A stretch of DNA of 64,000 bases, from the NCBI GenBank assembly GCA_947302655.1, contig CAMYVW010000001.1, positions 404,263 to 468,262 on the forward strand. The letters run 5' to 3'. The DNA comes from an uncultured Mycoplasmatota bacterium. Its GTDB lineage: Bacteria; Bacillota_I; Bacilli_A; RF39; UBA660. Shown here piece after piece: positions 1-64,000 of the stretch. Each line of letters opens with the position of its first letter. The first letter of the stretch is position 1. Under the pieces are notes generated by a model. It did not search any database. It was not told the DNA's origin and saw only the letters and a program-made list of their open reading frames with translations. The position numbers and the translations under genes are program-made.

Positions 1-765
1 TACACAGGTATTATTGGGCTTGGAAGAGTTATTCAAGAAGCACTTTGTATGAATTATCCAGCTATATTTATTGGATATGGAAAAATTGCTGGAGTTGTAG
101 ATCAAAAAATTTATAAAGAAGTAAAAAATATAAATTTTGTACCAGCTACGCTTGATGATATTGAAATATCAAAATTACAAAAACAAATTGAAGAAATAAA
201 TAGTGGTAAACTAAGTAAATACCAATTTCGAGATGAGGTAATATCTGACTTTGGTGTATCTAATTTAAGCAAATATATTAATGAAATAAAAACAATTGCA
301 CCAGAATCAATTGATATAATAAATAAAATATTTAACGATATTGATAATATAGATGATAAGAGTGATTACTTCTATAATTCAAGATTAATTTTTAATATTC
401 TTTATAATAGATTATCTACATATAGTAAAAATGTTTATTTTAAAAATTTATTATCGGATAATCTTAGATATTTCTTATTAGAAGATAAAATTGATACCAA
501 TTTACAAAAATCTAATAGTGATATTATCGAATTAAGAAATATTGAAGAAATCCATAAAAACGATATAAATAGTTCAATAAATAATGTTATACTAGATATG
601 AATAAAAAAATAGATGATTTATCAGAGCAAAACAAAAAACTGAAGGAATTGTTAGATCAAAATCAGGTTTTAAGTGAAGAATTATTAAATTATAAAAAAG
701 GTAAGTTATACAAAGCATCCACAAAAATATATGCGTGGAAATCAAAATTTAGAAGGAAAAAATAA
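1..765 (+). CDS. Glycosyltransferase, C-terminal part (partial at the left edge)
   Basis: The frame is open to base 1, so the ATG at 49 is internal and the gene starts outside the window. The first residues (GLGRVIQEAL, then PAIFIGYGKIAGVVD) resemble the C-terminal nucleotide-sugar-binding stretch of GT-B glycosyltransferases (pattern G-x-GR-x2-EA). The rest is helical and charged, with a coiled-coil-like segment near its end and a basic final tail. It sits 15 nt before the flavoprotein gene at 781, which has a strong AGGAGG site, so the two are probably cotranscribed in a surface-polysaccharide cluster. The sugar specificity cannot be seen. Confidence 0.55.
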   Translation, partial: YTGIIGLGRVIQEALCMNYPAIFIGYGKIAGVVDQKIYKEVKNINFVPATLDDIEISKLQKQIEEINSGKLSKYQFRDEVISDFGVSNLSKYINEIKTIAPESIDIINKIFNDIDNIDDKSDYFYNSRLIFNILYNRLSTYSKNVYFKNLLSDNLRYFLLEDKIDTNLQKSNSDIIELRNIEEIHKNDINSSINNVILDMNKKIDDLSEQNKKLKELLDQNQVLSEELLNYKKGKLYKASTKIYAWKSKFRRKK

Positions 766-780
766 TTAGGAGGAATATAT

Positions 781-2049
781 ATGCAAAAAGTAAAATATTT
801 AATAATAGGAGCAGGAATTTCAGGTTTAACTTTTGCAAATTACTGTGGAGATGATTATGTTATTTGCGAAAAAGAAAATGAAGTAGGGGGATACTGTAGA
901 ACAATCAAAAGAAATGGTTATGTATGGGATTATGCTGGACATTTCTTTCATTTTAAAACTGATGAATTTAAGAAAAAATTTATAGATAAAATGAATAGTG
1001 ATGAAATAGTATATAATGATAAATGTACGAAAATATTATATAAAAATAAATTTGTAGATTTTCCATTCCAAACTAACATTCATCAGCTTGAAAAGGATGA
1101 ATTTATTGATTGTTTATATGATTTATTTAACAAAGAAGAAAAAGAACATTATGATAATTTTCTAGATATGCTTTATGGAAAATTTGGTAAATCAATTGTT
1201 GAAAAGTTTTTAAAACCTTATAATGAGAAACTTTATGCTATTGATTTAACAAAATTAGATGTAGACGCAATGGGAAGATTCTTTCCATATGCTGATAAAG
1301 AAGCTATTATTAAAAACATGAAAAATTCAGAAGTTAACTCATACAATAGTAGTTTCTTATATCCTAAAAATGGTGCTGGAAGTTTTATTAAGATTTTATA
1401 TGATAATCTTGATAAAAATAAAGTGTTACTAAATACATCTGTTGTAAATATTGATACAGATAAAAAAGTAGCAAAATTATCTAGTGGTGAAGAAATAGAG
1501 TATGAATATTTGATTAATACAATGCCTTTAAATAGATTCCTTGAACTTTTAGGAGGACATTCAAGTTTAGTTGATGAAATGTCTTACAATAAAGTTTTGG
1601 TTTTTAATTTAGGATTTGATAAACCATCACCTTTATGTACTAAAGAACACTGGTTATATATGCCTGATAAAACTGATAATTATTACAGGGTAGGTTTCTA
1701 CAATAATATTTTAGGTAATGAAAAATTAAGTATGTATATTGAAATTGGATATTCAAAAAATGATGTCATAACTGAAGATGAAATAATTAATCAATTAAAA
1801 TTAACACTTGAAAATTTAAAGAAAGATGGAATTATTGATGATAGTGTTAAATTAGTTGATTATATGTCTATTATAATGGATCCTGCTTATGTTCATATAA
1901 GCACAGAAACAACTAAAAAGATTGACTCACTAAAGAATGAATTTAAATCTAATAACATCTATACAATAGGTAGATATGGTGCTTGGATTTACAATTCAAT
2001 GGAAGATTCAATGGTTGTTGCTAAGGAATTAGCAGAATCACTAAAATAA
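781..2049 (+). CDS. FAD-dependent oxidoreductase, UDP-galactopyranose mutase / amine oxidase-like
   Basis: The 422-aa protein opens with an FAD-binding Rossmann motif (GAGISG, residues 10-15), followed by a flavin-family EKENEVGGYCRT stretch and an aromatic HFFHF segment near residue 55. The C-terminal GRYGAWIYNSMEDS resembles the second FAD-contacting motif of this superfamily. Family knowledge: such proteins in polysaccharide loci are related to UDP-galactopyranose mutase, but many act on unknown sugars. AGGAGG lies 8 nt before the ATG. It follows a glycosyltransferase and ends at a bidirectional terminator. A role in making an activated sugar is inferred from context. Confidence 0.7.
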   Translation: MQKVKYLIIGAGISGLTFANYCGDDYVICEKENEVGGYCRTIKRNGYVWDYAGHFFHFKTDEFKKKFIDKMNSDEIVYNDKCTKILYKNKFVDFPFQTNIHQLEKDEFIDCLYDLFNKEEKEHYDNFLDMLYGKFGKSIVEKFLKPYNEKLYAIDLTKLDVDAMGRFFPYADKEAIIKNMKNSEVNSYNSSFLYPKNGAGSFIKILYDNLDKNKVLLNTSVVNIDTDKKVAKLSSGEEIEYEYLINTMPLNRFLELLGGHSSLVDEMSYNKVLVFNLGFDKPSPLCTKEHWLYMPDKTDNYYRVGFYNNILGNEKLSMYIEIGYSKNDVITEDEIINQLKLTLENLKKDGIIDDSVKLVDYMSIIMDPAYVHISTETTKKIDSLKNEFKSNNIYTIGRYGAWIYNSMEDSMVVAKELAESLK

Positions 2050-2078
2050 AAAACCAAGAAGATTACTTCTTGGTTTTT
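2050..2078. terminator. Bidirectional terminator between convergent genes
   Basis: AAAACCAAGAAG, loop ATTA, then CTTCTTGGTTTT with T runs on both strands. The stop codon of the minus-strand gene lies in the loop, so the hairpin overlaps its coding end. Confidence 0.85.
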
Positions 2079-3838
2079 AATTGCTTATTTTTTATTAGAT
2101 TAATATCACTAATACATATTGGTATTATTATTAAAAGCGGATAATAATATCTTGATATAGTTCCTGGTGCAACGAATAATGTTAGTAATAATCCTAATAT
2201 AAAACTGTATGGTAGAATAATTGAATACTTCTTGTTTATTAGATTTATTAGTAGTGAGAATATAATTATTATAGTATATAACCCAAATGTAAATAATGTA
2301 TTGATAATCGGAATATATATCCAGTTATCATCTTCAATAATAAATGTTAAAAAATTATCATATGGTTTAATTAGTGAGTGTCTTTTTATTTCTATATAAT
2401 TTTTATTCCAAGCTTTTGCATCTAGCATGTTATATTGTAAATACTCATGGTACATTCTTGAATCATAATAATTCTTATTTGGATACCACCAACTTAATGT
2501 ATTCATTAAAAATGCTTCAATGTAATTTACAGGATGGTGTTTTCCAATTTTTAACCAAAATATTAAATAGTCTTTTAAGTTTTCTTCAGCATACTTTTCG
2601 TATAATCCACTTTTCATCATATCAGCAATTGATGGATTTACATCATAGTATTTAAAATTATCAACGTTATAATAATTATCTAGTATATCGTATTCATCAT
2701 CTGTTAAACCGTCATATGTGTATACTCTTGCTAGTTGTTGAGTTGGAACACTTGTCATCTCTCTAATTGTATCACCTTTAATAACGCCAATTTTTGGTAG
2801 TAGAACTTTATTATAACAAGTAAGTAGAAGTATTGGAGTCGCAAACATAGCTAGTGCTCTTAATCTATATTTTTTTATAAATATGATTGAAATAGGTAGT
2901 GATAAGTATAATAGATAAACTCCATTGTTTCTAATTAAGCATAGCATTAATGCACAAATTGAGAACTTAATAATTGTAGAATTTTTTGCTATTTCATTCT
3001 CATCTTCATATATCTTATATAAAATAATTAGGGTAAGAGCAAAGAATGCTGCAAAAATAGTATCTTGAGTTGCGCTCATAGCCATTACAGTACAAAAAGG
3101 AAATATTCCAAAAAATAGGATTAATATAGTATTAAATAATTTACTCTCATGTCGTTTATTAATAAAGGATATTATTTTTGTATATACAAATGTTAATAGA
3201 ACGCTTTGTAAAAAAATAAATATTCCGAAACCAGCGGCATAACTGTTAAATAAATATTTGCCAAGTTCAACAAGTTTACCAATTAATAAACAATATACGT
3301 ATGAAAAATGTGTTGTAATTTGAACATTAGATTTAATAATTTGCATTATCTGGAATCCTGCATCATAGTGATATACTCCAGGACACATAGCTAAGAATGC
3401 TATAAGATTTAGAATGAACAAAATAATAAAATATTTAATAAAACTAAACTTTTTTTCAGTTGCTTTAATTTTAAAAACTTTGTTACAACAAAGATTAATT
3501 AGAGGGATAAAGGCAAAAGAAAGGAATAAAATGTTAAAAACTAATTTAATTCCCCAATCAATATTACTAGTTAATTCTAAGTGTGTTCCAAGAACTGTTA
3601 TAGTTGATAATAATATAGAAAAGAATATTGAAAAAAGGTTGTATTTTTTAAAATCATTTGATTTTGTATATAGCGATATTAATCCGGAAAAAATAATTAT
3701 ATTAACAAAGCAGTTATATATGTTAACATCAGAAAAATGATCATATATCATTAATACGCCGGTTGTACCAAAAAACGCAAATAAAACATTAAAGATATTT
3801 TTATATTTTTTATATACATTTAAAATATTATTTTTCAT
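2063..3838 (-). CDS. Polytopic membrane protein, DUF6020-like (GT-C-type candidate)
   Basis: The 591-aa protein has at least ten hydrophobic segments. The segment CPGVYHYDAGFQIMQ, about residues 153-167, matches the PG-x-x-x-YD-x-G pattern I associate with DUF6020 membrane proteins, which resemble GT-C glycosyltransferases and occur in polysaccharide regions. A large extracellular loop lies in the last third. It is on the strand opposite its neighbours, with its own extended -10 (TGCTATAAT) near 3850-3860 inside a short palindrome. A lipid-linked sugar donor as substrate is inferred only. Confidence 0.6.
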   Translation of the reverse strand: MKNNILNVYKKYKNIFNVLFAFFGTTGVLMIYDHFSDVNIYNCFVNIIIFSGLISLYTKSNDFKKYNLFSIFFSILLSTITVLGTHLELTSNIDWGIKLVFNILFLSFAFIPLINLCCNKVFKIKATEKKFSFIKYFIILFILNLIAFLAMCPGVYHYDAGFQIMQIIKSNVQITTHFSYVYCLLIGKLVELGKYLFNSYAAGFGIFIFLQSVLLTFVYTKIISFINKRHESKLFNTILILFFGIFPFCTVMAMSATQDTIFAAFFALTLIILYKIYEDENEIAKNSTIIKFSICALMLCLIRNNGVYLLYLSLPISIIFIKKYRLRALAMFATPILLLTCYNKVLLPKIGVIKGDTIREMTSVPTQQLARVYTYDGLTDDEYDILDNYYNVDNFKYYDVNPSIADMMKSGLYEKYAEENLKDYLIFWLKIGKHHPVNYIEAFLMNTLSWWYPNKNYYDSRMYHEYLQYNMLDAKAWNKNYIEIKRHSLIKPYDNFLTFIIEDDNWIYIPIINTLFTFGLYTIIIIFSLLINLINKKYSIILPYSFILGLLLTLFVAPGTISRYYYPLLIIIPICISDINLIKNKQLKTKK

Positions 3839-3891
3839 ATCATCACCTATGCTAAATTATAGCATAAGAAAATAGATATATTAAATATTTT

Positions 3892-3920
3892 TTGACTATT
3901 ATTCTTTAAAATTGTATAAT
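3892..3920 (+). promoter_or_regulatory. Sigma-A promoter for the DPM1-like gene
   Basis: TTGACT at 3892-3897, 17 nt, TATAAT at 3915-3920. The ATG at 3919 overlaps the -10, which rules it out as the start codon. Confidence 0.85.
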
Positions 3921-3942
3921 GATTATTGTTAGGAGTATAGTA

Positions 3943-4737
3943 ATGAAGAAAAAAACAGAAAATATAACAAAAACAACAAAAAAATCAAATAGTAAATCAA
4001 AAACTAAAAAAATAGAAATTAAAAAAAGAAAACTATCAATTGTAGTTCCTGTATATAACGAAAAAGATTTAGTTATTGATGTTCTAAAAAAAGTTAGAAG
4101 TTTAAAAATTAAGGATACTGATATTGAACTAATAGTTGTTGATGATAAGTCAACTGATGGAACAACTGAAATTCTAAAAAAAGATGGAAACAAGTACGCC
4201 GATAAAGTTCTTTTCCATGAGGTTAATATGGGAAAAGGAGCTGGACTTAGAACTGGATTTAAAGAAACTACAGGTGATGTAGTAATTGTGCAAGATGCAG
4301 ATTTTGAATATGACTGTGAGGAAATACCATTAGTAGTTGAACCAATATTTAAAGGTGAATGTGATGTTTGTTATGGTTCAAGATTTCTAAATAAAGAGTA
4401 TAAAGGTTACAAACAAAATCAATTAGCGAATAGAATTCTTACAGGTTTATCTAATTTTATGACAGGTCTAAAAGTAACAGATATGGAAACTTGTTATAAA
4501 GCATTTAAAGGAGATCTAATTAGAAACGTTAATATTAAAGAAAATAGGTTTGGATTTGAGCCTGAAATTACAGCAAAAGTTTCTAAGAAAAAAGTAAAAT
4601 TAATGGAAGTTCCAATACATTATTATCCTCGTACTAAAGAAGAAGGAAAGAAAATTAAACTAAAAGATGGATTTAGAGCTTTATGGTGTATAACAAAGTA
4701 TAAATTTGCTAAGGATAAAAATGAAAAAAGAAGCTAA
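3943..4737 (+). CDS. Family 2 glycosyltransferase, dolichyl-phosphate mannose synthase-like
   Basis: The start at 3943 has AGGAG 7 nt upstream. An earlier in-frame ATG at 3919 lies in the promoter. The 264-aa protein has a lysine-rich N-terminal tail, then a GT2 fold: SIVVPVYNEKD, VVDDKSTDGT and VQDADFEYD (DxD-like), matching soluble polyprenyl-phosphate hexose synthases such as DPM1. It has no membrane segments of its own, and the next gene, overlapping by 17 nt, encodes GtrA. Such pairs usually make and flip a polyprenyl-phosphate-linked sugar, so this likely supplies a lipid-linked monosaccharide for glycosylating wall polymers or lipids. Confidence 0.85.
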   Translation: MKKKTENITKTTKKSNSKSKTKKIEIKKRKLSIVVPVYNEKDLVIDVLKKVRSLKIKDTDIELIVVDDKSTDGTTEILKKDGNKYADKVLFHEVNMGKGAGLRTGFKETTGDVVIVQDADFEYDCEEIPLVVEPIFKGECDVCYGSRFLNKEYKGYKQNQLANRILTGLSNFMTGLKVTDMETCYKAFKGDLIRNVNIKENRFGFEPEITAKVSKKKVKLMEVPIHYYPRTKEEGKKIKLKDGFRALWCITKYKFAKDKNEKRS

Positions 4738-5110
4738 AAAGTTTATTTCATATTTTATAGTTGGTGGACTTTCTGCAATAGTTGAGTGGGTAGGATTTGC
4801 AATATTTAATAAGTTTATGGCATATCTTCTTGCAACTATTCTTGCATTTTGTTTTTCAACAACATTTAATTATTTTCTTGGTAAGCACATGACATTTAAA
4901 AATTATGAAAAGAAGAAATCAGATTTAATGAATGTTTTTATTGTAAGCGCCATAGGATTAGTTTTAAATGTATTATTTATGTATTTAATAATTGACATAT
5001 TTAACTTTAAATATGAGTTTATAGCTAAAGTTATTTCAACTGGTTTAGTATTTATGTGGAATTATATATCAAGAAGATTATTTATATATAAAAACGAACT
5101 AGATAACTAG
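4721..5110 (+). CDS. GtrA-family membrane protein
   Basis: The ATG at 4721 with AAGGAT upstream is preferred to a TTG at 4706. The 129-aa protein has four hydrophobic helices and the family opening KKFISYFIVGGLSAIVEW, plus a basic aromatic pattern near the end (WNYISRRLFIYK). GtrA proteins are thought to flip polyprenyl-phosphate-linked sugars. Its start lies inside the end of the DPM1-like gene, implying translational coupling and a shared pathway. Confidence 0.85.
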   Translation: MKKEAKKFISYFIVGGLSAIVEWVGFAIFNKFMAYLLATILAFCFSTTFNYFLGKHMTFKNYEKKKSDLMNVFIVSAIGLVLNVLFMYLIIDIFNFKYEFIAKVISTGLVFMWNYISRRLFIYKNELDN

Positions 5111-5118
5111 TTCTTTTT
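5096..5118 (+). terminator. Short terminator overlapping the gtrA stop
   Basis: GAACTAG, loop ATAA, CTAGTTC, then TTTTT. The TAG stop codon lies in the 3' arm. The stem is only 7 bp, so read-through into the fusion gene at 5138 is possible. Confidence 0.6.
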
Positions 5119-5137
5119 ATTAATAAAGGAGTATTTT

Positions 5138-7060
5138 ATGGAAAATAAAGAAATTGAATTATTTGTTCCTGGAAGACTATGTATTATGGGAGAACATAGT
5201 GACTGGGCAGGAAGATATAGAGATGTTAATAATAAAATTGAAAAAGGATATGCTATTGTAACAGGTATTGAAGAAGGAATATTTGCAACGGCTAAAATTT
5301 CTGATAAATTAATTGTTAAAAACACAATATCAAAAAAAACTTTTAGTTGTGAAATGGACTATCAAGAATTAAAAAAAATTGCCGAATCAGGATCATATTG
5401 GAGTTATGTTGCGGGTGTTGCTGCATGCATTAAAGAACAATATAACATAGGCGGAATTGAAATTAAGATAAATAAAGTAACTATTCCTGAAAAAAAAGGT
5501 CTTTCTTCAAGTGCGGCAATATGTGTTTTGGTTACAAGAGCATTTAATCAACTATATAATTTACATTTAAATACCATGGGTGAAATGAATCTTGCATATT
5601 TAGGAGAAATTACAACGCCATCTCGTTGTGGCAAACTTGATCAAGCTTGTGCATTTGGTAAAAAACCTATTCTGATGGAATTTGATGGTGATAGAATTAC
5701 TGTTAAAGATATTAAAGTTAAAAATGATTTGCATTTTGTTTTTGCAGATCTAATGAGTAAAAAAAATACAATTAAAATACTAGGCGATTTAAACAAAGCT
5801 TTTCCTTTTGCAGATAACGAAGTGGAAACTAATGTTCAAAAAGGATTAGGAGAAATTAATAAAAAATTAATTAGTGAAAGTATTGAATGTATTGAAAAAG
5901 GAGACAATGAAGGTCTCGGAAAAATTATGATAAAATTTCAGGAAAACTTTGACAAATATGTTGCCCCTGCATGTCCTGAAGAATTAACATCACCAAAACT
6001 TCATGAGGTATTAAATGATAAGAATATAAAGGAATTATCATTCGGAGCTAAAGGTGTTGGTTCTCAAGGCGATGGAACTGTACAAGTTTTAGCCAAAGAT
6101 GAAAAAACACAAAATAAGATTAAAAAATATTTTGAAAAAGAACTAAAGATGGATGCTTTTAATTTGACAATTGAACATACAAAACCGGTTAAAAAAGCTA
6201 TAATTCCTGTAGCTGGGAATGGAACCAGAATGTATCCGATAACAAAAAGTATTAAAAAAGCTTTTTTACCTATTATTGATGAAGACGGTATAATAAAACC
6301 GGTTATATTATGTTTACTTGAGGAAGTAATTAATGCCGGTATAGAAGAAGTATGTTTGGTTATTGATGAAGCTGATCAACCTGAATATGACAACTTATTT
6401 AATAAACCATTATCTGCTGATGTAACATCAAAACTTTCTGAAGATATGCTTAAATACGAATCAAAAATTTTAAGTATTGGTAAAAAAATAACATACGTAT
6501 ATCAAAAAGAAAAATTAGGTTTAGGACATGCCGTGTCTTTATGTAAAAACTTTGCTAATAATGACCCAGTACTTTTAGTTTTAGGTGATCAATTATACAA
6601 AACCAAAAACAGTAAAAATTGTACAGAACAAATAATTGATAGTTTTGAAAAATCAGGAATGCTTACCGTTTCAGTAACAGAAGTAGATAAAAAAGATGTA
6701 TCAAAGTACGGTATATTATGTGGCAACATTCAAGATAAGGATAATTATTTCTTCGTTGATAAAATGGTAGAAAAGCCTGAAGAAAGCGTTGCAGAAGAAA
6801 AATATTACACATCATATTATAATCAAAAAAAATACTATGCTGTATTTGGTGAATATATTTTAACTGATGAAGTCTTTAAAAAATTAGATGAACACATCAA
6901 AAATAACGTTAAGGAAAGAGGAGAATTCCAATTAACTTCGGCTTTAGATGAAGTCAGAGAAGTACATGGAATGGTTGCTTACATCCCTGATGGTGAAATG
7001 TTAGATGTAGGTAATGTTAAAGCATATAAAAGAACATTTGAGAAAAAATCTAATGATTAA
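5138..7060 (+). CDS. Fusion: GHMP sugar kinase + nucleotidyltransferase (GalU-like)
   Basis: Residues 1 to about 345 are a GHMP kinase: PGR at 11-13, GEHSDW from 18, and the ATP loop GLSSSAA at 121-127. From residue 351 a sugar-1-phosphate nucleotidyltransferase begins, with GNGTR at 360-364, PITKS, FLPI, a GLGHAV stretch and a GDQLY segment in the position of the UGP/GalU metal-binding region. One polypeptide could therefore phosphorylate a free sugar at C1 and then activate it to an NDP-sugar. The domain order is opposite to that of Bacteroides Fkp. The sugar is unknown. AGGAG lies 5 nt before a possible loose spacing to ATG, and the gene follows DPM1/gtrA. Confidence 0.8.
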   Translation: MENKEIELFVPGRLCIMGEHSDWAGRYRDVNNKIEKGYAIVTGIEEGIFATAKISDKLIVKNTISKKTFSCEMDYQELKKIAESGSYWSYVAGVAACIKEQYNIGGIEIKINKVTIPEKKGLSSSAAICVLVTRAFNQLYNLHLNTMGEMNLAYLGEITTPSRCGKLDQACAFGKKPILMEFDGDRITVKDIKVKNDLHFVFADLMSKKNTIKILGDLNKAFPFADNEVETNVQKGLGEINKKLISESIECIEKGDNEGLGKIMIKFQENFDKYVAPACPEELTSPKLHEVLNDKNIKELSFGAKGVGSQGDGTVQVLAKDEKTQNKIKKYFEKELKMDAFNLTIEHTKPVKKAIIPVAGNGTRMYPITKSIKKAFLPIIDEDGIIKPVILCLLEEVINAGIEEVCLVIDEADQPEYDNLFNKPLSADVTSKLSEDMLKYESKILSIGKKITYVYQKEKLGLGHAVSLCKNFANNDPVLLVLGDQLYKTKNSKNCTEQIIDSFEKSGMLTVSVTEVDKKDVSKYGILCGNIQDKDNYFFVDKMVEKPEESVAEEKYYTSYYNQKKYYAVFGEYILTDEVFKKLDEHIKNNVKERGEFQLTSALDEVREVHGMVAYIPDGEMLDVGNVKAYKRTFEKKSND

Positions 7061-7069
7061 TATTATTTC

Positions 7070-7101
7070 AACCTTTAAACATATTTGTTTAAAGGTTTTT
7101 T
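7070..7101 (+). terminator. Terminator after the kinase fusion, overlapping the next promoter
   Basis: AACCTTTAAACA, loop TATT, TGTTTAAAGGTT, then TTTT. The 3' arm contains the TTGTTT used as the -35 of the following promoter. Confidence 0.85.
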
Positions 7102-7113
7102 ATATTGTATAAT
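7085..7113 (+). promoter_or_regulatory. Promoter nested in a terminator
   Basis: TTGTTT at 7085-7090, 17 nt, TATAAT at 7108-7113, upstream of the flavoprotein gene at 7142. The same layout recurs at 9933-9961. Confidence 0.75.
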
Positions 7114-7141
7114 AATTAGTAGAAAAACGAGTTGATTAAGT

Positions 7142-8359
7142 ATGAAAAAAGTAATCATTATTGGTGGAGGAGCATCAGGTTTAACTGCAGCTATAAAAGC
7201 AAGTAAAGATTATGATGTAACAATCATAGAAAAGAATAATAAACTTGGTAAAAAAATATTAATAACTGGTAATGGAAAGTGCAATTATTGGAATGAAAAT
7301 CAAGATGTTAATAATATGTATCACTCATCTGGTGATTATAAAAAAATTATTAATCAATTAAATTTAACCAAAGCACATGCGTTTTTAGATTCTATAGGAA
7401 TTATTCCATTTATTAAAAATGGATATTATTATCCTAATTCTAATCAAGCAATAAGTGTTGTTAATGCACTAGTAGATGAAACTATTAATAATAACGTCAA
7501 AGTAATTAATGAAGAAGTAATAAAGGTTGAAAAGAAAGATAATAAGTTTATTATTAATAATAAGTATGCATCAGACTATTTAATTGTTGCAACAGGAGGT
7601 AAAGCAGCTCCAAAAACCGGGTCAGATGGATTTGGCTATGAAATAGCAAAAAGTTTTAATCATAACATAATTAAACCTTTACCTGCTTTAGTAGGTTTAG
7701 AAGTTGAAGAAAATATAAAAGAATTATCTGGCATTAGATTAATTGGTGAAGTTAACTTATTAATTAATAATGAACTTGTTCAAAAAGAATTAGGTGAAGT
7801 ACAATTTAATGATTATGGTTTTAGTGGTATTCCAGTTTTACAAATATCATCTAAAGCCATAAAGGCATTAGATGACAATAAAAATGTATTTATATCTATT
7901 AACTTACTTCCTAATATAGCTGATGATATTTTAGGTTTAAGATCTTTTTTAAAGGTTCAAGATAAACATTTAAATAATAAATCAATATCACAAATATTAG
8001 ATCAATTATTTAATTATAAATTATCTAATTATCTTTTAAAGATATCTAAAATAGATAGTAATGCTAAAATTGAAAAATTATCAAATAATGAACTAGATTT
8101 ACTTTGTCATAATATCTTAAATTTCAATTTCAAAATTATTAAAGACCATGGCTTTGAAAACGCACAGACAACATCTGGTGGAGTTGATCTAAAGGAAATA
8201 AATTTAGATACACTAGAGTCTTTAAAAGTAAAAGGATTATATTTTTGTGGTGAAGTACTGGATGTTGATGGAGCATGTGGTGGTTATAATCTATCATTTG
8301 CATGGACATCTGGTCTAATTGCAGGTGAAATTCGAGGTGATACTAATGCTTCGAATTAA
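7142..8359 (+). CDS. HI0933/YhiN-family flavoprotein
   Basis: The 405-aa protein starts with an FAD Rossmann motif (GGGASG, residues 8-13), then EKNNKLGKKILITGNGKCN, a signature of the HI0933 family (YhiN/YtfP type, often labelled aminoacetone oxidase family). The C-terminal GGVDLKEI and CGEVLDVDGACGGYNL stretches are also typical. The physiological substrate of the family is not established. It overlaps the next flavoprotein by 14 nt, so the pair is one transcription unit. Confidence 0.85.
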   Translation: MKKVIIIGGGASGLTAAIKASKDYDVTIIEKNNKLGKKILITGNGKCNYWNENQDVNNMYHSSGDYKKIINQLNLTKAHAFLDSIGIIPFIKNGYYYPNSNQAISVVNALVDETINNNVKVINEEVIKVEKKDNKFIINNKYASDYLIVATGGKAAPKTGSDGFGYEIAKSFNHNIIKPLPALVGLEVEENIKELSGIRLIGEVNLLINNELVQKELGEVQFNDYGFSGIPVLQISSKAIKALDDNKNVFISINLLPNIADDILGLRSFLKVQDKHLNNKSISQILDQLFNYKLSNYLLKISKIDSNAKIEKLSNNELDLLCHNILNFNFKIIKDHGFENAQTTSGGVDLKEINLDTLESLKVKGLYFCGEVLDVDGACGGYNLSFAWTSGLIAGEIRGDTNASN

Positions 8360-9899
8360 AAATATAAAGATAAGTGTTAAAGAACTAGATCAAGAAAAAT
8401 TAATTAAAGAATATCTACTTAAGAAATATAAATTAAATATTAGCGATTTTAAAATAAATAAAAAATCTATAGATGCAAGACATAAACCTGATGTTTTTTA
8501 TATATATGAAATTGATACTAATATAAGTGATAAAAAGTATTTAAAATATGACAATATAGAAGAAATAACTGATGAAGAATACAAAATACCATCTTTGAAT
8601 AAAACTCTTCAAAATAGGCCTGTAATAATAGGATTTGGCCCATCTGGTATTTTTTGTTCATACATATTAGCTAAAGCAGGTTTAAAACCCATTATATTTG
8701 AACGTGGTAAAAAAATTGAAGATAGAATTAAAGATGTAGAAAATTTCTGGAATAATAATAAGTTAGATTCAAATAGTAATATTCAATTTGGTGAAGGTGG
8801 AGCAGGAACTTTTTCTGATGGTAAGTTAAACACCATGATTAAAGAAAAAATTAGGCAGAAATTTGTTTTTAAAACTTTTGTAGAGTTTGGTGCACCTGAA
8901 GAAATTTTATATATAAATAAACCTCATATTGGAACAGATTTACTTAGAAATGTTATTATAAATATTAGAAATGAAATAATTAAATTAGGTGGTGAAATAC
9001 ACTATAACTCTACTTTAACAGGTATTAATATTGAAAATAATATAGTTAAATCAATAATTATTAATAACGAAGAAAAATATCCAGTAGATAATTTGGTTCT
9101 TGCAATTGGTCATAGTGCTAGGGATACATTTAAAATGCTTAATAAAAACTTGGAAATGGTTCCAAAACCTTTTGCAGTTGGCGTACGTGTTCAGCACAAA
9201 CAAGATTTAATAAGTAAAAATCAATATGGAGATTTATATAAATATTTAAAACCAGCAGATTATAAACTTACTTATCAAACTAAAGATGGTAGGGGAGTTT
9301 ATTCATTTTGTATGTGTCCTGGTGGTTTTGTTGTAAATTCTTCCTCTGAAGAAAATAAAGTTTGTATTAATGGTATGAGTAATCATGAAAGAAATGAAGA
9401 AAATGCTAATAGTGCTATTGTTGTAACTGTATCTCCATCAGATTATGGATCAAATATATTTGATGGAATGAAGTTTCAAGAAGAACTTGAAAATAAAGCT
9501 TTTATTGAAGGAAAAGGATTAATACCGATATCTTTATATAAAGAATATAAAAATGGTGATGTAAGTACTTCATTTGGTGATATAAAGCCATTATTTAAAG
9601 GTGGATATAGTTTTGCAAATATAAACAATATATTTCCTGATTATATTAATAATTCTATTAAAGAAGCTATGGAAAATTTTAATACAAAAATAAATGGGTT
9701 TAGTAGTGATGATGTAATTATTGCTGCAGTAGAATCAAGAACATCTTCACCTATAAGGATATTAAGAGATGATAATTTTGAATCAAATATAAAAGGTATA
9801 TATCCTTGTGGTGAAGGAGCTGGTTATGCCGGTGGTATAACATCTGCTTCAATTGATGGTATTAAAGTTGCTGAAAAAATCATACTAGGTAATTCTTAA
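8346..9899 (+). CDS. FAD-dependent dehydrogenase, COG2509 type
   Basis: The ATG at 8346 with GAGGTGAT upstream is preferred to a TTG at 8319. The 517-aa protein has about 100 N-terminal residues before the FAD motif GFGPSGIFC, then a GEGGAGTFSDGKLNT stretch typical of this predicted dehydrogenase family. The C-terminal YPCGEGAGYAGGI motif contacts FAD in relatives. The function is uncharacterised in general. The N-terminal region before the flavin domain is standard in length for the family. It is coupled to the HI0933-type flavoprotein, and the pair may act on related substrates. Confidence 0.8.
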   Translation: MLRIKNIKISVKELDQEKLIKEYLLKKYKLNISDFKINKKSIDARHKPDVFYIYEIDTNISDKKYLKYDNIEEITDEEYKIPSLNKTLQNRPVIIGFGPSGIFCSYILAKAGLKPIIFERGKKIEDRIKDVENFWNNNKLDSNSNIQFGEGGAGTFSDGKLNTMIKEKIRQKFVFKTFVEFGAPEEILYINKPHIGTDLLRNVIINIRNEIIKLGGEIHYNSTLTGINIENNIVKSIIINNEEKYPVDNLVLAIGHSARDTFKMLNKNLEMVPKPFAVGVRVQHKQDLISKNQYGDLYKYLKPADYKLTYQTKDGRGVYSFCMCPGGFVVNSSSEENKVCINGMSNHERNEENANSAIVVTVSPSDYGSNIFDGMKFQEELENKAFIEGKGLIPISLYKEYKNGDVSTSFGDIKPLFKGGYSFANINNIFPDYINNSIKEAMENFNTKINGFSSDDVIIAAVESRTSSPIRILRDDNFESNIKGIYPCGEGAGYAGGITSASIDGIKVAEKIILGNS

Positions 9900-9916
9900 A
9901 AATAGTAATAAAGTTA

Positions 9917-9948
9917 AAATTTAAACAATGATTTGTTTAAATTTTTTT
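9917..9948 (+). terminator. Terminator after the flavoprotein pair, overlapping the next promoter
   Basis: AAATTTAAACAA at 9917-9928, loop TGAT, TTGTTTAAATTT at 9933-9944, then T4. The first six bases of the 3' arm are the -35 of the following promoter. Confidence 0.8.
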
Positions 9949-9961
9949 ATTATAGTATAAT
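9933..9961 (+). promoter_or_regulatory. Promoter nested in a terminator
   Basis: TTGTTT at 9933-9938, 17 nt, TATAAT at 9956-9961, serving the glycosyltransferase genes at 9992 and 10894. Confidence 0.75.
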
Positions 9962-9991
9962 GTAAATAGATATTAAAAGTAGGTGATTTAA

Positions 9992-10897
9992 ATGCCAAAA
10001 TATTCTATTATTGTTCCTGTTTATAATTCAGAAAAATATCTTGATGATTGTTTAAAATCAATTTTTAATCAAACTAATCAAGATTATGAAGTTATATGTA
10101 TTAATGATGGATCTACTGACAGAAGCTTAGATATTTTAAATAAATATAAAGAAGATATTTTAATTATTAATCAAGCCAACATGGGCTTATCTGTTGCACG
10201 TAATAACGGTGTAAAAAAAGCATCAGGTAAATATTTATTATTTGTTGATAGCGATGATGTAATAGAAAATAAGCTTTTAGAAAAAATAGATATTGTATCT
10301 AAAAACAATCCTGATTTGATTAGATTTGGCATTATTGAAGTGGATGGAAATAATAAATCTAGTGTTCCAGCTCCTATATTTAATAATTTGTCTGGTAAAG
10401 AGGCTTTTAAAAAAATTGTTAAAAATAAATATGTTGAACCTGCATGGCTTTATGCTTATAGAAGAGAATTTTATTTAAAAAACAAATTTGAGTTTTTACC
10501 AAATATGTATCATGAAGATTTTGGCTTAGTACCAAGAATTATAATGCTTGCAAACAAAGTTACTTCTATTGAATATCCTGGTTATAATTACATTAAAAGA
10601 GAAAATAGTATAACTACTGATAGCAGTAAGAATCTAAAAAGAGTAAATGATTTTTTAACTCAAGGTAAAATATTACTTAAAGAAGATAATTTTGAAAATG
10701 AATATTATAGTTATATTGCAAACTGCATTATAACTAAAGCCTTACAACTTAATGGTAAAGATAGAAAAAGATATATTAAAAATATTAAAAAACTTAAATT
10801 AAGCAAATATTTGTTATCAGATACGTTTGAAAGAAAAATTAAAAAGATATTGATAAAAATATCTATTAGTTTGTATTTGAAGGTGTATAAAAAATGA
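9992..10897 (+). CDS. Family 2 glycosyltransferase
   Basis: The 301-aa protein has the GT-A N-terminal pattern SIIVPVYNSEKYLDDCL, CINDGSTDRS, and the metal-binding DSDD near residue 89. A C-terminal YHEDFG segment fits the family acceptor region. AGGTGAT precedes the ATG. Its TGA stop overlaps the next start as ATGA. It probably adds one sugar to the surface polymer of this cluster; donor and acceptor are unknown. Confidence 0.85.
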   Translation: MPKYSIIVPVYNSEKYLDDCLKSIFNQTNQDYEVICINDGSTDRSLDILNKYKEDILIINQANMGLSVARNNGVKKASGKYLLFVDSDDVIENKLLEKIDIVSKNNPDLIRFGIIEVDGNNKSSVPAPIFNNLSGKEAFKKIVKNKYVEPAWLYAYRREFYLKNKFEFLPNMYHEDFGLVPRIIMLANKVTSIEYPGYNYIKRENSITTDSSKNLKRVNDFLTQGKILLKEDNFENEYYSYIANCIITKALQLNGKDRKRYIKNIKKLKLSKYLLSDTFERKIKKILIKISISLYLKVYKK

Positions 10898-11841
10898 AAT
10901 TATCAATTATAATTCCTACATATAATAGATCTAAATACATTTTTAAATGTGTTGATTCAGTGTTAAGTCAAACATATAAAAATATTGAAGTGGTTGTAAT
11001 TGATGATGGATCTACTGATAACACAGAAGAAATTATTAAAAGTTTTAATGATAAAAGAGTTAAATATTTTAAAAATGATAACCATGGAATAGGTTATTCA
11101 AGAAACTTTGGTCTAAATAAAGCAACTGGAGATTATATTTTCTTTTTAGATAGTGATGATTATATTAATGGTGATACAGTTGATATCATATTTAAAAATA
11201 TAAAAAATAATGATATTTTAGTATTTGATTATAAAGAAATTTTTGAAAAAGATAATAAAGAAAAAATTAATAAAATTCCAGTATTTAATGATTATATTTT
11301 AGTAGATCATCCAGAATTAATTAATATGGTTAATTTAGGTCCTTGTAATAAAGTATATAAAAGATCATTGTTAATTGAAAATAATATTAAATTTCCTGAA
11401 GATATCAAATATGAAGACGCTTTATTTGTTATTAAATCAATTGAAAACGCTAAATCAATTTCAAGCTGTGGGCTAGCATTAACGAATGTCGTAGTCCATA
11501 AAGGCAATGAGACACTAACTGTTGATAAGAGAGTATTTGATATATTTAAAGTATTAGATTTAATCAAAAAAGAATTGAGCTCTACAATATACGAAGATGA
11601 GTTAAACAAATTAATTGTTAGAAAAATTACTACATATACAGTAAGTCAAAGAACTCAAGCAAATAAGAAAACTGCTAAAAGATTTATTGATGAAGCATTT
11701 AGATATCTTAAACTAAATGTTCCTGATTATAAAAATAATAAGTATTATAAAGATAGATCTTTTATAAAAAGAAGTATTGAAAAAAACAAAGCACTTACAA
11801 AAATCTATTGTAAGTTATATAAATTAATAAAAATAAAATAA
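10894..11841 (+). CDS. Family 2 glycosyltransferase
   Basis: The 315-aa protein has SIIIPTYNRSKYI, VIDDGSTDNTEE and DSDDYI (DxD-type metal site), all GT2 hallmarks, and an EDALF segment in the acceptor half. It resembles the preceding gene in architecture but is diverged. It is translationally coupled to that gene through ATGA. It is likely a second polymer-assembly step. Confidence 0.85.
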   Translation: MKLSIIIPTYNRSKYIFKCVDSVLSQTYKNIEVVVIDDGSTDNTEEIIKSFNDKRVKYFKNDNHGIGYSRNFGLNKATGDYIFFLDSDDYINGDTVDIIFKNIKNNDILVFDYKEIFEKDNKEKINKIPVFNDYILVDHPELINMVNLGPCNKVYKRSLLIENNIKFPEDIKYEDALFVIKSIENAKSISSCGLALTNVVVHKGNETLTVDKRVFDIFKVLDLIKKELSSTIYEDELNKLIVRKITTYTVSQRTQANKKTAKRFIDEAFRYLKLNVPDYKNNKYYKDRSFIKRSIEKNKALTKIYCKLYKLIKIK

Positions 11842-11848
11842 TAAATTG

Positions 11849-11857
11849 TGATATAAT
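11849..11857 (+). promoter_or_regulatory. Extended -10 promoter
   Basis: TGA followed by TATAAT at 11852-11857. No good -35 is visible. It lies 20 nt before the GTG start at 11877. Confidence 0.55.
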
Positions 11858-11876
11858 TTTGTATAGGTGATAGAAA

Positions 11877-14135
11877 GTGAAAAAGCTTTATAGTAATTCT
11901 TATCTAGTTATATCATTATATTTATTATTTTCTTTTTTTATTGATATATTAACTAATGTAACAATTAATTTTTCATTTTCTGTAGGAATGGTGTTAAGAG
12001 GAGTTTTATTACTGTATTTAATAATAGGTTTATTATTTAAATATAAAAATAAAAATAACTATATTACATTAGCATCACTAGGAGTGTATTCGGGTATTTT
12101 TTTATTAATTAATAATAATCAAGCAAGTTTAGTTAATTTATTTAAATATAACTTTATAATTATTCTTATATTATTTTTATATAATCTATATAAAAATGAA
12201 GATAAAAAAATAAATAGAAATATTCTAACATTAAGTTTATTATTTTATTCATTTTCAATAATTATTGCATGGCTTACTAAAACAGCAATTGATAGTTATG
12301 CAGTTGCTAAAGTAGGTACAGTTGGTTGGTTTAATTCAGCTAATGAGGTAAGCGCAGTAATTTCAATAATAATTGCTTATATATTTGTTAATTTACAAAA
12401 AAGAATTAATATTATAGAAATCTTTGCTATTATTGTTTCTTTATTTGCAGCAATACTAATTGGTACAAGACTACCACTTATAATATTCTTATTATGTATG
12501 CTTTATATCTTTATTAAAAAATTAATAAAAGATATTAAAAATAAAAATATAAATTATACAAACATTATAATATTTATATTATTTATTACTGCATTTATAA
12601 TTAAATTTAAAGAAACTCCATTATGGAAAAATTTTGTAATTCATGTTAAATATTTAAAACTAGAAAATCCACTTGAAGTATTTACAAGTTTTAAATTATT
12701 TGATCATTTTATATTTAATAGGAGATTAACATTTTTAAAAAATGCCAATAAACTTATTAAAAGCTCATGTTTATCAAATAAATTATTTGGTTTAGGTACT
12801 TTAAAAAAATATGTTGAAATGGATTTATTTGATGTATTCTATGTATTTGGTTTAATAGGATTTATTTTATTAGTAGTTATATTAATATCTATAATTAAAA
12901 ATTTAAAAAATAGAAAAGATGTATATTATTTACCAATATTTATAATATTAATAACATCTCTACTTTCAGGTCATGTTATTTTATCACCTAATGTTTCTTT
13001 AGTAGCAGCAGTAGTTATTGTTAATACATATTATAAAAAAAGTAAAAAGAAAGTTTTACTTGCATCATACAATTTAAGCACTGGTGGTATTGAGACAGCT
13101 TTAGTAAGTTTAATAAAAAGATTAGATTCAGATAACTATGATATTACTTTATACTTAGAAAAAAAAGAAGGATATCTTTTAAAAGAGTTACCTAAAACTA
13201 TTAAAGTAAGATCACAAAAAGTTTATTGCACTAAACTAAGATTACTTAACAAACTACTAAATATGCTTAATAAAATTAAATTTTTAATAACTAACTTTAA
13301 AGAATATGATTTTGGATGTTGCTATGCAACATACTCACTTTCATCAAACTTTTTAGCTAGATTTGCATCAAACAATTCATGCATATATATTCATAGTGAT
13401 TATACTAAAATGTATGAAAATGATATTAATAAAATCAATAACTTCTTTAACGAAAGAAAACTAGATAAATTTAAACATATAGTTTTTGTATCCAATGAAG
13501 CTAAAGAAAATCTTGTTTCTATATATCCAAGATTTAGCGATAAAAGTCTTGTGATAAATAATTTTATTGATAATGAAAGATATTTAAAACTATCTGAACA
13601 AAATATAAAAGAAGAAAAACCAAGAGGTAAAAAATTATTCTTATTTGTTGGTAGAATAGATGAATCATCAAAAAACTTAACAAGACTTATTAATAGTTTT
13701 AATTTAGCTATCAAACAAAATAGTAAAATAGAATTATGGATTATTGGATCAGGTCCAGACGAAGAAAAAACAAAAGAACTTATAAGTAATTTAAATTTAG
13801 AGAAAAATATTAAAATGTTAGGTTTAAAAACAAACCCATATCCATATTATAAGTTATGTGATTATGTAGTATTAACATCTAATTATGAAGGTTTTCCTGT
13901 AGTATATGGTGAAGCTATTACTTTTAAAAAGAAAATTATTACTACAATAGATGTATCTGATGAATTTATTAAAATACCTAATAATTTTGGTTATATATGT
14001 CAAAAGAATGAAAAAGATATCTCTGATACTATCTTTAAAGTATCAACTCACGATACATTAAAATATAAATCAGTTGATATTGATAAAGCAAATGAAAATA
14101 AATTAAAAGAATTAGAAAAATTGATTAATAATTAA
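11877..14135 (+). CDS. Fusion: O-antigen polymerase-like membrane domain + GT4 glycosyltransferase
   Basis: A GTG start is supported by AGGTGA 6 nt upstream. Residues 1 to about 385 form some ten membrane helices with a central soluble loop, as in Wzy/O-antigen ligase-type proteins. From about residue 390 a GT4 domain follows: LASYNLSTGGIETAL, FVGRIDESSKN, and the EX7E motif EGFPVVYGE with E671 and E679. Family knowledge says such membrane domains polymerise or ligate glycans, while GT4 enzymes transfer sugars from nucleotide donors. The fusion suggests coupled transfer and polymerisation. The polymerase call rests on topology only. Confidence 0.7.
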   Translation: MKKLYSNSYLVISLYLLFSFFIDILTNVTINFSFSVGMVLRGVLLLYLIIGLLFKYKNKNNYITLASLGVYSGIFLLINNNQASLVNLFKYNFIIILILFLYNLYKNEDKKINRNILTLSLLFYSFSIIIAWLTKTAIDSYAVAKVGTVGWFNSANEVSAVISIIIAYIFVNLQKRINIIEIFAIIVSLFAAILIGTRLPLIIFLLCMLYIFIKKLIKDIKNKNINYTNIIIFILFITAFIIKFKETPLWKNFVIHVKYLKLENPLEVFTSFKLFDHFIFNRRLTFLKNANKLIKSSCLSNKLFGLGTLKKYVEMDLFDVFYVFGLIGFILLVVILISIIKNLKNRKDVYYLPIFIILITSLLSGHVILSPNVSLVAAVVIVNTYYKKSKKKVLLASYNLSTGGIETALVSLIKRLDSDNYDITLYLEKKEGYLLKELPKTIKVRSQKVYCTKLRLLNKLLNMLNKIKFLITNFKEYDFGCCYATYSLSSNFLARFASNNSCIYIHSDYTKMYENDINKINNFFNERKLDKFKHIVFVSNEAKENLVSIYPRFSDKSLVINNFIDNERYLKLSEQNIKEEKPRGKKLFLFVGRIDESSKNLTRLINSFNLAIKQNSKIELWIIGSGPDEEKTKELISNLNLEKNIKMLGLKTNPYPYYKLCDYVVLTSNYEGFPVVYGEAITFKKKIITTIDVSDEFIKIPNNFGYICQKNEKDISDTIFKVSTHDTLKYKSVDIDKANENKLKELEKLINN

Positions 14136-14148
14136 TCAATTTTTTTAA
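14121..14148 (+). terminator. Terminator after the polymerase/GT4 fusion
   Basis: TTGATTA and TAATCAA arms followed by a run of T. The hairpin overlaps the end of the coding sequence. Confidence 0.7.
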
Positions 14149-14183
14149 TTCAAATATTATATCTATTAAAAAAATAATATTTA

Positions 14184-14192
14184 TGGTAAAAT
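14184..14192 (+). promoter_or_regulatory. Extended -10 promoter for the Pss-LtaS fusion
   Basis: TGG then TAAAAT at 14187-14192, 22 nt before the ATG at 14215. The -35 region is weak. Confidence 0.55.
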
Positions 14193-14214
14193 ACTAGTTA
14201 GAGGTAGTTAAGTT

Positions 14215-16647
14215 ATGAAAAAAAGATTATTTATAGGTCAATTTAGATTATGTGATTTAATTACAATGGGTAGCACATTATCAGCAACTATTGGTATTAT
14301 TTTATGTTTAAAAGGACATACTAATTTACCATTTTTACTTCTTGCTATATGTTGTTTATGTGATGGCTTTGATGGCACTGTTGCAAGAATGAGAAAAAAT
14401 ACTGAGTTTCAATCTACATATGGTGAAGAATTAGATTCTTTATCTGATATGGTAGCATTTGGTATTTTTCCTGTAGTTATAGCTCTTACTACTGTTAAGT
14501 ATAAATTTTTTATGTATATATTACCGCTTTTTGCATTAGCTGGTTTAATAAGACTTGCATATTTTAATGCTCTTAATATTAGTAAAAAAGCAGAGAAGGG
14601 TTATTTTAGGGGAGTTCCTATAACTTCAATTTCTGTTATTTATCCATTCTTTTATTTCCTTAAAATAAATAATTTAACTGTATATTCTGTAGCAACAATA
14701 ATACTATTTATTGTTCTTGGAACATTATTTATAACAAATATAAAAGTTAAAAAACCTGACTGGGGCAAACTAATAAAAAAATGTACGGAAAAAAAAACTA
14801 AAATTTTAATAAATTTTCTTAATTTTCCTATATTTTTAATTTTAATATCAGATTTGTTCTTTAAATTAAATAGTTTTAAAGGCTTAGCTTTATTTGATAT
14901 GTTTAAATCAATATTTAATTTTCCGCTTGCATTTATAATGCTAGTTTTAATTATGTCTTTAATTTATGCAATGTTTACAGGAATATTAAAATCAACAAGA
15001 AAAGCTAAATTTACAATTCTTTTAATTGCATCGATACTTCTTCTTATAAATGATCTAAAATATATTATTATGCTTAATCCAGTAGCATTAAGTGATGTTC
15101 ATTTTTTAAACTCATCTAATATTGGTACGGCAGGTCTATATTTAAAAACCGTTAATGGAACATGGATAATTAAAACTATAATTAAATTTATTATAATGAT
15201 ATTAATTTGCATACTATCTTTAAAAAAGAAGAAAAATGATTTAAAAGTTAATTATTTATGGCTTCGTTTAACGATGTTTTTAGCTCCAATTATTGTTTTA
15301 GTGATATTCTTTACGTTATCTACTAAAAACTCCCTTAATATGGTTAAAAATGTATATAATTATAATTATGATAAAGTTATGGCCACATCGGATTATGGAA
15401 AAGTATATTACGACATGGGATTATATCAAGGAATAATTTATAATCACTATGCATCAAACGTTCATAAACCTGATAATTATAATAAAGATATAGCTATAAC
15501 TAACTTAAATGCTTTTAAAGTTGCTAATAACGATAACTGGGGAAAACCTAATATTGTTATCATATTATCAGAATCATTTTCAGATGTTACAAATATAAGT
15601 GAAATAACTTTTGATAAAGATGTCCTTAAAAATATTCACGAATTTGAGGATAAAGATGATTGTCTTGTAACTAATACTCATGTATCAACATTTGGTGGTT
15701 CATCTGTTATATCAGAGTGGGAGATTTTATCATCTTCGTCAAATAATTTTAATCCATCAGGATATATTGCTTATACAGCATATTATCATGATAAAAACAA
15801 AAAATTAATTGATAGATCTCCAAACATAATTAGACTTCTTAATAAAGAAGGATATAAAACTAAATATATAACTCCATGGGCTAGTGAATCATATAATTCT
15901 TCACTTGTATATGATTTACTTGGTACTAAAGAGGTTAATTATGATTTAAAAGGTAAAAAGAAAGGCTTTTATCTTGCTGATAGTGAAATTAATAAATCTA
16001 TACTAAGTGAATTAAATAAAGATAAAGACACACCAAAACTTCTTATTTATGCTACGGCAGAAAATCACATGCCATGTTCCAAAGATAAATTTAAAAAATA
16101 TGATCTTGGTGTCATGAGTTCTAAATTAAATGATGAAAATACAGATTTAATTAAATGTTATGCTCAAGGAGTTTATGATGCTGATCAAGCTTTAGGAGAA
16201 CTTTATAAAGAAATTAAGGCATTTGATAGAGACACTATTGTTATTTTCTATGGTGATCACTTACCATTTATTACTAATGATAAAGGTGATAATGCATATT
16301 TAGTATCAAAATACTTTAATACGAAAGATGATGATTTAAACAATTTAAGAAAATACACTACTAAAGGCGTTATATTCTCAAATTATATTGATAATTTAGA
16401 TAAGTCAATTAATTATATTAATTTAAATTATCTATCATCATATGTATTTGCTAATTTAGATATTAAAAATAATGAATATTTTAAATATGTAAATAATATA
16501 AGAAAAGATATTCCAGTATTTTCTAAATCATATGTTCTTGATGATAATAATAAGATTATAAATATTAAAGATTTAGATAAAAATAAAAAACAAGCATTAG
16601 ATGATTTTAGAAATGTTCAATATTATTCATTCTATGACAATAATTAA
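14215..16647 (+). CDS. Fusion: CDP-alcohol phosphatidyltransferase (PssA-like) + LTA-synthase-like sulfatase domain
   Basis: Residues 1 to about 185 resemble type II PssA: CDGFDGTVAR, then after 11 residues G-x3-D-x3-D (GEELDSLSD), the metal and CDP-alcohol site. Residues about 195-400 add more membrane helices. From about 440 a sulfatase-fold domain follows as in LtaS/phosphoglycerol transferases: metal ligand candidate E453, the GGSS segment with S496 where LtaS has its nucleophilic threonine, and GDH with D681 and H682. Thus one protein holds a phospholipid head-group enzyme in the membrane and an extracellular glycerophosphate or related transferase. GAGGT precedes the ATG. It ends at a strong bidirectional terminator. 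Confidence 0.8.
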   Translation: MKKRLFIGQFRLCDLITMGSTLSATIGIILCLKGHTNLPFLLLAICCLCDGFDGTVARMRKNTEFQSTYGEELDSLSDMVAFGIFPVVIALTTVKYKFFMYILPLFALAGLIRLAYFNALNISKKAEKGYFRGVPITSISVIYPFFYFLKINNLTVYSVATIILFIVLGTLFITNIKVKKPDWGKLIKKCTEKKTKILINFLNFPIFLILISDLFFKLNSFKGLALFDMFKSIFNFPLAFIMLVLIMSLIYAMFTGILKSTRKAKFTILLIASILLLINDLKYIIMLNPVALSDVHFLNSSNIGTAGLYLKTVNGTWIIKTIIKFIIMILICILSLKKKKNDLKVNYLWLRLTMFLAPIIVLVIFFTLSTKNSLNMVKNVYNYNYDKVMATSDYGKVYYDMGLYQGIIYNHYASNVHKPDNYNKDIAITNLNAFKVANNDNWGKPNIVIILSESFSDVTNISEITFDKDVLKNIHEFEDKDDCLVTNTHVSTFGGSSVISEWEILSSSSNNFNPSGYIAYTAYYHDKNKKLIDRSPNIIRLLNKEGYKTKYITPWASESYNSSLVYDLLGTKEVNYDLKGKKKGFYLADSEINKSILSELNKDKDTPKLLIYATAENHMPCSKDKFKKYDLGVMSSKLNDENTDLIKCYAQGVYDADQALGELYKEIKAFDRDTIVIFYGDHLPFITNDKGDNAYLVSKYFNTKDDDLNNLRKYTTKGVIFSNYIDNLDKSINYINLNYLSSYVFANLDIKNNEYFKYVNNIRKDIPVFSKSYVLDDNNKIINIKDLDKNKKQALDDFRNVQYYSFYDNN

Positions 16648-16685
16648 AAATAACCATATCTTAAATGATATGGTTATTTTTTTTA
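16648..16685. terminator. Bidirectional terminator
   Basis: AAATAACCATATC, short loop, GATATGGTTATTT with T runs on both sides. It separates the convergent genes at 14215 and 16661. Confidence 0.9.
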
Positions 16686-17479
16686 TAACTTCGAGACCTA
16701 TAAAGTTTATCATATTTAACATCATCAATTCTTCTTGAATCTATTGATACTGCTTTATAATAATTATCAATTTTTAAAACTTCATATAAAACATTATCTG
16801 GATAATCAATAATGAATTTATGAAATTCATAATCTTTATTTATATATGTTTCGTAAGAAACTTTATTAAATCTAGCATACATTCTCATAATATCTGATGC
16901 ATCTTGATAATATTTAAAAGAACTTGCATTAATTAAACTAACTAAATGCTCTAAGTTTTCTTTAGTAGTATATTTAGATTGTTCCAAAATGACATCATCT
17001 ATATTCTTAAAACTAAAATCTAAACTATTATCAAGTTCTTCTTGAAAATATAATCTTTCTTTTTCACCAACACCATGTAAAAGAAAATTTTTAGGTCTGA
17101 TGTTTATTTTCATATTAGTTAAATCAGCTTTTATAGGATCTAAATCAATAGTTTTATCTTTGTTATATACTCTTAAATAAAAATGACCACAGGCATCTAT
17201 AACTTTAGTATTTAAACTAGTAAATTCTTTAACTAGTGGTGCAACTATATATTTTGTACTTGGTTTACATAAAGTTCTAAAATCATCAATGTTAGATAGA
17301 TTTACTTTTTTATTTTCAAGTTTATAATGGAGCTTATCATCATCCCATAAATAAGTGTAATTCCATCTAGCATCAAAAGAAAAAAACTGACAGAAACTAA
17401 GATAGATATATCTTAGTATTTCTATGTCAGTTAGATGTTTATCTTTTATATTATCTTGAATATACTCATAAAAGTTCAT
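16661..17479 (-). CDS. Hypothetical protein with a possible transglutaminase-like Cys-His-Asp pattern
   Basis: I do not recognise this 272-aa protein with confidence. The first 100 residues (EILRYIYLSFCQFFSFD, then C71, H99 in CGHFYLRV, and D112/D114 in IDLDPIKAD) follow the spacing of transglutaminase-like cysteine proteases. No signal peptide or membrane segment is seen. It follows a DUF4044-like microprotein by 28 nt on the same strand and is probably expressed from the same promoter. The enzyme assignment is a guess from motif order. Confidence 0.4.
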   Translation of the reverse strand: MNFYEYIQDNIKDKHLTDIEILRYIYLSFCQFFSFDARWNYTYLWDDDKLHYKLENKKVNLSNIDDFRTLCKPSTKYIVAPLVKEFTSLNTKVIDACGHFYLRVYNKDKTIDLDPIKADLTNMKINIRPKNFLLHGVGEKERLYFQEELDNSLDFSFKNIDDVILEQSKYTTKENLEHLVSLINASSFKYYQDASDIMRMYARFNKVSYETYINKDYEFHKFIIDYPDNVLYEVLKIDNYYKAVSIDSRRIDDVKYDKLYRSRSYKKNNHII

Positions 17480-17507
17480 TTATATTACCCCTTGAAAATT
17501 TACTTAA

Positions 17508-17600
17508 TTATATTAAATAAACAATAACACCAGCTAAAAATGAAGCTACCATTACTAGAAGCATTATCCATACAACAATTTTCTTAGCTTTTTTACTCAT
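17508..17600 (-). CDS. DUF4044-like 30-aa membrane microprotein
   Basis: The minus strand encodes MSKKAKKIVVWIMLLVMV followed by a second hydrophobic stretch, ending VYLI. A basic start then a single membrane helix of about 20 residues matches the DUF4044 microproteins of Firmicutes. AAGGATG lies 8-9 nt before the ATG, and a good promoter sits upstream at 17638-17666. The function of the family is unknown to me. Confidence 0.75.
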   Translation of the reverse strand: MSKKAKKIVVWIMLLVMVASFLAGVIVYLI

Positions 17601-17637
17601 TATAAATCATCCTTTTTAATAATTTTATTACATACAT

Positions 17638-17666
17638 AATTTATCATAAAAACATATTTCTTGCAA
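17638..17666 (-). promoter_or_regulatory. Promoter for the DUF4044-like gene
   Basis: On the minus strand: TTGCAA, 17 nt, TAAATT with a TG one base upstream (extended -10). Confidence 0.65.
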
Positions 17667-17691
17667 TATTATTAAATGAAAGGATTCTTGT

Positions 17692-18273
17692 ATGAATAAA
17701 AATCATATAATAAAAAATAAAATAATAAAATTATTTATTATTTGTTTTATTATTGGATATATTTTAGCATTTTTATTTTATTTTAGTTTAGATAAAATAG
17801 AATTAAAAAGTTTAATAAGTGCAGTTAAGAATAGTAATATATTATTTAAAACAAGTAATAATATAATTAATCATTTAAAAATATTATCTGTTACAGTTCT
17901 TTTAACACTTATTTTTGTTGGTGTTCCTATCTTTATTGGTTTAATAATATCTGAAGGTTTTAAAGTATGTTTAAGATTAATAATTTTATTTAAAATATAT
18001 AAATTAAAAGGAATTATATATGGACTTATATATACATTAATAAATAATGGTATATATTTATTAATATTAATTTTTATATTTAAAAAGATTATTAAGATAG
18101 CTAAAGCTCTATATTTATATAAAATCAAAAAAGAAAATATAAATTTTAATTACTTATTTAATAATTATATAAGAATTATTACACTTATTATATTTACTCT
18201 TATATTTGATACTTTAATATATTTATATGGAAATTATTTATTAAACTATATAATTAAACTATGTCAATTATAA
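17692..18273 (+). CDS. SpoIIM-like membrane protein
   Basis: The 193-aa protein has five or so hydrophobic helices and extreme A+T codon use. The central layout (GLIISEGFKVCLRLIILFK, then KGIIYGLIYTLINN) recalls the stage II sporulation protein M fold, where a conserved Gly-rich helix precedes an amphipathic turn. The sequence is too diverged to be sure. AAAGGA lies 8 nt before the ATG. A sporulation role should not be assumed, since SpoIIM-like proteins occur in non-sporulating bacteria. Confidence 0.45.
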   Translation: MNKNHIIKNKIIKLFIICFIIGYILAFLFYFSLDKIELKSLISAVKNSNILFKTSNNIINHLKILSVTVLLTLIFVGVPIFIGLIISEGFKVCLRLIILFKIYKLKGIIYGLIYTLINNGIYLLILIFIFKKIIKIAKALYLYKIKKENINFNYLFNNYIRIITLIIFTLIFDTLIYLYGNYLLNYIIKLCQL

Positions 18274-18344
18274 GTATAGTTATGTGTAAAGAGTTGAATA
18301 TATAAATAGATAATAGATATAATTACTATAGGGAAGTGGTTTAA

Positions 18345-18632
18345 ATGGAAAATGATTATATAGATACTATTACTTGTGCAGATGGTAAACAAATCTTTAT
18401 GCATGGTACTGAAGAAGAACTATCATATCTTGAATATAATTATAATAGAAATGTAGACTTGATAAAAGGAATTGAAAAAGAATGTGAATCTAGACCTAGA
18501 TTTACTATAGATAATCAGCAAATAAAGAAACTAGATGATGAAAATAAAGCTTTTGTGACATATTTACTTAAACATAACATTGATTATACCTATGAAGATG
18601 AATATATTAAAATAAATAAAAGAGTTAGATAA
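18345..18632 (+). CDS. Hypothetical 95-aa protein
   Basis: I do not recognise it. It is acidic and soluble, opens MENDYIDTITCADGKQIFMHG, and ends in a basic tail (KINKRVR). GGGAAGTGG precedes the ATG. It has its own terminator and stands just upstream of mnmA, which has a separate promoter. Confidence 0.65.
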   Translation: MENDYIDTITCADGKQIFMHGTEEELSYLEYNYNRNVDLIKGIEKECESRPRFTIDNQQIKKLDDENKAFVTYLLKHNIDYTYEDEYIKINKRVR

Positions 18633-18655
18633 AAAGCCGATAGGCTTTTTATTTT
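18631..18655 (+). terminator. Terminator before mnmA
   Basis: AAAAAGCC, loop GATA, GGCTTTTT, then ATTTTT. Confidence 0.85.
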
Positions 18656-18665
18656 TGCTTTAATA

Positions 18666-18694
18666 TTGCTAAAATTAACATTTATATATATAAT
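18666..18694 (+). promoter_or_regulatory. mnmA promoter
   Basis: TTGCTA at 18666-18671, 17 nt, TATAAT at 18689-18694. The in-frame TTG at 18666 is this -35, so it is not the start codon. Confidence 0.75.
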
Positions 18695-18719
18695 TATTAC
18701 TGAAAAAGGAGGAATATTT

Positions 18720-19826
18720 ATGGAAAAAGTCGTTGTTGGAATGTCAGGCGGAGTAGACTCTGCAGTTGCAGCATATCTTTTAAAAAAGCAAGGCTATGAT
18801 GTAATTGGTTTATTTATGCGTAACTGGGACCAAGAAGCTAATAATGATATATCAGGTAATCCTAACATTGAAAATAATGTATGTCCTCAAGAAAATGATT
18901 ATTTAGATGCCCAAAAAGTTTGTGAAACATTAAATATTCCTTTATACAGAGTTGATTTTGTCAAAGAGTACTGGGATTATGTTTTTACATATTTTTTAAA
19001 TGAACTTAAAAAAGGAAGAACACCAAACCCAGATATGCTTTGCAACAAATATATCAAGTTTGATAAATTTATTGAGGAAGCTAAAAAATATGGTGCAACT
19101 AAGTTTGCAACAGGCCATTATGCTAATACTAAAGATAATAAACTTTATAGAGCTAAAGATAGAAATAAAGATCAAAGTTATTTTTTAGCTGATATTACTT
19201 CTGATCAATTAAAGGATGTAATATTTCCTTTGGGAAACATTACTAAACCAGAAGTAAGAAAAATAGCTGAAGAGCAAAACTTAATTGTTGCTAATAAAAA
19301 AGATTCAACTGGTATATGTTTTATTGGTGAAAGAAATTATCAGAAATTTGTATCAAATTATCTAAAAAAGAATCCTGGAGATATTATCGATATTGAAACA
19401 GGTAATAAAGTAGGGGAACATACAGGTCTAATGAACTATACAATTGGTCAAAGAAGAAATGTAGGTTTATCAGGTGATGAACTAAAGCATTATGTATGTG
19501 GTAAAAATGTTGAGAAAAACACATTATATGTAGCTTTTGGTGATGATTCTAAATATCTATACTCAGATAAATGTTTAATTGAAAATGTTAATTTAATAAG
19601 TGATAAAAGACCTGATAAATGTACAGCTAAGTTTAGATATCGTGGAGAAGACTTTCCTGTTGAACTTGAATATCTAAGTGATAACAAAATAATGGTTAGT
19701 TACCCAGAAAAAGTTAAATCTGTAACTCCTGGTCAAGCATGCGTTTTGTATGATGGCGAAGAGTGCCTAGGTTGTGGTTTTATTAGTGATATATATAATG
19801 ATGGAGAAAAGTTATGGTATATATAA
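18720..19826 (+). CDS. mnmA: tRNA-specific 2-thiouridylase MnmA
   Basis: The start at 18720 is fixed by AAAGGAGG and by a promoter between it and an upstream TTG. The 368-aa protein has the PP-loop SGGVDSAV (residues 9-16), the catalytic cysteine C108 in NPDMLCNK, and the second cysteine C200 in TGICFIGERN. It thiolates U34 of tRNAs for Lys, Glu and Gln using persulfide sulfur and ATP in the cytoplasm. Length and motifs are normal for the family. A terminator overlaps its stop codon. Confidence 0.97.
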   Translation: MEKVVVGMSGGVDSAVAAYLLKKQGYDVIGLFMRNWDQEANNDISGNPNIENNVCPQENDYLDAQKVCETLNIPLYRVDFVKEYWDYVFTYFLNELKKGRTPNPDMLCNKYIKFDKFIEEAKKYGATKFATGHYANTKDNKLYRAKDRNKDQSYFLADITSDQLKDVIFPLGNITKPEVRKIAEEQNLIVANKKDSTGICFIGERNYQKFVSNYLKKNPGDIIDIETGNKVGEHTGLMNYTIGQRRNVGLSGDELKHYVCGKNVEKNTLYVAFGDDSKYLYSDKCLIENVNLISDKRPDKCTAKFRYRGEDFPVELEYLSDNKIMVSYPEKVKSVTPGQACVLYDGEECLGCGFISDIYNDGEKLWYI

Positions 19827-19838
19827 CTTTTCTTTTTT
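19806..19838 (+). terminator. mnmA terminator
   Basis: GAAAAGTTAT, 7-nt loop, ATAACTTTTC, then T6. It overlaps the last codons of mnmA. Confidence 0.8.
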
Positions 19839-19840
19839 AA

Positions 19841-19869
19841 TTGCATTATATAAACTTATTTAATATAAT
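19841..19869 (+). promoter_or_regulatory. Promoter for the orphan gene at 19902
   Basis: TTGCAT at 19841-19846, 17 nt, TATAAT at 19864-19869. Confidence 0.7.
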
Positions 19870-19901
19870 AAATAGCTATAAAAAAGAGGTGTTTATTAAT
19901 T

Positions 19902-20621
19902 ATGCCAAGAAAAATGCCACCACTAAATGTGCAAACATTACAGTTTTATGAAGAAAAATATGCAACATCAATGATATCAATTAAAGATAGATTAAGAAAA
20001 ATATATAAAGAGGAACTAAAAGTAGGTCAAGGATATAACTTGGATAGAGAAATAGCAACTAATGAAATAAATAGATTATCAAGTTTTTTAACAACTGATG
20101 AATTTAAAAATAAATATGGCAGAGAATTTAATATTGTTGATCTATATTTAACAACTAACTTGCAAGTAAGTGATATTCTTGAAAATTATAAAGAGTTTAT
20201 GGATATTGATACAATGGTGTCATTCGTATCATTTGTTAAAACAACTTTAAAAGAAATTGATAAACAAAGCACTTTTCAAGTAACCACAAATAGATTAAAT
20301 AAAGATTTTCTTGTAGCTAGATTTAATCAACCATCTCAAGTTGGAATTGATAGAATTACTGATTTAAAACTTTTAAATTATATGCCTATAGATGCAACTT
20401 TAGAAGATGCTCGTAAAGCTCATAAAATTCTTTTAGATTTAAATGAAAAATATGGCGTTAAATATGATGATATATCTTTATATACAATTCTTAAGAGTTT
20501 AATAAATAATGAAATAGATTCATATTACTTAGTTGCTGAGGATTATAAAAATAAATTAGATCAACATACACATGTTCAAAAAAGATGTATTCCTCTTTTA
20601 ACGAGAAGAGAAAGAAATTAA
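19902..20621 (+). CDS. Hypothetical 239-aa protein
   Basis: I do not recognise it. It is soluble and mostly helical by composition, with proline near the N-terminus (MPRKMPPLNVQ) and a basic end (LLTRRERN) like several other orphans in this window. GAGGTG lies 10 nt before the ATG. It forms its own unit between mnmA and the lemA operon. Confidence 0.65.
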   Translation: MPRKMPPLNVQTLQFYEEKYATSMISIKDRLRKIYKEELKVGQGYNLDREIATNEINRLSSFLTTDEFKNKYGREFNIVDLYLTTNLQVSDILENYKEFMDIDTMVSFVSFVKTTLKEIDKQSTFQVTTNRLNKDFLVARFNQPSQVGIDRITDLKLLNYMPIDATLEDARKAHKILLDLNEKYGVKYDDISLYTILKSLINNEIDSYYLVAEDYKNKLDQHTHVQKRCIPLLTRRERN

Positions 20622-20682
20622 AATCTATACATTAAAAGTTTTAAAAACTTAGAAGTAATATCTTAGTATTTTTTTCAGTATA

Positions 20683-20711
20683 ATATAGAACTTTATGTTC
20701 TATATTTTTTA
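20683..20711 (+). terminator. Terminator upstream of lemA
   Basis: ATATAGAAC, loop TTTAT, GTTCTATAT, then T6. Confidence 0.8.
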
Positions 20712-20720
20712 TGATATAAT
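20712..20720 (+). promoter_or_regulatory. Extended -10 promoter of the lemA operon
   Basis: TGA then TATAAT at 20715-20720, 36 nt before the lemA ATG. The -35 is weak. It is the only promoter I can see for lemA, DUF2207 and the radical SAM gene. Confidence 0.6.
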
Positions 20721-20755
20721 TTTTTTAGTAGAATTATAGAATAGAGGTTATAGAT

Positions 20756-21304
20756 ATGATTTATTATATTATTTTAGGTGTAGTAGCAATATTATTAATT
20801 TATATATTGTTAATATTCAATAAGTTAACTAAACTAAAAAATAGAGTTAAAGAAGCATTTTCAACAATGGATGTCTATCTTAAAAAAAGATGGGATTTGA
20901 TACCAAATCTTGTTGAAACAGTTAAAGGTTATGCGAAACATGAAAGTGAAACTTTAGAGGAAATTGTTAATTTAAGGAACAAGGATTATAATGACTTATC
21001 TGATAATGAAAAAATAAGTACAAATATAGATGTGAATAAAGGTATATCCAAATTATTCCTTCTATCAGAAAACTATCCTGATTTAAAAGCATCAGATAAT
21101 TTTTTAAACTTAAGTTCTGAACTAACAAATATTGAAAATGATATTGCATCATCTAGAAAATATTATAATGCCACTGTAAGAATATATAATAACAATGTTG
21201 AAATGTTTCCAAGCAACATAGTTGCATTTATATTTAGATTTAAATCACAACTTATGTTTGAAGCAAAAGAAGAAGAAAAAGAAAACGTTAAAATTAATCT
21301 ATAG
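20756..21304 (+). CDS. lemA: LemA-family protein
   Basis: The 182-aa protein has one N-terminal membrane helix (residues about 2-21) and a helical domain with RWDLIPNLVETVKGYAKHES, the signature of LemA proteins. The helical part is predicted to be outside or at the membrane. GAGGTTATAG precedes the ATG. LemA is often encoded next to DUF2207/TPM-type proteins with Gly-rich tails, as here with the next gene 9 nt downstream. Its biochemical role is not established. Confidence 0.93.
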   Translation: MIYYIILGVVAILLIYILLIFNKLTKLKNRVKEAFSTMDVYLKKRWDLIPNLVETVKGYAKHESETLEEIVNLRNKDYNDLSDNEKISTNIDVNKGISKLFLLSENYPDLKASDNFLNLSSELTNIENDIASSRKYYNATVRIYNNNVEMFPSNIVAFIFRFKSQLMFEAKEEEKENVKINL

Positions 21305-21313
21305 GTGATAATT

Positions 21314-23401
21314 ATGAGTTTTAATATATGTATGTTTATTGTTTTTGCACAAGTATTATTTTGGTACCTATTTTTTACACACCTTTTTTCTTCCTCATCT
21401 AAACATCGAAAAGAAAAATATTATAAATATAATTTAAAAGCAAGAATATTCTTGCTTCTAACTATTTTTGTTTTCATTTATGCTATATCATTAAATATTA
21501 AAAAAAGTATAGATAATGAAGAAGCACAATATTCAATTGATTATAATTATACCATTGAAGATTACCTAGTTACATTAGATGTAAATAGGGATAATTCCGT
21601 TAATGTAACAGAAGATATCACAATAAATGTAAGATCAAATGGTGAAATGCATGGAATATTGAGATTTATTCCTATATGGCTTAAGTATACTTCTAAAGAT
21701 GGCAAAACCATTTCAAAAAAAGCTAAAGTTTCTAATTTAAGTGTAGTAGGTGACCAATATAAAATTGATACAGTAAATGGTAAAAAACGTATTAAAGTTG
21801 GTTCTCCAGATTACTATTTGGAGCAAGGTCCAGAACACTACACAATTAAGTATACATATAATTTAGGTAAAGATATTTATAAAGGTTATGATGAATTTAT
21901 TTTTCATGCTTTTGGCGATTATTGGAATGCATATATAAAAAATGCTAGAGTAAAAATATATCTTCCAGAAAAAATAAATGAGGAAGACTTAAGTATATTT
22001 TTAGATAAATATCGTAAAGATGATGCTAGTAGACATTTTAATTATGAAGTAAATGGACGTGAAGTATATATTTACGCAGTTGATGATTACTTATTAGGTA
22101 ATGCATTAACTGTTGACATTATTTTACCGGATGGATATTTTACTGGAGAAAGAAATACTTATGGTTTTATTTCTTTATTATTTTGTTTATCAATCATTTC
22201 AATTACAATCATAATACTTATCAAATGGTTTAAACATGGAAAAGAACTACGAAAATATGCAGAAACAGTTGAATTTAATTCTCCTGATGGACTTGATGCT
22301 GCATCAATAGGTTACATATATAAAGGTGATGCAGGTAAAAAATTGACCATTGCAACTATTATTGGACTTGCAAGTAAAGGTATTATAAAAATTGATGATA
22401 ATACTAAAGATAAAAATTCCAAGATAAAAGGAATTAAAATTACAAATATTAGTAATTTTAATATGGATAATGAAATAAATAGAAAATTAGATGTTGAAAT
22501 ATTATCTGTACCAACTGATAAAGACCTAAAAGTTATTTTTGATAAATACTTTAATGAAAGTGATAAGGAAGTTGTTATATCACAAAATTGTGATGAATTT
22601 ATAACAGATGTTACATCTCTAATCAATGCAAAAATAATTCATATTAAAAGTGATACTAAAGAAGAAATTTCAGAGAGTAAAAAGAGCAAGATAATTGCTG
22701 AGAAACTTAATATATCTCAAAACGAGAAGATTGTGTATGATGCATTATTTGATAGATCTAATATTAATGATTTATATAACGATTTAAACTTTTATAAAAC
22801 GTACAATAAAGTATCAGAAAATGTTATAAAAACATATGATGAATTATTAAAAGATACTGAATCATATCGTCAACGTTCATACGCTAGTATTCTTACATTT
22901 ATTAGCTCATTATTATTCTATTTCGCATTCTTTATTATTAAAGATTTAAATATGAAATACCAATTTATATATTATATATCAGTTGTATCAATTATGGTTT
23001 CATTTATTTTATCATTATTAATGAAAAGAAAAAGTGATATGGCAGAAAAATTATTAGCAAAAATAAAAGGGTTTAAACACTACATAGAAACTGCTGAAAA
23101 AGAACAGTTGGTACACATGGTAGAATCAAATCCTAACTATTTTTATGATATTTTACCTTATGCTTATGTTTTAGGAATTACTAATAAATGGATTAAAAAA
23201 TTTGAAGATATTCCAGTTCCAAAGGCTGATTATGGTACCTTTGACTTTACTAATTTCTCATCCTTTAATGATATATCATCTTCAATAACTTATCCTGCAT
23301 CTTCTTCATCTGGTAGTAGTAGCGGATGTTCATCATGCGGTGGAGGTTGCTCATCTTGTGGTGGAGGATGTTCATCATGCGGTGGAGGTGGATCTTGGTA
23401 G
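21314..23401 (+). CDS. DUF2207 membrane protein with a (CSSCGGG)3 tail
   Basis: The ATG at 21314 has AGGTGAT at 21303-21309; a GTG at 21305 sits inside that site. The 695-aa protein has two N-terminal helices, an extracellular DUF2207 beta domain (about 75-280), another helix near 285-300, a cytoplasmic part, and two helices near 535-580. The final 25 residues are a low-complexity tail with cysteines at 672, 675, 679, 682, 686 and 689, ending GGSW. DUF2207 tails are usually Gly/Ser rich; six ordered cysteines are unusual. The radical SAM gene starts inside the last codons. Tail modification is my inference. Confidence 0.88.
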   Translation: MSFNICMFIVFAQVLFWYLFFTHLFSSSSKHRKEKYYKYNLKARIFLLLTIFVFIYAISLNIKKSIDNEEAQYSIDYNYTIEDYLVTLDVNRDNSVNVTEDITINVRSNGEMHGILRFIPIWLKYTSKDGKTISKKAKVSNLSVVGDQYKIDTVNGKKRIKVGSPDYYLEQGPEHYTIKYTYNLGKDIYKGYDEFIFHAFGDYWNAYIKNARVKIYLPEKINEEDLSIFLDKYRKDDASRHFNYEVNGREVYIYAVDDYLLGNALTVDIILPDGYFTGERNTYGFISLLFCLSIISITIIILIKWFKHGKELRKYAETVEFNSPDGLDAASIGYIYKGDAGKKLTIATIIGLASKGIIKIDDNTKDKNSKIKGIKITNISNFNMDNEINRKLDVEILSVPTDKDLKVIFDKYFNESDKEVVISQNCDEFITDVTSLINAKIIHIKSDTKEEISESKKSKIIAEKLNISQNEKIVYDALFDRSNINDLYNDLNFYKTYNKVSENVIKTYDELLKDTESYRQRSYASILTFISSLLFYFAFFIIKDLNMKYQFIYYISVVSIMVSFILSLLMKRKSDMAEKLLAKIKGFKHYIETAEKEQLVHMVESNPNYFYDILPYAYVLGITNKWIKKFEDIPVPKADYGTFDFTNFSSFNDISSSITYPASSSSGSSSGCSSCGGGCSSCGGGCSSCGGGGSW
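23327..23389 (+). repeat. Three tandem 21-nt repeats encoding CSSCGGG
   Basis: Units at 23327-23347, 23348-23368 and 23369-23389 differ only at synonymous or Gly codon positions (TGT/TGC, TCA/TCT, GGT/GGA). Cysteine codons alternate, so the repeat is kept at protein level. The last unit also supplies the ribosome binding site of the next gene. Confidence 0.9.
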
Positions 23402-24384
23402 AAAAATTTGTTATGCAGTGGCATTTAAGTGAAGTATGCAATTTAAAATGTAAGCACTGTTATCAAGAAAACCATGTTCCTGTTTCACTAAATTATTCAG
23501 ATTTATTACATGTTCTAAACCAATATCGTGAATTTTTAAAAAAACTCAAGATGTTTGGTCATATTAATTTAACAGGTGGGGAACCGTTATGTTCCCCACA
23601 TTTCTTTAAATTATTGGATGAATTTAAAAAGGATAAAGATTTATACTCATTTTCCATCTTAACAAATGGAACATTAATCAATGAAGATATAGCAAAAAAA
23701 ATAGCTTCATATCATCCTGAATACGTTCAAGTAAGTTTAGAAGGATCAAGAAAAACAAATGATTATATAAGAGGTAAAGGTGTATATAAGAAAGTTATAA
23801 AAGCCATTAAATTACTTAAAAAAAATAATATTTTTGTATCTATATCTTTTACAGCTACCAAACTTAATTATAAGGAGTTTCCTATAGTCGTTAAATATGC
23901 AGAAAAGTATAAAGTAGATAATGTTTGGTCAGATAGGTATATTCCTCTGGGAAATAATTGTGATCATGATTATATAATGAACAAAAACGACACTGAAGAA
24001 TATTTAAAAATTATGTCTCAAGAAAGAAGAAGACTAAAACTTATAAAAAGCAAAACAAATGTATCAATGTATAGAGCACTTCAATTTCAAATGACAAATC
24101 AATTTCCATACCACTGCACTGCAGGTTCTACACTTTTAACAGTAATGGAGAATGCAGATTTAGTTCCTTGTAGAAGAATGCCAATTGTTGTAGGAAATCT
24201 TTTAAAAGATAATATGTATCATTTATACAAAAATAATAAAATATTAAAAGATCTGCAAAAAGAACAAATACCCGATGAATGTTGTGAATGTGAACACAAA
24301 GATATGTGCAAGGGTGGACTTAAATGTCTAACTTACGCAACATTTGGTGATTTAAATCATAAAGACATAGGTTGTTCATTATAA
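23395..24384 (+). CDS. Radical SAM/SPASM protein, candidate peptide-tail maturase
   Basis: I choose the TTG at 23395, with GGAGG at 23384-23388 six nt upstream. The ATG at 23413 has no ribosome site and the ATG at 23326 would read the tail repeat out of frame. The 329-aa protein has CNLKCKHC (C15, C19, C22) for the SAM-cleaving cluster, TGGEPL, and a SPASM-type cysteine set: C241, C259 in PCRRMP, C296/C297, C299, C305, C311 and C327. SPASM enzymes often install thioether links in cysteine-rich peptides. It overlaps the DUF2207 gene by 7 nt, whose six-cysteine tail is the obvious substrate candidate. Confidence 0.88.
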   Translation: MVEKFVMQWHLSEVCNLKCKHCYQENHVPVSLNYSDLLHVLNQYREFLKKLKMFGHINLTGGEPLCSPHFFKLLDEFKKDKDLYSFSILTNGTLINEDIAKKIASYHPEYVQVSLEGSRKTNDYIRGKGVYKKVIKAIKLLKKNNIFVSISFTATKLNYKEFPIVVKYAEKYKVDNVWSDRYIPLGNNCDHDYIMNKNDTEEYLKIMSQERRRLKLIKSKTNVSMYRALQFQMTNQFPYHCTAGSTLLTVMENADLVPCRRMPIVVGNLLKDNMYHLYKNNKILKDLQKEQIPDECCECEHKDMCKGGLKCLTYATFGDLNHKDIGCSL

Positions 24385-24387
24385 AAG

Positions 24388-24413
24388 CAAAGAATTTAAG
24401 TTCTTTGTTTTTT
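24388..24413 (+). terminator. Terminator of the lemA operon
   Basis: CAAAGAA, loop TTTAAG, TTCTTTG, then T6. Confidence 0.8.
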
Positions 24414-24425
24414 ATATGTAAAACC

Positions 24426-24455
24426 TTGACATCAAAATGTTAAGTATAATATAAT
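24426..24455 (+). promoter_or_regulatory. Promoter for the HTH gene
   Basis: TTGACA at 24426-24431, 18 nt, TATAAT at 24450-24455. A second TATAAT overlaps it at 24445 with a spacer too short to use. Confidence 0.75.
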
Positions 24456-24503
24456 TAAATTGTAAATTAATACCAATATAAAAAGTAAAGGAAGTGCTTA
24501 TAT

Positions 24504-25280
24504 ATGAGTAAATTAAATGAACTATTACAAGAACTTGGAGTATCTAAGGTTAGACTTGCTAAATATTTAGGTGTATCAAGACAAATGGTATATAATTATC
24601 TAGAATTAAATGATATTAATAAATGGCCTAAAGAAAAGAAAATCCTTTTATTTAAACTTCTTAATATTGATGATGGTGATGATGATACTATCGCTGCAAT
24701 TAATGTAACAACCGAGTACTTAATGGAAGTTGAAAATAGACTTAACCAAGGTGTTAAATCAGCATCAGATTTAGATAGTTATTTTGATTTAAAAGGTTTA
24801 GAAAAAGAAGAACAAGACCTTTTAATGGATATTACTTATTTACTTAAAGAAAGACTTCTAGATGATAAAAATAAAAAAGAAAATGTTGCATCAGCGACAT
24901 ATCTATATCATCTTCTTCAATCTATTGATAATGTACCAGAAATTAATTATTTCTTTGGTTATATTAGTAAAATAACTGGTTTTATTAAACATGATGAATA
25001 TAAATTTAATGAGGATAAACAATTTATCTTTGAAGGAATTTTATATTCTGCATTAAACCTATATAATACAGGTGGAGCATCAAGATCAAGAGTATCTGAT
25101 TCTCATGAAAAATTTGTTCAAGAAATTGAAAGAAGAAACGAAGAAAAATTAACTAGAACTCAACAACTTAATACATATAAAGTTCAGGCTTTAAGAGAAC
25201 TTGGTTATGATAAAGTAACTGCTGATAACTATGAAGAAGTTATGGATAAAATAGCAGAAATAGAATCAAGATATTTATAA
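24504..25280 (+). CDS. HTH (XRE-type) DNA-binding protein with an unknown C-terminal domain
   Basis: The N-terminal 50 residues have a helix-turn-helix pattern (SKVRLAKYLGVSRQMVYNYLE). The remaining 200 residues are charged and helical, with no family I recognise. The protein (258 aa) is longer than a simple repressor, so it may have a sensing domain. GGAAGTG precedes the ATG. Its terminator is followed at once by the first of the four TGTTCGAT promoters, so it is a candidate regulator of them, but nothing shows that it binds there. Confidence 0.75.
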   Translation: MSKLNELLQELGVSKVRLAKYLGVSRQMVYNYLELNDINKWPKEKKILLFKLLNIDDGDDDTIAAINVTTEYLMEVENRLNQGVKSASDLDSYFDLKGLEKEEQDLLMDITYLLKERLLDDKNKKENVASATYLYHLLQSIDNVPEINYFFGYISKITGFIKHDEYKFNEDKQFIFEGILYSALNLYNTGGASRSRVSDSHEKFVQEIERRNEEKLTRTQQLNTYKVQALRELGYDKVTADNYEEVMDKIAEIESRYL

Positions 25281-25283
25281 AAA

Positions 25284-25312
25284 AGGATGTAGTAAATTGC
25301 TACATCTTTTTA
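25284..25312 (+). terminator. Terminator of the HTH gene
   Basis: GATGTAG, loop TAAATTG, CTACATC, then T4, preceded by a run of A. Confidence 0.8.
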
Positions 25313-25316
25313 AAAC

Positions 25317-25345
25317 TTGACATTTGTTCGATATTTTGCTATCAT
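25317..25345 (+). promoter_or_regulatory. TGTTCGAT-type promoter 1
   Basis: TTGACA at 25317-25322, a 17-nt spacer starting TTTGTTCGAT, and TATCAT at 25340-25345. The spacer is identical base for base to that at 35842-35858 (minus strand). Confidence 0.85.
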
Positions 25346-25348
25346 ATG

Positions 25349-25365
25349 TTTCCATCAAATGGAAA
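25349..25365 (+). promoter_or_regulatory. Small hairpin in the leader of the 40-aa gene
   Basis: TTTCCAT, loop CAA, ATGGAAA lies between the promoter and the GGGG ribosome site at 25367-25370. It may affect translation or mRNA stability. Confidence 0.4.
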
Positions 25366-25380
25366 TGGGGTATGATATAT

Positions 25381-25503
25381 ATGACACCCGAGAAAATAAT
25401 GCTAATTGAAAAAAAGGTTAGAATATTCGAAATATTATCAGCAATTGAAAAAGCAAAAGAGATTACAAAAAAAGTTGAAAATAAACCTAATAAAAAAAGA
25501 TAG
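25381..25503 (+). CDS. 40-aa protein in the TGTTCGAT regulon
   Basis: The ATG at 25381 opens MTPEKIMLIEKKVRIFEIL and the protein ends NKPNKKR. It is a charged helix without a membrane segment. The gene has its own promoter 35 nt upstream, a GGGG-type ribosome site, and its own terminator, so it is a complete small transcription unit. I do not recognise the family. Confidence 0.65.
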   Translation: MTPEKIMLIEKKVRIFEILSAIEKAKEITKKVENKPNKKR

Positions 25504-25530
25504 AAGATGGCTATACTGCTATCTTTTTTT
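25493..25530 (+). terminator. Terminator of the 40-aa gene
   Basis: AAAAAGATAG, 14-nt loop, CTATCTTTTTTT. Confidence 0.75.
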
Positions 25531-25550
25531 ACCCCTAAAAAGTAGTTCTC

Positions 25551-25578
25551 TTGCATTTTAATTTTAATATGATATAAT
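25551..25578 (+). promoter_or_regulatory. Promoter for the orphan pair at 25618
   Basis: TTGCAT at 25551-25556, 16 nt, TATAAT at 25573-25578 with an extended TGA. Confidence 0.7.
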
Positions 25579-25617
25579 ATCATTCCCATTAAGATATTGG
25601 AAAGAATAGTGATTTAT

Positions 25618-25860
25618 ATGAATAATAACAAATGGGTTAGTAATTTAAAAGTTTTATATGTTTATGAATATATTAGAGCAATTGAATCTAAAAATAGAGT
25701 AGAAGATATTACAAATAATAAATATTCATTTGTAGTATCACTATTTTATAACTACGAAGCTTTAGGTTACACTTTTAAAGAAGTAATAAATTTAATATAT
25801 TACATCGCTAGAGGCGATGAAAATATAAAAAACTTTCAAAAGAGAAAGGAGATGAGATAA
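25618..25860 (+). CDS. Hypothetical 80-aa protein
   Basis: I place the start at 25618 with AGTGAT a few bases upstream; a TTG at 25597 is in frame but less likely. The protein is small and rich in Asn, Lys and Tyr (VLYVYEYIRAIESKNRVED), with no recognised domain. Its stop shares one base with the next start (TAATG), so it is coupled to the zinc-ribbon protein. Confidence 0.65.
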   Translation: MNNNKWVSNLKVLYVYEYIRAIESKNRVEDITNNKYSFVVSLFYNYEALGYTFKEVINLIYYIARGDENIKNFQKRKEMR

Positions 25861-26381
25861 TGAGTACTTATAAAGAATGGAAACAAAATGCTAAAAATAA
25901 CGATAATATAATTAAAAAAGAAGCAAAAAAAGAAAAAACTGAAGTCGAAATAATCGTTGATAATTATCTTGAAATGTTAAAAGAAGATCCTGCTTTATTA
26001 AAGGGTAGAAAGACTACATTTGAACATTTTGATGCCCTAGATGAAATATATAAAGGTGTTGTATATAAAAAGATTTATGAAGTATATCTAAAATATATTA
26101 ATGATGAAAGAAAAAAAGATGCAATGCAAGTAAGAATTTTTACTATTATTGAAAGTACTTATAATAATTATATGAAGGATTTACTTCAAAAAGAAAAACA
26201 ACAAAAATGTCAAGAAAACGGTCATACTTGGGAAGAAAATTGGACTAAAACAAATAGTGGTTGGGCAAGAAAATGCCTTATGTGTGGTAAAAGACAAACT
26301 ACTATAATTGATCCTAACGAAATAATAGCTAAAACAGAAGAAAATAAAGGTATTTCAAGAAAACGTGGAAGAAGAAAATAA
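25860..26381 (+). CDS. Hypothetical protein with a C-terminal zinc-ribbon-like motif
   Basis: The 173-aa protein is helical and charged for 110 residues. It then has a metal-binding candidate made of C117, H122, C139 and C142 (KCQENGHTW then RKCLMCGK), and ends in the basic tail SRKRGRRK. It starts one base into the previous stop. I do not know the family. The next gene also carries a C-terminal zinc ribbon, so the two may act together or derive from one family. Confidence 0.7.
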   Translation: MSTYKEWKQNAKNNDNIIKKEAKKEKTEVEIIVDNYLEMLKEDPALLKGRKTTFEHFDALDEIYKGVVYKKIYEVYLKYINDERKKDAMQVRIFTIIESTYNNYMKDLLQKEKQQKCQENGHTWEENWTKTNSGWARKCLMCGKRQTTIIDPNEIIAKTEENKGISRKRGRRK

Positions 26382-26382
26382 T

Positions 26383-26411
26383 TTGTTTAAAATATAACTT
26401 TATGTTATAAT
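26383..26411 (+). promoter_or_regulatory. Promoter for the gene at 26447
   Basis: TTGTTT at 26383-26388, 17 nt, TATAAT at 26406-26411 with an extended TGT. Confidence 0.7.
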
Positions 26412-26446
26412 AACAACTAACTTTTAAAAAGAGGAGAGTGCACTAT

Positions 26447-26986
26447 ATGAGTAAGAGAAAAACATTAGTGTTTAGTGAAACTCAATCAAGAATTGAATCA
26501 CTTGATTTACTTGGAATTATGCTAGATAGATACACTAAACTCGGAATTTCAACACAATATGATGATACTATTAAAGCATATAAACATATGCCTGATATTT
26601 ATAAAGTGCAAATTAATAAATTAATTAGAAAAGTGTATTTTGGTACTCAAAATATAAATGATTCTTCAATAATTAAAGTAATTAGTAATAAAGAATATAT
26701 GAAGACTATTATTAGAGTTATTGAATGTCAATTTGAATATATGAAAAAATTAGAAATAACTGATGAATTTGTTAATAGTGCATATAATGATGATTTAATT
26801 AATAAATCAATAAATATGGATAATTTAGATGTTCAAACTTGTTGGTTATGTAATAATACTCATCACTATTTAAAACTATCAGATAAAAACGTTTTATGTT
26901 TTGGTTGTGGTAGATATTATTATAAAGGTAATGAAATAAAAAAAGAAAATAAAAATATTGAAACATCAAGAATAAGAAAAAAGTAG
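26447..26986 (+). CDS. Hypothetical protein with a four-cysteine zinc ribbon
   Basis: The ATG at 26447 is preferred because GAGGAGAG (26431-26438) is at proper distance, while a GTG at 26438 touches it. The 179-aa protein is helical, then has C132-x2-C135 and C151-x2-C154 (CWLC, CFGC), and ends in the basic tail TSRIRKK. No known family comes to mind. Confidence 0.7.
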   Translation: MSKRKTLVFSETQSRIESLDLLGIMLDRYTKLGISTQYDDTIKAYKHMPDIYKVQINKLIRKVYFGTQNINDSSIIKVISNKEYMKTIIRVIECQFEYMKKLEITDEFVNSAYNDDLINKSINMDNLDVQTCWLCNNTHHYLKLSDKNVLCFGCGRYYYKGNEIKKENKNIETSRIRKK

Positions 26987-27004
26987 AAGAGAGTAGGGAT
27001 AGTA

Positions 27005-27487
27005 ATGGAAAATAATATTATTGATAATATAGGTGGTTATAACCTAACTGAGTCAGCATATAAATTAGTAGTTGAACAATTATCTTTTGTAAAATCATTT
27101 TCAAATAAAAAACAAATTAATATTATGAATATTATAAAAGATTTTTGGAATTTACCAGAATCCATTCAAAAAGATATTTCTACAAAATATTACTTAGAAT
27201 ACCTTCAAGGTAAACCAGTAAGTATTAATAGATTTGCTAATATAATGAAGGAATATATTGAATATTGTAAAACTAATAATATTAATTTAGATGAATTAAG
27301 ATTAGAAGAAGACAGAAAAAAAGCTGAAGACGCTAATAGATCTGTTTTAGAAGCTATGGCTATAAATGCTAAAAGATTAGAATCACATCCTAAATATAAT
27401 TTTGATGGCGTTAGATTTGATGATGGATCTAGTATTAATCCAACGTATTTAACTAATGAAGGACCTACAAATAAAAGAAGTCTTTAA
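27005..27487 (+). CDS. Hypothetical 160-aa protein
   Basis: It follows the zinc-ribbon gene by 18 nt with a weak GAGAGTAGGG site, so it is likely in the same unit. It is soluble and helical with a charged middle (ELRLEEDRKKAEDANRS) and a polar C-terminus ending TNKRSL. I do not recognise it. Its 3' end overlaps the convergent ZIP gene by 4 nt. Confidence 0.65.
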   Translation: MENNIIDNIGGYNLTESAYKLVVEQLSFVKSFSNKKQINIMNIIKDFWNLPESIQKDISTKYYLEYLQGKPVSINRFANIMKEYIEYCKTNNINLDELRLEEDRKKAEDANRSVLEAMAINAKRLESHPKYNFDGVRFDDGSSINPTYLTNEGPTNKRSL

Positions 27488-28224
27488 GTTAAAAATATAT
27501 TAATTATAAATAAAGAAAAACCAATTATTAAACCAATAATAATATCTAATTTATTATTGGTTTTTATTTTAGGTAATATTTTATATATTGATATATTAAT
27601 CATTAAAATAGCAACACTTATAAGTATATAACCAATATATACTCCCCCTACTAAATTTTTAAATAAAAGTAGGGGGAGTATAGATCCAATTGGTTCACCA
27701 ATAGATGCAATAAAAGTATATATAAAAGCTTTTTTTCTTGATTTAGTTGCATAATACATTGGAACTGCTATAGAAATTCCTTCAGGAATATTATGCATTA
27801 TAATACTTGTTGTAATTTTAATTCCTAATTTTAAATTATAATTAGTTGTAATATATGTAATTATACCTTCTGGTATATTATGAAAAAGTAATGCTATCAT
27901 ATTAAATATACCTAAAAAGTATAACTCCCCCTTCTCTACTAATTTTTTATTATTTTTAGGCTTTATATGAAGAATTATATATATAATAGTATAATTTATC
28001 AAAATATATAATAAAACGCTTAAAAATGGCTTATTTGATAGAATATTAAGTGATTCGATAAATAAATCAAAAATACTTACTAAAATCATTACTATAAATG
28101 CCATTGATAATGATATTGTTATTATTTTATCTATATTCTTTTTACTTTTAAAATTTATTGTAAATAGCATTCCTGTAAGAGTTGTAAAACCAGCTATAAT
28201 AGATAGTATTATTCCTTTATTCAT
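27484..28224 (-). CDS. ZIP-family metal transporter, ZupT-like
   Basis: The 246-aa protein has eight hydrophobic segments and two HNIPEG motifs, one in each of the two metal-binding helices (LLFHNIPEGIITY and IIMHNIPEGISIA), the hallmark of ZIP transporters of the ZupT/GufA branch. It likely imports zinc or another divalent metal into the cytoplasm. A loop of Asn/Lys separates helices 3 and 4. It lies between zinc-ribbon genes and the orphan genes on the minus strand; a shared metal theme is possible but unproven. Confidence 0.9.
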   Translation of the reverse strand: MNKGIILSIIAGFTTLTGMLFTINFKSKKNIDKIITISLSMAFIVMILVSIFDLFIESLNILSNKPFLSVLLYILINYTIIYIILHIKPKNNKKLVEKGELYFLGIFNMIALLFHNIPEGIITYITTNYNLKLGIKITTSIIMHNIPEGISIAVPMYYATKSRKKAFIYTFIASIGEPIGSILPLLLFKNLVGGVYIGYILISVAILMINISIYKILPKIKTNNKLDIIIGLIIGFSLFIINIFLT

Positions 28225-28263
28225 ATATAATTTTATGTATAAAAAAAGAGTAGTATTACTACT

Positions 28264-28926
28264 CTATTTAACAAATCTTTTTCTAGATCTATCTTCACTA
28301 TATTTTTTTAAGGCTTCTTGTCTTTTTTGTTTCATATAATTGTTTGTTATTTCACATCTAGAACAAGCAGAGTACATTCTATCAGCTTTCTTAACTCTTT
28401 TTTGAATTAACTCTTCTACTCTATTAATTTCTTCTTCATAATTATTTATATTTTTATATAAAATATTATTTAACACACCAATAATATAACATTTATAAAA
28501 ACTATCTATATTTATTGTATACGTAATATATTTGTTTGAAGATTCAATCATATATTTATATGCTTGTAATATGCATATTTTTTCAAGTAATTTATAATAA
28601 TTTAAAGTAAATGGAAATGGTTGATTTTTAAATTCTTCTTTAGCTTTATTTAATTCATTATCATAATTTAAATATTCATTTTCATTGGATATATTATCTA
28701 TTTTTAATAATAAATCACTTTTATTTGTAACAAATTGTTCTTCATCATAAGATGTTTCACTTAAATATTTATAGAAATATAATTTTGTTAATTCTTCTAA
28801 TAAATTTTTATATTCATCATCAATTAAAAGTACGTTATATATAGATTTATTTTTTATATATATTTCTTTAGAATATATCTCTAATTCTTTGTTAATAAAT
28901 TGATTAACTTTATCAATTTTTTTCAT
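28264..28926 (-). CDS. Hypothetical 220-aa protein
   Basis: I do not recognise it. It is soluble and highly charged, with many Tyr and Asn, a late CSRCE motif and the basic tail SRKRFVK. It is 8 nt downstream of the single-pass protein gene on the same strand. It probably belongs to an operon running from 29878 to 28264. Confidence 0.65.
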   Translation of the reverse strand: MKKIDKVNQFINKELEIYSKEIYIKNKSIYNVLLIDDEYKNLLEELTKLYFYKYLSETSYDEEQFVTNKSDLLLKIDNISNENEYLNYDNELNKAKEEFKNQPFPFTLNYYKLLEKICILQAYKYMIESSNKYITYTINIDSFYKCYIIGVLNNILYKNINNYEEEINRVEELIQKRVKKADRMYSACSRCEITNNYMKQKRQEALKKYSEDRSRKRFVK

Positions 28927-28934
28927 TTAAACTA

Positions 28935-29390
28935 CTACCCTTTTCTAACCCTAGATGGTTCTTTTTCTATGCCTTCACTTTCTAAAGAAAAATATTCATA
29001 TTTTTCTTCAGTTAAATTATAAGTATCAAAAATTATTTTGTTATTTTCATCAAAATAAATATTAGATTTTATAAATTCAGCATATGTATTAGAATCTTTA
29101 CAATAAACATATATTATCCAGTTATGTTCATCAAATTCAACAATCCCATATTTTTCCTTATCTTTTATTTTAATTTTAATATTTAAATCATTATCTTCAT
29201 AGATAGATACTTCACCATTATTAACTAAAATATAAGTTTTAGTTTTACTTTTCTTATCTAAATATTTTGATAAAATTTCATGAACAGTTAAACCAGCTGC
29301 TCCAGCTATAATAACTATTATTCCGATTCTACATAAGTTTGCTTGAACATCACTGTCTGAGAAAAAATCTCTTATTCCTCTCCTACTCAT
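28935..29390 (-). CDS. Single-pass membrane protein, paralogue of the upstream gene
   Basis: The 151-aa protein has one helix near residues 21-38 (IGIIVIIAGAAGLTVHEI) followed by a soluble domain. The stretch TYAEFIKSNIYFDENNKIIF is shared almost fully with the next gene upstream, so they are tandem duplicates. The tail SRVRKG is basic. The inside/outside orientation is uncertain and no family is recognised. Confidence 0.65.
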   Translation of the reverse strand: MSRRGIRDFFSDSDVQANLCRIGIIVIIAGAAGLTVHEILSKYLDKKSKTKTYILVNNGEVSIYEDNDLNIKIKIKDKEKYGIVEFDEHNWIIYVYCKDSNTYAEFIKSNIYFDENNKIIFDTYNLTEEKYEYFSLESEGIEKEPSRVRKG

Positions 29391-29395
29391 ATAAA

Positions 29396-29878
29396 TTATC
29401 CTTTTCTTTTTCTAGTTATTTCATCTTCATGTAAAACATAGTATTCAAAATTATCACTTGTTACATTATTTTCATCAAAGATGATTTTATTATTATCACC
29501 AAAATAAATATTAGATAGAATAAAATCAGCATATGTAGGTGCATCAGAACCATACACATAAATATAACACATAGTATCTGATATTTTTTGGTAAGAATAC
29601 TTACTTTTTGAAAAATCATTTTTCTTTATATTATCAAATACATTTACATCCCCATCTTTTATTGTAATTAAAGTACATACATGATCTTTATTTTTATCAA
29701 ATAATTGGGGAATAGTTGCTGAAAAAGAATATGCAAATACTGCTGCTATAGTTCCTATTATAAATCCATCAGTAAACTTATTATTAATTATTCCTTTATG
29801 TTCATTATCTGATATTACTTTTTCATTTTCATTTTCTACATTGTTTTCATTAATATTTATCTCTTCGTTATTTACCAT
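29396..29878 (-). CDS. Single-pass membrane protein, paralogue of the downstream gene
   Basis: The 160-aa protein has an acidic Asn-rich start, a helix near residues 38-57 and a soluble domain with TYADFILSNIYFGDNNKIIF, matching the neighbour. It ends TRKRKG. A good promoter precedes it at 29915-29943. The gap to the paralogue is 5 nt. I do not recognise the family. Confidence 0.65.
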   Translation of the reverse strand: MVNNEEININENNVENENEKVISDNEHKGIINNKFTDGFIIGTIAAVFAYSFSATIPQLFDKNKDHVCTLITIKDGDVNVFDNIKKNDFSKSKYSYQKISDTMCYIYVYGSDAPTYADFILSNIYFGDNNKIIFDENNVTSDNFEYYVLHEDEITRKRKG

Positions 29879-29914
29879 AGTTTCACCATCATTTTCTTAA
29901 AAATAGTGCTTTAT

Positions 29915-29943
29915 ATTATAAATGTATTTTTTAATTATTACAA
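29915..29943 (-). promoter_or_regulatory. Promoter for the minus-strand orphan operon
   Basis: On the minus strand: TTGTAA, 17 nt, TATAAT. Confidence 0.7.
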
Positions 29944-30015
29944 CAGATAATTAACAAATATTACCATATTAATAATATTTATAACGGACATAATACATAT
30001 AGGAGGTAAATTAAT

Positions 30016-30129
30016 ATGAGAAGAAATAATAAAGCAGAAAAAAATCAAAAAACCAAGAAAAATAACAATAGTAAAAATCAAAATGAAAACAAAGATAATT
30101 CTTCAAAACACTTTAATGATTGTCGCTAA
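30016..30129 (+). CDS. 37-aa Asn/Lys-rich protein
   Basis: A strong AGGAGG lies 9 nt before the ATG. The product starts MRRNNKAEKNQKTKK, is almost wholly polar and predicted disordered, and ends KHFNDCR with a lone cysteine. The ribosome site and following terminator support a real gene. I cannot name it; a nucleic-acid-binding role is possible from its charge only. Confidence 0.55.
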   Translation: MRRNNKAEKNQKTKKNNNSKNQNENKDNSSKHFNDCR

Positions 30130-30134
30130 TAAAT

Positions 30135-30170
30135 AAAAAAGAAAAGTAAATTTTTACTTTTCTTTTTTTA
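30135..30170. terminator. Bidirectional terminator
   Basis: AAAGAAAAGTAAA then TTTACTTTTCTTT with T runs on both sides. It separates the 37-aa gene from the convergent gene at 30154 and overlaps the latter's end. Confidence 0.8.
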
Positions 30171-30936
30171 AAGATTCTTTATGTAAAGCATCTAATCTTT
30201 TTTGAAAGTACTCTCTTCTTGTTCTTCTTATCTGATACTCTTTTTCTCTTTTATTAATTTCTTGTGATGCAAAAATTAAAGCATCGCCAAGATAATTAAA
30301 AGCATTAGAACATAAATTAAAGTCTTTAGTACATACATTATTTATATCTAAATCTTCAGACATTATTGTATACTTATAAATTAAATCCATAATGGATTGA
30401 ATATATATTTCAAATGCTTTTAAATGATAATCATTAAAAGTATTATATACTGTATTTAAAGCTGGTTTTAGACCTTCCTTATTTTCATATTTTTGAATAA
30501 TATTAATAATATCATTTAAACGCAAATTCATTGCTAGAAGTGATGAAAAGGTATCATCAATTTGAAAGTCTTTTTCTTGAGAAACATACTTAGTAATATT
30601 TATATATTGAATTAAATAATTAATTGCCTCACTGCAACTAGAAATATTTTCTATATTATCAGGTTTACTTAAATATGTAGTAATGCTTTCATCATTATTT
30701 AATAAATAATACTTATTATTATTTACTATATTAAAATTAATGGCTTCCTCATATAAAAGTGTTAAATATGTAGAATCATATTCTTTTAAAATATTATATA
30801 TAGCTTGTTCTTTTTGACGAATTTTTCCATCACCAAAAAACTCTTTTTTTGTTTCATTTAAAACATCTAATGTTTTATAAAACATATTATTAAAAGTTAT
30901 TTTAATATTTGTTTTTAAATCTTTAAAATTTTGCAT
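30154..30936 (-). CDS. Hypothetical 260-aa protein
   Basis: I do not recognise it. It is soluble and helical with many Tyr, Asn and Leu, and no membrane segment. AGGAAAAC stands before the ATG at a long spacing. It lies 21 nt downstream of the gene at 30958 on the same strand, so the two are likely one unit. The tail SLKKEK is basic but lacks the RxR pattern of its neighbours. Confidence 0.6.
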   Translation of the reverse strand: MQNFKDLKTNIKITFNNMFYKTLDVLNETKKEFFGDGKIRQKEQAIYNILKEYDSTYLTLLYEEAINFNIVNNNKYYLLNNDESITTYLSKPDNIENISSCSEAINYLIQYINITKYVSQEKDFQIDDTFSSLLAMNLRLNDIINIIQKYENKEGLKPALNTVYNTFNDYHLKAFEIYIQSIMDLIYKYTIMSEDLDINNVCTKDFNLCSNAFNYLGDALIFASQEINKREKEYQIRRTRREYFQKRLDALHKESLKKEK

Positions 30937-30957
30937 AAGTAATAGTTTTCCTATCTA

Positions 30958-31806
30958 TTAGAAAATTCTTCTCTTTTTTCTTTTTCTAGTATTTTGTTCT
31001 TCAATAATATTTTCTTCTCTTTTTTCTTTTTCTACTTCTTCAGGTTTATCATTATTTAAAGAAATAATAGCGCAGTAATTCTTGTTTGAACGACATTTTC
31101 CTAAAGCATCTTTTGCTATATCACGTACTTCTAATAAAGAGTCTATTATCTCTAGTGAATGTATTTCATCAAATATATCTTCATAGTTATCACAGCAAAG
31201 TAAAGTTATATAACAAATAAGCTGACAAATAGTTTCATCATTTAATTTATCAAACATACTATCTAATTGTTTAGAATCATATATACCTGAAATCTTATTA
31301 TGTTGATCATTAATAAGAAGATTTATATCCACTAATGTAAGTACAACCTTATCTAAGAACTCACAATTTGTTTTTCTTAAAAGTTCTTCACTATCTGATT
31401 CAAAAGTATTTTTAACAATAATTGTATATATAATATAATTTTTTAATGTTCTATCTATATCGATTTTTGTTGCAGCCTCTTCAATATCTGGATTTTCATT
31501 AAAATCATCATTTGTTATTTTTAGATATGAATCACCAGATCTTGTGTATGCAGTTTGATCAGAGTCATTTAAAACATATTCCTTTTTTAACTCGCTATTA
31601 ATATGTTCTATTAATAAAAGTAAAAACGTTGTATCTTTTTGTGATAGTTTTTCAAAAATTAATATATCTTCTTCTGGTAATAATGGAACAACAGATGGAC
31701 ATTCCAAATACATCTTTACTAAAACATCAAAGAGCACATCATAACTTTCTTTTACATTTTCCATAACGCTTTTTTCTTCATTATAATCTAGAATTTCATT
31801 TAACAT
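30958..31806 (-). CDS. Hypothetical 282-aa protein
   Basis: The ATG at 31806 follows GAGG by 9 nt and is preferred to one 48 nt further upstream. The protein is helical and acidic, with a cysteine cluster near two thirds (LICYITLLCC) and a very basic end (NTRKRKKRRIF). No domain is recognised. It is divergent from rarA. Confidence 0.6.
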   Translation of the reverse strand: MLNEILDYNEEKSVMENVKESYDVLFDVLVKMYLECPSVVPLLPEEDILIFEKLSQKDTTFLLLLIEHINSELKKEYVLNDSDQTAYTRSGDSYLKITNDDFNENPDIEEAATKIDIDRTLKNYIIYTIIVKNTFESDSEELLRKTNCEFLDKVVLTLVDINLLINDQHNKISGIYDSKQLDSMFDKLNDETICQLICYITLLCCDNYEDIFDEIHSLEIIDSLLEVRDIAKDALGKCRSNKNYCAIISLNNDKPEEVEKEKREENIIEEQNTRKRKKRRIF

Positions 31807-31911
31807 ATGGTATTTCCTCACTTTTTTAAAAATATGCTTTTTATTATAATTCATTTATTTTTTATAGTAAAGTAAAATAATTATCTTCCCCTACTTTTTT
31901 ATTTATATATT

Positions 31912-31920
31912 TGTTATAAT
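31912..31920 (+). promoter_or_regulatory. Extended -10 promoter of rarA
   Basis: TGT then TATAAT at 31915-31920. The rarA ATG is only 17 nt downstream, so the leader is very short. Confidence 0.5.
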
Positions 31921-31936
31921 TATTTTGGTGGGTATT

Positions 31937-33136
31937 ATGGAGATATTAGCAAATGAACTTAGACCTAAAAAATTAGATGATATATTAGGTCAAGATCATA
32001 TTATTGGTAAAGGTAAAATTATTAATAATCTTATTAAAAATAAAAAAATGTTTTCCATGATTTTATATGGAAAACCAGGTATAGGTAAAACAAGTATTGC
32101 ACAGGTTATTGCAAATGAACTTGAGATGCCTGTTAGATTTTTAAATGCTACTGTAAATAATAAACAAGACTTTGATATTGTTATCGCAGAAGCTAAAATG
32201 GAAGGCACTTTATTATTAGTTGTTGATGAAATACACAGAATGAATAAAGATAAACAAGATATTCTTTTACCACATATAGAAAAAGGAACTATTATTTTAA
32301 TAGGTCTTACTACTTCTAATCCATATCATAAAATAAATCCAGCAATACGCTCTAGATGCCAAATTTTCGAACTTAAGAGTTTAACTGATAAAGATATCAT
32401 AAAAGGTTTAAATAAAGCTGTAGAGGCCTTAAAAGGCATAAAAATAACTAATAATGAAATTAAGTATATTGCTGCCCTATCTAATGGCGATATTAGAAGC
32501 GCTTATAACATATTAGAAATGGCATATTATTCTGATGCAAAACATGAAGTTACTGAAGAATTAATTAAAAAAATTAATTCTAAACCAGTATTCTTTCACG
32601 ATAAAAATGAAACAGGTCACTATGACTTATTAAGTGCTTTTCAAAAATCAATTAGAGGTTCAGATCCAGATGCAGCCATCCACTATTTATCTAGACTATT
32701 ATTTGTGGGTGATTTAGACAGTATATATCGAAGATTATCGGTAATTGTATATGAAGATATTGGCCTTGCAAATCCATCTATGGGACCTAAACTACATGCT
32801 GCTATTGAAGCGTCAGAACTTGTTGGAATGCCTGAAGCTGTAATTATTCTTGGAGAAGTTGTTATTGAAATGGCTCTATCTCCTAAGTCAAATTCAGCAT
32901 CATCTGCAGCTTTAGCTGCATATGCAGATGTTGAAAAAGGAGTAACTGGTGATATACCTGAAAATATAAGAATTGATACTAAAACATATAAATATCCCCA
33001 TGACTATCCTAAAGCATGGGTTAATCAAGAATACATGCCTAAAAACTTAAAAAACAGAAAATATTATGAACCTAGATTTAATAAACATGAAGCTAATTTA
33101 TATAAATTATATGAAGAAATGAGGAATAATAAATGA
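31937..33136 (+). CDS. rarA: Replication-associated recombination ATPase RarA (MgsA)
   Basis: The ATG at 31937 with GGTGGGT upstream is preferred to the TTG at 31925. The 399-aa AAA+ protein has Walker A GKPGIGKT (45-52), Walker B VVDEIH, and the C-terminal MgsA region with SRLLFVGDLDSIYRRL and YKYPHDYP, typical of RarA. It acts at stalled replication forks as a tetrameric ATPase related to clamp loaders. In Bacillus its homologue lies beside the 6S RNA and tcdA; here those are 8 kb away, with an insertion-like block between. It overlaps gpsA by 4 nt. Confidence 0.95.
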   Translation: MEILANELRPKKLDDILGQDHIIGKGKIINNLIKNKKMFSMILYGKPGIGKTSIAQVIANELEMPVRFLNATVNNKQDFDIVIAEAKMEGTLLLVVDEIHRMNKDKQDILLPHIEKGTIILIGLTTSNPYHKINPAIRSRCQIFELKSLTDKDIIKGLNKAVEALKGIKITNNEIKYIAALSNGDIRSAYNILEMAYYSDAKHEVTEELIKKINSKPVFFHDKNETGHYDLLSAFQKSIRGSDPDAAIHYLSRLLFVGDLDSIYRRLSVIVYEDIGLANPSMGPKLHAAIEASELVGMPEAVIILGEVVIEMALSPKSNSASSAALAAYADVEKGVTGDIPENIRIDTKTYKYPHDYPKAWVNQEYMPKNLKNRKYYEPRFNKHEANLYKLYEEMRNNK

Positions 33137-34113
33137 AAATAGCCATGCTTGGAACCGGAGCTTACTCTCTAGCCTTATCTTTAATGCTAGCAAAGAAAAA
33201 AGAAAACAATATAATGCTTTGGACTGAAAATCAAAATATATTTGATACATTTAAAAGAACTAATAGATTAGATACTATCTTACCTGATAGAGTTTTTCCA
33301 GATAATATTAATATTACTACATCATTTGAAGAAGCTCTTGATAATGCTGAACTAATATTTATTGCATGTGCAGCAAAATTTGTTAGTGAAGTATGTGGAA
33401 GTATAAAACCATATTATAATAAAACAATACCTATTTGTATTGCATCAAAAGGTATTGAAGAAAAAACTGGTTCTTTTTTATCTGATATAGTTAAAAATAC
33501 TTTAGGAACAGAAAATATTGCCGTTTTATCTGGCCCTACATTTGCTATAGATATGGCAAATAATGAACCTATTGCCTTAGCACTTGCATCTACTAATGAA
33601 TATACAACCAAAACTATTAAAGATAATTTATCTAATAATACCTTAAAACTAAGAGAAACAAATGATTTAATTGGTATACAGATATGCGGAAGTATTAAAA
33701 ATGTTATAGCTATAGCATCTGGTATGGTTAAAGGATTGGGTTATGCCGAATCTACTCTAGCCTTTTTAATTAATGAATCACTTCATGATATGAAATATTT
33801 AATTGATAAATTAGGTGGAGATAAGAAATCTGTCTTATCATATGCTGGAGTTGGAGATTTACTTTTAACATGTACTTCAACTAAATCAAGAAACTACTCA
33901 TTTGGATATATTGTTGGTTCAACTAAAGATGAAGATCAAATAGAAGAATTCTTAAAAACTCATACAGTTGAAGGTTACTACACTTTATCAAGCATATATA
34001 AATTAGTTAGAACTAAAAATATTGATTTACCAATCATTAATTTAATATATGATATTATAATGAACGGAAAAGATCCTAATTTACTTGCAAAATTTTTAAT
34101 AGAAAAAGAATAG
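33133..34113 (+). CDS. gpsA: Glycerol-3-phosphate dehydrogenase [NAD(P)+]
   Basis: The 326-aa protein has the dinucleotide-binding GTGAYS (7-12), LSGPTFAIDMA, the catalytic-lysine region GSIKNVIAIASGM, and GVGDLLLTCTS. It reduces dihydroxyacetone phosphate to sn-glycerol 3-phosphate for phospholipid and teichoic acid synthesis, linking it to the LTA-type enzyme at 14215. Its ATG overlaps the rarA TGA. The position of the usual Trp after GxGxW is Tyr/Ser, a mild variation. The stop codon lies within the terminator at 34103. Confidence 0.95.
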   Translation: MKIAMLGTGAYSLALSLMLAKKKENNIMLWTENQNIFDTFKRTNRLDTILPDRVFPDNINITTSFEEALDNAELIFIACAAKFVSEVCGSIKPYYNKTIPICIASKGIEEKTGSFLSDIVKNTLGTENIAVLSGPTFAIDMANNEPIALALASTNEYTTKTIKDNLSNNTLKLRETNDLIGIQICGSIKNVIAIASGMVKGLGYAESTLAFLINESLHDMKYLIDKLGGDKKSVLSYAGVGDLLLTCTSTKSRNYSFGYIVGSTKDEDQIEEFLKTHTVEGYYTLSSIYKLVRTKNIDLPIINLIYDIIMNGKDPNLLAKFLIEKE

Positions 34114-34139
34114 ATATTACCTTATCTATTCTTTTTTTA
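34103..34139. terminator. Bidirectional terminator, copy 1 of a 37-bp perfect repeat
   Basis: GAATAGATA and TATCTATTC arms with A5 before and T7 after. It contains the gpsA stop and, on the other strand, the stop of the sigma factor gene. The same 37 bases recur at 35190-35226 in the same orientation. Confidence 0.9.
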
Positions 34140-35123
34140 AATTGCATTCCTTACTCTGCTGAATTCTTTTCTTGACGGATGACGTAATTTTCTTACAGCT
34201 TTAGCTTCAATTTGACGAATACGCTCATAAGTTACATTATATCTTTCAGCTAATTCTTCAAGAGTATGGCATGTACCATCAATAAGACCATTTCTTAATA
34301 TTAATACTTTTCTCTCTATTTCGGTTAAAAAACTGTTATTTGAATATAGAAGTTTATTTAAAACTTCAGTTAATTCGTTTAATAAAGTATAATTAATAAG
34401 GGTTTCTTCACCATCATATGAATCAGTTAATTCAATATTGTGATGGTCGCATTCAAGTGAATAATAATATAATAAATAAATTAAATATCCAGGTAATTCA
34501 TCGCCCAATTTAACTTCATCTAAATCACAGCCAAACATTAAAACAGATTTTTCAATTAAATCTTTATATATTATCATTCTGTCAAGTGAAATATGAAATC
34601 TTTCCGCTAACTCTTCAGTTTTTGAGGTAAACCAAATATTTTTGTTATTACAATAAAATTCAAATAATTCTTTAAACTTTGCTGCAGTTATAAGCTTAGG
34701 GTATTGTCTTAACCAAGTATATTGTTTTAGGCTTTTTTCAATATCTTTTATTTCATTAAAATCAAAGAAATTATTAGGTATTAAAATGAGTTCAGGTGAA
34801 TAAAATAAATATCCTACAGTACGACTTCCTTCAATTACTTGATCTATACAGTTTATCCAGTTTAAAATTGAATTTTGTATGAAATCATCATAGTCAAACG
34901 AAGTACCTTTAATTGTACTTGGAATATTAATTTTATTTAAATGATTAACTAAAATATAAAATGTGCCTCTAATTAATCTATCTCTAAGATTTTTCTTATT
35001 TGAATGTGAGCTACTATTGATTTCATGTACAATATTATGTACCTCATTAATAGATAGTCTCTCATAGTTTTCAATTTCATTATTAAGTTCAAGTAAAATA
35101 CTACTATAATTACTATTTTTCAT
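34137..35123 (-). CDS. Divergent sigma-70 family factor
   Basis: The ATG at 35123 has AGGGGG upstream; a TTG at 35132 is less likely. The 328-aa protein ends in a clear region 4: [14 protein letters not shown], then [20 protein letters not shown], then [11 protein letters not shown], as in group 1/2 sigma factors. Region 3-like ([12 protein letters not shown]) and weak region 2-like sequences ([18 protein letters not shown]) are visible. It lacks the strongly conserved region 2 of the housekeeping factor. It is driven by a TGTTCGAT-type promoter and sits between two identical terminators. It probably redirects RNA polymerase to few promoters. Confidence 0.8.
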
Positions 35124-35150
35124 AATGAACAACCCCCTAAAACTATTTAG

Positions 35151-35179
35151 ATTATACTAAAATATCGAACATTTGTCAA
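35151..35179 (-). promoter_or_regulatory. TGTTCGAT-type promoter 2 (sigma factor gene)
   Basis: On the minus strand: TTGACA, a 17-nt spacer beginning AATGTTCGATATTTT, and TATAAT. Confidence 0.85.
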
Positions 35180-35189
35180 CATGAGGCAA

Positions 35190-35226
35190 AAAAAGAATAG
35201 ATATTACCTTATCTATTCTTTTTTTA
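35190..35226. terminator. Terminator, copy 2 of the 37-bp perfect repeat
   Basis: Identical in all 37 bases to 34103-34139. Here it ends the minus-strand gene at 35224; no plus-strand gene needs it. Confidence 0.9.
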
Positions 35227-35703
35227 CCTTTTATGAATAAAATTTTCTATTGAAGTTGGACCTTCAAGAAATGCATACACATTAACTAAACGATTAATAG
35301 TTTTATCAAGCTCAGCTAATTCTTCATCATATATTGATGATGCCTTGGCAGCCTCTTTAAGTGCTCGATAAATAAAACTAATATCACTTAAACGATAATT
35401 ACACGGAATAATATTACATTTTTCTTTAACATCGTATAAACCGTATAATTGTTCATTAGATTTATTATCTTTTACAATATATTGCTGAAATCCAGATATT
35501 TCTTCTATCTTAGGAAATATACCTAAAACAGGATTAAGTCCAGTTTTTTCAAATTCAATAGCTTGTTTTAATGTATTTTCATAATAATCAATCAATTGAT
35601 CAATAGATAAACTATCAAGCATTGAAATATGTTTTTCATAGGTTTTTCTGGCAAATTCAGCTTCTAAGTTATTAATTTTTTCTTTTAAACTAATATCTGT
35701 CAT
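35224..35703 (-). CDS. Hypothetical 159-aa protein behind micropeptide A
   Basis: The ATG at 35703 has GGGGGAT upstream; a TTG at 35715 overlaps that site. The protein is soluble and helical (LEAEFARKTYEKHISML, LDKTINRLVNVYAFLEG) and not recognised. It starts 22 nt after the 26-aa micropeptide and shares its promoter. Confidence 0.65.
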   Translation of the reverse strand: MTDISLKEKINNLEAEFARKTYEKHISMLDSLSIDQLIDYYENTLKQAIEFEKTGLNPVLGIFPKIEEISGFQQYIVKDNKSNEQLYGLYDVKEKCNIIPCNYRLSDISFIYRALKEAAKASSIYDEELAELDKTINRLVNVYAFLEGPTSIENFIHKR

Positions 35704-35725
35704 GTAATCCCCCAAAATATATTAA

Positions 35726-35806
35726 CTAAAATATATCTTCTTTATCTACTTTCTTAACAAAAGTACGAGCTAGTGCAAAAAACACTGCCATTTTTAATAC
35801 TATCAT
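35726..35806 (-). CDS. Micropeptide A, 26 aa, hydrophobic
   Basis: It encodes MIVLKMAVFFALARTFVK and then a charged end (KVDKEDIF). It aligns without gaps to micropeptide B at 36327, with 13 identities in 25 positions, so the frame is under selection. A TGTTCGAT promoter and a GAGGGG ribosome site in a hairpin loop precede it. Small size, hydrophobic N-terminus and charged C-terminus resemble membrane-acting toxin peptides or leader peptides. Neither is shown. Confidence 0.7.
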   Translation of the reverse strand: MIVLKMAVFFALARTFVKKVDKEDIF

Positions 35807-35809
35807 AAT

Positions 35810-35829
35810 ATGTACACCCCTCAGTACAT
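35810..35829 (-). promoter_or_regulatory. Hairpin with ribosome site in its loop, leader A
   Basis: ATGTAC, loop TGAGGGGT, GTACAT on the minus strand, immediately before the start of micropeptide A. The loop is the ribosome binding site. Confidence 0.55.
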
Positions 35830-35835
35830 AAATAA

Positions 35836-35864
35836 ATTATAGCAAAATATCGAACAAATGTCAA
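35836..35864 (-). promoter_or_regulatory. TGTTCGAT-type promoter 3 (micropeptide A operon)
   Basis: On the minus strand: TTGACA, a 17-nt spacer TTTGTTCGATATTTTGC, and TATAAT. The spacer is identical to that of promoter 1. Confidence 0.85.
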
Positions 35865-36049
35865 GTTTTCTATTTTTTAATAGTATTTATTAATTATCTT
35901 TTAACGTAAATAATCAATTGTTCTAGGAGAGCCTTGATCTGCAAAGCAAACTGTTTCAAGATAAAATATGAATTGTTTTTTATATTATATTCTTATAATT
36001 ACCTATTGTATCACTATAATTAAAACATAATAAATTTTCATTTATTATG
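35865..36049. other. Non-coding interval with a possible gene relic
   Basis: Most of this stretch is A+T-rich and featureless. At 35901-35975 the base composition rises and the minus strand reads, without a start codon, LETVCFADQGSPRTIDYLR and then stop, which looks protein-like. It may be the decayed end of a lost gene. On the plus strand CTTGA and TCAAG form a weak inverted repeat. I could not assign it. Confidence 0.25.
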
Positions 36050-36050
36050 T
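36021..36050 (-). terminator. Probable terminator of the micropeptide B operon
   Basis: ACATAATAAA and TTTATTATGT arms with a 6-nt loop. The T run on the minus strand is short (TTTT), so it is weak. Confidence 0.5.
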
Positions 36051-36313
36051 TATTTTCTTTTTCTACCTTTCTCAAGTGAATCTAGCTCACTATTGATAGC
36101 TTTAATCTTTTTTTCAATTTCTTTTAATTGTGCTCTAAAAATAATATATAGATCTAATTTTGCTACTGCACGTTGTTTATTTTCTTCATCACTTTTAATA
36201 CGTTCATAATATCTTAAAAAATCACTTTTAGCAATATCACGTTCTTGTTGTATTAAACCCTGTTTAATAAACAAAAGTTCCCTTTGCTCTTTTAAGTCCT
36301 TTATACTATTCAT
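36050..36313 (-). CDS. 87-aa coiled-coil protein behind micropeptide B
   Basis: The ATG at 36313 has GAGGTG upstream. The product is a continuous charged helix (KEQRELLFIKQGLIQQE, LKEIEKKIKAINSELDSLE) ending GRKRK, likely a coiled coil. Micropeptide B stops 13 nt before it, so its ribosome site overlaps that stop region. The arrangement micropeptide then helical protein repeats that of operon A, although the downstream proteins are not similar. Confidence 0.65.
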   Translation of the reverse strand: MNSIKDLKEQRELLFIKQGLIQQERDIAKSDFLRYYERIKSDEENKQRAVAKLDLYIIFRAQLKEIEKKIKAINSELDSLEKGRKRK

Positions 36314-36326
36314 TATTAGCACCTCA

Positions 36327-36404
36327 CTATATACTACCCTTATCAAATGATTTGATAAAAAGATGTGCAAGAGCACAAAATACAACTATTTTAAATATAA
36401 TCAT
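36327..36404 (-). CDS. Micropeptide B, 25 aa, hydrophobic
   Basis: It encodes MIIFKIVVFCALAHLFIK then SFDKGSI. The pattern MI-x2-K-x2-VF-x-ALA-x2-F-x-K-x2-DK is shared with micropeptide A. I choose the ATG at 36404 because it follows an AGGGGG site and a promoter; the frame is open further upstream, but that part would lie across the promoter. Function unknown. Confidence 0.7.
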   Translation of the reverse strand: MIIFKIVVFCALAHLFIKSFDKGSI

Positions 36405-36407
36405 ATT

Positions 36408-36426
36408 TGTACAAACCCCCTGTACA
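36408..36426 (-). promoter_or_regulatory. Hairpin with ribosome site in its loop, leader B
   Basis: TGTACA, loop GGGGGTT, TGTACA on the minus strand just before micropeptide B. The G5 loop is the ribosome site. The layout matches leader A. Confidence 0.55.
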
Positions 36427-36434
36427 TGGGAAAT

Positions 36435-36463
36435 ATGATAGCAAATCATCGAACATATGTCAA
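36435..36463 (-). promoter_or_regulatory. TGTTCGAT-type promoter 4 (micropeptide B operon)
   Basis: On the minus strand: TTGACA, a 17-nt spacer TATGTTCGATGATTTGC, and TATCAT. Confidence 0.85.
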
Positions 36464-36469
36464 GCAAAT

Positions 36470-36499
36470 AAAAAAAATGTTCAATTTTGAACATCTTTT
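36470..36499 (-). terminator. Terminator of the tcdA/ABC operon
   Basis: TGTTCA, loop AAAT, TGAACA, then T7 on the minus strand, directly after the ABC gene at 36499. Confidence 0.8.
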
Positions 36500-38886
36500 T
36501 AATCAATATCATTTCTTGATAGAATATTAGCAGGTGTTTTTCTTATTAAATTAAATACAGGAATTAGTGAAATTAGTACATTAAATATATATACAATCAT
36601 AACTGATATTAAAATTACTTTAAAATTGATTATAAAAGTATATTTAAAATATTTAACACTTGTAATTTTCTTTAAAATATAAGTTGTAAATAGTATACCT
36701 GGAAGAGATGCAAGGGTTGTAATTGCAATTGATTCTCCCATAAACATCTTACATATATCTTTCTTTTTAACACCTACAGCTCTATAAGTTCCAACTTCTT
36801 TAACTTTAGATAAGAAACTTGATCTAGATATTAAGAATGCTTCAATTAAAGAAATAGAAATAATTATTATTGATATAACTAATTTAGATTTAACTGATTC
36901 TTTATTAGACTCTTTATATGCATGTTTTGATAATTCATACGTATTATATGCAGGATATCCTGCATCATTATATGTATTAATATCTCCACCATATATATAT
37001 ACGCCTTCAGTTCTTAATATGTAATTATATTTAACGGTATTATCATTAGTTAAATAGGCATCTTCATAATTATTTGCTTTATAATATCCAACAACTAATA
37101 AGTTTTTACCATTTACTTTCTTTTCTACCTTCTTATTAAGTGGAAATTCATATCTAAATTCATAATTTACAATGGTTTCATAGTCATTTTTAGGTTCTTT
37201 TCCTCTAATAATTCTAATATTATTTTTATTTAAATTATATGACTTAACCATACCTTCTTCATCATATGTATCATCATTACCTAAAATAACAGGTAATATC
37301 ATATCTTTATTAATATAAATACAAGGTTCAACTTTATTGGAAATACCTACAATAGTAAAGTCTTCTAAACCATTAACAGAAAGCTTTAAATTTAAAAACT
37401 TTTTTGTATTTGTCAAACCAGTCATTTTATATTCTCTTTGAGATGACATTAGTCTTGATAAAAGTAATTTATCTACTATTATTTCATGATTATTTTCAGG
37501 TAATCTACCATAAACTAAATCTTCATTTTTTATATTATCATTTGGTGTTAAACTACCATTTAATATTAAATTTTTATCATTAAATTGTAAAAGCGAATCA
37601 AAATTTATATAAAACTTACCTATTGGACTTCCTGGAAGAACATAAGCATTTAAATCTAGATCTTCTATTTTCTTTATCGTAGATACTTTATTTTTATCAT
37701 TTCTTATAACAGCGTAATTACGACTTTCTTGAATAAATTGTTCATCTTTAAGTGTAATAGCAGCTGTATATGATGAAACAGCATATAAAACAAATCCTCC
37801 AGATAGTAAAAAACCACCTAATAATAACTTTTTAAGGAAAGAATAATTAAATACTTTTTGAAAACCTCTTTTTAAAAATGAAAATATATTAAATATACTT
37901 GAGTATCTTTTGTGATTAATATCTTCTGCATCAAAAGATATATCTTTAATATCTTCTTTTTTAATTGTTTTATAGTGCTCATCAATAAACTCAATTGATG
38001 AATCATCATCTACAATTTGTGTTAAGTAATTATTATATGTTTTTATATAATAATTACCATTTTTAACAACTATATCAACTTTAATATTACTAGTTTCATT
38101 AGAATAAATATTTATCTCAGCATTTTTTTCTTTAAAATTATTTTTATGTTTAAAATCTTTTAAATAAATTTTATCTTCAATTTGATAATCTAGTTCATCT
38201 GGATGATCATTTTTATAATCAGCGTTAATTATGCCATCAGAAAACTCTATAATTCTATCAGCATAAAACTTAGCTAAATTTTGTTCATGTGTTACAAGAA
38301 TTACAAGTTTTTCTTTAGATATTCTTGTAATAATATTCATAATATCTAAAGTATTTTTACTATCTAAATTACCAGTAGGTTCATCTGCTAAAATAATATC
38401 TGGGTCTTTAACTAAAACTCTAGCAATACCAACTCTTTGTCTTTCTCCTCCTGAAAGCATTCCTGCAGGTCGATATCGATACCTTAAAATACCAAGTATA
38501 TCTAAAACATATTCGACTCTTCTTTTAATTTCTTTTTTATTTTTTATTCCTACTAATTTTAGTGATAATGCAACGTTATCAAAAACACTGTCTTCATCAA
38601 TTAATTTATAATCTTGGAATATATATCCTATATTTAAAGTACGTAAATTATCTCTAATTAATGAAAAATTCTTTGATAAATTTTTATCATTAATTGTTAT
38701 TTTTCCTTTAGTTTGTTTGTCAAGACCACCTATTAAATTAAGCATAGTAGTTTTACCAGAACCAGATGGTCCAAGTAAAGCTACTAAACCTTTATTTGGC
38801 AGTTTTAATGATACATCATTAATAACATGGAGTTTATTTTTCTTAAAACGGTTGAAATATTTATGTAGGTTTTTAATCTCTATCAT
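36499..38886 (-). CDS. ABC transporter with fused ATPase and FtsX-type permease
   Basis: The 795-aa protein has an N-terminal ATPase of the LolD/MacB branch (Walker A GPSGSGKTT near 39-47, signature LSGGERQRVGIARVL, ADEPTGNLDS), a linker, and a permease part with one helix near 350-370, a large extracellular domain, and three C-terminal helices containing VGTYRAVGVKKKDI, typical of FtsX permeases. It likely pairs with the similar protein encoded immediately upstream. Relatives export peptides or move lipoproteins; the substrate here is unknown. The upstream ABC gene ends one base before its start. Confidence 0.88.
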   Translation of the reverse strand: MIEIKNLHKYFNRFKKNKLHVINDVSLKLPNKGLVALLGPSGSGKTTMLNLIGGLDKQTKGKITINDKNLSKNFSLIRDNLRTLNIGYIFQDYKLIDEDSVFDNVALSLKLVGIKNKKEIKRRVEYVLDILGILRYRYRPAGMLSGGERQRVGIARVLVKDPDIILADEPTGNLDSKNTLDIMNIITRISKEKLVILVTHEQNLAKFYADRIIEFSDGIINADYKNDHPDELDYQIEDKIYLKDFKHKNNFKEKNAEINIYSNETSNIKVDIVVKNGNYYIKTYNNYLTQIVDDDSSIEFIDEHYKTIKKEDIKDISFDAEDINHKRYSSIFNIFSFLKRGFQKVFNYSFLKKLLLGGFLLSGGFVLYAVSSYTAAITLKDEQFIQESRNYAVIRNDKNKVSTIKKIEDLDLNAYVLPGSPIGKFYINFDSLLQFNDKNLILNGSLTPNDNIKNEDLVYGRLPENNHEIIVDKLLLSRLMSSQREYKMTGLTNTKKFLNLKLSVNGLEDFTIVGISNKVEPCIYINKDMILPVILGNDDTYDEEGMVKSYNLNKNNIRIIRGKEPKNDYETIVNYEFRYEFPLNKKVEKKVNGKNLLVVGYYKANNYEDAYLTNDNTVKYNYILRTEGVYIYGGDINTYNDAGYPAYNTYELSKHAYKESNKESVKSKLVISIIIISISLIEAFLISRSSFLSKVKEVGTYRAVGVKKKDICKMFMGESIAITTLASLPGILFTTYILKKITSVKYFKYTFIINFKVILISVMIVYIFNVLISLIPVFNLIRKTPANILSRNDID

Positions 38887-38887
38887 T

Positions 38888-41110
38888 TTAATTATCCTCC
38901 TTTAAAGTAGTTATTACACTATTTTTAAATATTTTTTTAGAATATTTAACACTAATGATTAAACTCATTATATTAATTAAAATATAAAGCATTAAAATCT
39001 CTTTAAATTCAAAATATTCAACTATCATTTTAAATGCTCCAAGTGTTATAACATTAAATTTAGTTAAAATAAGCGAAGTTAAGAAAATAATAAATGATAT
39101 ATTTGCTACTACTAAAAGTTCAATAGTAAGTAAATTTTTACATACTTTCTTTGTAGATCCTAGCATTCTAATAGTAGAAAAATATACTTTTCTTGATTTT
39201 AAAATTACTCTGGTTACAAAATATGATATAACAAATAAAATTACAATTAAGATAACAGATATAATCATTGTAAATATTTGCATATACTCTAAAGGTTCAT
39301 ATACATCTAAGTGATCTTTAATTGCAAAAGTTTTATAACCTAAATTACTTAACTTATCTATTGTATCATCAATTTGTTTTAAATCTTTAACATATATAGA
39401 TGATTGATAAATTCCTTTATTAAATAACTTATTATAATCATTAGGATTAATGTAAATAGCATATTCATACATTTCAGATTTATTTAATCCTGTTAATCTT
39501 GTAAAATTATTTTTGTTATATGTTCCCTCTACTTTAAAAGTCATAGAATCATCAAAATATTGATTATGTAAATTAAACACAATATTTTTGTTATAGCAGT
39601 TACTATATTTACAGTAATAATTAAATTGTGAAGATACAATTGCTTGCCTTTCTTTAACTTTATTAAGAGGAATAATAGCTTTATCTGAAGAAATATTATC
39701 AATTCTTTCAAAAGTTTCATTGAATTTTATTTTTTTAACAGAATTATTGTACATATATACCTTGTTAAAGTTCTCACAAGCTGATTCAGATACATAAAAC
39801 TCTGTTTCATTATTTAAATTTGAGTTACCGTACTGAATTCCAACAATCTTATAAGAAGCGGATTTATCAATTGTTAAGCCATTATTTAAATAAAATATAG
39901 AATTAATTGTTTCATCATGTTTATCATGTAAATAATAGTCATAATCAGCAGCTATAGCAATAATTTCATTATCATTTTCTGGCATTCTTCCAATATCTAA
40001 AGTTCCATTATAACCAGAAATATCTTTAACAGATCCATATAGATATTTTTCATGTTTTTCATCTACAAGTTCTATAAAATTATCAATTAAAATATCGTTT
40101 TTAACAATATAATCAATATTGTTTATTTTAGTAAGTTTATCAAAATCATCATTAGTGATAACGCTTTTATTCTTCTTATAAATTATAATTCTTTTGTCAT
40201 TTGTATCACTAAAATAAATATTTTCACCAGATTTTTTTAATATATATTCATCTTCTTTATTAGATGAGTACTCAAATCCCATAGCAAAAGCTACAAAACA
40301 AAAAACAAATAATAAAAGTAAACACTTTACTTTAATATTAAACGCATTTCTAATTCCAATTCTTAATTTATTAAAGAATGTAATATTTTTAAACTTGGCT
40401 TCAACGATATTCTCTTTCTTAGTTACAGTTTTAAAAGTTTTATCTTCAGTAATTCTTCCATCATGCATAGTAATTTTACGTGTTACATATTTTTCGATTT
40501 GATCATAATTATGTGTAACAACAATAACTAATTTATCTTTAGCTATTTCACTTAAAAGCTCTAAAACTCCTACGGCTGATTTACTATCTAAGTTACCTGT
40601 AGGTTCATCTGCAATTATAATTGGAGTTTCTTTAGCAAGGGCTCTTGCTATTGCAACTCTTTGTTTCATTCCACCAGATAATTTAGATACTTTAGTATTT
40701 CTGAATTTATATAATCCAACTTTTCTTATTAAATCTAAAACATTTTTCTTGATATGTTTCTTTTTATAACCGTTTAATAAAAGAACTAATTCAATATTTT
40801 GATATACTGTATAACTATTAACTAAATTAAATGATTGAAAAATATTACCAATATATTTTCTTCGATAATCTTCAAAATCTTTTTCTGTATAATGACTGGT
40901 TTCATTTCCATTAATATACATTTCGCCTTCTTCATATGAATCAAGGCCACTTATAACATTTAAAAGAGTGGATTTGCCTGATCCACTTTCACCAGTAATA
41001 GCAACAAACTCGCCATCATATAAATCTAGATTAACTTTTGTAAATCCAGATGCAATAACCCCTTTACTATAATAAAATTTTGATACATTTTTTAAACTAA
41101 TTAAGCTCAT
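38888..41110 (-). CDS. ABC transporter with fused ATPase and FtsX-type permease
   Basis: The 740-aa protein has Walker A GESGSGKST (39-47), signature LSGGMKQRVAIARAL and ADEPTGNLDS, then a permease half with one helix near 260-280 and three at the C-terminus (about 615-730), including the FtsX-type IRMLGSTKKV. A large extracellular domain with several cysteines lies between. It overlaps tcdA by 4 nt and is followed by its partner with one base between. A heterodimeric mechanotransmission-type transporter is likely; the substrate is unknown. Confidence 0.88.
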   Translation of the reverse strand: MSLISLKNVSKFYYSKGVIASGFTKVNLDLYDGEFVAITGESGSGKSTLLNVISGLDSYEEGEMYINGNETSHYTEKDFEDYRRKYIGNIFQSFNLVNSYTVYQNIELVLLLNGYKKKHIKKNVLDLIRKVGLYKFRNTKVSKLSGGMKQRVAIARALAKETPIIIADEPTGNLDSKSAVGVLELLSEIAKDKLVIVVTHNYDQIEKYVTRKITMHDGRITEDKTFKTVTKKENIVEAKFKNITFFNKLRIGIRNAFNIKVKCLLLLFVFCFVAFAMGFEYSSNKEDEYILKKSGENIYFSDTNDKRIIIYKKNKSVITNDDFDKLTKINNIDYIVKNDILIDNFIELVDEKHEKYLYGSVKDISGYNGTLDIGRMPENDNEIIAIAADYDYYLHDKHDETINSIFYLNNGLTIDKSASYKIVGIQYGNSNLNNETEFYVSESACENFNKVYMYNNSVKKIKFNETFERIDNISSDKAIIPLNKVKERQAIVSSQFNYYCKYSNCYNKNIVFNLHNQYFDDSMTFKVEGTYNKNNFTRLTGLNKSEMYEYAIYINPNDYNKLFNKGIYQSSIYVKDLKQIDDTIDKLSNLGYKTFAIKDHLDVYEPLEYMQIFTMIISVILIVILFVISYFVTRVILKSRKVYFSTIRMLGSTKKVCKNLLTIELLVVANISFIIFLTSLILTKFNVITLGAFKMIVEYFEFKEILMLYILINIMSLIISVKYSKKIFKNSVITTLKEDN

Positions 41111-41790
41111 TTTTGAAGTTCCTTTCTTATAATGTAACTAGCAATTAAAATACCGGCACTTGCAGGAACAAACATCATTGATCCTGGAGTACGGCTATTT
41201 ATTTTTAATGGGGACTCTTTTGACCAACAAACTGTAACTTTTTTCCTTATATTTCTTTCTTTTAAAAGTTTTCTCATAACTTTAGCTAAAGGATCATTAA
41301 ATGTTTTATCAAGTGTTGTAATTGTTAACTCTTCCGGATTAAATCTATTGCCAGTTCCTAAACAAGAAATAATATTAATATTATTATTAAAAGCATAATT
41401 AATAAGTTCAATTTTAACTGTAACATTATCACAGGCATCAATTATATAATCATATTTATTATTATTTAAAATTTCTACTAGATTGTCTTTAGTTAAAAAT
41501 TTTTCTATAGCAATAATATTAGCATTATCTCTTATATTTAAGCATCTATTTTTTGCCTCTTCAACCTTGCTTTTAGTTATATTACTTTTTAAAGAAATAA
41601 TTTGTCGATTTAGGTTTGATTCATCAATTTTATCTTTATCAACTATAGTTATATTTAAAACTCCTGATCTAACTAAGGCTTCTAAAGCATATCCACCTAC
41701 TCCGCCTACACCAACAATTAATACATTTAGTGCTTTAATTTTATTAAGTTCTTCTTTAGAAATTAATTTTAAAATTCTATCATCTATCAT
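41107..41790 (-). CDS. tcdA: tRNA threonylcarbamoyladenosine dehydratase TcdA
   Basis: The 227-aa ThiF/E1-like protein has the nucleotide loop GVGGVGGYALEAL (27-39), SNLNRQI, DACDNVTVK and the CLGTGNR segment, matching TcdA (YgdL/YrvM). It cyclises t6A37 to ct6A in tRNAs using ATP. GGAGTAAT precedes the ATG. The likely 6S RNA lies directly upstream on the same strand, as in Bacillus, where yrvM adjoins ssrSA. Its last bases overlap the ABC gene (ATGA). Confidence 0.93.
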   Translation of the reverse strand: MIDDRILKLISKEELNKIKALNVLIVGVGGVGGYALEALVRSGVLNITIVDKDKIDESNLNRQIISLKSNITKSKVEEAKNRCLNIRDNANIIAIEKFLTKDNLVEILNNNKYDYIIDACDNVTVKIELINYAFNNNINIISCLGTGNRFNPEELTITTLDKTFNDPLAKVMRKLLKERNIRKKVTVCWSKESPLKINSRTPGSMMFVPASAGILIASYIIRKELQK

Positions 41791-41805
41791 ATATATTACT
41801 CCATA

Positions 41806-41981
41806 ATAAAACCTAGAAGACAGTTTGTATTGATAAAATCCCGCTCTCGCGAGGTGGGCATCACATGAAGGAAATCAGGATCCCGATACACTTAACGGAT
41901 CGGTCTTCAACACATTCCAACAATTAGATTCCCGTATAATTTATCATAGTCGGTTTTATATAGACAAACCATCTACTAGGT
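41806..41981 (-). ncRNA. ssrS: 6S RNA (SsrS) candidate
   Basis: An unusually GC-rich non-coding block on the minus strand follows a strong promoter. Its ends pair: ACCTAG with CTAGGT and GGTTTGT with ACAAACT, giving a closed rod, with an inner CCCACCTCGCGAGAGCGGG hairpin and many further complementary segments. About 175 nt is right for 6S RNA. The place beside tcdA matches Bacillus ssrSA between yrvM and yrvN (rarA). The exact ends are estimated. 6S RNA binds the housekeeping RNA polymerase. Confidence 0.7.
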
Positions 41982-41987
41982 AACTTA

Positions 41988-42016
41988 ATTATACCAAAAC
42001 ACTATAATAGGTACAA
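41988..42016 (-). promoter_or_regulatory. 6S RNA promoter
   Basis: On the minus strand: TTGTAC, 17 nt, TATAAT, then about 7 nt to the expected start of the RNA. Confidence 0.75.
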
Positions 42017-42017
42017 T

Positions 42018-42056
42018 AAAAAGTGACTAGTTTACGTGTAAACTAATCACTATTTC
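42018..42056 (-). terminator. Terminator after the orphan pair 44087-42043
   Basis: GTGATTAGTTTAC, loop AC, GTAAACTAGTCAC with one wobble pair, then T5 on the minus strand. Confidence 0.8.
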
Positions 42057-43233
42057 TATTAAACCCATTAATATCACTAAAGAAATCTTTTCCAAAAAAT
42101 TTTCCTTCAGCATCATTATATACTGTCATTTCAAAATAAGCAAAAATATTACTTACAAACTCAACTACGTTTTTATCTGTAACAATATTTTTAATACATT
42201 CTATTTCTTTATTCATTTTTGATTTAGATAACAAATTTGTAATATCTTTAACTATATACATACATGTTTCTTTATCATCAGTAGCATATGATTTAAAAAT
42301 ATTTTTTAAATCATTAAAGAAATAAATATCTTTTTTCATTAAAAGTTTTTCAAATAGAGCAATGATAAATAATTCCATATCATTATATTCTGTAGGTTCT
42401 TTTCGATAAATAATATCTACATCTTTTGTATATATATGTTTAAAGTTCTTATAATTTGAACAATTATGTTGAAGAATTTTGTCTTCAATTTTTATAAGCT
42501 TACCAAGTTTATTATAATCATTTAAATATTCACCATCTAAATTTTTTACATCTAAATATTCCATATAATATTGGCAGTACATTAGTAGTCGAACTTTTTC
42601 AATTTTATTATTAGTTCTTCTAATTTCTCCAATTAATTCTTTAAGCATTGTTTTATGTACAGGAAACTCATATAAATCATCAATTATCTCTTTTTCAGGT
42701 TCATCTATATCTTCATCAATTTCATCATTTATATCTTCTTCATATTCATCAGGTTCTTCATCTTCAGGAAATACTAAAATCATTATTAAAGATTTATAAT
42801 TGTAGTCTTTAACAGAGGATGGATAAAGTAATTCATATTTACAGCTATAACTATAATCACTTAAATTTTCATACAAAGATGAAAAAAATTCATATTCAGG
42901 TGTGTTCTGCTCACTAAAATATTTTTTATTATCAAAGCCTTCACATTCAGATCTAATAAAACCATAAAATTGTGATATTTCCTTTTCTTTATCATCTTTA
43001 TCATCCATTATTATTTTATCAATCTTAAATCTATTAATAGCTTCATTTATTGTTTTAACAAAAATAATAAATAATTTATAAAGTTCAATATTTTTATTAT
43101 GATTTAAAGCATCACGGTAAACTAAATACTCGCCTCTTAAATTTAAAATAGCATTTTTAGTTAACTGAATGGTGCGGTATGTATGGTATGTTTCATCTCT
43201 TATTGTAACCACTTTAACAAATTCTGTTTCCAT
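42043..43233 (-). CDS. Hypothetical 396-aa protein with an acidic segment
   Basis: I do not recognise it. It is soluble and helical, with a strongly acidic stretch around residues 155-190 (rich in Asp and Glu), probably disordered, between two folded parts. It starts 2 nt after the gene at 43236 ends, so both form one operon. No catalytic motif is visible. Confidence 0.65.
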   Translation of the reverse strand: METEFVKVVTIRDETYHTYRTIQLTKNAILNLRGEYLVYRDALNHNKNIELYKLFIIFVKTINEAINRFKIDKIIMDDKDDKEKEISQFYGFIRSECEGFDNKKYFSEQNTPEYEFFSSLYENLSDYSYSCKYELLYPSSVKDYNYKSLIMILVFPEDEEPDEYEEDINDEIDEDIDEPEKEIIDDLYEFPVHKTMLKELIGEIRRTNNKIEKVRLLMYCQYYMEYLDVKNLDGEYLNDYNKLGKLIKIEDKILQHNCSNYKNFKHIYTKDVDIIYRKEPTEYNDMELFIIALFEKLLMKKDIYFFNDLKNIFKSYATDDKETCMYIVKDITNLLSKSKMNKEIECIKNIVTDKNVVEFVSNIFAYFEMTVYNDAEGKFFGKDFFSDINGFNRNSD

Positions 43234-43235
43234 AA

Positions 43236-44087
43236 CTATACCTCAAATCTTTTCCTTATTAAACTATGTTCACAAAAATCAATTGGCATACCAAATATAA
43301 TTCTTTCTCTTTCACTATAAAGAGAAGAAACATTATTTAATGCTTTAAATATATCAGGATTGTACCAAGCAAAATTACTTAGTATTTTATCAGCTTCTTT
43401 TGGACTTACCTGTGAAAAATAGTTGTATAAAGGATATGAAATTGTATTACCATTTTTTATATATCCGTTATATAGTAAATCGATTGCGTTTTGATAAAAT
43501 AGTTTCATCTCATTAGAGCATGAATAAAGACCTGTAAATGTATCAATAGTATCATATAATGGTTTTACCTTTAAATATCTTGTAATTGGAGCTAAAGTAC
43601 TAATTTTTGATGATTCAGATGCATTAGAAGGCAGTTTATAAATTCTCATATCGCTATCATTATCATCAAAATATTTTTCCGTTTCTTTTTTACGAAGAGT
43701 ATTATATTCTTTTTCCATTAAACATAATTTATATAATCTGTTAGATACAGAATCACCACCAAGGTTATTAAGATATACTTTCTCTATTGCCATAAATATT
43801 TCATATAGAGTAAGAATATTATTATATGTTATCGGATTAATACCATCTTTATCATCAAAAAATCTAAGACGATTTAAAACATCCATATTAAAAATCATCT
43901 CTTTATTAAAAGCATCATAGTTAGCAACTTCTAAATCTCTTTTATTATCAGCATGTGAAAATAAAATACTTTTTACATATTTTTCTAAATTTCTTTCAGC
44001 TAAAAAAGACTCTATATAAATTAAAATATCTTGTTCACTAAAATTACAAAATCTATTTTTTTGAATTGATGTTTTTAAATCTGACAT
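43236..44087 (-). CDS. Hypothetical 283-aa protein
   Basis: It is a soluble helical protein with no recognised motif, ending SLIRKRFEV. AGGGGTGAAAG precedes the ATG and a promoter lies at 44119-44147. It is the first gene of a two-gene operon placed between the 6S RNA and the HerA-like gene. Confidence 0.65.
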   Translation of the reverse strand: MSDLKTSIQKNRFCNFSEQDILIYIESFLAERNLEKYVKSILFSHADNKRDLEVANYDAFNKEMIFNMDVLNRLRFFDDKDGINPITYNNILTLYEIFMAIEKVYLNNLGGDSVSNRLYKLCLMEKEYNTLRKKETEKYFDDNDSDMRIYKLPSNASESSKISTLAPITRYLKVKPLYDTIDTFTGLYSCSNEMKLFYQNAIDLLYNGYIKNGNTISYPLYNYFSQVSPKEADKILSNFAWYNPDIFKALNNVSSLYSERERIIFGMPIDFCEHSLIRKRFEV

Positions 44088-44118
44088 ACTTTCACCCCTA
44101 AAATGTCAAAGTATACTT

Positions 44119-44147
44119 ATATTACTTTAAATATATAATAAAGTCAA
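44119..44147 (-). promoter_or_regulatory. Promoter of the orphan pair
   Basis: On the minus strand: TTGACT, 17 nt, TAATAT. Confidence 0.65.
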
Positions 44148-44159
44148 TAATATCAAAAA

Positions 44160-44189
44160 AATAAAAAGAACTTACATTTAGTAAGTTCT
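44160..44189 (-). terminator. Terminator of the HerA-like gene
   Basis: AGAACTTAC, loop TAAAT, GTAAGTTCT, then TTTTA on the minus strand. It overlaps the stop codon. Confidence 0.75.
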
Positions 44190-45948
44190 ATCTAGCTTTC
44201 CATACATTTGTAACATCGCAACTTGATGATTGAGGCGATGGATTTGGCATCTCCATTTTAATAATCATAGGAATTTTAAAAGCAGATCCAAATGCAACAC
44301 AATTTCCTGGTTGCAACGTTTTTTGTTTTTCAATTACATCTTGAGATATATTTGGAAGCATTTCTTCTATATATTTTATATCTTTAGGATGTGTCATTTT
44401 AAATATCATAAAGTTAGAACACTGAGCAAGCACTGTATCAGATATTTCAACTGGTCTTTGACTTATAATATCTAGAATAACACCATATTTACGTCCTTCT
44501 TTTGCTATTCTATCAAAGATATTATATCCAATTAAATATGTATCAGTATCTTTTTGAATATATCTATGAGCTTCTTCTAAAAATAAATGAAATGGTATTC
44601 TTCCTCTATTTGCACTTGTTTTAGAAAATTCAAATAATAATCTTGAAATAATCTTAACGATTACCTTAGCATGAATATCATCAATATCTTCTAAATTAAT
44701 GTTAATAATTTGAGATTTACGGTTATTTTTAGCAACTAAACTAGTTATATATTCACCAATTGATTTATATATTGAACCTTCAAATATTTTCTTTAAAGAA
44801 CTAGTAATAATTGCATTAACTCTAACTTTTAAAATAATAGCATCTGAATACAAATTACTATTATTTTGGAAACCTTCACTAATTAAAGTAAATTCTAAAG
44901 CTTTAGCAAAATCATCAATAGTATATGTAACATTATTAGGTTCTTCCATTGCTTCAATATCATCAGAAATATGCTTTAAAATATAATCAGTTATTAAAAC
45001 GCTTTCACCAAAATTACCTTTTGAATCAATTTCAAAACATTCACTAAATGTTCTTGTATACCCTAAACCAGTTATTTGAGTATCAAAATTAAATTCTTGA
45101 GTATGACATACTTCTATAATTTTAAAGATATCATTTTTCTTACTAGATATAGTTTGATTTGAAAATAAAACAGCAAGGATTGCTTTAGCAATCAAATGAT
45201 TCTTATATTTTATAGATTCATCATTATCAAGTGCAAAAATACGGCATAACTTAATAGTTCTTTCAATTATTGGTAGTTGACTATGACTTGATGCTTGTAA
45301 AAGAAGAGCTATATCATCTAAGTTAAGTAAATGAAAAGGGATTTTCAAATCGAAGTCATTTTGATCAGATCTATTTGTTGTTATAAATTTATAATTATAA
45401 TTTGGATTTAATGAATTTAAATTACTAAAAGCTGTTTTATATTCACCATATGCATCAAAAATAAATAAGTTTGCATTAAATGATAATAAATTTCTATTGG
45501 TAAATAAGTTTTGAACTATTCTAGCAACACCACATGATTTACCAGAACCAGAGTTACCAAATATTGCTAAATGATTAGAAAATAAATCATTAATCTTAGG
45601 ATAAAATACAAAATTCTTATAAATAGCACTAACGCCTAAAGGAAAAGTATCTTCACCACTAGTACCTACTAAATCTTTTAATTCATCATCATTTATAAAT
45701 CTAATTTTAGAAGTAAGTAAAGGTTTTCTTAAAACACCATTAACATATTTTCCATTAATAAATTCTCCTAAAAACTTAACTTTAATTAGTTCTTGATTAA
45801 ATTCAACTACTTCACCCAAAATTCTTTGATCATTAGATTCAAAGATAAGATGCATATTCATTAAGTCATTTTGAGCATCATTATTATTAGCATTAGTATT
45901 TTCTATATGAGCAATATTATCATTAATATAAAGTATTTTTCCAAACAT
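44188..45948 (-). CDS. HerA-like ATPase (DUF87)
   Basis: The 586-aa protein has an N-terminal beta-barrel-like region, Walker A GNSGSGKS (131-138), a DAYGEY segment, Walker B FLEEAHRY, and ISQRPVEISDTVLAQCSNF, the pattern of HerA/FtsK-type hexameric ATPases (DUF87). Such proteins translocate DNA, often with the nuclease NurA. No NurA, SIR2 or other defence partner is next to it here, only two orphans behind it. It has AAGGGTG before the ATG and its own terminator, so it is a single-gene unit. Confidence 0.88.
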   Translation of the reverse strand: MFGKILYINDNIAHIENTNANNNDAQNDLMNMHLIFESNDQRILGEVVEFNQELIKVKFLGEFINGKYVNGVLRKPLLTSKIRFINDDELKDLVGTSGEDTFPLGVSAIYKNFVFYPKINDLFSNHLAIFGNSGSGKSCGVARIVQNLFTNRNLLSFNANLFIFDAYGEYKTAFSNLNSLNPNYNYKFITTNRSDQNDFDLKIPFHLLNLDDIALLLQASSHSQLPIIERTIKLCRIFALDNDESIKYKNHLIAKAILAVLFSNQTISSKKNDIFKIIEVCHTQEFNFDTQITGLGYTRTFSECFEIDSKGNFGESVLITDYILKHISDDIEAMEEPNNVTYTIDDFAKALEFTLISEGFQNNSNLYSDAIILKVRVNAIITSSLKKIFEGSIYKSIGEYITSLVAKNNRKSQIININLEDIDDIHAKVIVKIISRLLFEFSKTSANRGRIPFHLFLEEAHRYIQKDTDTYLIGYNIFDRIAKEGRKYGVILDIISQRPVEISDTVLAQCSNFMIFKMTHPKDIKYIEEMLPNISQDVIEKQKTLQPGNCVAFGSAFKIPMIIKMEMPNPSPQSSSCDVTNVWKAR

Positions 45949-46005
45949 CTATATCAACACCCTTTACCATACTTAAAATTATATCATATATATCAATATT
46001 TACAA

Positions 46006-46037
46006 ATAAAAAAGATAAACTACTAGTAGTTTATCTT
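46006..46037 (-). terminator. Terminator of the third ABC gene
   Basis: AAGATAAACTA, loop CTAG, TAGTTTATCTT, then T-rich sequence on the minus strand. It overlaps the stop codon. Confidence 0.75.
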
Positions 46038-48345
46038 ATTCAGTTCTAAGTGCAATAACAGGATCTTTTTTACTAGCTATTTTTGCTGGAATAAATCCAC
46101 CTAAAAGTGTAAGTGAAACACTAATTACAAGTAAAATTACTTCATGTAAAATCTTTAAAGTAGCTACATTTTTAAGATCAGTTATTTTTTCTATTACGGC
46201 GCTAATAGGAATGCAAAGTATGTTAGCTATAATTAAACCTATTAAACCAGATGCCATACCTATAATAAATGTTTCAGCATTAAATACACGAGTGACATCT
46301 TTATTTCTTGCTCCTAGAGCTTTTAATATACCTATTTCTTTGGTTCTTTCTAAAACACTTATGTACATAATAATACCAATCATTATTGATGATACTACTA
46401 AACTAATTGATGAAAATGCTATTAATACAATTGTAATTCCATCCATTATGCCATTTGAAAGACTAGAAATTGTTGCAGCCATATCAGTATAAACAATCTT
46501 ATCATCATCTTTTAAATCTTTATTAAATGCATCTAAATGTTTTAATACTTTATCTTTAGATTTAAAATCTTTTGGATATAACTGAATAGTATATGGAGCA
46601 GTTGTTCCACCAACATATGCTAAAGTATTTTCTTTAGCTAAAACTCCTTCAGGAGTTTCAGTATTAAACTTTTCTCCAGTAAGTACATTATAATTACTCT
46701 TTTCTTGAGCTTTAACTACTTTAGAATCTTTATTTTTATCAAGAACAAAATCAATTAAAGATTCTTTATATGTTAAACCATTACCAGAATATTGAGCAAA
46801 TTTACTTCCTTCTTTACCTCTAATAATTCCTACAACTTTTAGTTTGATATTATTCTTATTATTATATAAAGGTTCATAATCTTGAGCAGGTGCAAATTGT
46901 GTACCATATTCAGTATAGAAATCATTATCAAGCACTATTTGGAATTCTTGACTCATTATATCATCAAAAGAAACATCTTTTGATGTATCAAAACCAAATG
47001 ACTTAAAGAACGTTTCATCAAGTCCATTATTAATATCTACAAGAAGTAATAATTCATCATATTTTTCAGGTTCTCTACCATAAATAAGTTCGAAGTTATC
47101 TTCAACTACAGAACCAGTTTTACCATCAAGCATTTCAGGAAGTGGGAATAATGTCATTTGTGGCATTAATTCAATTTTCCCATTTGATACATTTTTATGC
47201 AATAAGTTAAGATTAATTGATCTCATATAACTTACTCCACCAATTAAATCACCATCAATAGATTCTAAATACTTAATGTAATCCATATCAATTTTATTAG
47301 TATGCATTATGCTATTTTGATCTTTATTAGCATGAATTTTTTGCTTTTTAGAATATGAATCATCAGTAACTTTATATTGATTCATAAAATCTTTCGACAT
47401 TTCTTCATCCATTACTGCTACTTGCTGCTGAATAACAATAGGCATTTGTGATAAGGTATCTTTTTCAAATTTATCAATTTGAATTTTAAATCCATTAGAA
47501 AGTGCAAGAATTAAAGCAATACCTATAATACCTATACTTGATGCAAACGCTGTTAAAAAAGTTCTACCTTTTTTTGTTCTAATATTATTAAAAGAAAGTT
47601 TTAATGCAGTTAAAAAACTCATTTTGGTTTTCTTTATAACAATTTCAGATTCATCTTTCTCTTCTTTTTTAATAGGATTAGAATCAGACATTAACTCGCC
47701 ATCTTTTAATTCTATAATTCTAGTTGAATACTCTTTTGCTAGCTCAGGATTATGTGTAACCATAATAACTAGTTTGTCCTTAGCAATTTCTTTAATAAGT
47801 TTCATAATTTGAACACTAGTTTTTGAATCTAGAGCTCCAGTTGGTTCATCGGCTAGTATGATTTCTGGATCATTTGCAAGGGCTCTTGCTATTGCAACCC
47901 TTTGCATTTGTCCACCAGATAATTGATTTGGTTTTTTATGAGCATGATCTTTAAGACCTACTTTATTAAGTAGTTCTTTAGCTTTTCTCTTAGCATATTT
48001 TTTAGATTTACCACTAAGTATCAGTCCCATTTCAACATTAGATAATATAGAAATATGACCAATTAGATTATAACTTTGAAAAATAAATCCTATACAATTA
48101 TTTCTATATGCGTCCCAATCTTTAGCTTTAAATTCTTTTGTAGACTTATTATTAATAATAAGGTCACCTGAATCATATCTATCAAGTCCACCTATAATAT
48201 TAAGTAACGTAGTCTTACCAGAACCTGATGCACCAAGAATGGAAACAAATTCATTTTCTCTAAAATCTATACTAACGCCTTTTAGAGCATCTTGGTTAAA
48301 ATCACCAGTCTTGTAACTTTTTTTTATATTTTTAACTCTTAACAT
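46036..48345 (-). CDS. ABC transporter with fused ATPase and MacB-type permease
   Basis: The ATG at 48345 has GAGGAG 9 nt upstream; the TTG at 48354 is too close. The 769-aa protein has Walker A GASGSGKTT near 38-46, signature LSGGQMQRVAIARAL and ADEPTGALDS, then a MacB-type permease: one helix near 270, a periplasm-like extracellular domain, and three C-terminal helices with ERTKEIGILKALGARNKDV. Unlike the tcdA-linked pair, it is alone and may homodimerise. The substrate is unknown. Confidence 0.9.
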   Translation of the reverse strand: MLRVKNIKKSYKTGDFNQDALKGVSIDFRENEFVSILGASGSGKTTLLNIIGGLDRYDSGDLIINNKSTKEFKAKDWDAYRNNCIGFIFQSYNLIGHISILSNVEMGLILSGKSKKYAKRKAKELLNKVGLKDHAHKKPNQLSGGQMQRVAIARALANDPEIILADEPTGALDSKTSVQIMKLIKEIAKDKLVIMVTHNPELAKEYSTRIIELKDGELMSDSNPIKKEEKDESEIVIKKTKMSFLTALKLSFNNIRTKKGRTFLTAFASSIGIIGIALILALSNGFKIQIDKFEKDTLSQMPIVIQQQVAVMDEEMSKDFMNQYKVTDDSYSKKQKIHANKDQNSIMHTNKIDMDYIKYLESIDGDLIGGVSYMRSINLNLLHKNVSNGKIELMPQMTLFPLPEMLDGKTGSVVEDNFELIYGREPEKYDELLLLVDINNGLDETFFKSFGFDTSKDVSFDDIMSQEFQIVLDNDFYTEYGTQFAPAQDYEPLYNNKNNIKLKVVGIIRGKEGSKFAQYSGNGLTYKESLIDFVLDKNKDSKVVKAQEKSNYNVLTGEKFNTETPEGVLAKENTLAYVGGTTAPYTIQLYPKDFKSKDKVLKHLDAFNKDLKDDDKIVYTDMAATISSLSNGIMDGITIVLIAFSSISLVVSSIMIGIIMYISVLERTKEIGILKALGARNKDVTRVFNAETFIIGMASGLIGLIIANILCIPISAVIEKITDLKNVATLKILHEVILLVISVSLTLLGGFIPAKIASKKDPVIALRTE

Positions 48346-48364
48346 TTTTCTCAACTCCTCAGCA

Positions 48365-48394
48365 ATATTACCTTAAAAATATATGTAAAGTCAA
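48365..48394 (-). promoter_or_regulatory. Promoter of the third ABC gene
   Basis: On the minus strand: TTGACT, 18 nt, TAATAT. Confidence 0.65.
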
Positions 48395-48437
48395 GCTAAT
48401 TTTATACTTGCACTTAAAACTTTACGAAAGTCATTAT

Positions 48438-48491
48438 AAAAAAATAACTGGTTGCGCACTACCAATTAACATTGGAAATTACGCAACCAGT
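48438..48491 (-). terminator. Large terminator of the hisS-gatB operon
   Basis: An outer stem ACTGGTTGCG / CGCAACCAGT encloses an inner CCAAT / ATTGG hairpin. T7 follows on the minus strand. It closes the aminoacyl-tRNA operon. Confidence 0.85.
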
Positions 48492-48508
48492 ATTAACATT
48501 TTATAAAA

Positions 48509-49948
48509 TTATTTAAGAAGTTCAGTTAAAATTTCTTTAACTAATGTAGGATTTGCTTGTCCTCTTGTTTTTTTCATAACTTGACCAACAAAATAATCAA
48601 ACATATTAGTTCTTCCATTTTTATAAGCTTCTATTTGTGAAGGATTTTCATTTAAAACTTCTTCAACGATAGATTTAATAGCACTATCATCAGAAATTTG
48701 TTCCATACCTTCATCTTTCATAATTTTTTCAGGTTCTTCTTCTTTTTCTAAAACAAGATTAAATAATTCTTTACCTTGTTTAGATGAAATAGTACCTTTT
48801 TTTACTGCTTCAGTTATTTTATAAAGTCTTTCGGGAGTTAAGAATATTTCATCTATTTCTTTAAATTCTTTATAAATATAACCTAAGATCATTGAAATAA
48901 TCCAGTTAGCAGCTGTTTTAGGCTCAATACCTAGCTCTAAACATTTTTCAAAATAATCAGAAGTCTTCTTTTCTTTAATTAGTATTCTTGAATCATAATC
49001 AGATAGTCCAAGTTTGCTAATATATTTATCTTTTCTTTCATAAGGAAGTTCAGGAATTGATTTTTTAATTTCTTCAACCCAAGATTCTTCAATTTTAATT
49101 TTTGGAATATTAGGTTCTACAAAATATTTGTAATCAATAGCATCAACCTTAGAACGCATTCTAACTGTTGTACCAGTTTCTTCATCCCAACGTCTAGTTT
49201 CCTGTTCTACTTCATTATATCTTCCTTGATCTTTTAAAGTGCTTTGTCTTTCTATTTCATAATTAATAACATCTTTAACAGCACTAAATGAATTAACATT
49301 TTTAGTTTCAACTTTAGTACCTAAAGAATTTTCATCATCACTAATAGAAACGTTTACATCACATCTTATTTGACCTTTTTTAGAATCAGCATCACTAATA
49401 CCTAAATATTGATAAATTGATCTAATATATTCTAGATATAAAACTGTATCATCAGCATTATGAAGACAAGGCTTAGTAACAAGTTCAAATAAAGGAACAC
49501 CAGCTCTATTATAATTGATAATTGAAGTATTATATAAGTGCTCCATCTGAGCTGAGTCTTCTTCTAAGTGAAGATTATCTATTTCAACTCTAAATGTTGA
49601 TCCATCTTCTCTTTCAATATCAATATATCCACCATTTCCAATACAATCATATGGAGGATTTTGTGTTAATTGATATCCCTTAGGTAAATCTGGGTAATAA
49701 TAGTTTTTTCTTTCCCAGTACATATATTTTGGGATATTAGAGTGAAGTACAGTAGCCATTTTAATAGCTTGCTCTACACCTTTTTTATTTGGTGCAGGTA
49801 GCACTCCTGGAAATCCCATATCAATTTCGCAAACATTATCATTTGATAAATCATTATATGTATTTTTAGAAGGTGAAAACATTTTAGAATTTGTTTTAGA
49901 TCCTTCACAGTGCATTTCAATACCAATTGTTACAAAGTATTTACTCAT
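48509..49948 (-). CDS. gatB: Asp/Glu-tRNA amidotransferase subunit B
   Basis: The 479-aa protein has the GatB N-terminal opening IGIEMHCEG, DMGFPGVLPAPN, and RKNYYYPDLPKGYQLTQ, plus a YqeY-like C-terminal domain. It activates the misacylated Glu or Asp on tRNA(Gln/Asn) and receives ammonia from GatA. The second residue group reads HCEG where HVEL is common, a mild variation. It is the last gene of a six-gene operon and starts one base after gatA ends. Confidence 0.96.
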   Translation of the reverse strand: MSKYFVTIGIEMHCEGSKTNSKMFSPSKNTYNDLSNDNVCEIDMGFPGVLPAPNKKGVEQAIKMATVLHSNIPKYMYWERKNYYYPDLPKGYQLTQNPPYDCIGNGGYIDIEREDGSTFRVEIDNLHLEEDSAQMEHLYNTSIINYNRAGVPLFELVTKPCLHNADDTVLYLEYIRSIYQYLGISDADSKKGQIRCDVNVSISDDENSLGTKVETKNVNSFSAVKDVINYEIERQSTLKDQGRYNEVEQETRRWDEETGTTVRMRSKVDAIDYKYFVEPNIPKIKIEESWVEEIKKSIPELPYERKDKYISKLGLSDYDSRILIKEKKTSDYFEKCLELGIEPKTAANWIISMILGYIYKEFKEIDEIFLTPERLYKITEAVKKGTISSKQGKELFNLVLEKEEEPEKIMKDEGMEQISDDSAIKSIVEEVLNENPSQIEAYKNGRTNMFDYFVGQVMKKTRGQANPTLVKEILTELLK

Positions 49949-49949
49949 A

Positions 49950-51413
49950 TTACTTAACCTCCTTTGCTATTTGGTTTTTATAATCCATCATAGATTCAAT
50001 AGCATAAGCAATGTTAAGTACATTTGCATCATCATAACATTTACCAGTTATATTTAAACCAACGGGTAAATCATTTACAAATCCACCAGGAATTGTAATT
50101 GAAGGAAAACCGCCAAAGTTTCCAACTTGTAAATGTTCATCTAAAGCTTGAATATTATCATCTTTAGATAGTTGATCTAGTGAACCATCTATATGTTTAG
50201 CAGGTCCTACTCCAACTGGAAGAATAACTGCATCATATGTTTCATATAATTTTTTCCATGTATCAACAACAAGTCTTCTTACCTTTTGTGCATTAATAAA
50301 ATATCGATCTTGATTTTCTTTTTGAAGTATATAAGATCCAATTACAAATCTTCTTTTAATAAGTGGTGAAAAACCATTAGTACGATAATTTTTAACTTGT
50401 TCTTCCCAGGTACTTCCTTCACCTCTGGGTCCAAAAGAAATACCAGTTAAATTACTTAAATTAGAAGTTGCTTCAGAGCATGATAATATTACATATACTG
50501 AAGCAATAGCATTAAGAAGTTTTCTATCAATAGATACTTCATCAACTACTACTCCACTTTTTTTAATAAGTTCTATTTTATCTTTAAAGTTTTCTAGATG
50601 TTTAACAAGTTCTTCACTAGGGTTATCATAGTTATCTATATTACATAGTTCTTTAACATAACAAAGTTTTTTATTCTTTATATCACCATTTAAAGAATCT
50701 TTTAAACTTATATTAGATGAATCCCATGAAGTTAAATCTTTTTCATCTTTACCCTTCATTTCATCAACTACTATAGCAGCATCTTTTACGCTTCTGGTTA
50801 AAACGCCGCAGTGATCTAAACTAGATGCAAATGCAAATAGTCCATATCTAGAAATTAAACCATATGTTGGTTTATAACCAACAATACCACAGTATGCTGC
50901 AGGTTTTCTTATAGAATCACCAGTATCAGAACCAAGTGCATAAGGATACACACCAGATGCAACAGCGCAAGCAGATCCAGATGATGATCCAGCACACATT
51001 CTAGTTAAATCCCAAGGATTCTTTTGAACACCTGTGTGACCAGTTGTTCCTGTTCCACCCATACCAAATTCATCCATAGCTGTTTTATTAACCATTACAG
51101 CCCCAGCATCTTTTAACTTTTTATAAGATGTTGCATCAAAAAATGGTACATAATCTTTTAAAGTATTTGATGATCCTGTAGAAAGGATTCCTTTAGTTGA
51201 ATAATTATCTTTTACACCAAAAGGAATACCTGAAAGTAAATTATCAGTTACTTCAGTTTCTTTAGCATCATCTAGTATTGTAACAAATGCATTACATTTA
51301 TCTTGAACTTCATGAGAAAGCTTAATTGATTCTTCAATTAATTCTTTTGAAGTTACTTTACCACTTTTAAGTAAATTATGAAGTTCTTCAATTCCTAAGT
51401 TCATGTATTTCAT
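49950..51413 (-). CDS. gatA: Asp/Glu-tRNA amidotransferase subunit A
   Basis: The 487-aa amidase-signature protein has the lysine in GVKDNYSTKG, the glycine/serine loop AGSSSGSACAVASG, and the nucleophile region GSDTGDSIRKPAAYCG. Relatives usually have DTGGSIRQPA; Asp replaces a Gly just before the nucleophilic Ser, which may merit a look. It releases ammonia from glutamine and passes it to GatB. Its start overlaps the gatC stop by one base (TAATG). A second ATG 9 nt further in is an alternative start. Confidence 0.96.
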   Translation of the reverse strand: MKYMNLGIEELHNLLKSGKVTSKELIEESIKLSHEVQDKCNAFVTILDDAKETEVTDNLLSGIPFGVKDNYSTKGILSTGSSNTLKDYVPFFDATSYKKLKDAGAVMVNKTAMDEFGMGGTGTTGHTGVQKNPWDLTRMCAGSSSGSACAVASGVYPYALGSDTGDSIRKPAAYCGIVGYKPTYGLISRYGLFAFASSLDHCGVLTRSVKDAAIVVDEMKGKDEKDLTSWDSSNISLKDSLNGDIKNKKLCYVKELCNIDNYDNPSEELVKHLENFKDKIELIKKSGVVVDEVSIDRKLLNAIASVYVILSCSEATSNLSNLTGISFGPRGEGSTWEEQVKNYRTNGFSPLIKRRFVIGSYILQKENQDRYFINAQKVRRLVVDTWKKLYETYDAVILPVGVGPAKHIDGSLDQLSKDDNIQALDEHLQVGNFGGFPSITIPGGFVNDLPVGLNITGKCYDDANVLNIAYAIESMMDYKNQIAKEVK

Positions 51414-51706
51414 TATCCCACCACCTTAGGAAGTTCTACTTCTCTATCATTTACTTTATCACAGTTTGATAATAGTTCATCTATAGGCGTTGATGTAATA
51501 GCTTCATCTTCTCTAAATGAACACTCAAAATCATCTAAAGTATGTGTCATTGGTTCTACATCTTTTAAATTATCTATTTCATTAATTTTATTAATATTTT
51601 CATCAATGATTTCAAATTCATCCAAAACCATTTTATTTTCTTCATCAGTTAAACCTATCATTAAAAGGTCTGCAAGTTTATCTACAGTTTCTTTTGTAAA
51701 ATTCAT
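51413..51706 (-). CDS. gatC: Asp/Glu-tRNA amidotransferase subunit C
   Basis: The 97-aa protein is the small belt subunit that stabilises GatA-GatB. The pattern VDKLADLLMIGLTDEE and DVEPMTH in the middle, and a C-terminal REDEAITSTP then VPKVVG-like end, match GatC. AGGAGGT precedes the ATG. Order gatC-gatA-gatB is usual in Firmicutes. Confidence 0.93.
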   Translation of the reverse strand: MNFTKETVDKLADLLMIGLTDEENKMVLDEFEIIDENINKINEIDNLKDVEPMTHTLDDFECSFREDEAITSTPIDELLSNCDKVNDREVELPKVVG

Positions 51707-51717
51707 TTGTAGACCTC

Positions 51718-53088
51718 CTAATACTCACAGTTTCCTGGAGTTCTAGGATATGGTATAACATCACGAATATTTTCTATACCCGTTAAATACATAATAAGTC
51801 TTTCAAATCCAAGACCATAGCCAGAGTGATATACTCCACCAAATTTTCTTAAGTTAACATACCAATCAACTTGTGATCTATCTACGCCATGAATCTTAAT
51901 AAGTTCTTCAAGTTTATTAATATCAACTTCTCTTTCAGAACCACCAATTAGTTCTCCAGAGCCAGGTACTTCAAGGTCAACAGCAGCAACTGTTTTACCA
52001 TCATCATTTAGTTTCATATACCAAGCTTTGATATCTTTAGGCCAGTTATATATAAATACAGGTCCATTAAAGTGTTCTGTAATCCATTTTTCATGTTCTT
52101 TAGCAATATCACTTTCATAATCAGGAGTAAACTCCCATTTTTCTCCAGAATTTAAAAGTAAATCAATAGCATCATGATGAGTAATTCTAGTAAACTTAGA
52201 ATTTACTAGTTTTTCTAATTTTTCTTTTAAACCATTAGATACAAATTGATCTAAGAATAATATTTCATCTGCTGCTTTATCTAAAACATAAGATACAACA
52301 AATTTAATCATATCTTCTTCAGCATCCATTAATTCAGGTAAATGCATAAATGCCATTTCTGGTTCAATCATCCAGAACTCATTTGCATGAGTTTTTGTAT
52401 TTGAGTTTTCAGTTCTAAATGTTGGTCCAAAAGTATAAATCTTTTTAAATGCCATAGCATATGTTTCACCATGTAGTTGTCCAGAACCAGTAATATATAC
52501 TTGTTTTCCAAATAAGTCTTTAGAATAATCTACTGTTTTATCTTCATTTAAAGGAACATTTTTAAGATCAAGTGTAGTTACTTTAAACATTTGATCTGAT
52601 CCTTCACAGTCTGTTGTAGTAAATAATGGTGTATGAACATATGTATAGTTATTCTTATGATAATATTCATGTAGTGCCATTGCAGCAATACTTCTAATTC
52701 TAAATACAGCTTGGAAAGTTTTTGTTCTAGGTCTAAGATAAGCTTGACTTCTTAAAAACTCCATTGTGTGTCTTTTTGGTTGAATTGGATAATCAGCTGG
52801 GCAATCACCTAATAGTTCTATTTTAGATGGTTTAACTTCAAATTTTTGTTTACCATTTGATTCAACTAACTCACCCTCACATTTAATAGCACAACCAACT
52901 AAAAAGTGTGATACTTCATCGAAGTTGTCTAAATCTTTTGTATAAACTATTTGAAGTGAATCAACAATAGTACCGTCGTAAAAATCTATAAAACCAAACT
53001 CTTTTTGATTACGATTATTTCTAACCCAACCTTCTAAAGTGACTTTATCACCAATTTTTCCAGTTTTATATATATCTATAACATCCAT
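51718..53088 (-). CDS. asnS: Asparaginyl-tRNA synthetase
   Basis: The 456-aa class IIb enzyme has an OB-fold anticodon domain (residues about 15-100), motif 2 FGPTFRTENSNTKTHANEFWMIEPE, given here in parts as FGPTFRTENS and HANEFWMIEPE, and motif 3 GYGLGFERLIMYLTG. It charges tRNA(Asn) with Asn directly. Its presence with GatCAB means the amidotransferase may be needed mainly for Gln-tRNA. It lies between aspS and gatC in the operon. Confidence 0.96.
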   Translation of the reverse strand: MDVIDIYKTGKIGDKVTLEGWVRNNRNQKEFGFIDFYDGTIVDSLQIVYTKDLDNFDEVSHFLVGCAIKCEGELVESNGKQKFEVKPSKIELLGDCPADYPIQPKRHTMEFLRSQAYLRPRTKTFQAVFRIRSIAAMALHEYYHKNNYTYVHTPLFTTTDCEGSDQMFKVTTLDLKNVPLNEDKTVDYSKDLFGKQVYITGSGQLHGETYAMAFKKIYTFGPTFRTENSNTKTHANEFWMIEPEMAFMHLPELMDAEEDMIKFVVSYVLDKAADEILFLDQFVSNGLKEKLEKLVNSKFTRITHHDAIDLLLNSGEKWEFTPDYESDIAKEHEKWITEHFNGPVFIYNWPKDIKAWYMKLNDDGKTVAAVDLEVPGSGELIGGSEREVDINKLEELIKIHGVDRSQVDWYVNLRKFGGVYHSGYGLGFERLIMYLTGIENIRDVIPYPRTPGNCEY

Positions 53089-53121
53089 AGTTATTCTTCC
53101 TTTCTTTTATAATTATTTTAA

Positions 53122-54408
53122 TTAAGGTTCAAGTCTATTTGGACCTCTAAATAAGAACATTTCTTCTTTTATAGATAAACCTAGAAGTAACATATTAAAT
53201 CTATCTACTCCAATAGCAAAACCACCATGTGGAGGACATCCATATTTAAAGAATTGTTCATAGAATTCTATATCTTTTCCTAAGCCTTTTTCATCTGCTT
53301 GTTTTTTTAAATATTCGTATCTATGTTCACGTTGAGCTCCAGAAGTTATTTCAGTACCCCTCCAAATTAAGTCAAATCCTTGGGGAATATCATCTTTTCT
53401 CATATGGTAGAATGCTCTTTTAGTTTTAGCAAAATCAGTAATAAATATAAACTCATGACCATATTCTTCCATTGCATATTTATATGCAAGTCCTTCGGCT
53501 TCAGCATTCATATCTCCTACATCAAATTCAGGTATATTATAACCATATCTCTTTTCAAGTTCTTTATATAAATCTTGAAGTTTAATTCTTGGGAATGGTT
53601 TAGTTGGAACTATTACTTCTTTACCAAAATATTCTTTGATTTTTTCACCATATTTTTCTTTAACTTTTGTTAAACCAGCAATAATTAAATCTTCTTCAAA
53701 ATCCATAACATCTTCAAATGAATCTATATAAGCAAATTCAATATCAAATGAAGTAAATTCAGTTGTGTGTCTATTAGTATTTGAATTTTCAGCTCTAAAA
53801 CAAGGAGCAACTTCGAATACTCTTTCAAGTCCTGATGCTAAAGCCATTTGTTTATAAAACTGTGGACTTTGAGCAAGATATGCTTTTCTATCAAAGTATT
53901 TTACTTCAAAAACGTCTGATCCAGATTCAGATGCAGCTCCAATTAATTTTGGAGTATGTATTTCAGTAAAATTTTCCTTATAGCAATGTTCTCTCATTCC
54001 TTCAACGAAAGTGCTTTGAACATTAAGCATTAATTGATTTTTGTCACTTCTTAAGTCAATCCATCTATAATCAAGTCTTGTATCAATATTTGCATTTTCT
54101 TCAAGTGGTGATGGTTCGGCTTTAGATAAAACATTTAAACTTGTTGGTAAGAATTCTTTTCCACCTTGTTTAACATACTCAGATAAAACCATTTTACCAG
54201 TAAACTCAATAACAGAACCTGCGATAACGCCTTCTAGTTCCTTAACCAAATTTTCATTTGTTGCTTTATCAATAGATACTTGAATAAAGCCTGTTCTATC
54301 CCTTAAAATAACGAATATCATATATTTTGTATCCCTAATTTTAGTTGAAAAACCAGAAATTTTTGCTTCTTCATTTTCTTTTAACTCATTTATTAAAGTT
54401 CTTTTCAT
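53122..54408 (-). CDS. aspS: Aspartyl-tRNA synthetase, archaeal type
   Basis: At 428 aa this lacks the GAD insertion of the usual 590-aa bacterial AspRS and resembles archaeal/eukaryotic AspRS: motif 2 VAPCFRAENSNTNRH, TTEFTSFDIE, and motif 3 HGGFAIGVDRFNMLLLG, ending FRGPNRLEP. Such enzymes in bacteria are often non-discriminating and make Asp-tRNA(Asn) for GatCAB. The neighbouring gatCAB fits that, but asnS is also present. I cannot decide specificity by eye. The place after hisS is the same as that of the bacterial enzyme in Bacillus, so in situ replacement by transfer is likely. Confidence 0.93.
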   Translation of the reverse strand: MKRTLINELKENEEAKISGFSTKIRDTKYMIFVILRDRTGFIQVSIDKATNENLVKELEGVIAGSVIEFTGKMVLSEYVKQGGKEFLPTSLNVLSKAEPSPLEENANIDTRLDYRWIDLRSDKNQLMLNVQSTFVEGMREHCYKENFTEIHTPKLIGAASESGSDVFEVKYFDRKAYLAQSPQFYKQMALASGLERVFEVAPCFRAENSNTNRHTTEFTSFDIEFAYIDSFEDVMDFEEDLIIAGLTKVKEKYGEKIKEYFGKEVIVPTKPFPRIKLQDLYKELEKRYGYNIPEFDVGDMNAEAEGLAYKYAMEEYGHEFIFITDFAKTKRAFYHMRKDDIPQGFDLIWRGTEITSGAQREHRYEYLKKQADEKGLGKDIEFYEQFFKYGCPPHGGFAIGVDRFNMLLLGLSIKEEMFLFRGPNRLEP

Positions 54409-54422
54409 AATTTTAGTCCTTT

Positions 54423-55673
54423 CTACATATGCATATCTAAATAATCAACTAAATCATTTAATTTTACATGTTCTTCTTCTTTTGTTTTATTATCTTTAAT
54501 TACAACTTCATCATTTGCTAAATCTTTATCATTTAAAACAATTAAATATTTAGAATTATATCTATCTACACTTTTAAATTGAGCTTTTAAACTTTTACTC
54601 ATTAAATCAGTTTCACAAATAAATCCATTTAATCTTAAATCTTGAGCTAAATATGCAGCTGTTTCTTTTTCATCTTCTGATACATATAGAAGATATACAT
54701 CTACATCATCATTAACAGGTATTTCAATACCTTTTTCATCAAGCATTTGCATAGTTCTATCATAACCCATAGCAAACCCAACAGCAGGAATAGAAGGTCC
54801 ACCTAGAGTTTCAACTAAGTTATTATATCTTCCACCTCCACCAAGAGCATATGAATCATCTAAAACTACTTCAAATACCATATGAGTATAATAATCTAAA
54901 CCTCTAACAAGTTTATCATCAACAACATAATTAATATCCATTAAATCAAGAAGTTCAGTAAGTTTATTGAATCTATTTAATGATTCTTCATTTAAATAAT
55001 CATTAATCTTAGGTACATTTTTTAAAATTTCATTTTCAGCGTCAAACTTACAATCAAGAATTCTTAAAACATTTTTATTAAATCTTTCTTGGCAGTCTGG
55101 ACATAAATCTTTAATATTAGGTTCTAAATATTTTTTTAATGCAACTTTATAGTTTTCTCTAGATTCTGCATCACCTAAAGTATTAAGTTTAATCGTAATA
55201 TTATCTAATCCTAGTAGTCTATAAGCATTATAAGCAAGAGAAATAACTTCAGCATCTGCTAAAGCATCATCTGATCCAAAACATTCAAATCCCCACTGAG
55301 TAAACTCTCTTTGTCTTCCACTTTGAGGTCTTTCATAACGATACATTTTCATGTTGTAATATACTTTAACAGGATCGCTCATATTACCATACATTTTATT
55401 TTCAATAAACCATCTAACTACACCAGCAGTTCCTTCAGGTCTTAAAGTAATATCTCTATCTCCTCTATCTTTAAAATCATATGTTTCTTTTTGAACCATA
55501 TCAGTTGACTCACCAACACCTCTATGGAATAACTCAGAAGCTTCAAATACTGGTGTAATAATATTAGAATAATTATATTTTTGACATAAAGCATCTAATA
55601 TATCATTTACATACATTCTTTTTTTAGCTTCAAGTCCATAAATATCATAAGTACCTTTTTGTTTTGTTATCAT
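54423..55673 (-). CDS. hisS: Histidyl-tRNA synthetase
   Basis: The 416-aa class II enzyme has RPEGTAGVVRW, motif 2 YRYERPQSGRQREFTQ, the histidine-binding LVRGLDYYTHMVFE, and motif 3 ALGGGGRYNNL. It ends with an anticodon-binding domain. It is the first gene of a six-gene operon behind a T-box leader. AGGAGGAT lies before the ATG. A cysteine pair in LCPDCQERF recalls the zinc-like knuckle seen in some HisRS. Confidence 0.97.
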   Translation of the reverse strand: MITKQKGTYDIYGLEAKKRMYVNDILDALCQKYNYSNIITPVFEASELFHRGVGESTDMVQKETYDFKDRGDRDITLRPEGTAGVVRWFIENKMYGNMSDPVKVYYNMKMYRYERPQSGRQREFTQWGFECFGSDDALADAEVISLAYNAYRLLGLDNITIKLNTLGDAESRENYKVALKKYLEPNIKDLCPDCQERFNKNVLRILDCKFDAENEILKNVPKINDYLNEESLNRFNKLTELLDLMDINYVVDDKLVRGLDYYTHMVFEVVLDDSYALGGGGRYNNLVETLGGPSIPAVGFAMGYDRTMQMLDEKGIEIPVNDDVDVYLLYVSEDEKETAAYLAQDLRLNGFICETDLMSKSLKAQFKSVDRYNSKYLIVLNDKDLANDEVVIKDNKTKEEEHVKLNDLVDYLDMHM

Positions 55674-55922
55674 ATTTTAAAAATCCTCCTTTTAAAAATA
55701 AAAAAACCTAAATAAACGTAAGGACGAGTCATATTACCCGCGGTGCCACCTTACTTTACTTAGGTACTCTTTATCTTTTATCACTAAATTAGCGTTTTCT
55801 ACTTATATGGAAATTGTTCAAAGATTAATCATTTTATTAGATTACTTTCAGCATTTGTAACCCTCTCTAAAATAAAATATTTAACTAATCTATTTTTTCC
55901 GTAGAAAATATATATTTAATAT
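55674..55922 (-). promoter_or_regulatory. T-box riboswitch of the hisS operon
   Basis: The minus-strand leader has the T-box motif AAGGTGGCACCGCGGG (in 55737-55752), a stem I-like AGAGAGGG and GCTGAAAG region, and a terminator pairing CCTAAGTAAAGTAAGG with CCTTACGTTTATTTAGG, followed by T7 near 55695. The T-box sequence lies in the loop, so uncharged tRNA would favour the antiterminator. The candidate specifier region is near 55816-55830 (ATTAATCTTTGAAC), but I cannot fix the codon. Confidence 0.93.
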
Positions 55923-55928
55923 ATCCAT

Positions 55929-55957
55929 ATTTTAACTTAAAATAAAGGAATAGTCAA
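55929..55957 (-). promoter_or_regulatory. Promoter of the hisS operon
   Basis: On the minus strand: TTGACT, 17 nt, TAAAAT, about 250 nt before hisS. Confidence 0.75.
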
Positions 55958-55976
55958 TTTATTATAAAGAAATTTA

Positions 55977-57215
55977 TTATCGATTTCTATCGTGTCTTTC
56001 GTCAAAATCAGAATATGATGAACTATCATCATCTCCTAATTCAATAGCTTTTCTAATTTCATTATTAAAATAATAATCTTCTATAGAATAATAATCTTCT
56101 GGAGTTTTATCTTCTTCAACTTCTTTATATCTAAATGGAAGCATATCTTCTTCTGTTTCTTTAGGAATATAACTTGGTCTAACACCATCAAAATTAGCAT
56201 TAACTCTATTAATAAATTCTTGAAGGTTTTCTTCATCAGTTTTTGTATTAATAGTTGCGTTATATACATCATCAAAAACATCAGATAATACTCTTTCTTG
56301 ATCTTTATACATTTCATCCTGTTGATTTAGTTTTTTAATTTCATCTTTTGAATATATAAAATTTCTTTCAGTAATTCTTGGTGATGAAAATACTTGATCA
56401 AAAGTACATTTACCGTTATTTACTAAATAAACTCTTTTAGACATAATCATCACATCAAGCATAAGTCTATAGAAAAATGAACCACGTGGAAAATATTTAG
56501 AAAATACAGCTTGTTCTACTTTGCCTTTTTTAATTGCACTTTGAGGTTCAACACTGACAGTATTAAATAAAATATTAGAAATATCAGCACCATTATATGG
56601 AATAAATTTACCATTTATATCTTGAAGTCTAACTTCTCTGCCTTGATTTCTTTCTGCAGCATATATAGTATTAAATTTCTTTTTAAAACAATTTAATAAA
56701 TAGTTATACTCATTATTATAAAAAGTATTATTATTTAAATACTCTGGCGCAGGAATTTTTTCAAAGAAAGTAAGTGCATCAGGTTCAATTAAATCAGAAT
56801 CATAAAAAGCATTTTCATTTGAACTTGAATTTGAAACAAAATCTGCTTGATCTAAATCAGATTTATAAATTATTGGTACAAGTAAATTACCTTTGTTTTC
56901 CTCACTGCCTGAATAATATATTGGAAGTCCATAAGAATTAACCATTTCTTTTGATATAAGTTTAACACACATATAATCATCAGGATTAAGTGGAAGATGA
57001 TTTTCATTATATAAATGAATTAAGTTTTCTAACAGTTCCTTATTAGAATTAAAATGAGCATTAAATAAATGAACATTTGCATCCAACGTTAAATTTTCAT
57101 CAAAAGCATATATATCTGAATGTAGTTCTTTTTGAAATAATAAATCTTCTGGTTTAATTTCAAATTCAGAACCTTTTCCATCAACTAAAATATATCGATA
57201 ATTATTTGTTCCCAT
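55977..57215 (-). CDS. Hypothetical 412-aa protein
   Basis: I do not recognise it. It is soluble, rich in Asn and Asp, with an acidic C-terminus (DDDSSSYSDFDERHDRNR). AGGTGA precedes the ATG. There is no signal peptide. It stands between the T-box promoter and another orphan, with a terminator in front of it belonging to the gene at 57281's region. Confidence 0.6.
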   Translation of the reverse strand: MGTNNYRYILVDGKGSEFEIKPEDLLFQKELHSDIYAFDENLTLDANVHLFNAHFNSNKELLENLIHLYNENHLPLNPDDYMCVKLISKEMVNSYGLPIYYSGSEENKGNLLVPIIYKSDLDQADFVSNSSSNENAFYDSDLIEPDALTFFEKIPAPEYLNNNTFYNNEYNYLLNCFKKKFNTIYAAERNQGREVRLQDINGKFIPYNGADISNILFNTVSVEPQSAIKKGKVEQAVFSKYFPRGSFFYRLMLDVMIMSKRVYLVNNGKCTFDQVFSSPRITERNFIYSKDEIKKLNQQDEMYKDQERVLSDVFDDVYNATINTKTDEENLQEFINRVNANFDGVRPSYIPKETEEDMLPFRYKEVEEDKTPEDYYSIEDYYFNNEIRKAIELGDDDSSSYSDFDERHDRNR

Positions 57216-57249
57216 AGGTTTGTTTCACCTCATTCTTAATAATATAATT

Positions 57250-57285
57250 ATAACAAAAATACCATTAAAATGGTATTTTTTTATC
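57250..57285 (-). terminator. Terminator of the orphan at 57281
   Basis: AAATACCATT, loop TT, AATGGTATTT with flanking A/T runs. It resembles the terminator at 58462-58505 (same ATACCATT stem). Confidence 0.75.
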
Positions 57286-58348
57286 TTTCTCTTTGAAAAG
57301 AATCTACATTCTCTTTTTCATTAACTTCTTTAAGAGAGTTTATCGTTGATAACAATTTGATAAGATATCTATGATTAAAGTTAGATGTATCTAGCTCACC
57401 TCTTCGATTTAAAATCAAGAAAAAGTTATAAGCATATTTAATCTTATCTTTTTTACTAAGAGTTTTATAAAGCTCTCTATCAAAGCCATCATTATAACAT
57501 GGGCCATTCATTACAATTGTATCTATTTCTCTATATAAATCCTCTGAATAGACACCATATCCACTATAATATGCTTTTGATAACTTATTAAAATTAATTA
57601 TATTTGATCTTTTAAGAGATAATAAATACTTCTTAACATTTTTAACAATATCTATCTGTTCTTGAGTTGGTTTATTAGTATAGATTCGATTAACCCTATC
57701 ATCTAATGCTGAATATAAGTTGTTTATTTCATTAAGGTTAGATTCAGGTAATTCAACAATATTCAAATCTCTATATATTGCTTCAACTAAAGACTTTGCT
57801 TCATTATAACGATTTGTTTGCTCAAGCATAGACAAATCATTATAAAGCTGATAAAGTTTTAGTAAATTTTTTTCTCTTAATTCATCAAGCGAAAGCATGC
57901 CAAGCGAATCAGTCTTTACATTTGCAATATATGAAAGCTTTAATAAACCAAATAATGGTTTTCTAAAATCATTAATATTTAATTCTAAATCTGATTCTAC
58001 ATCAAATAATTGTGATAAATCATTTTTAAAAACTAATGGTAATGAATAAATACTTTGAAGTTCTTCTTTTTTATACATCATTTGATTAAATACTATTTTT
58101 ATATTTTCATCAGTTGGGATAACATCAATATCTTGTTTTATACATAAATCTGCAAAAAAACAGCATAAATCAGACTCATTTTCAAATGATAGATTGAACA
58201 TAACACAACTAATCAAATCATCATTACTTAATTTTGAAAGACAAGATTGAATATCATTTTTTATATCTTGATAATAAAATCTCGTATAAATTTTATTGCT
58301 TTCTTCCCCTACAATATCATAAGAATATTTTTCTTTCAGTGCTGCCAT
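57281..58348 (-). CDS. Hypothetical 355-aa protein
   Basis: The ATG at 58348 has GGGAGT 7 nt upstream; a GTG at 58357 touches that site. The protein is helical and charged, with cysteines near the N-terminus (ESDLCCFFADLC) and the end SFQRER. No family is recognised. Its gene stands alone between terminators. Confidence 0.6.
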   Translation of the reverse strand: MAALKEKYSYDIVGEESNKIYTRFYYQDIKNDIQSCLSKLSNDDLISCVMFNLSFENESDLCCFFADLCIKQDIDVIPTDENIKIVFNQMMYKKEELQSIYSLPLVFKNDLSQLFDVESDLELNINDFRKPLFGLLKLSYIANVKTDSLGMLSLDELREKNLLKLYQLYNDLSMLEQTNRYNEAKSLVEAIYRDLNIVELPESNLNEINNLYSALDDRVNRIYTNKPTQEQIDIVKNVKKYLLSLKRSNIINFNKLSKAYYSGYGVYSEDLYREIDTIVMNGPCYNDGFDRELYKTLSKKDKIKYAYNFFLILNRRGELDTSNFNHRYLIKLLSTINSLKEVNEKENVDSFQRER

Positions 58349-58461
58349 TAAACTCACTCCCTTATAAAATAAATTAATTTACAAGCAAACGCGTTATGAC
58401 CAAACAATAATTTATTGTCATATATACTAGCACATTTTTAATAAAATGCAATATTTTCCTA

Positions 58462-58505
58462 AAAAAACAAAAAATACCATTCTTATCTCAAAATGGTATT
58501 TTTAT
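58462..58505 (-). terminator. Terminator of the relA operon
   Basis: AAAATACCATT, 9-nt loop, AATGGTATTTT with a following T-rich run on the minus strand. Confidence 0.75.
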
Positions 58506-59493
58506 TAATAGCTCTTTGTTCAAAATATTCATTAAATGATGCATAAATATCATTAACTTTTTCTTTATATGATTCAGAAACAATATAATTTGGTTCTTTT
58601 GAATATATATATGAAGCAAACTCCAGAAAAGTTAAAAAGCACTTAAAATCATCAAGTTTCTCAAATCTCTTGTCGGAAAAATTGACATATGATTGAGCAT
58701 AAATAAGAAGTAAATTTAACTCATAATTTAATGTATCCACAAACTTCTCATTTGCTATCTTTGAATACTGCGGAATTTGTGAAGCTAATTCAATCATCAT
58801 CTCTTTAATTGATGAAGAATCCTGTCTAAAATAAGCATCAACAATATTTTCCTTAGCAAAAAGATTCATATAAATTTGTGCTAATTCAGTATTTACTTTA
58901 TATGTATTTAATGAATAATTAATCAATTCTTTATCACGTTTTTCAAATTTTAAACAGTCATTGGTAATTTCTTGAGTAATCCCCTCATTTAGCAGAAATG
59001 GAAGATTTAATCCATCACAACAAAAATGAGTAAATTCATGTCTAATTCCGGCATATCCTTTAACATCAGTTTCATTATTTAGGTTTTTATATTCCATGTG
59101 AAGAGCTATAAAAGGAAACTTAGGTGATGTTGATTGATCATCTATAACGTTCATGTTTTTATCCATTTCAATTCTAATTCTGAAAACAACATCTTTTGCT
59201 TTTTCACGTGCTTTTTTAAAATCACAGTACGGATATAAACTTTGCAATGTATTAATATGAGCCAACAATTCATTATAAAGATTAGACCAAATTTCTTTTC
59301 TTTCAATTAAGGAAATTTGGCTATCTCTTTCACCGATTATCTCTATTCCATTTAACGTATTTTTAATTCTTTCATAGTCTTCCTGGGTTATATTTTTAAA
59401 TTTTCTATTAGCTTCATCTGTATATTGAATATTACCATCTTGATCATAAATATACATTGATAAAGGAGTGACCTGATTTTCCGTTTTGTTCAT
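58483..59493 (-). CDS. Putative gluzincin metallopeptidase
   Basis: The 336-aa protein has HEFTH at residues 152-156 and a glutamate 14 residues later in NEGITQEI (E170), the HExxH plus downstream Glu pattern of gluzincins. There is no signal peptide, so it would act in the cytoplasm unless exported otherwise. AGGTGATGAA precedes the ATG. It follows relA by 8 nt, implying joint expression. The substrate is unknown and the overall family is not recognised; the motif could be fortuitous. Confidence 0.55.
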   Translation of the reverse strand: MNKTENQVTPLSMYIYDQDGNIQYTDEANRKFKNITQEDYERIKNTLNGIEIIGERDSQISLIERKEIWSNLYNELLAHINTLQSLYPYCDFKKAREKAKDVVFRIRIEMDKNMNVIDDQSTSPKFPFIALHMEYKNLNNETDVKGYAGIRHEFTHFCCDGLNLPFLLNEGITQEITNDCLKFEKRDKELINYSLNTYKVNTELAQIYMNLFAKENIVDAYFRQDSSSIKEMMIELASQIPQYSKIANEKFVDTLNYELNLLLIYAQSYVNFSDKRFEKLDDFKCFLTFLEFASYIYSKEPNYIVSESYKEKVNDIYASFNEYFEQRAINKNTILR

Positions 59494-59501
59494 TTCATCA
59501 C

Positions 59502-61658
59502 CTACTTTTTCTTATAGACATTAATAACAAATGGTAATTTTCTTAATTCTTTTGTATATTCAACTAATTCCTCATAATCATTAACTTTAACAGTTATATC
59601 ATATATAACTTTATCATCAACTTGATGAGATTCAACAGCATCAACATAAACTTTAATTAAAGCACCTGTTGAGATAATATCAAGAAGATAATTACCAACG
59701 TTATCTACTTCAATAACAAGATCAGTTTTATAAACATTATTAATATTTTCATTCCATGACGCTTGAACTAATCTCTCAGATTTATCAATAACATTATGAC
59801 AATCGATTCTATGTATTGAAATACCTTGATTTTTAGTAATATAACCAATAATAGGCTCACCATGAATAGGTTTACAGCATTTAGCTAAATTTACCTGAAC
59901 ATTATCAACGCCATCAACTATAATATCACTATTATATTCAGAAGCTTTATTACTTGATGGCGTAGTAGAACGAATCTTACCAATAAGCGCATCCTGAATA
60001 GTTTCTTTATCTTCAGTAGCTAAATTAACAACATAACCTGCAGTATATCTTGTTGAACCAATAGATAAATATAAATCGTCTAAATCAATTAATTTTAAAT
60101 CTTTAAGAATCTTATTTATATTTTCTTCAGTTAAAAAATCAGCTTGAGGAATATTTTTTCTTCTAAGTTCTCTATATATTGCTTCTTTTCCTTTTTCTAT
60201 ATATATAGTTCTATCTTTCTTACTAAAGAAAGATTTAATTTTATTTCTTGCTTGAGAAGTTTTAACAAAAGTAAGCCAGTCTTTATTTGGCGTTGCACTT
60301 GCACTAGTTTTGATTCGAACAATATCATTATCATTAAGCTCATAAGCAAGGGGAACAATTGAATCATTTACAATAGCTCCAACTGTTTTATCACCAACAT
60401 CAGAATGTATTCTGTATGCAAAATCTATTGGAGTTGAACCTTTAGGAAGTTCTACTACATCTCCTTTTGGTGTAAACACATATATTAAATCATCAAAATA
60501 TTCTTTTTGAACTTGTGTTGAATCTTCAACATCATCAGTTGAAGATTCAATAATTGATCTAAACATTTCGAGTTTTTGTTCCATAATATTTTGAATTTTT
60601 TTAGAGCCTTTTTCTTTATAAGACCAATGAGAAGCTAAACCTTTTTCTGCAAATTCATCCATCTCATATGTTCTAATTTGTATTTCATATAGTTTTCCAT
60701 CTGTACCAAACACAGTTGTATGAAGTGATTGATACATATTTTCTTTTGGATTTGCTATATAATCTTTAAATCTTTTAGGAACTGGTCTAAATTTAGAATG
60801 GATTAATCCTACAGCTAAATAACAATCACTTTCTTTTTCAACGTATACTCTTAAAGCTAAAATATCGTATATTTCATCCCAAGATCTGCCTTTATTGTAT
60901 AGTTTATTATAGATACTATATATACTTTTTACTCTGCCTTTAATCTTATATTCAACATTATTGTCATCAAGAATTTCAGATATTTCATCGATCATTTCAT
61001 CAAGACATTCTTTTAAGTTGTCTTTGGATTCATTAAGTCTATCTTCAATATCCTTGTATACATCAGGTTTTAAATATTTTAAACATAGATTTTCTAGTTC
61101 ACTTTTAATAGAGTTAATTCCAAGTCTATGTGCAATTGGAACTAAAACTGATAAAGTTTCATTAGCTTTCTTCTTTTGCTTTTCAGGATTAACTGCCCAT
61201 ATTGTTCTCATATTATGAAGTCTGTCAGCAAGTTTAATATATAAAACCCTAACATCTTCAGCAAGGCCGATTAAAACTTTTCTTAAATACATTGCAGATG
61301 ATTCTGATTCATCTGGAAGTTCAAGTTTATTAATTTTTGATACTGAATCAATTATTTTAGCTGTTTGTTCATCAAATGTACTTTCAATTTCATTATAATA
61401 TGTATCACCATTATTCATAACTTCATGCATTAAAGCACATGAAATAGTAAGAGCATCTGAGTTTAAATCAGCTAAAATTAAAGCAACAGAAAGAGGATGA
61501 GATATATAATCATCACCTGAAAGTCTTTTCATATTTTTATGCTTTTCTTTAGCAAATTTATAAGATTTCTCTATAAGATTGATATCAGCATCAGTATAAT
61601 TTTGACTGCTCTTTAAATTATTAATTAACTTTTCAAAAAGAGCTTGTGCGTTTTCCAT
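59502..61658 (-). CDS. relA: RelA-type (p)ppGpp synthetase with a degenerate hydrolase site
   Basis: The ATG at 61658 has AGGGTGG 5 nt upstream. The 718-aa protein has the full long RSH layout: HD region, synthetase (RVKSIYSIYNKL, YDILALRVY, YQSLHTTV, EIQIRT), TGS and ACT. In the HD region the family HDVVEDT reads HEVMNNG: His78 stays but Asp becomes Glu79 and the Glu-Asp pair becomes Asn-Asn. The catalytic hydrolase residues are therefore lost, and it is probably synthetase-only. A separate hydrolase would be needed elsewhere. It is preceded by comN and followed by the HEFTH protein. Confidence 0.93.
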   Translation of the reverse strand: MENAQALFEKLINNLKSSQNYTDADINLIEKSYKFAKEKHKNMKRLSGDDYISHPLSVALILADLNSDALTISCALMHEVMNNGDTYYNEIESTFDEQTAKIIDSVSKINKLELPDESESSAMYLRKVLIGLAEDVRVLYIKLADRLHNMRTIWAVNPEKQKKKANETLSVLVPIAHRLGINSIKSELENLCLKYLKPDVYKDIEDRLNESKDNLKECLDEMIDEISEILDDNNVEYKIKGRVKSIYSIYNKLYNKGRSWDEIYDILALRVYVEKESDCYLAVGLIHSKFRPVPKRFKDYIANPKENMYQSLHTTVFGTDGKLYEIQIRTYEMDEFAEKGLASHWSYKEKGSKKIQNIMEQKLEMFRSIIESSTDDVEDSTQVQKEYFDDLIYVFTPKGDVVELPKGSTPIDFAYRIHSDVGDKTVGAIVNDSIVPLAYELNDNDIVRIKTSASATPNKDWLTFVKTSQARNKIKSFFSKKDRTIYIEKGKEAIYRELRRKNIPQADFLTEENINKILKDLKLIDLDDLYLSIGSTRYTAGYVVNLATEDKETIQDALIGKIRSTTPSSNKASEYNSDIIVDGVDNVQVNLAKCCKPIHGEPIIGYITKNQGISIHRIDCHNVIDKSERLVQASWNENINNVYKTDLVIEVDNVGNYLLDIISTGALIKVYVDAVESHQVDDKVIYDITVKVNDYEELVEYTKELRKLPFVINVYKKK

Positions 61659-61669
61659 GTAATCCACCC

Positions 61670-61912
61670 TTATTTGTTTTGATTTATAAAACTAATTAGT
61701 TCTGCTTCATTGATATTTAAAATATCACTAACCATATCGCAAAGTTCAAGACTAGATTGTGTTGACCATTTATTTTTTGATAAAAAAAGCCACATATCCT
61801 TAATATCTAAATGTTTTAAACCATGCATTTTTAATTCATTTAATTTAGTATTAAATGCCGGTTTTAAACGATTAAATAATTCGTCAACTGAACTAAATTT
61901 TAATTGTTCCAT
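61670..61912 (-). CDS. ComN-like post-transcriptional regulator
   Basis: The ATG at 61912 has GAGGAATG upstream; the frame is open further but without a ribosome site. The 80-aa protein has ELFNRLKPAFNTKLNELK, GLKHLDIKDMWLFLSKNKW and a helical end, which fits the ComN (YrzD) family that affects mRNA localisation in Bacillus. In Bacillus comN lies near spoVB and relA; here it is between the two, which supports the call. Confidence 0.7.
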   Translation of the reverse strand: MEQLKFSSVDELFNRLKPAFNTKLNELKMHGLKHLDIKDMWLFLSKNKWSTQSSLELCDMVSDILNINEAELISFINQNK

Positions 61913-61985
61913 AAAGCATTCCTCATTAAACATATATCTACTACATATATTATATAACAAACGTATGTAATAATAAAGGTGGAAA

Positions 61986-63293
61986 ATGACAAGGAATAGA
62001 TTTATAAAAAACACTTTTTTCCTTATTTTAGGTGGAATGATAACTAAAATTTTAGGATTTACTATAAAAATACTTTACACAAGATATTTAAAAAGTGATG
62101 GAGTATCACTAATTACATTAGTATTTCCTACATATGCTCTTCTACTTACTATATCAACATTTGCTCTACCACTTGCTATAACAAAACTAATTGCTGAAAA
62201 AAAAGAAAGAAAAAGTAAAATTATATTTTCTTCTTTCTGGATAACAGGAATAATTAATATTGTTTTAACTACAATAGTACTGCTATTTTCAAACTATTAT
62301 GCAGCTAATATTCTTCATGAACCAAGATGTGCTTTTTTAATTAAAATTCTTTGCTTTACTTTACCATTTGTAACAACAACAAGCATAATTAAAGCTTACT
62401 TTTTTGGAATTGAAAATATAAAACCAGTTATATTTTCTAACATATCAGAAGAAATCATTAAATTACTAATGGTCATTATCTTTTTACCAAAGTTTATGAA
62501 TAAAGGTACAATATATGGTGTAACTTTTTATCTTACAATCAACTTTATCTGTGAAATTATGTCATTTATAACATTGTCATTATTTATGCCAAGAAAAATA
62601 AAAATTAAAAACTTGTCCTATAAATATGATCAGAATTGCATTAGTGAAATCTCTAAAATAACTGTCCCTACTCTAGGTAGTAAATTAATTGGAAGTATTG
62701 GATATTTTTTGGAGCCTATTATTTTAACAAATCTTTTAATTATAAAAGGAATTGATGCAAATTACATAAGACTTAACTATGGATATTATCAAGCCTATGC
62801 CATTGCTATACTTACAATACCATCGTTTTTTCTATCAGCTTTATCAAGTAATATAATACCTCTTATAAGTAAAATTAAAATAACACAGAATTACAAAAAA
62901 ATAAAATCATTAACAAAAAGAATAATCACTGTTGTTTTAATATGTGGGATTTTTTATTCTGGAATTCTCTATATTTTTGGGAAAAAAATAATGTATTTAT
63001 TATATAAAAATATAGGTGGTTATAAATATTTAAAAATGCTTCTTCCGTTTTTTATATTCTTTTACCTTGAAAGTCCAATACTATCAATACTTCAAAGCCT
63101 TGATAAAGAGAAAAATATATTTAAAATAACAACATTAGGTATAATTATTAAATATTTTATTTTAACATTTTTAATAATGTTGGGATTTGGTTTTAAAAGC
63201 CTAATAATAAGTGAAATAATTAATATTATTTTTGTTATTTTGTTATGTATTTATTATTTAAATAATTCTTTGTTTTATCCCTCTCAACAATAA
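61986..63293 (+). CDS. SpoVB-like lipid-linked oligosaccharide flippase (MATE/MOP fold)
   Basis: The 435-aa protein has twelve or so hydrophobic helices and opens FIKNTFFLILGGMITKILGF, typical of SpoVB/MurJ-like members of the MOP superfamily (polysaccharide export). AAGGTGG precedes the ATG. It likely flips a lipid-linked precursor, possibly lipid II-related or a surface-polymer unit. It is divergent from comN, as in Bacillus. It is shorter than Bacillus SpoVB (about 518 aa). The gene overlaps the convergent DUF421 gene by 59 nt. Confidence 0.8.
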   Translation: MTRNRFIKNTFFLILGGMITKILGFTIKILYTRYLKSDGVSLITLVFPTYALLLTISTFALPLAITKLIAEKKERKSKIIFSSFWITGIINIVLTTIVLLFSNYYAANILHEPRCAFLIKILCFTLPFVTTTSIIKAYFFGIENIKPVIFSNISEEIIKLLMVIIFLPKFMNKGTIYGVTFYLTINFICEIMSFITLSLFMPRKIKIKNLSYKYDQNCISEISKITVPTLGSKLIGSIGYFLEPIILTNLLIIKGIDANYIRLNYGYYQAYAIAILTIPSFFLSALSSNIIPLISKIKITQNYKKIKSLTKRIITVVLICGIFYSGILYIFGKKIMYLLYKNIGGYKYLKMLLPFFIFFYLESPILSILQSLDKEKNIFKITTLGIIIKYFILTFLIMLGFGFKSLIISEIINIIFVILLCIYYLNNSLFYPSQQ

Positions 63294-63912
63294 AAATTCT
63301 ATTGTCTTTATAAAACCCGTAAAAGACATTTTCAATATCAATACCTTTATTTAAAATCATATTATATAATTCATTTTTCTTAAACGGAACTTTATCAAGA
63401 TATTTTTCTTCTATTTTTCCATCCATTATTAAAGGTAGTGGAAAGACTTTGTTTTTTAATTTGTTATCATATTTAAAGATTGATAATTTTCCATTAGATT
63501 CTAAAAACGCATACTCAACATCTTCAATAGACTTGATACCATTTTGTCTTAAATTTAAAAGTAAATCATCTAGTGTATATCGCTGTTTTAACATCTGATG
63601 ATAATTAATCTTTCCATCGCAAATAATTAATGATGTTCTTCCTTGCACAATTTCTCTAAATATTCTAGATTTAGTAGAAATAAATCCAAATACAACTTCA
63701 ACGATAACTAATAAAAGAATTGGAACCACCGTTAGGATAATTGAATCACCCACATTTTCAATACTAATAGCAACAAGTTCAGCAATAAGAATTGAAACAA
63801 TTAAATCAATTATTCCAAGTTGTCCAACTTCTCTTTTACCCATAAGTCTATAACAAACAGTAACAAAAAAATAAAAAAATAACGTTCTAAAAGAAATAAT
63901 AAATAATTGCAT
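63235..63912 (-). CDS. DUF421 membrane protein (YrbG/YetF family)
   Basis: The 225-aa protein has three N-terminal helices and then a soluble domain. The segment YRLMGKREVGQLGIIDLIVSI, given in parts as YRLMGKREVGQL and IDLIVSI, and the later QGRTSLIICDGKI are DUF421 hallmarks. YrbG lies near spoVB in Bacillus too. The function is unknown. GGTGAT precedes the ATG. Its 3' end lies within the spoVB-like gene. Confidence 0.88.
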   Translation of the reverse strand: MQLFIISFRTLFFYFFVTVCYRLMGKREVGQLGIIDLIVSILIAELVAISIENVGDSIILTVVPILLLVIVEVVFGFISTKSRIFREIVQGRTSLIICDGKINYHQMLKQRYTLDDLLLNLRQNGIKSIEDVEYAFLESNGKLSIFKYDNKLKNKVFPLPLIMDGKIEEKYLDKVPFKKNELYNMILNKGIDIENVFYGFYKDNRIFIVERDKTKNYLNNKYITK

Positions 63913-63987
63913 ATTAAATCACCTACTTATATTATGGGATTAAGAATAATATTTTACTCAAATAATATAATTATATAGGTGATATTA

Positions 63988-64000
63988 TTGAAAAAATTTA
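63988..64000 (+). CDS. Start of a gene cut by the right edge
   Basis: AGGTGAT is followed by TTG and AAAAAATTT, giving MKKF as the first residues of a plus-strand product. A TATAAT lies at 63966-63971. Only four codons are visible. Confidence 0.4.

Follow-up and report, generated by a model that had tools for sequence, protein, structure and literature searches.

Analysis of the window, by which we mean the whole 64,000-nucleotide stretch of DNA examined here, points to a pair of genes that form one unit: a dedicated radical-SAM/SPASM enzyme would modify cysteines in the cytoplasmic CSSCGGG tail of a DUF2207 membrane protein whose gene lies directly before its own. Judging from sequence comparisons, we give this reading a probability of roughly 80%. 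That the tail is the substrate of the enzyme appears highly probable, and since the repeat tail occurs solely beside the dedicated enzyme, the latter probably alters the tail cysteines chemically. The features of the locus are as follows.

20756..21304, plus strand: LemA-family gene, with a match to PF04011.
21305..23401, plus strand: DUF2207 membrane protein of 698 aa, the proposed substrate; an open reading frame with PF09972 and PF20990 above cut-off.
23327..23398, plus strand: C-terminal tail CSSCGGGCSSCGGGCSSCGGGGSW, the segment proposed to be modified; read from the sequence, its core conserved across loci.
23327-23347, 23348-23368 and 23369-23389, plus strand: CSSCGGG repeats 1, 2 and 3, read from the sequence.
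23395..24384, plus strand: radical-SAM/SPASM enzyme of 329 aa with a TTG start, the proposed tail maturase; matches PF04055.
23395..23401, plus strand: 7-nt overlap TTGGTAG, the DUF2207 stop lying over the enzyme start; read from the sequence.
23437..23460, plus strand: CX3CX2C motif (C15, C19, C22) for the SAM [4Fe-4S] cluster, invariant in homologue alignments.
24115..24375, plus strand: seven-cysteine SPASM region (C241, C259, C296, C299, C305, C311, C327), invariant in the alignment.

The open reading frame calls and the sequence agree with the coordinates that a sequence-only reading of this DNA had given for the LemA, DUF2207 and radical-SAM/SPASM genes, and the 7-nt overlap that it described between the latter two is present as TTGGTAG. 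At all 17 loci inspected, the overlap had the form [A/T]TGGTAR. The TTG start of the enzyme sits within the codons for Ser-Trp-stop of the DUF2207 gene, and since the homologues share no conserved later methionine, this TTG is likely the true start. The enzyme reading frame stays open upstream through the tail region (MFIMRWRLLILWWRMFIMRWRW...), as stops seldom arise when codons for Gly, Cys and Ser are read in a shifted frame; we therefore rejected the open upstream frame as evidence for a longer enzyme protein.

DUF2207 is a widespread family, and the window's member exceeded the Pfam gathering scores of both PF09972 (72.1 bits) and PF20990 (95 bits), while a search against NCBIfam at an E of 0.01 returned zero matches, TIGR04222 included. 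Its C-terminal end reads ...SSSGCSSCGGGCSSCGGGCSSCGGGGSW, giving the tail (CSSCGGG)3GSW; the three exact repeats noticed earlier are indeed there, encoded by three 21-nt units that are not identical in DNA in all cases. Hydropathy and the positive-inside pattern predict an extracellular DUF2207 domain, a transmembrane segment, a cytoplasmic domain, a transmembrane hairpin and a cytoplasmic tail, an arrangement that agrees with the tail location proposed in the sequence-only reading and would put the tail in the same compartment as the enzyme. A DUF2207 protein of S. mutans has a matching layout, and deleting it reduces both stress tolerance and the formation of biofilm (PMC10457818). The AF2 model of the window's protein had a pLDDT of 79, with about 30 in the tail, and Foldseek with this model returned low-TM matches only, providing no functional lead. 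Paralogous DUF2207 proteins within the tailed genomes have Cys-free ends, for example GGGFSGGGSGGGGGGSW or GGGFGGGGGGGHGF. Moreover, the CxxCGGG motif was found in none of the 66 tree rows without a repeat tail, whose intact tails are Gly/Ser-rich, so what the sequence-only reading had stated about the family, namely that its tails normally contain Gly and Ser only, holds for this sample.

The tail-enzyme pair is carried by some gut and rumen bacteria. A search of genome contigs with the enzyme yielded 12 homologues of 66-73% identity, every one of them encoded directly behind a repeat-tailed DUF2207 gene with the same 7-nt overlap. Together with loci from genomes of the window's family and from two additional Lachnospiraceae, these made up 20 loci with an orthologous enzyme, and in 20/20 the enzyme lay directly behind a DUF2207 gene with one to three repeats: three full repeats at 12 loci, a partial outermost unit retaining CGGG at four, two repeats at two and a single repeat at two. 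The tailed membrane proteins measure 573-731 aa (60-80 kDa). Within the window's family (193 genomes), DUF2207 was present in 142 genomes and the orthologous enzyme in 6. A degenerate two-repeat pattern matched 5 of the 193, always at the enzyme locus, with 0 matches for the reversed control, and the sixth enzyme-bearing genome (G186) has a one-repeat tail. Among 200 genomes around a Pseudobutyrivibrio MAG, three had the orthologous enzyme; the two-repeat pattern occurred in two of these and one repeat in the third. The enzyme is rare in the window's class, since only 2 of 395 genomes contained it, both of them among those already known. With a looser pattern (C-GGGG-x-W-stop), the window alone matched among 392 genomes of a phylum sample, a result that is silent on Clostridia because the listed genomes all belong to the window's own class. 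A plasmid-borne origin was considered and rejected, as 72,556 plasmid records gave 0 enzyme matches.

The sequence-only reading had proposed comparing SPASM neighbors between tailed and Cys-free DUF2207 proteins. We carried out this comparison using only loci with enough flanking DNA, which left 17 Cys-tailed and 28 other DUF2207 loci; one of the latter, L118, falls into the tailed clade on the evidence of its body yet lacks the tail. The orthologous enzyme adjoined 17/17 tailed loci versus 0/28 others, which favors the link between tail and enzyme, although the 17 do not amount to 17 independent events because the association goes back to a single gain, with no more than one clear double loss. 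The same comparison spoke against the earlier suggestion that LemA is a partner in maturation. A LemA gene lay beside 9/17 tailed loci versus 25/28 controls and is thus commoner next to Cys-free DUF2207 genes, so we regard LemA as a general DUF2207 companion that stands outside the unit. No further gene (protease or peptidase, transporter or exporter, RRE) was conserved beside the unit in the neighbor comparison. At one of the twenty loci, L162, the unit lies in divergent orientation next to genes for a copper P-type ATPase and a CsoR/RicR-like repressor.

When 83 DUF2207 bodies were placed on a tree after removal of the tails, all tailed proteins fell into a single starred clade with 19 rows, two of which are tail-less. 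One of these, G133 (locus L118), is intact and has no orthologous enzyme behind it; the other, G162 (locus L119), was left out as a double loss because its sequence ends at a contig edge. The enzymes likewise formed a single clade (support 100/98) with the same sub-groups as the body tree. In both trees the Pseudobutyrivibrio members are nested inside the Bacilli-type ones, suggesting that the unit was transferred as a whole. From these trees, the history of the association is one gain with at most one clear joint loss, and the strength of the case consequently rests on conservation and on that one clean joint loss.

Conservation of the tail is pronounced. The 17-codon core (the last 17 residues) was identical in 16 of 17 loci, while all 17 DNA versions were distinct. 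Codon-pair differences in the core comprised 1143 synonymous versus 48 non-synonymous changes, and all 48 were due to G186, the sole locus with a differing core. This codon analysis shows that purifying selection on the tail is strong, and we rejected a chance low-complexity repeat on this ground; the restriction of the two-repeat pattern to this locus (5/193) and the absence of reversed matches likewise speak against chance. Identity to the window was 36-43% for the DUF2207 body and 62-75% for the enzyme; with the core near-invariant, tail and enzyme are thus far more strongly conserved than the protein to which the tail belongs. Where the outermost repeat is partial, the Cys preceding Gly was kept and the other Cys lost in 4/4 cases. 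This pattern fits a thiooxazole at Cys-Gly, though it could alternatively reflect simple erosion from the far end of the repeat.

The enzyme itself belongs to the radical-SAM/SPASM enzymes, having both the CX3CX2C core and the seven-cysteine SPASM region. It matched PF04055 with 83 bits and PF13186 (SPASM) with 17.8 bits, just under the 21.5 cut-off, with the SPASM cysteines conserved. C15, C19 and C22 of the SAM cluster, along with C66, C241, C259, C296, C299, C305, C311 and C327, were all invariant among 13 homologues, in line with the previously noted three SAM-cluster and at least six further cysteines. The SPASM region probably contains two auxiliary clusters; the C305-x5-C311 spacing is the sole departure from the usual pattern. 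Every NCBIfam model that matched the enzyme did so under its cut-off: the best were TIGR04082 (SbtM; 150 bits, cut-off 350) and TIGR04340 (ACGX; 140 bits, cut-off 400), and neither the PapB (90.7 bits, cut-off 340) nor the StsB model (73.9 bits, cut-off 625) was reached. The AF2 model of the enzyme (pLDDT 87) was closest in Foldseek to SuiB, anSMEcpe and SkfB, with SPASM enzymes matching over the full length and 4k36 (anSME) scoring highest among the solved folds listed (TM 0.81). anSME is a radical-SAM/SPASM enzyme that modifies a Cys within a whole protein, and neither it nor the window enzyme has an N-terminal leader-binding extension. However, anSME targets CxPxR and produces formylglycine, and the window enzyme reached only 59.7 of the 349 bits required by the anSME model TIGR03942. 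Maturases of the CteB, SkfB and SuiB type would be expected to have an N-terminal RRE extension, whereas the SAM motif of the window enzyme starts at residue 15 of 329 and leaves this extension absent. Viperin was considered and discarded, as the PADLOC pVip models matched the radical-SAM core alone and viperin has no SPASM domain.

The nearest relatives in these bacteria are the ACGX systems (TIGR04340 maturase with TIGR04341 peptide), in which the substrate gene, so assigned by annotation, is also adjacent and encodes Cys-Gly-rich repeats (ACGTACGAG). The maturases of loci L124 and L164 exceeded the TIGR04340 cut-off (550 and 594 bits), and at L124 and L165 the gene beside the maturase encodes a peptide of 61-65 aa made up of ACGTACGAG-type repeats. 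However, in the ACGX systems the substrate is a free peptide some 65 aa long, whereas here it would be the tail of a membrane protein with 573-731 aa. The window enzyme falls well short of the ACGX model and is 28% identical to the L124 maturase, and at all loci DUF2207 with its CSSCGGG repeats stands where a TIGR04341 peptide would be. SbtM, the top NCBIfam match, likewise acts on Cys, from which it makes a thiooxazole (PMC11002830), but its cut-off was far from reached, it is longer (a 516-position model) and its substrate is a selenocysteine/cysteine peptide. The nearest published idea, by our comparison, is the pairing of TIGR04222 membrane proteins with MNIO enzymes. TIGR04222 proteins have a C-terminal tail rich in Ser and Gly with Cys scattered through it and often adjoin an MNIO enzyme, while more than a quarter of the family lacks tail Cys (PMC12452194). 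Both systems thus place a Cys-bearing tail of a membrane protein beside a RiPP-type modifying enzyme. They differ in that TIGR04222 is another membrane family, the MNIO is a multinuclear iron rather than a radical-SAM enzyme, and the linkage is looser; moreover, the TIGR04222 tail is predicted to be periplasmic (PMC12452194) and the DUF2207 tail cytoplasmic. In the open literature searched, we found nothing joining DUF2207 and radical SAM, nothing with the string CSSCGGG and nothing on ACGX with radical SAM.

In the mechanism that we propose, translational coupling would place the enzyme beside the newly made tail, which could be recognized directly or together with the cytoplasmic domain of the DUF2207 protein. 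Our first choice of chemistry is oxidation of the Cys of the Cys-Gly dyads to 5-thiooxazole, predicting a loss of 4 H per Cys (-4 Da), absorbance at about 305 nm and copper binding. This is our first guess because SbtM makes a thiooxazole, because the MNIO enzymes that form 5-thiooxazoles prefer a Cys-Gly dyad and yield copper-binding products (PMC12668002), and because copper genes adjoin L162. Since the enzyme lies far below every NCBIfam cut-off, the chemistry of SbtM or ACGX is not transferable to it. We offer only tentatively, as somewhat less than an even bet, the fuller proposal that thiooxazoles at the tail dyads make the protein a membrane-anchored copper ligand, which would be RiPP chemistry on an integral membrane protein, convergent with the proposed MNIO/TIGR04222 pairs. 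The second choice, an intratail thioether from Cys to Ser or Gly (a sactionine or ranthionine within CSSCGGG, losing 2 H or 2 Da per link), is the chemistry foreseen in the sequence-only reading. It would be one option only, given that SbtM, the nearest characterized relative, forms a thiooxazole. A full-length PDB profile match to CteB (5wgg), the Foldseek matches to SkfB and SuiB and the weak matches to the PapB and StsB models speak for it; however, the top profile matches are SbtM and ACGX, and the tail lacks the Asp, Glu or Thr acceptors used by CteB and PapB. We consider a thioether conceivable, though short of probable.

Other explanations dispense with modification of the tail or give it another purpose. 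The tail might be an unmodified metal-binding module for zinc, copper or Fe-S, used by the enzyme as a docking or electron-supply site while it acts on some other substrate. CxxC is a classic metal ligand, the first Cys of each repeat precedes Ser rather than Gly, and the copper genes at L162 would suit such a role. However, 0/20 loci have the enzyme without the tail, the closest relatives of the enzyme are peptide maturases encoded beside Cys-Gly repeat peptides, and no other gene is conserved beside the unit, so we judge this module improbable. It is more doubtful still that the DUF2207 protein serves as a giant RiPP precursor whose modified tail is cleaved and released as a peptide. Such a precursor would account for the C-terminal position of the modified segment, which resembles that of RiPP cores, and for the likeness of the enzyme to RiPP maturases, but peptidase, RRE and exporter genes are not conserved in the unit. 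Moreover, Cys-free DUF2207 tails normally end in GGGGSW as well, which suggests that the tail works in place.

Least credible of all is a lineage accident, in which an ancestral pair of biochemically unrelated genes was simply co-inherited. The single origin on the tree is what this would predict; however, the 7-nt overlap and a letter-perfect tail have been kept while the body fell to about 40% identity and the neighbors changed, and both parts occur together, with congruent trees, in Bacilli-type and Lachnospiraceae MAGs. Our preferred reading remains modification of the tail by the adjacent enzyme. The sequence-only reading had named the DUF2207 protein as the substrate at its C-terminal tail. 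Its linkage part was upheld by the neighbor counts and the conserved core, and the modification itself is drawn from genomics, namely from the strict linkage and the conserved tail, from the absence of both tail and enzyme in one relative, from the matching trees and from a protein/peptide-maturase fold that has no separate leader-binding domain.

To our knowledge, the radical-SAM/SPASM maturases described so far act mostly on small peptides and on a handful of soluble proteins. In the present case the evidence suggests that the dedicated substrate is the disordered tail of a membrane protein of 60-80 kDa, and such maturation has not been described for a membrane protein of this kind. The finished tail may be a metal-binding or redox-stable counterpart of the plain Gly-Ser tails that other DUF2207 proteins have. 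The unit thus offers a handle on the role of the Gly-rich DUF2207 tail, since in one clade the plain version has given way to a tail with cysteines that is linked to an enzyme.

The cysteine-free DUF2207 tails (loci L002-L032 and L062-L156) terminate in one of two ways, GGGGGGSW versus GGGGGG(H/R)GF, and the division between these ends tracks a deep split in the tree of DUF2207 bodies. A tandem pair of DUF2207 genes, one of which lacks the Gly-rich tail, was observed at G186:C79 (L136). Upstream of LemA, a membrane protein of 547-557 aa and a zinc-ribbon protein were present at three of the 17 tailed loci (L033, L036 and L039) and at none of the 28 controls. At another tailed locus, L162 of the Lachnospiraceae genome G839, the DUF2207 gene is preceded by divergently oriented genes for a copper P-type ATPase and a CsoR/RicR-like repressor (L162:823-3740).

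In G133, the second gene on the downstream side of the tail-less DUF2207, L118:101-1867, encodes a 588-aa radical-SAM/SPASM-like protein, which differs from the tail enzyme, is placed far from it in the enzyme tree, and may have a substrate of its own. Bona fide ACGX systems, some of them followed by a ferredoxin-like gene, were found at L124:4101-4298, L164 and L165, in Lachnospiraceae and in a bacterium related to that of the window. Finally, L125:3018-8202 holds two radical-SAM enzymes, a transporter-like gene and an 81-aa Cys-rich peptide that matches no family model; this is probably a RiPP cluster.
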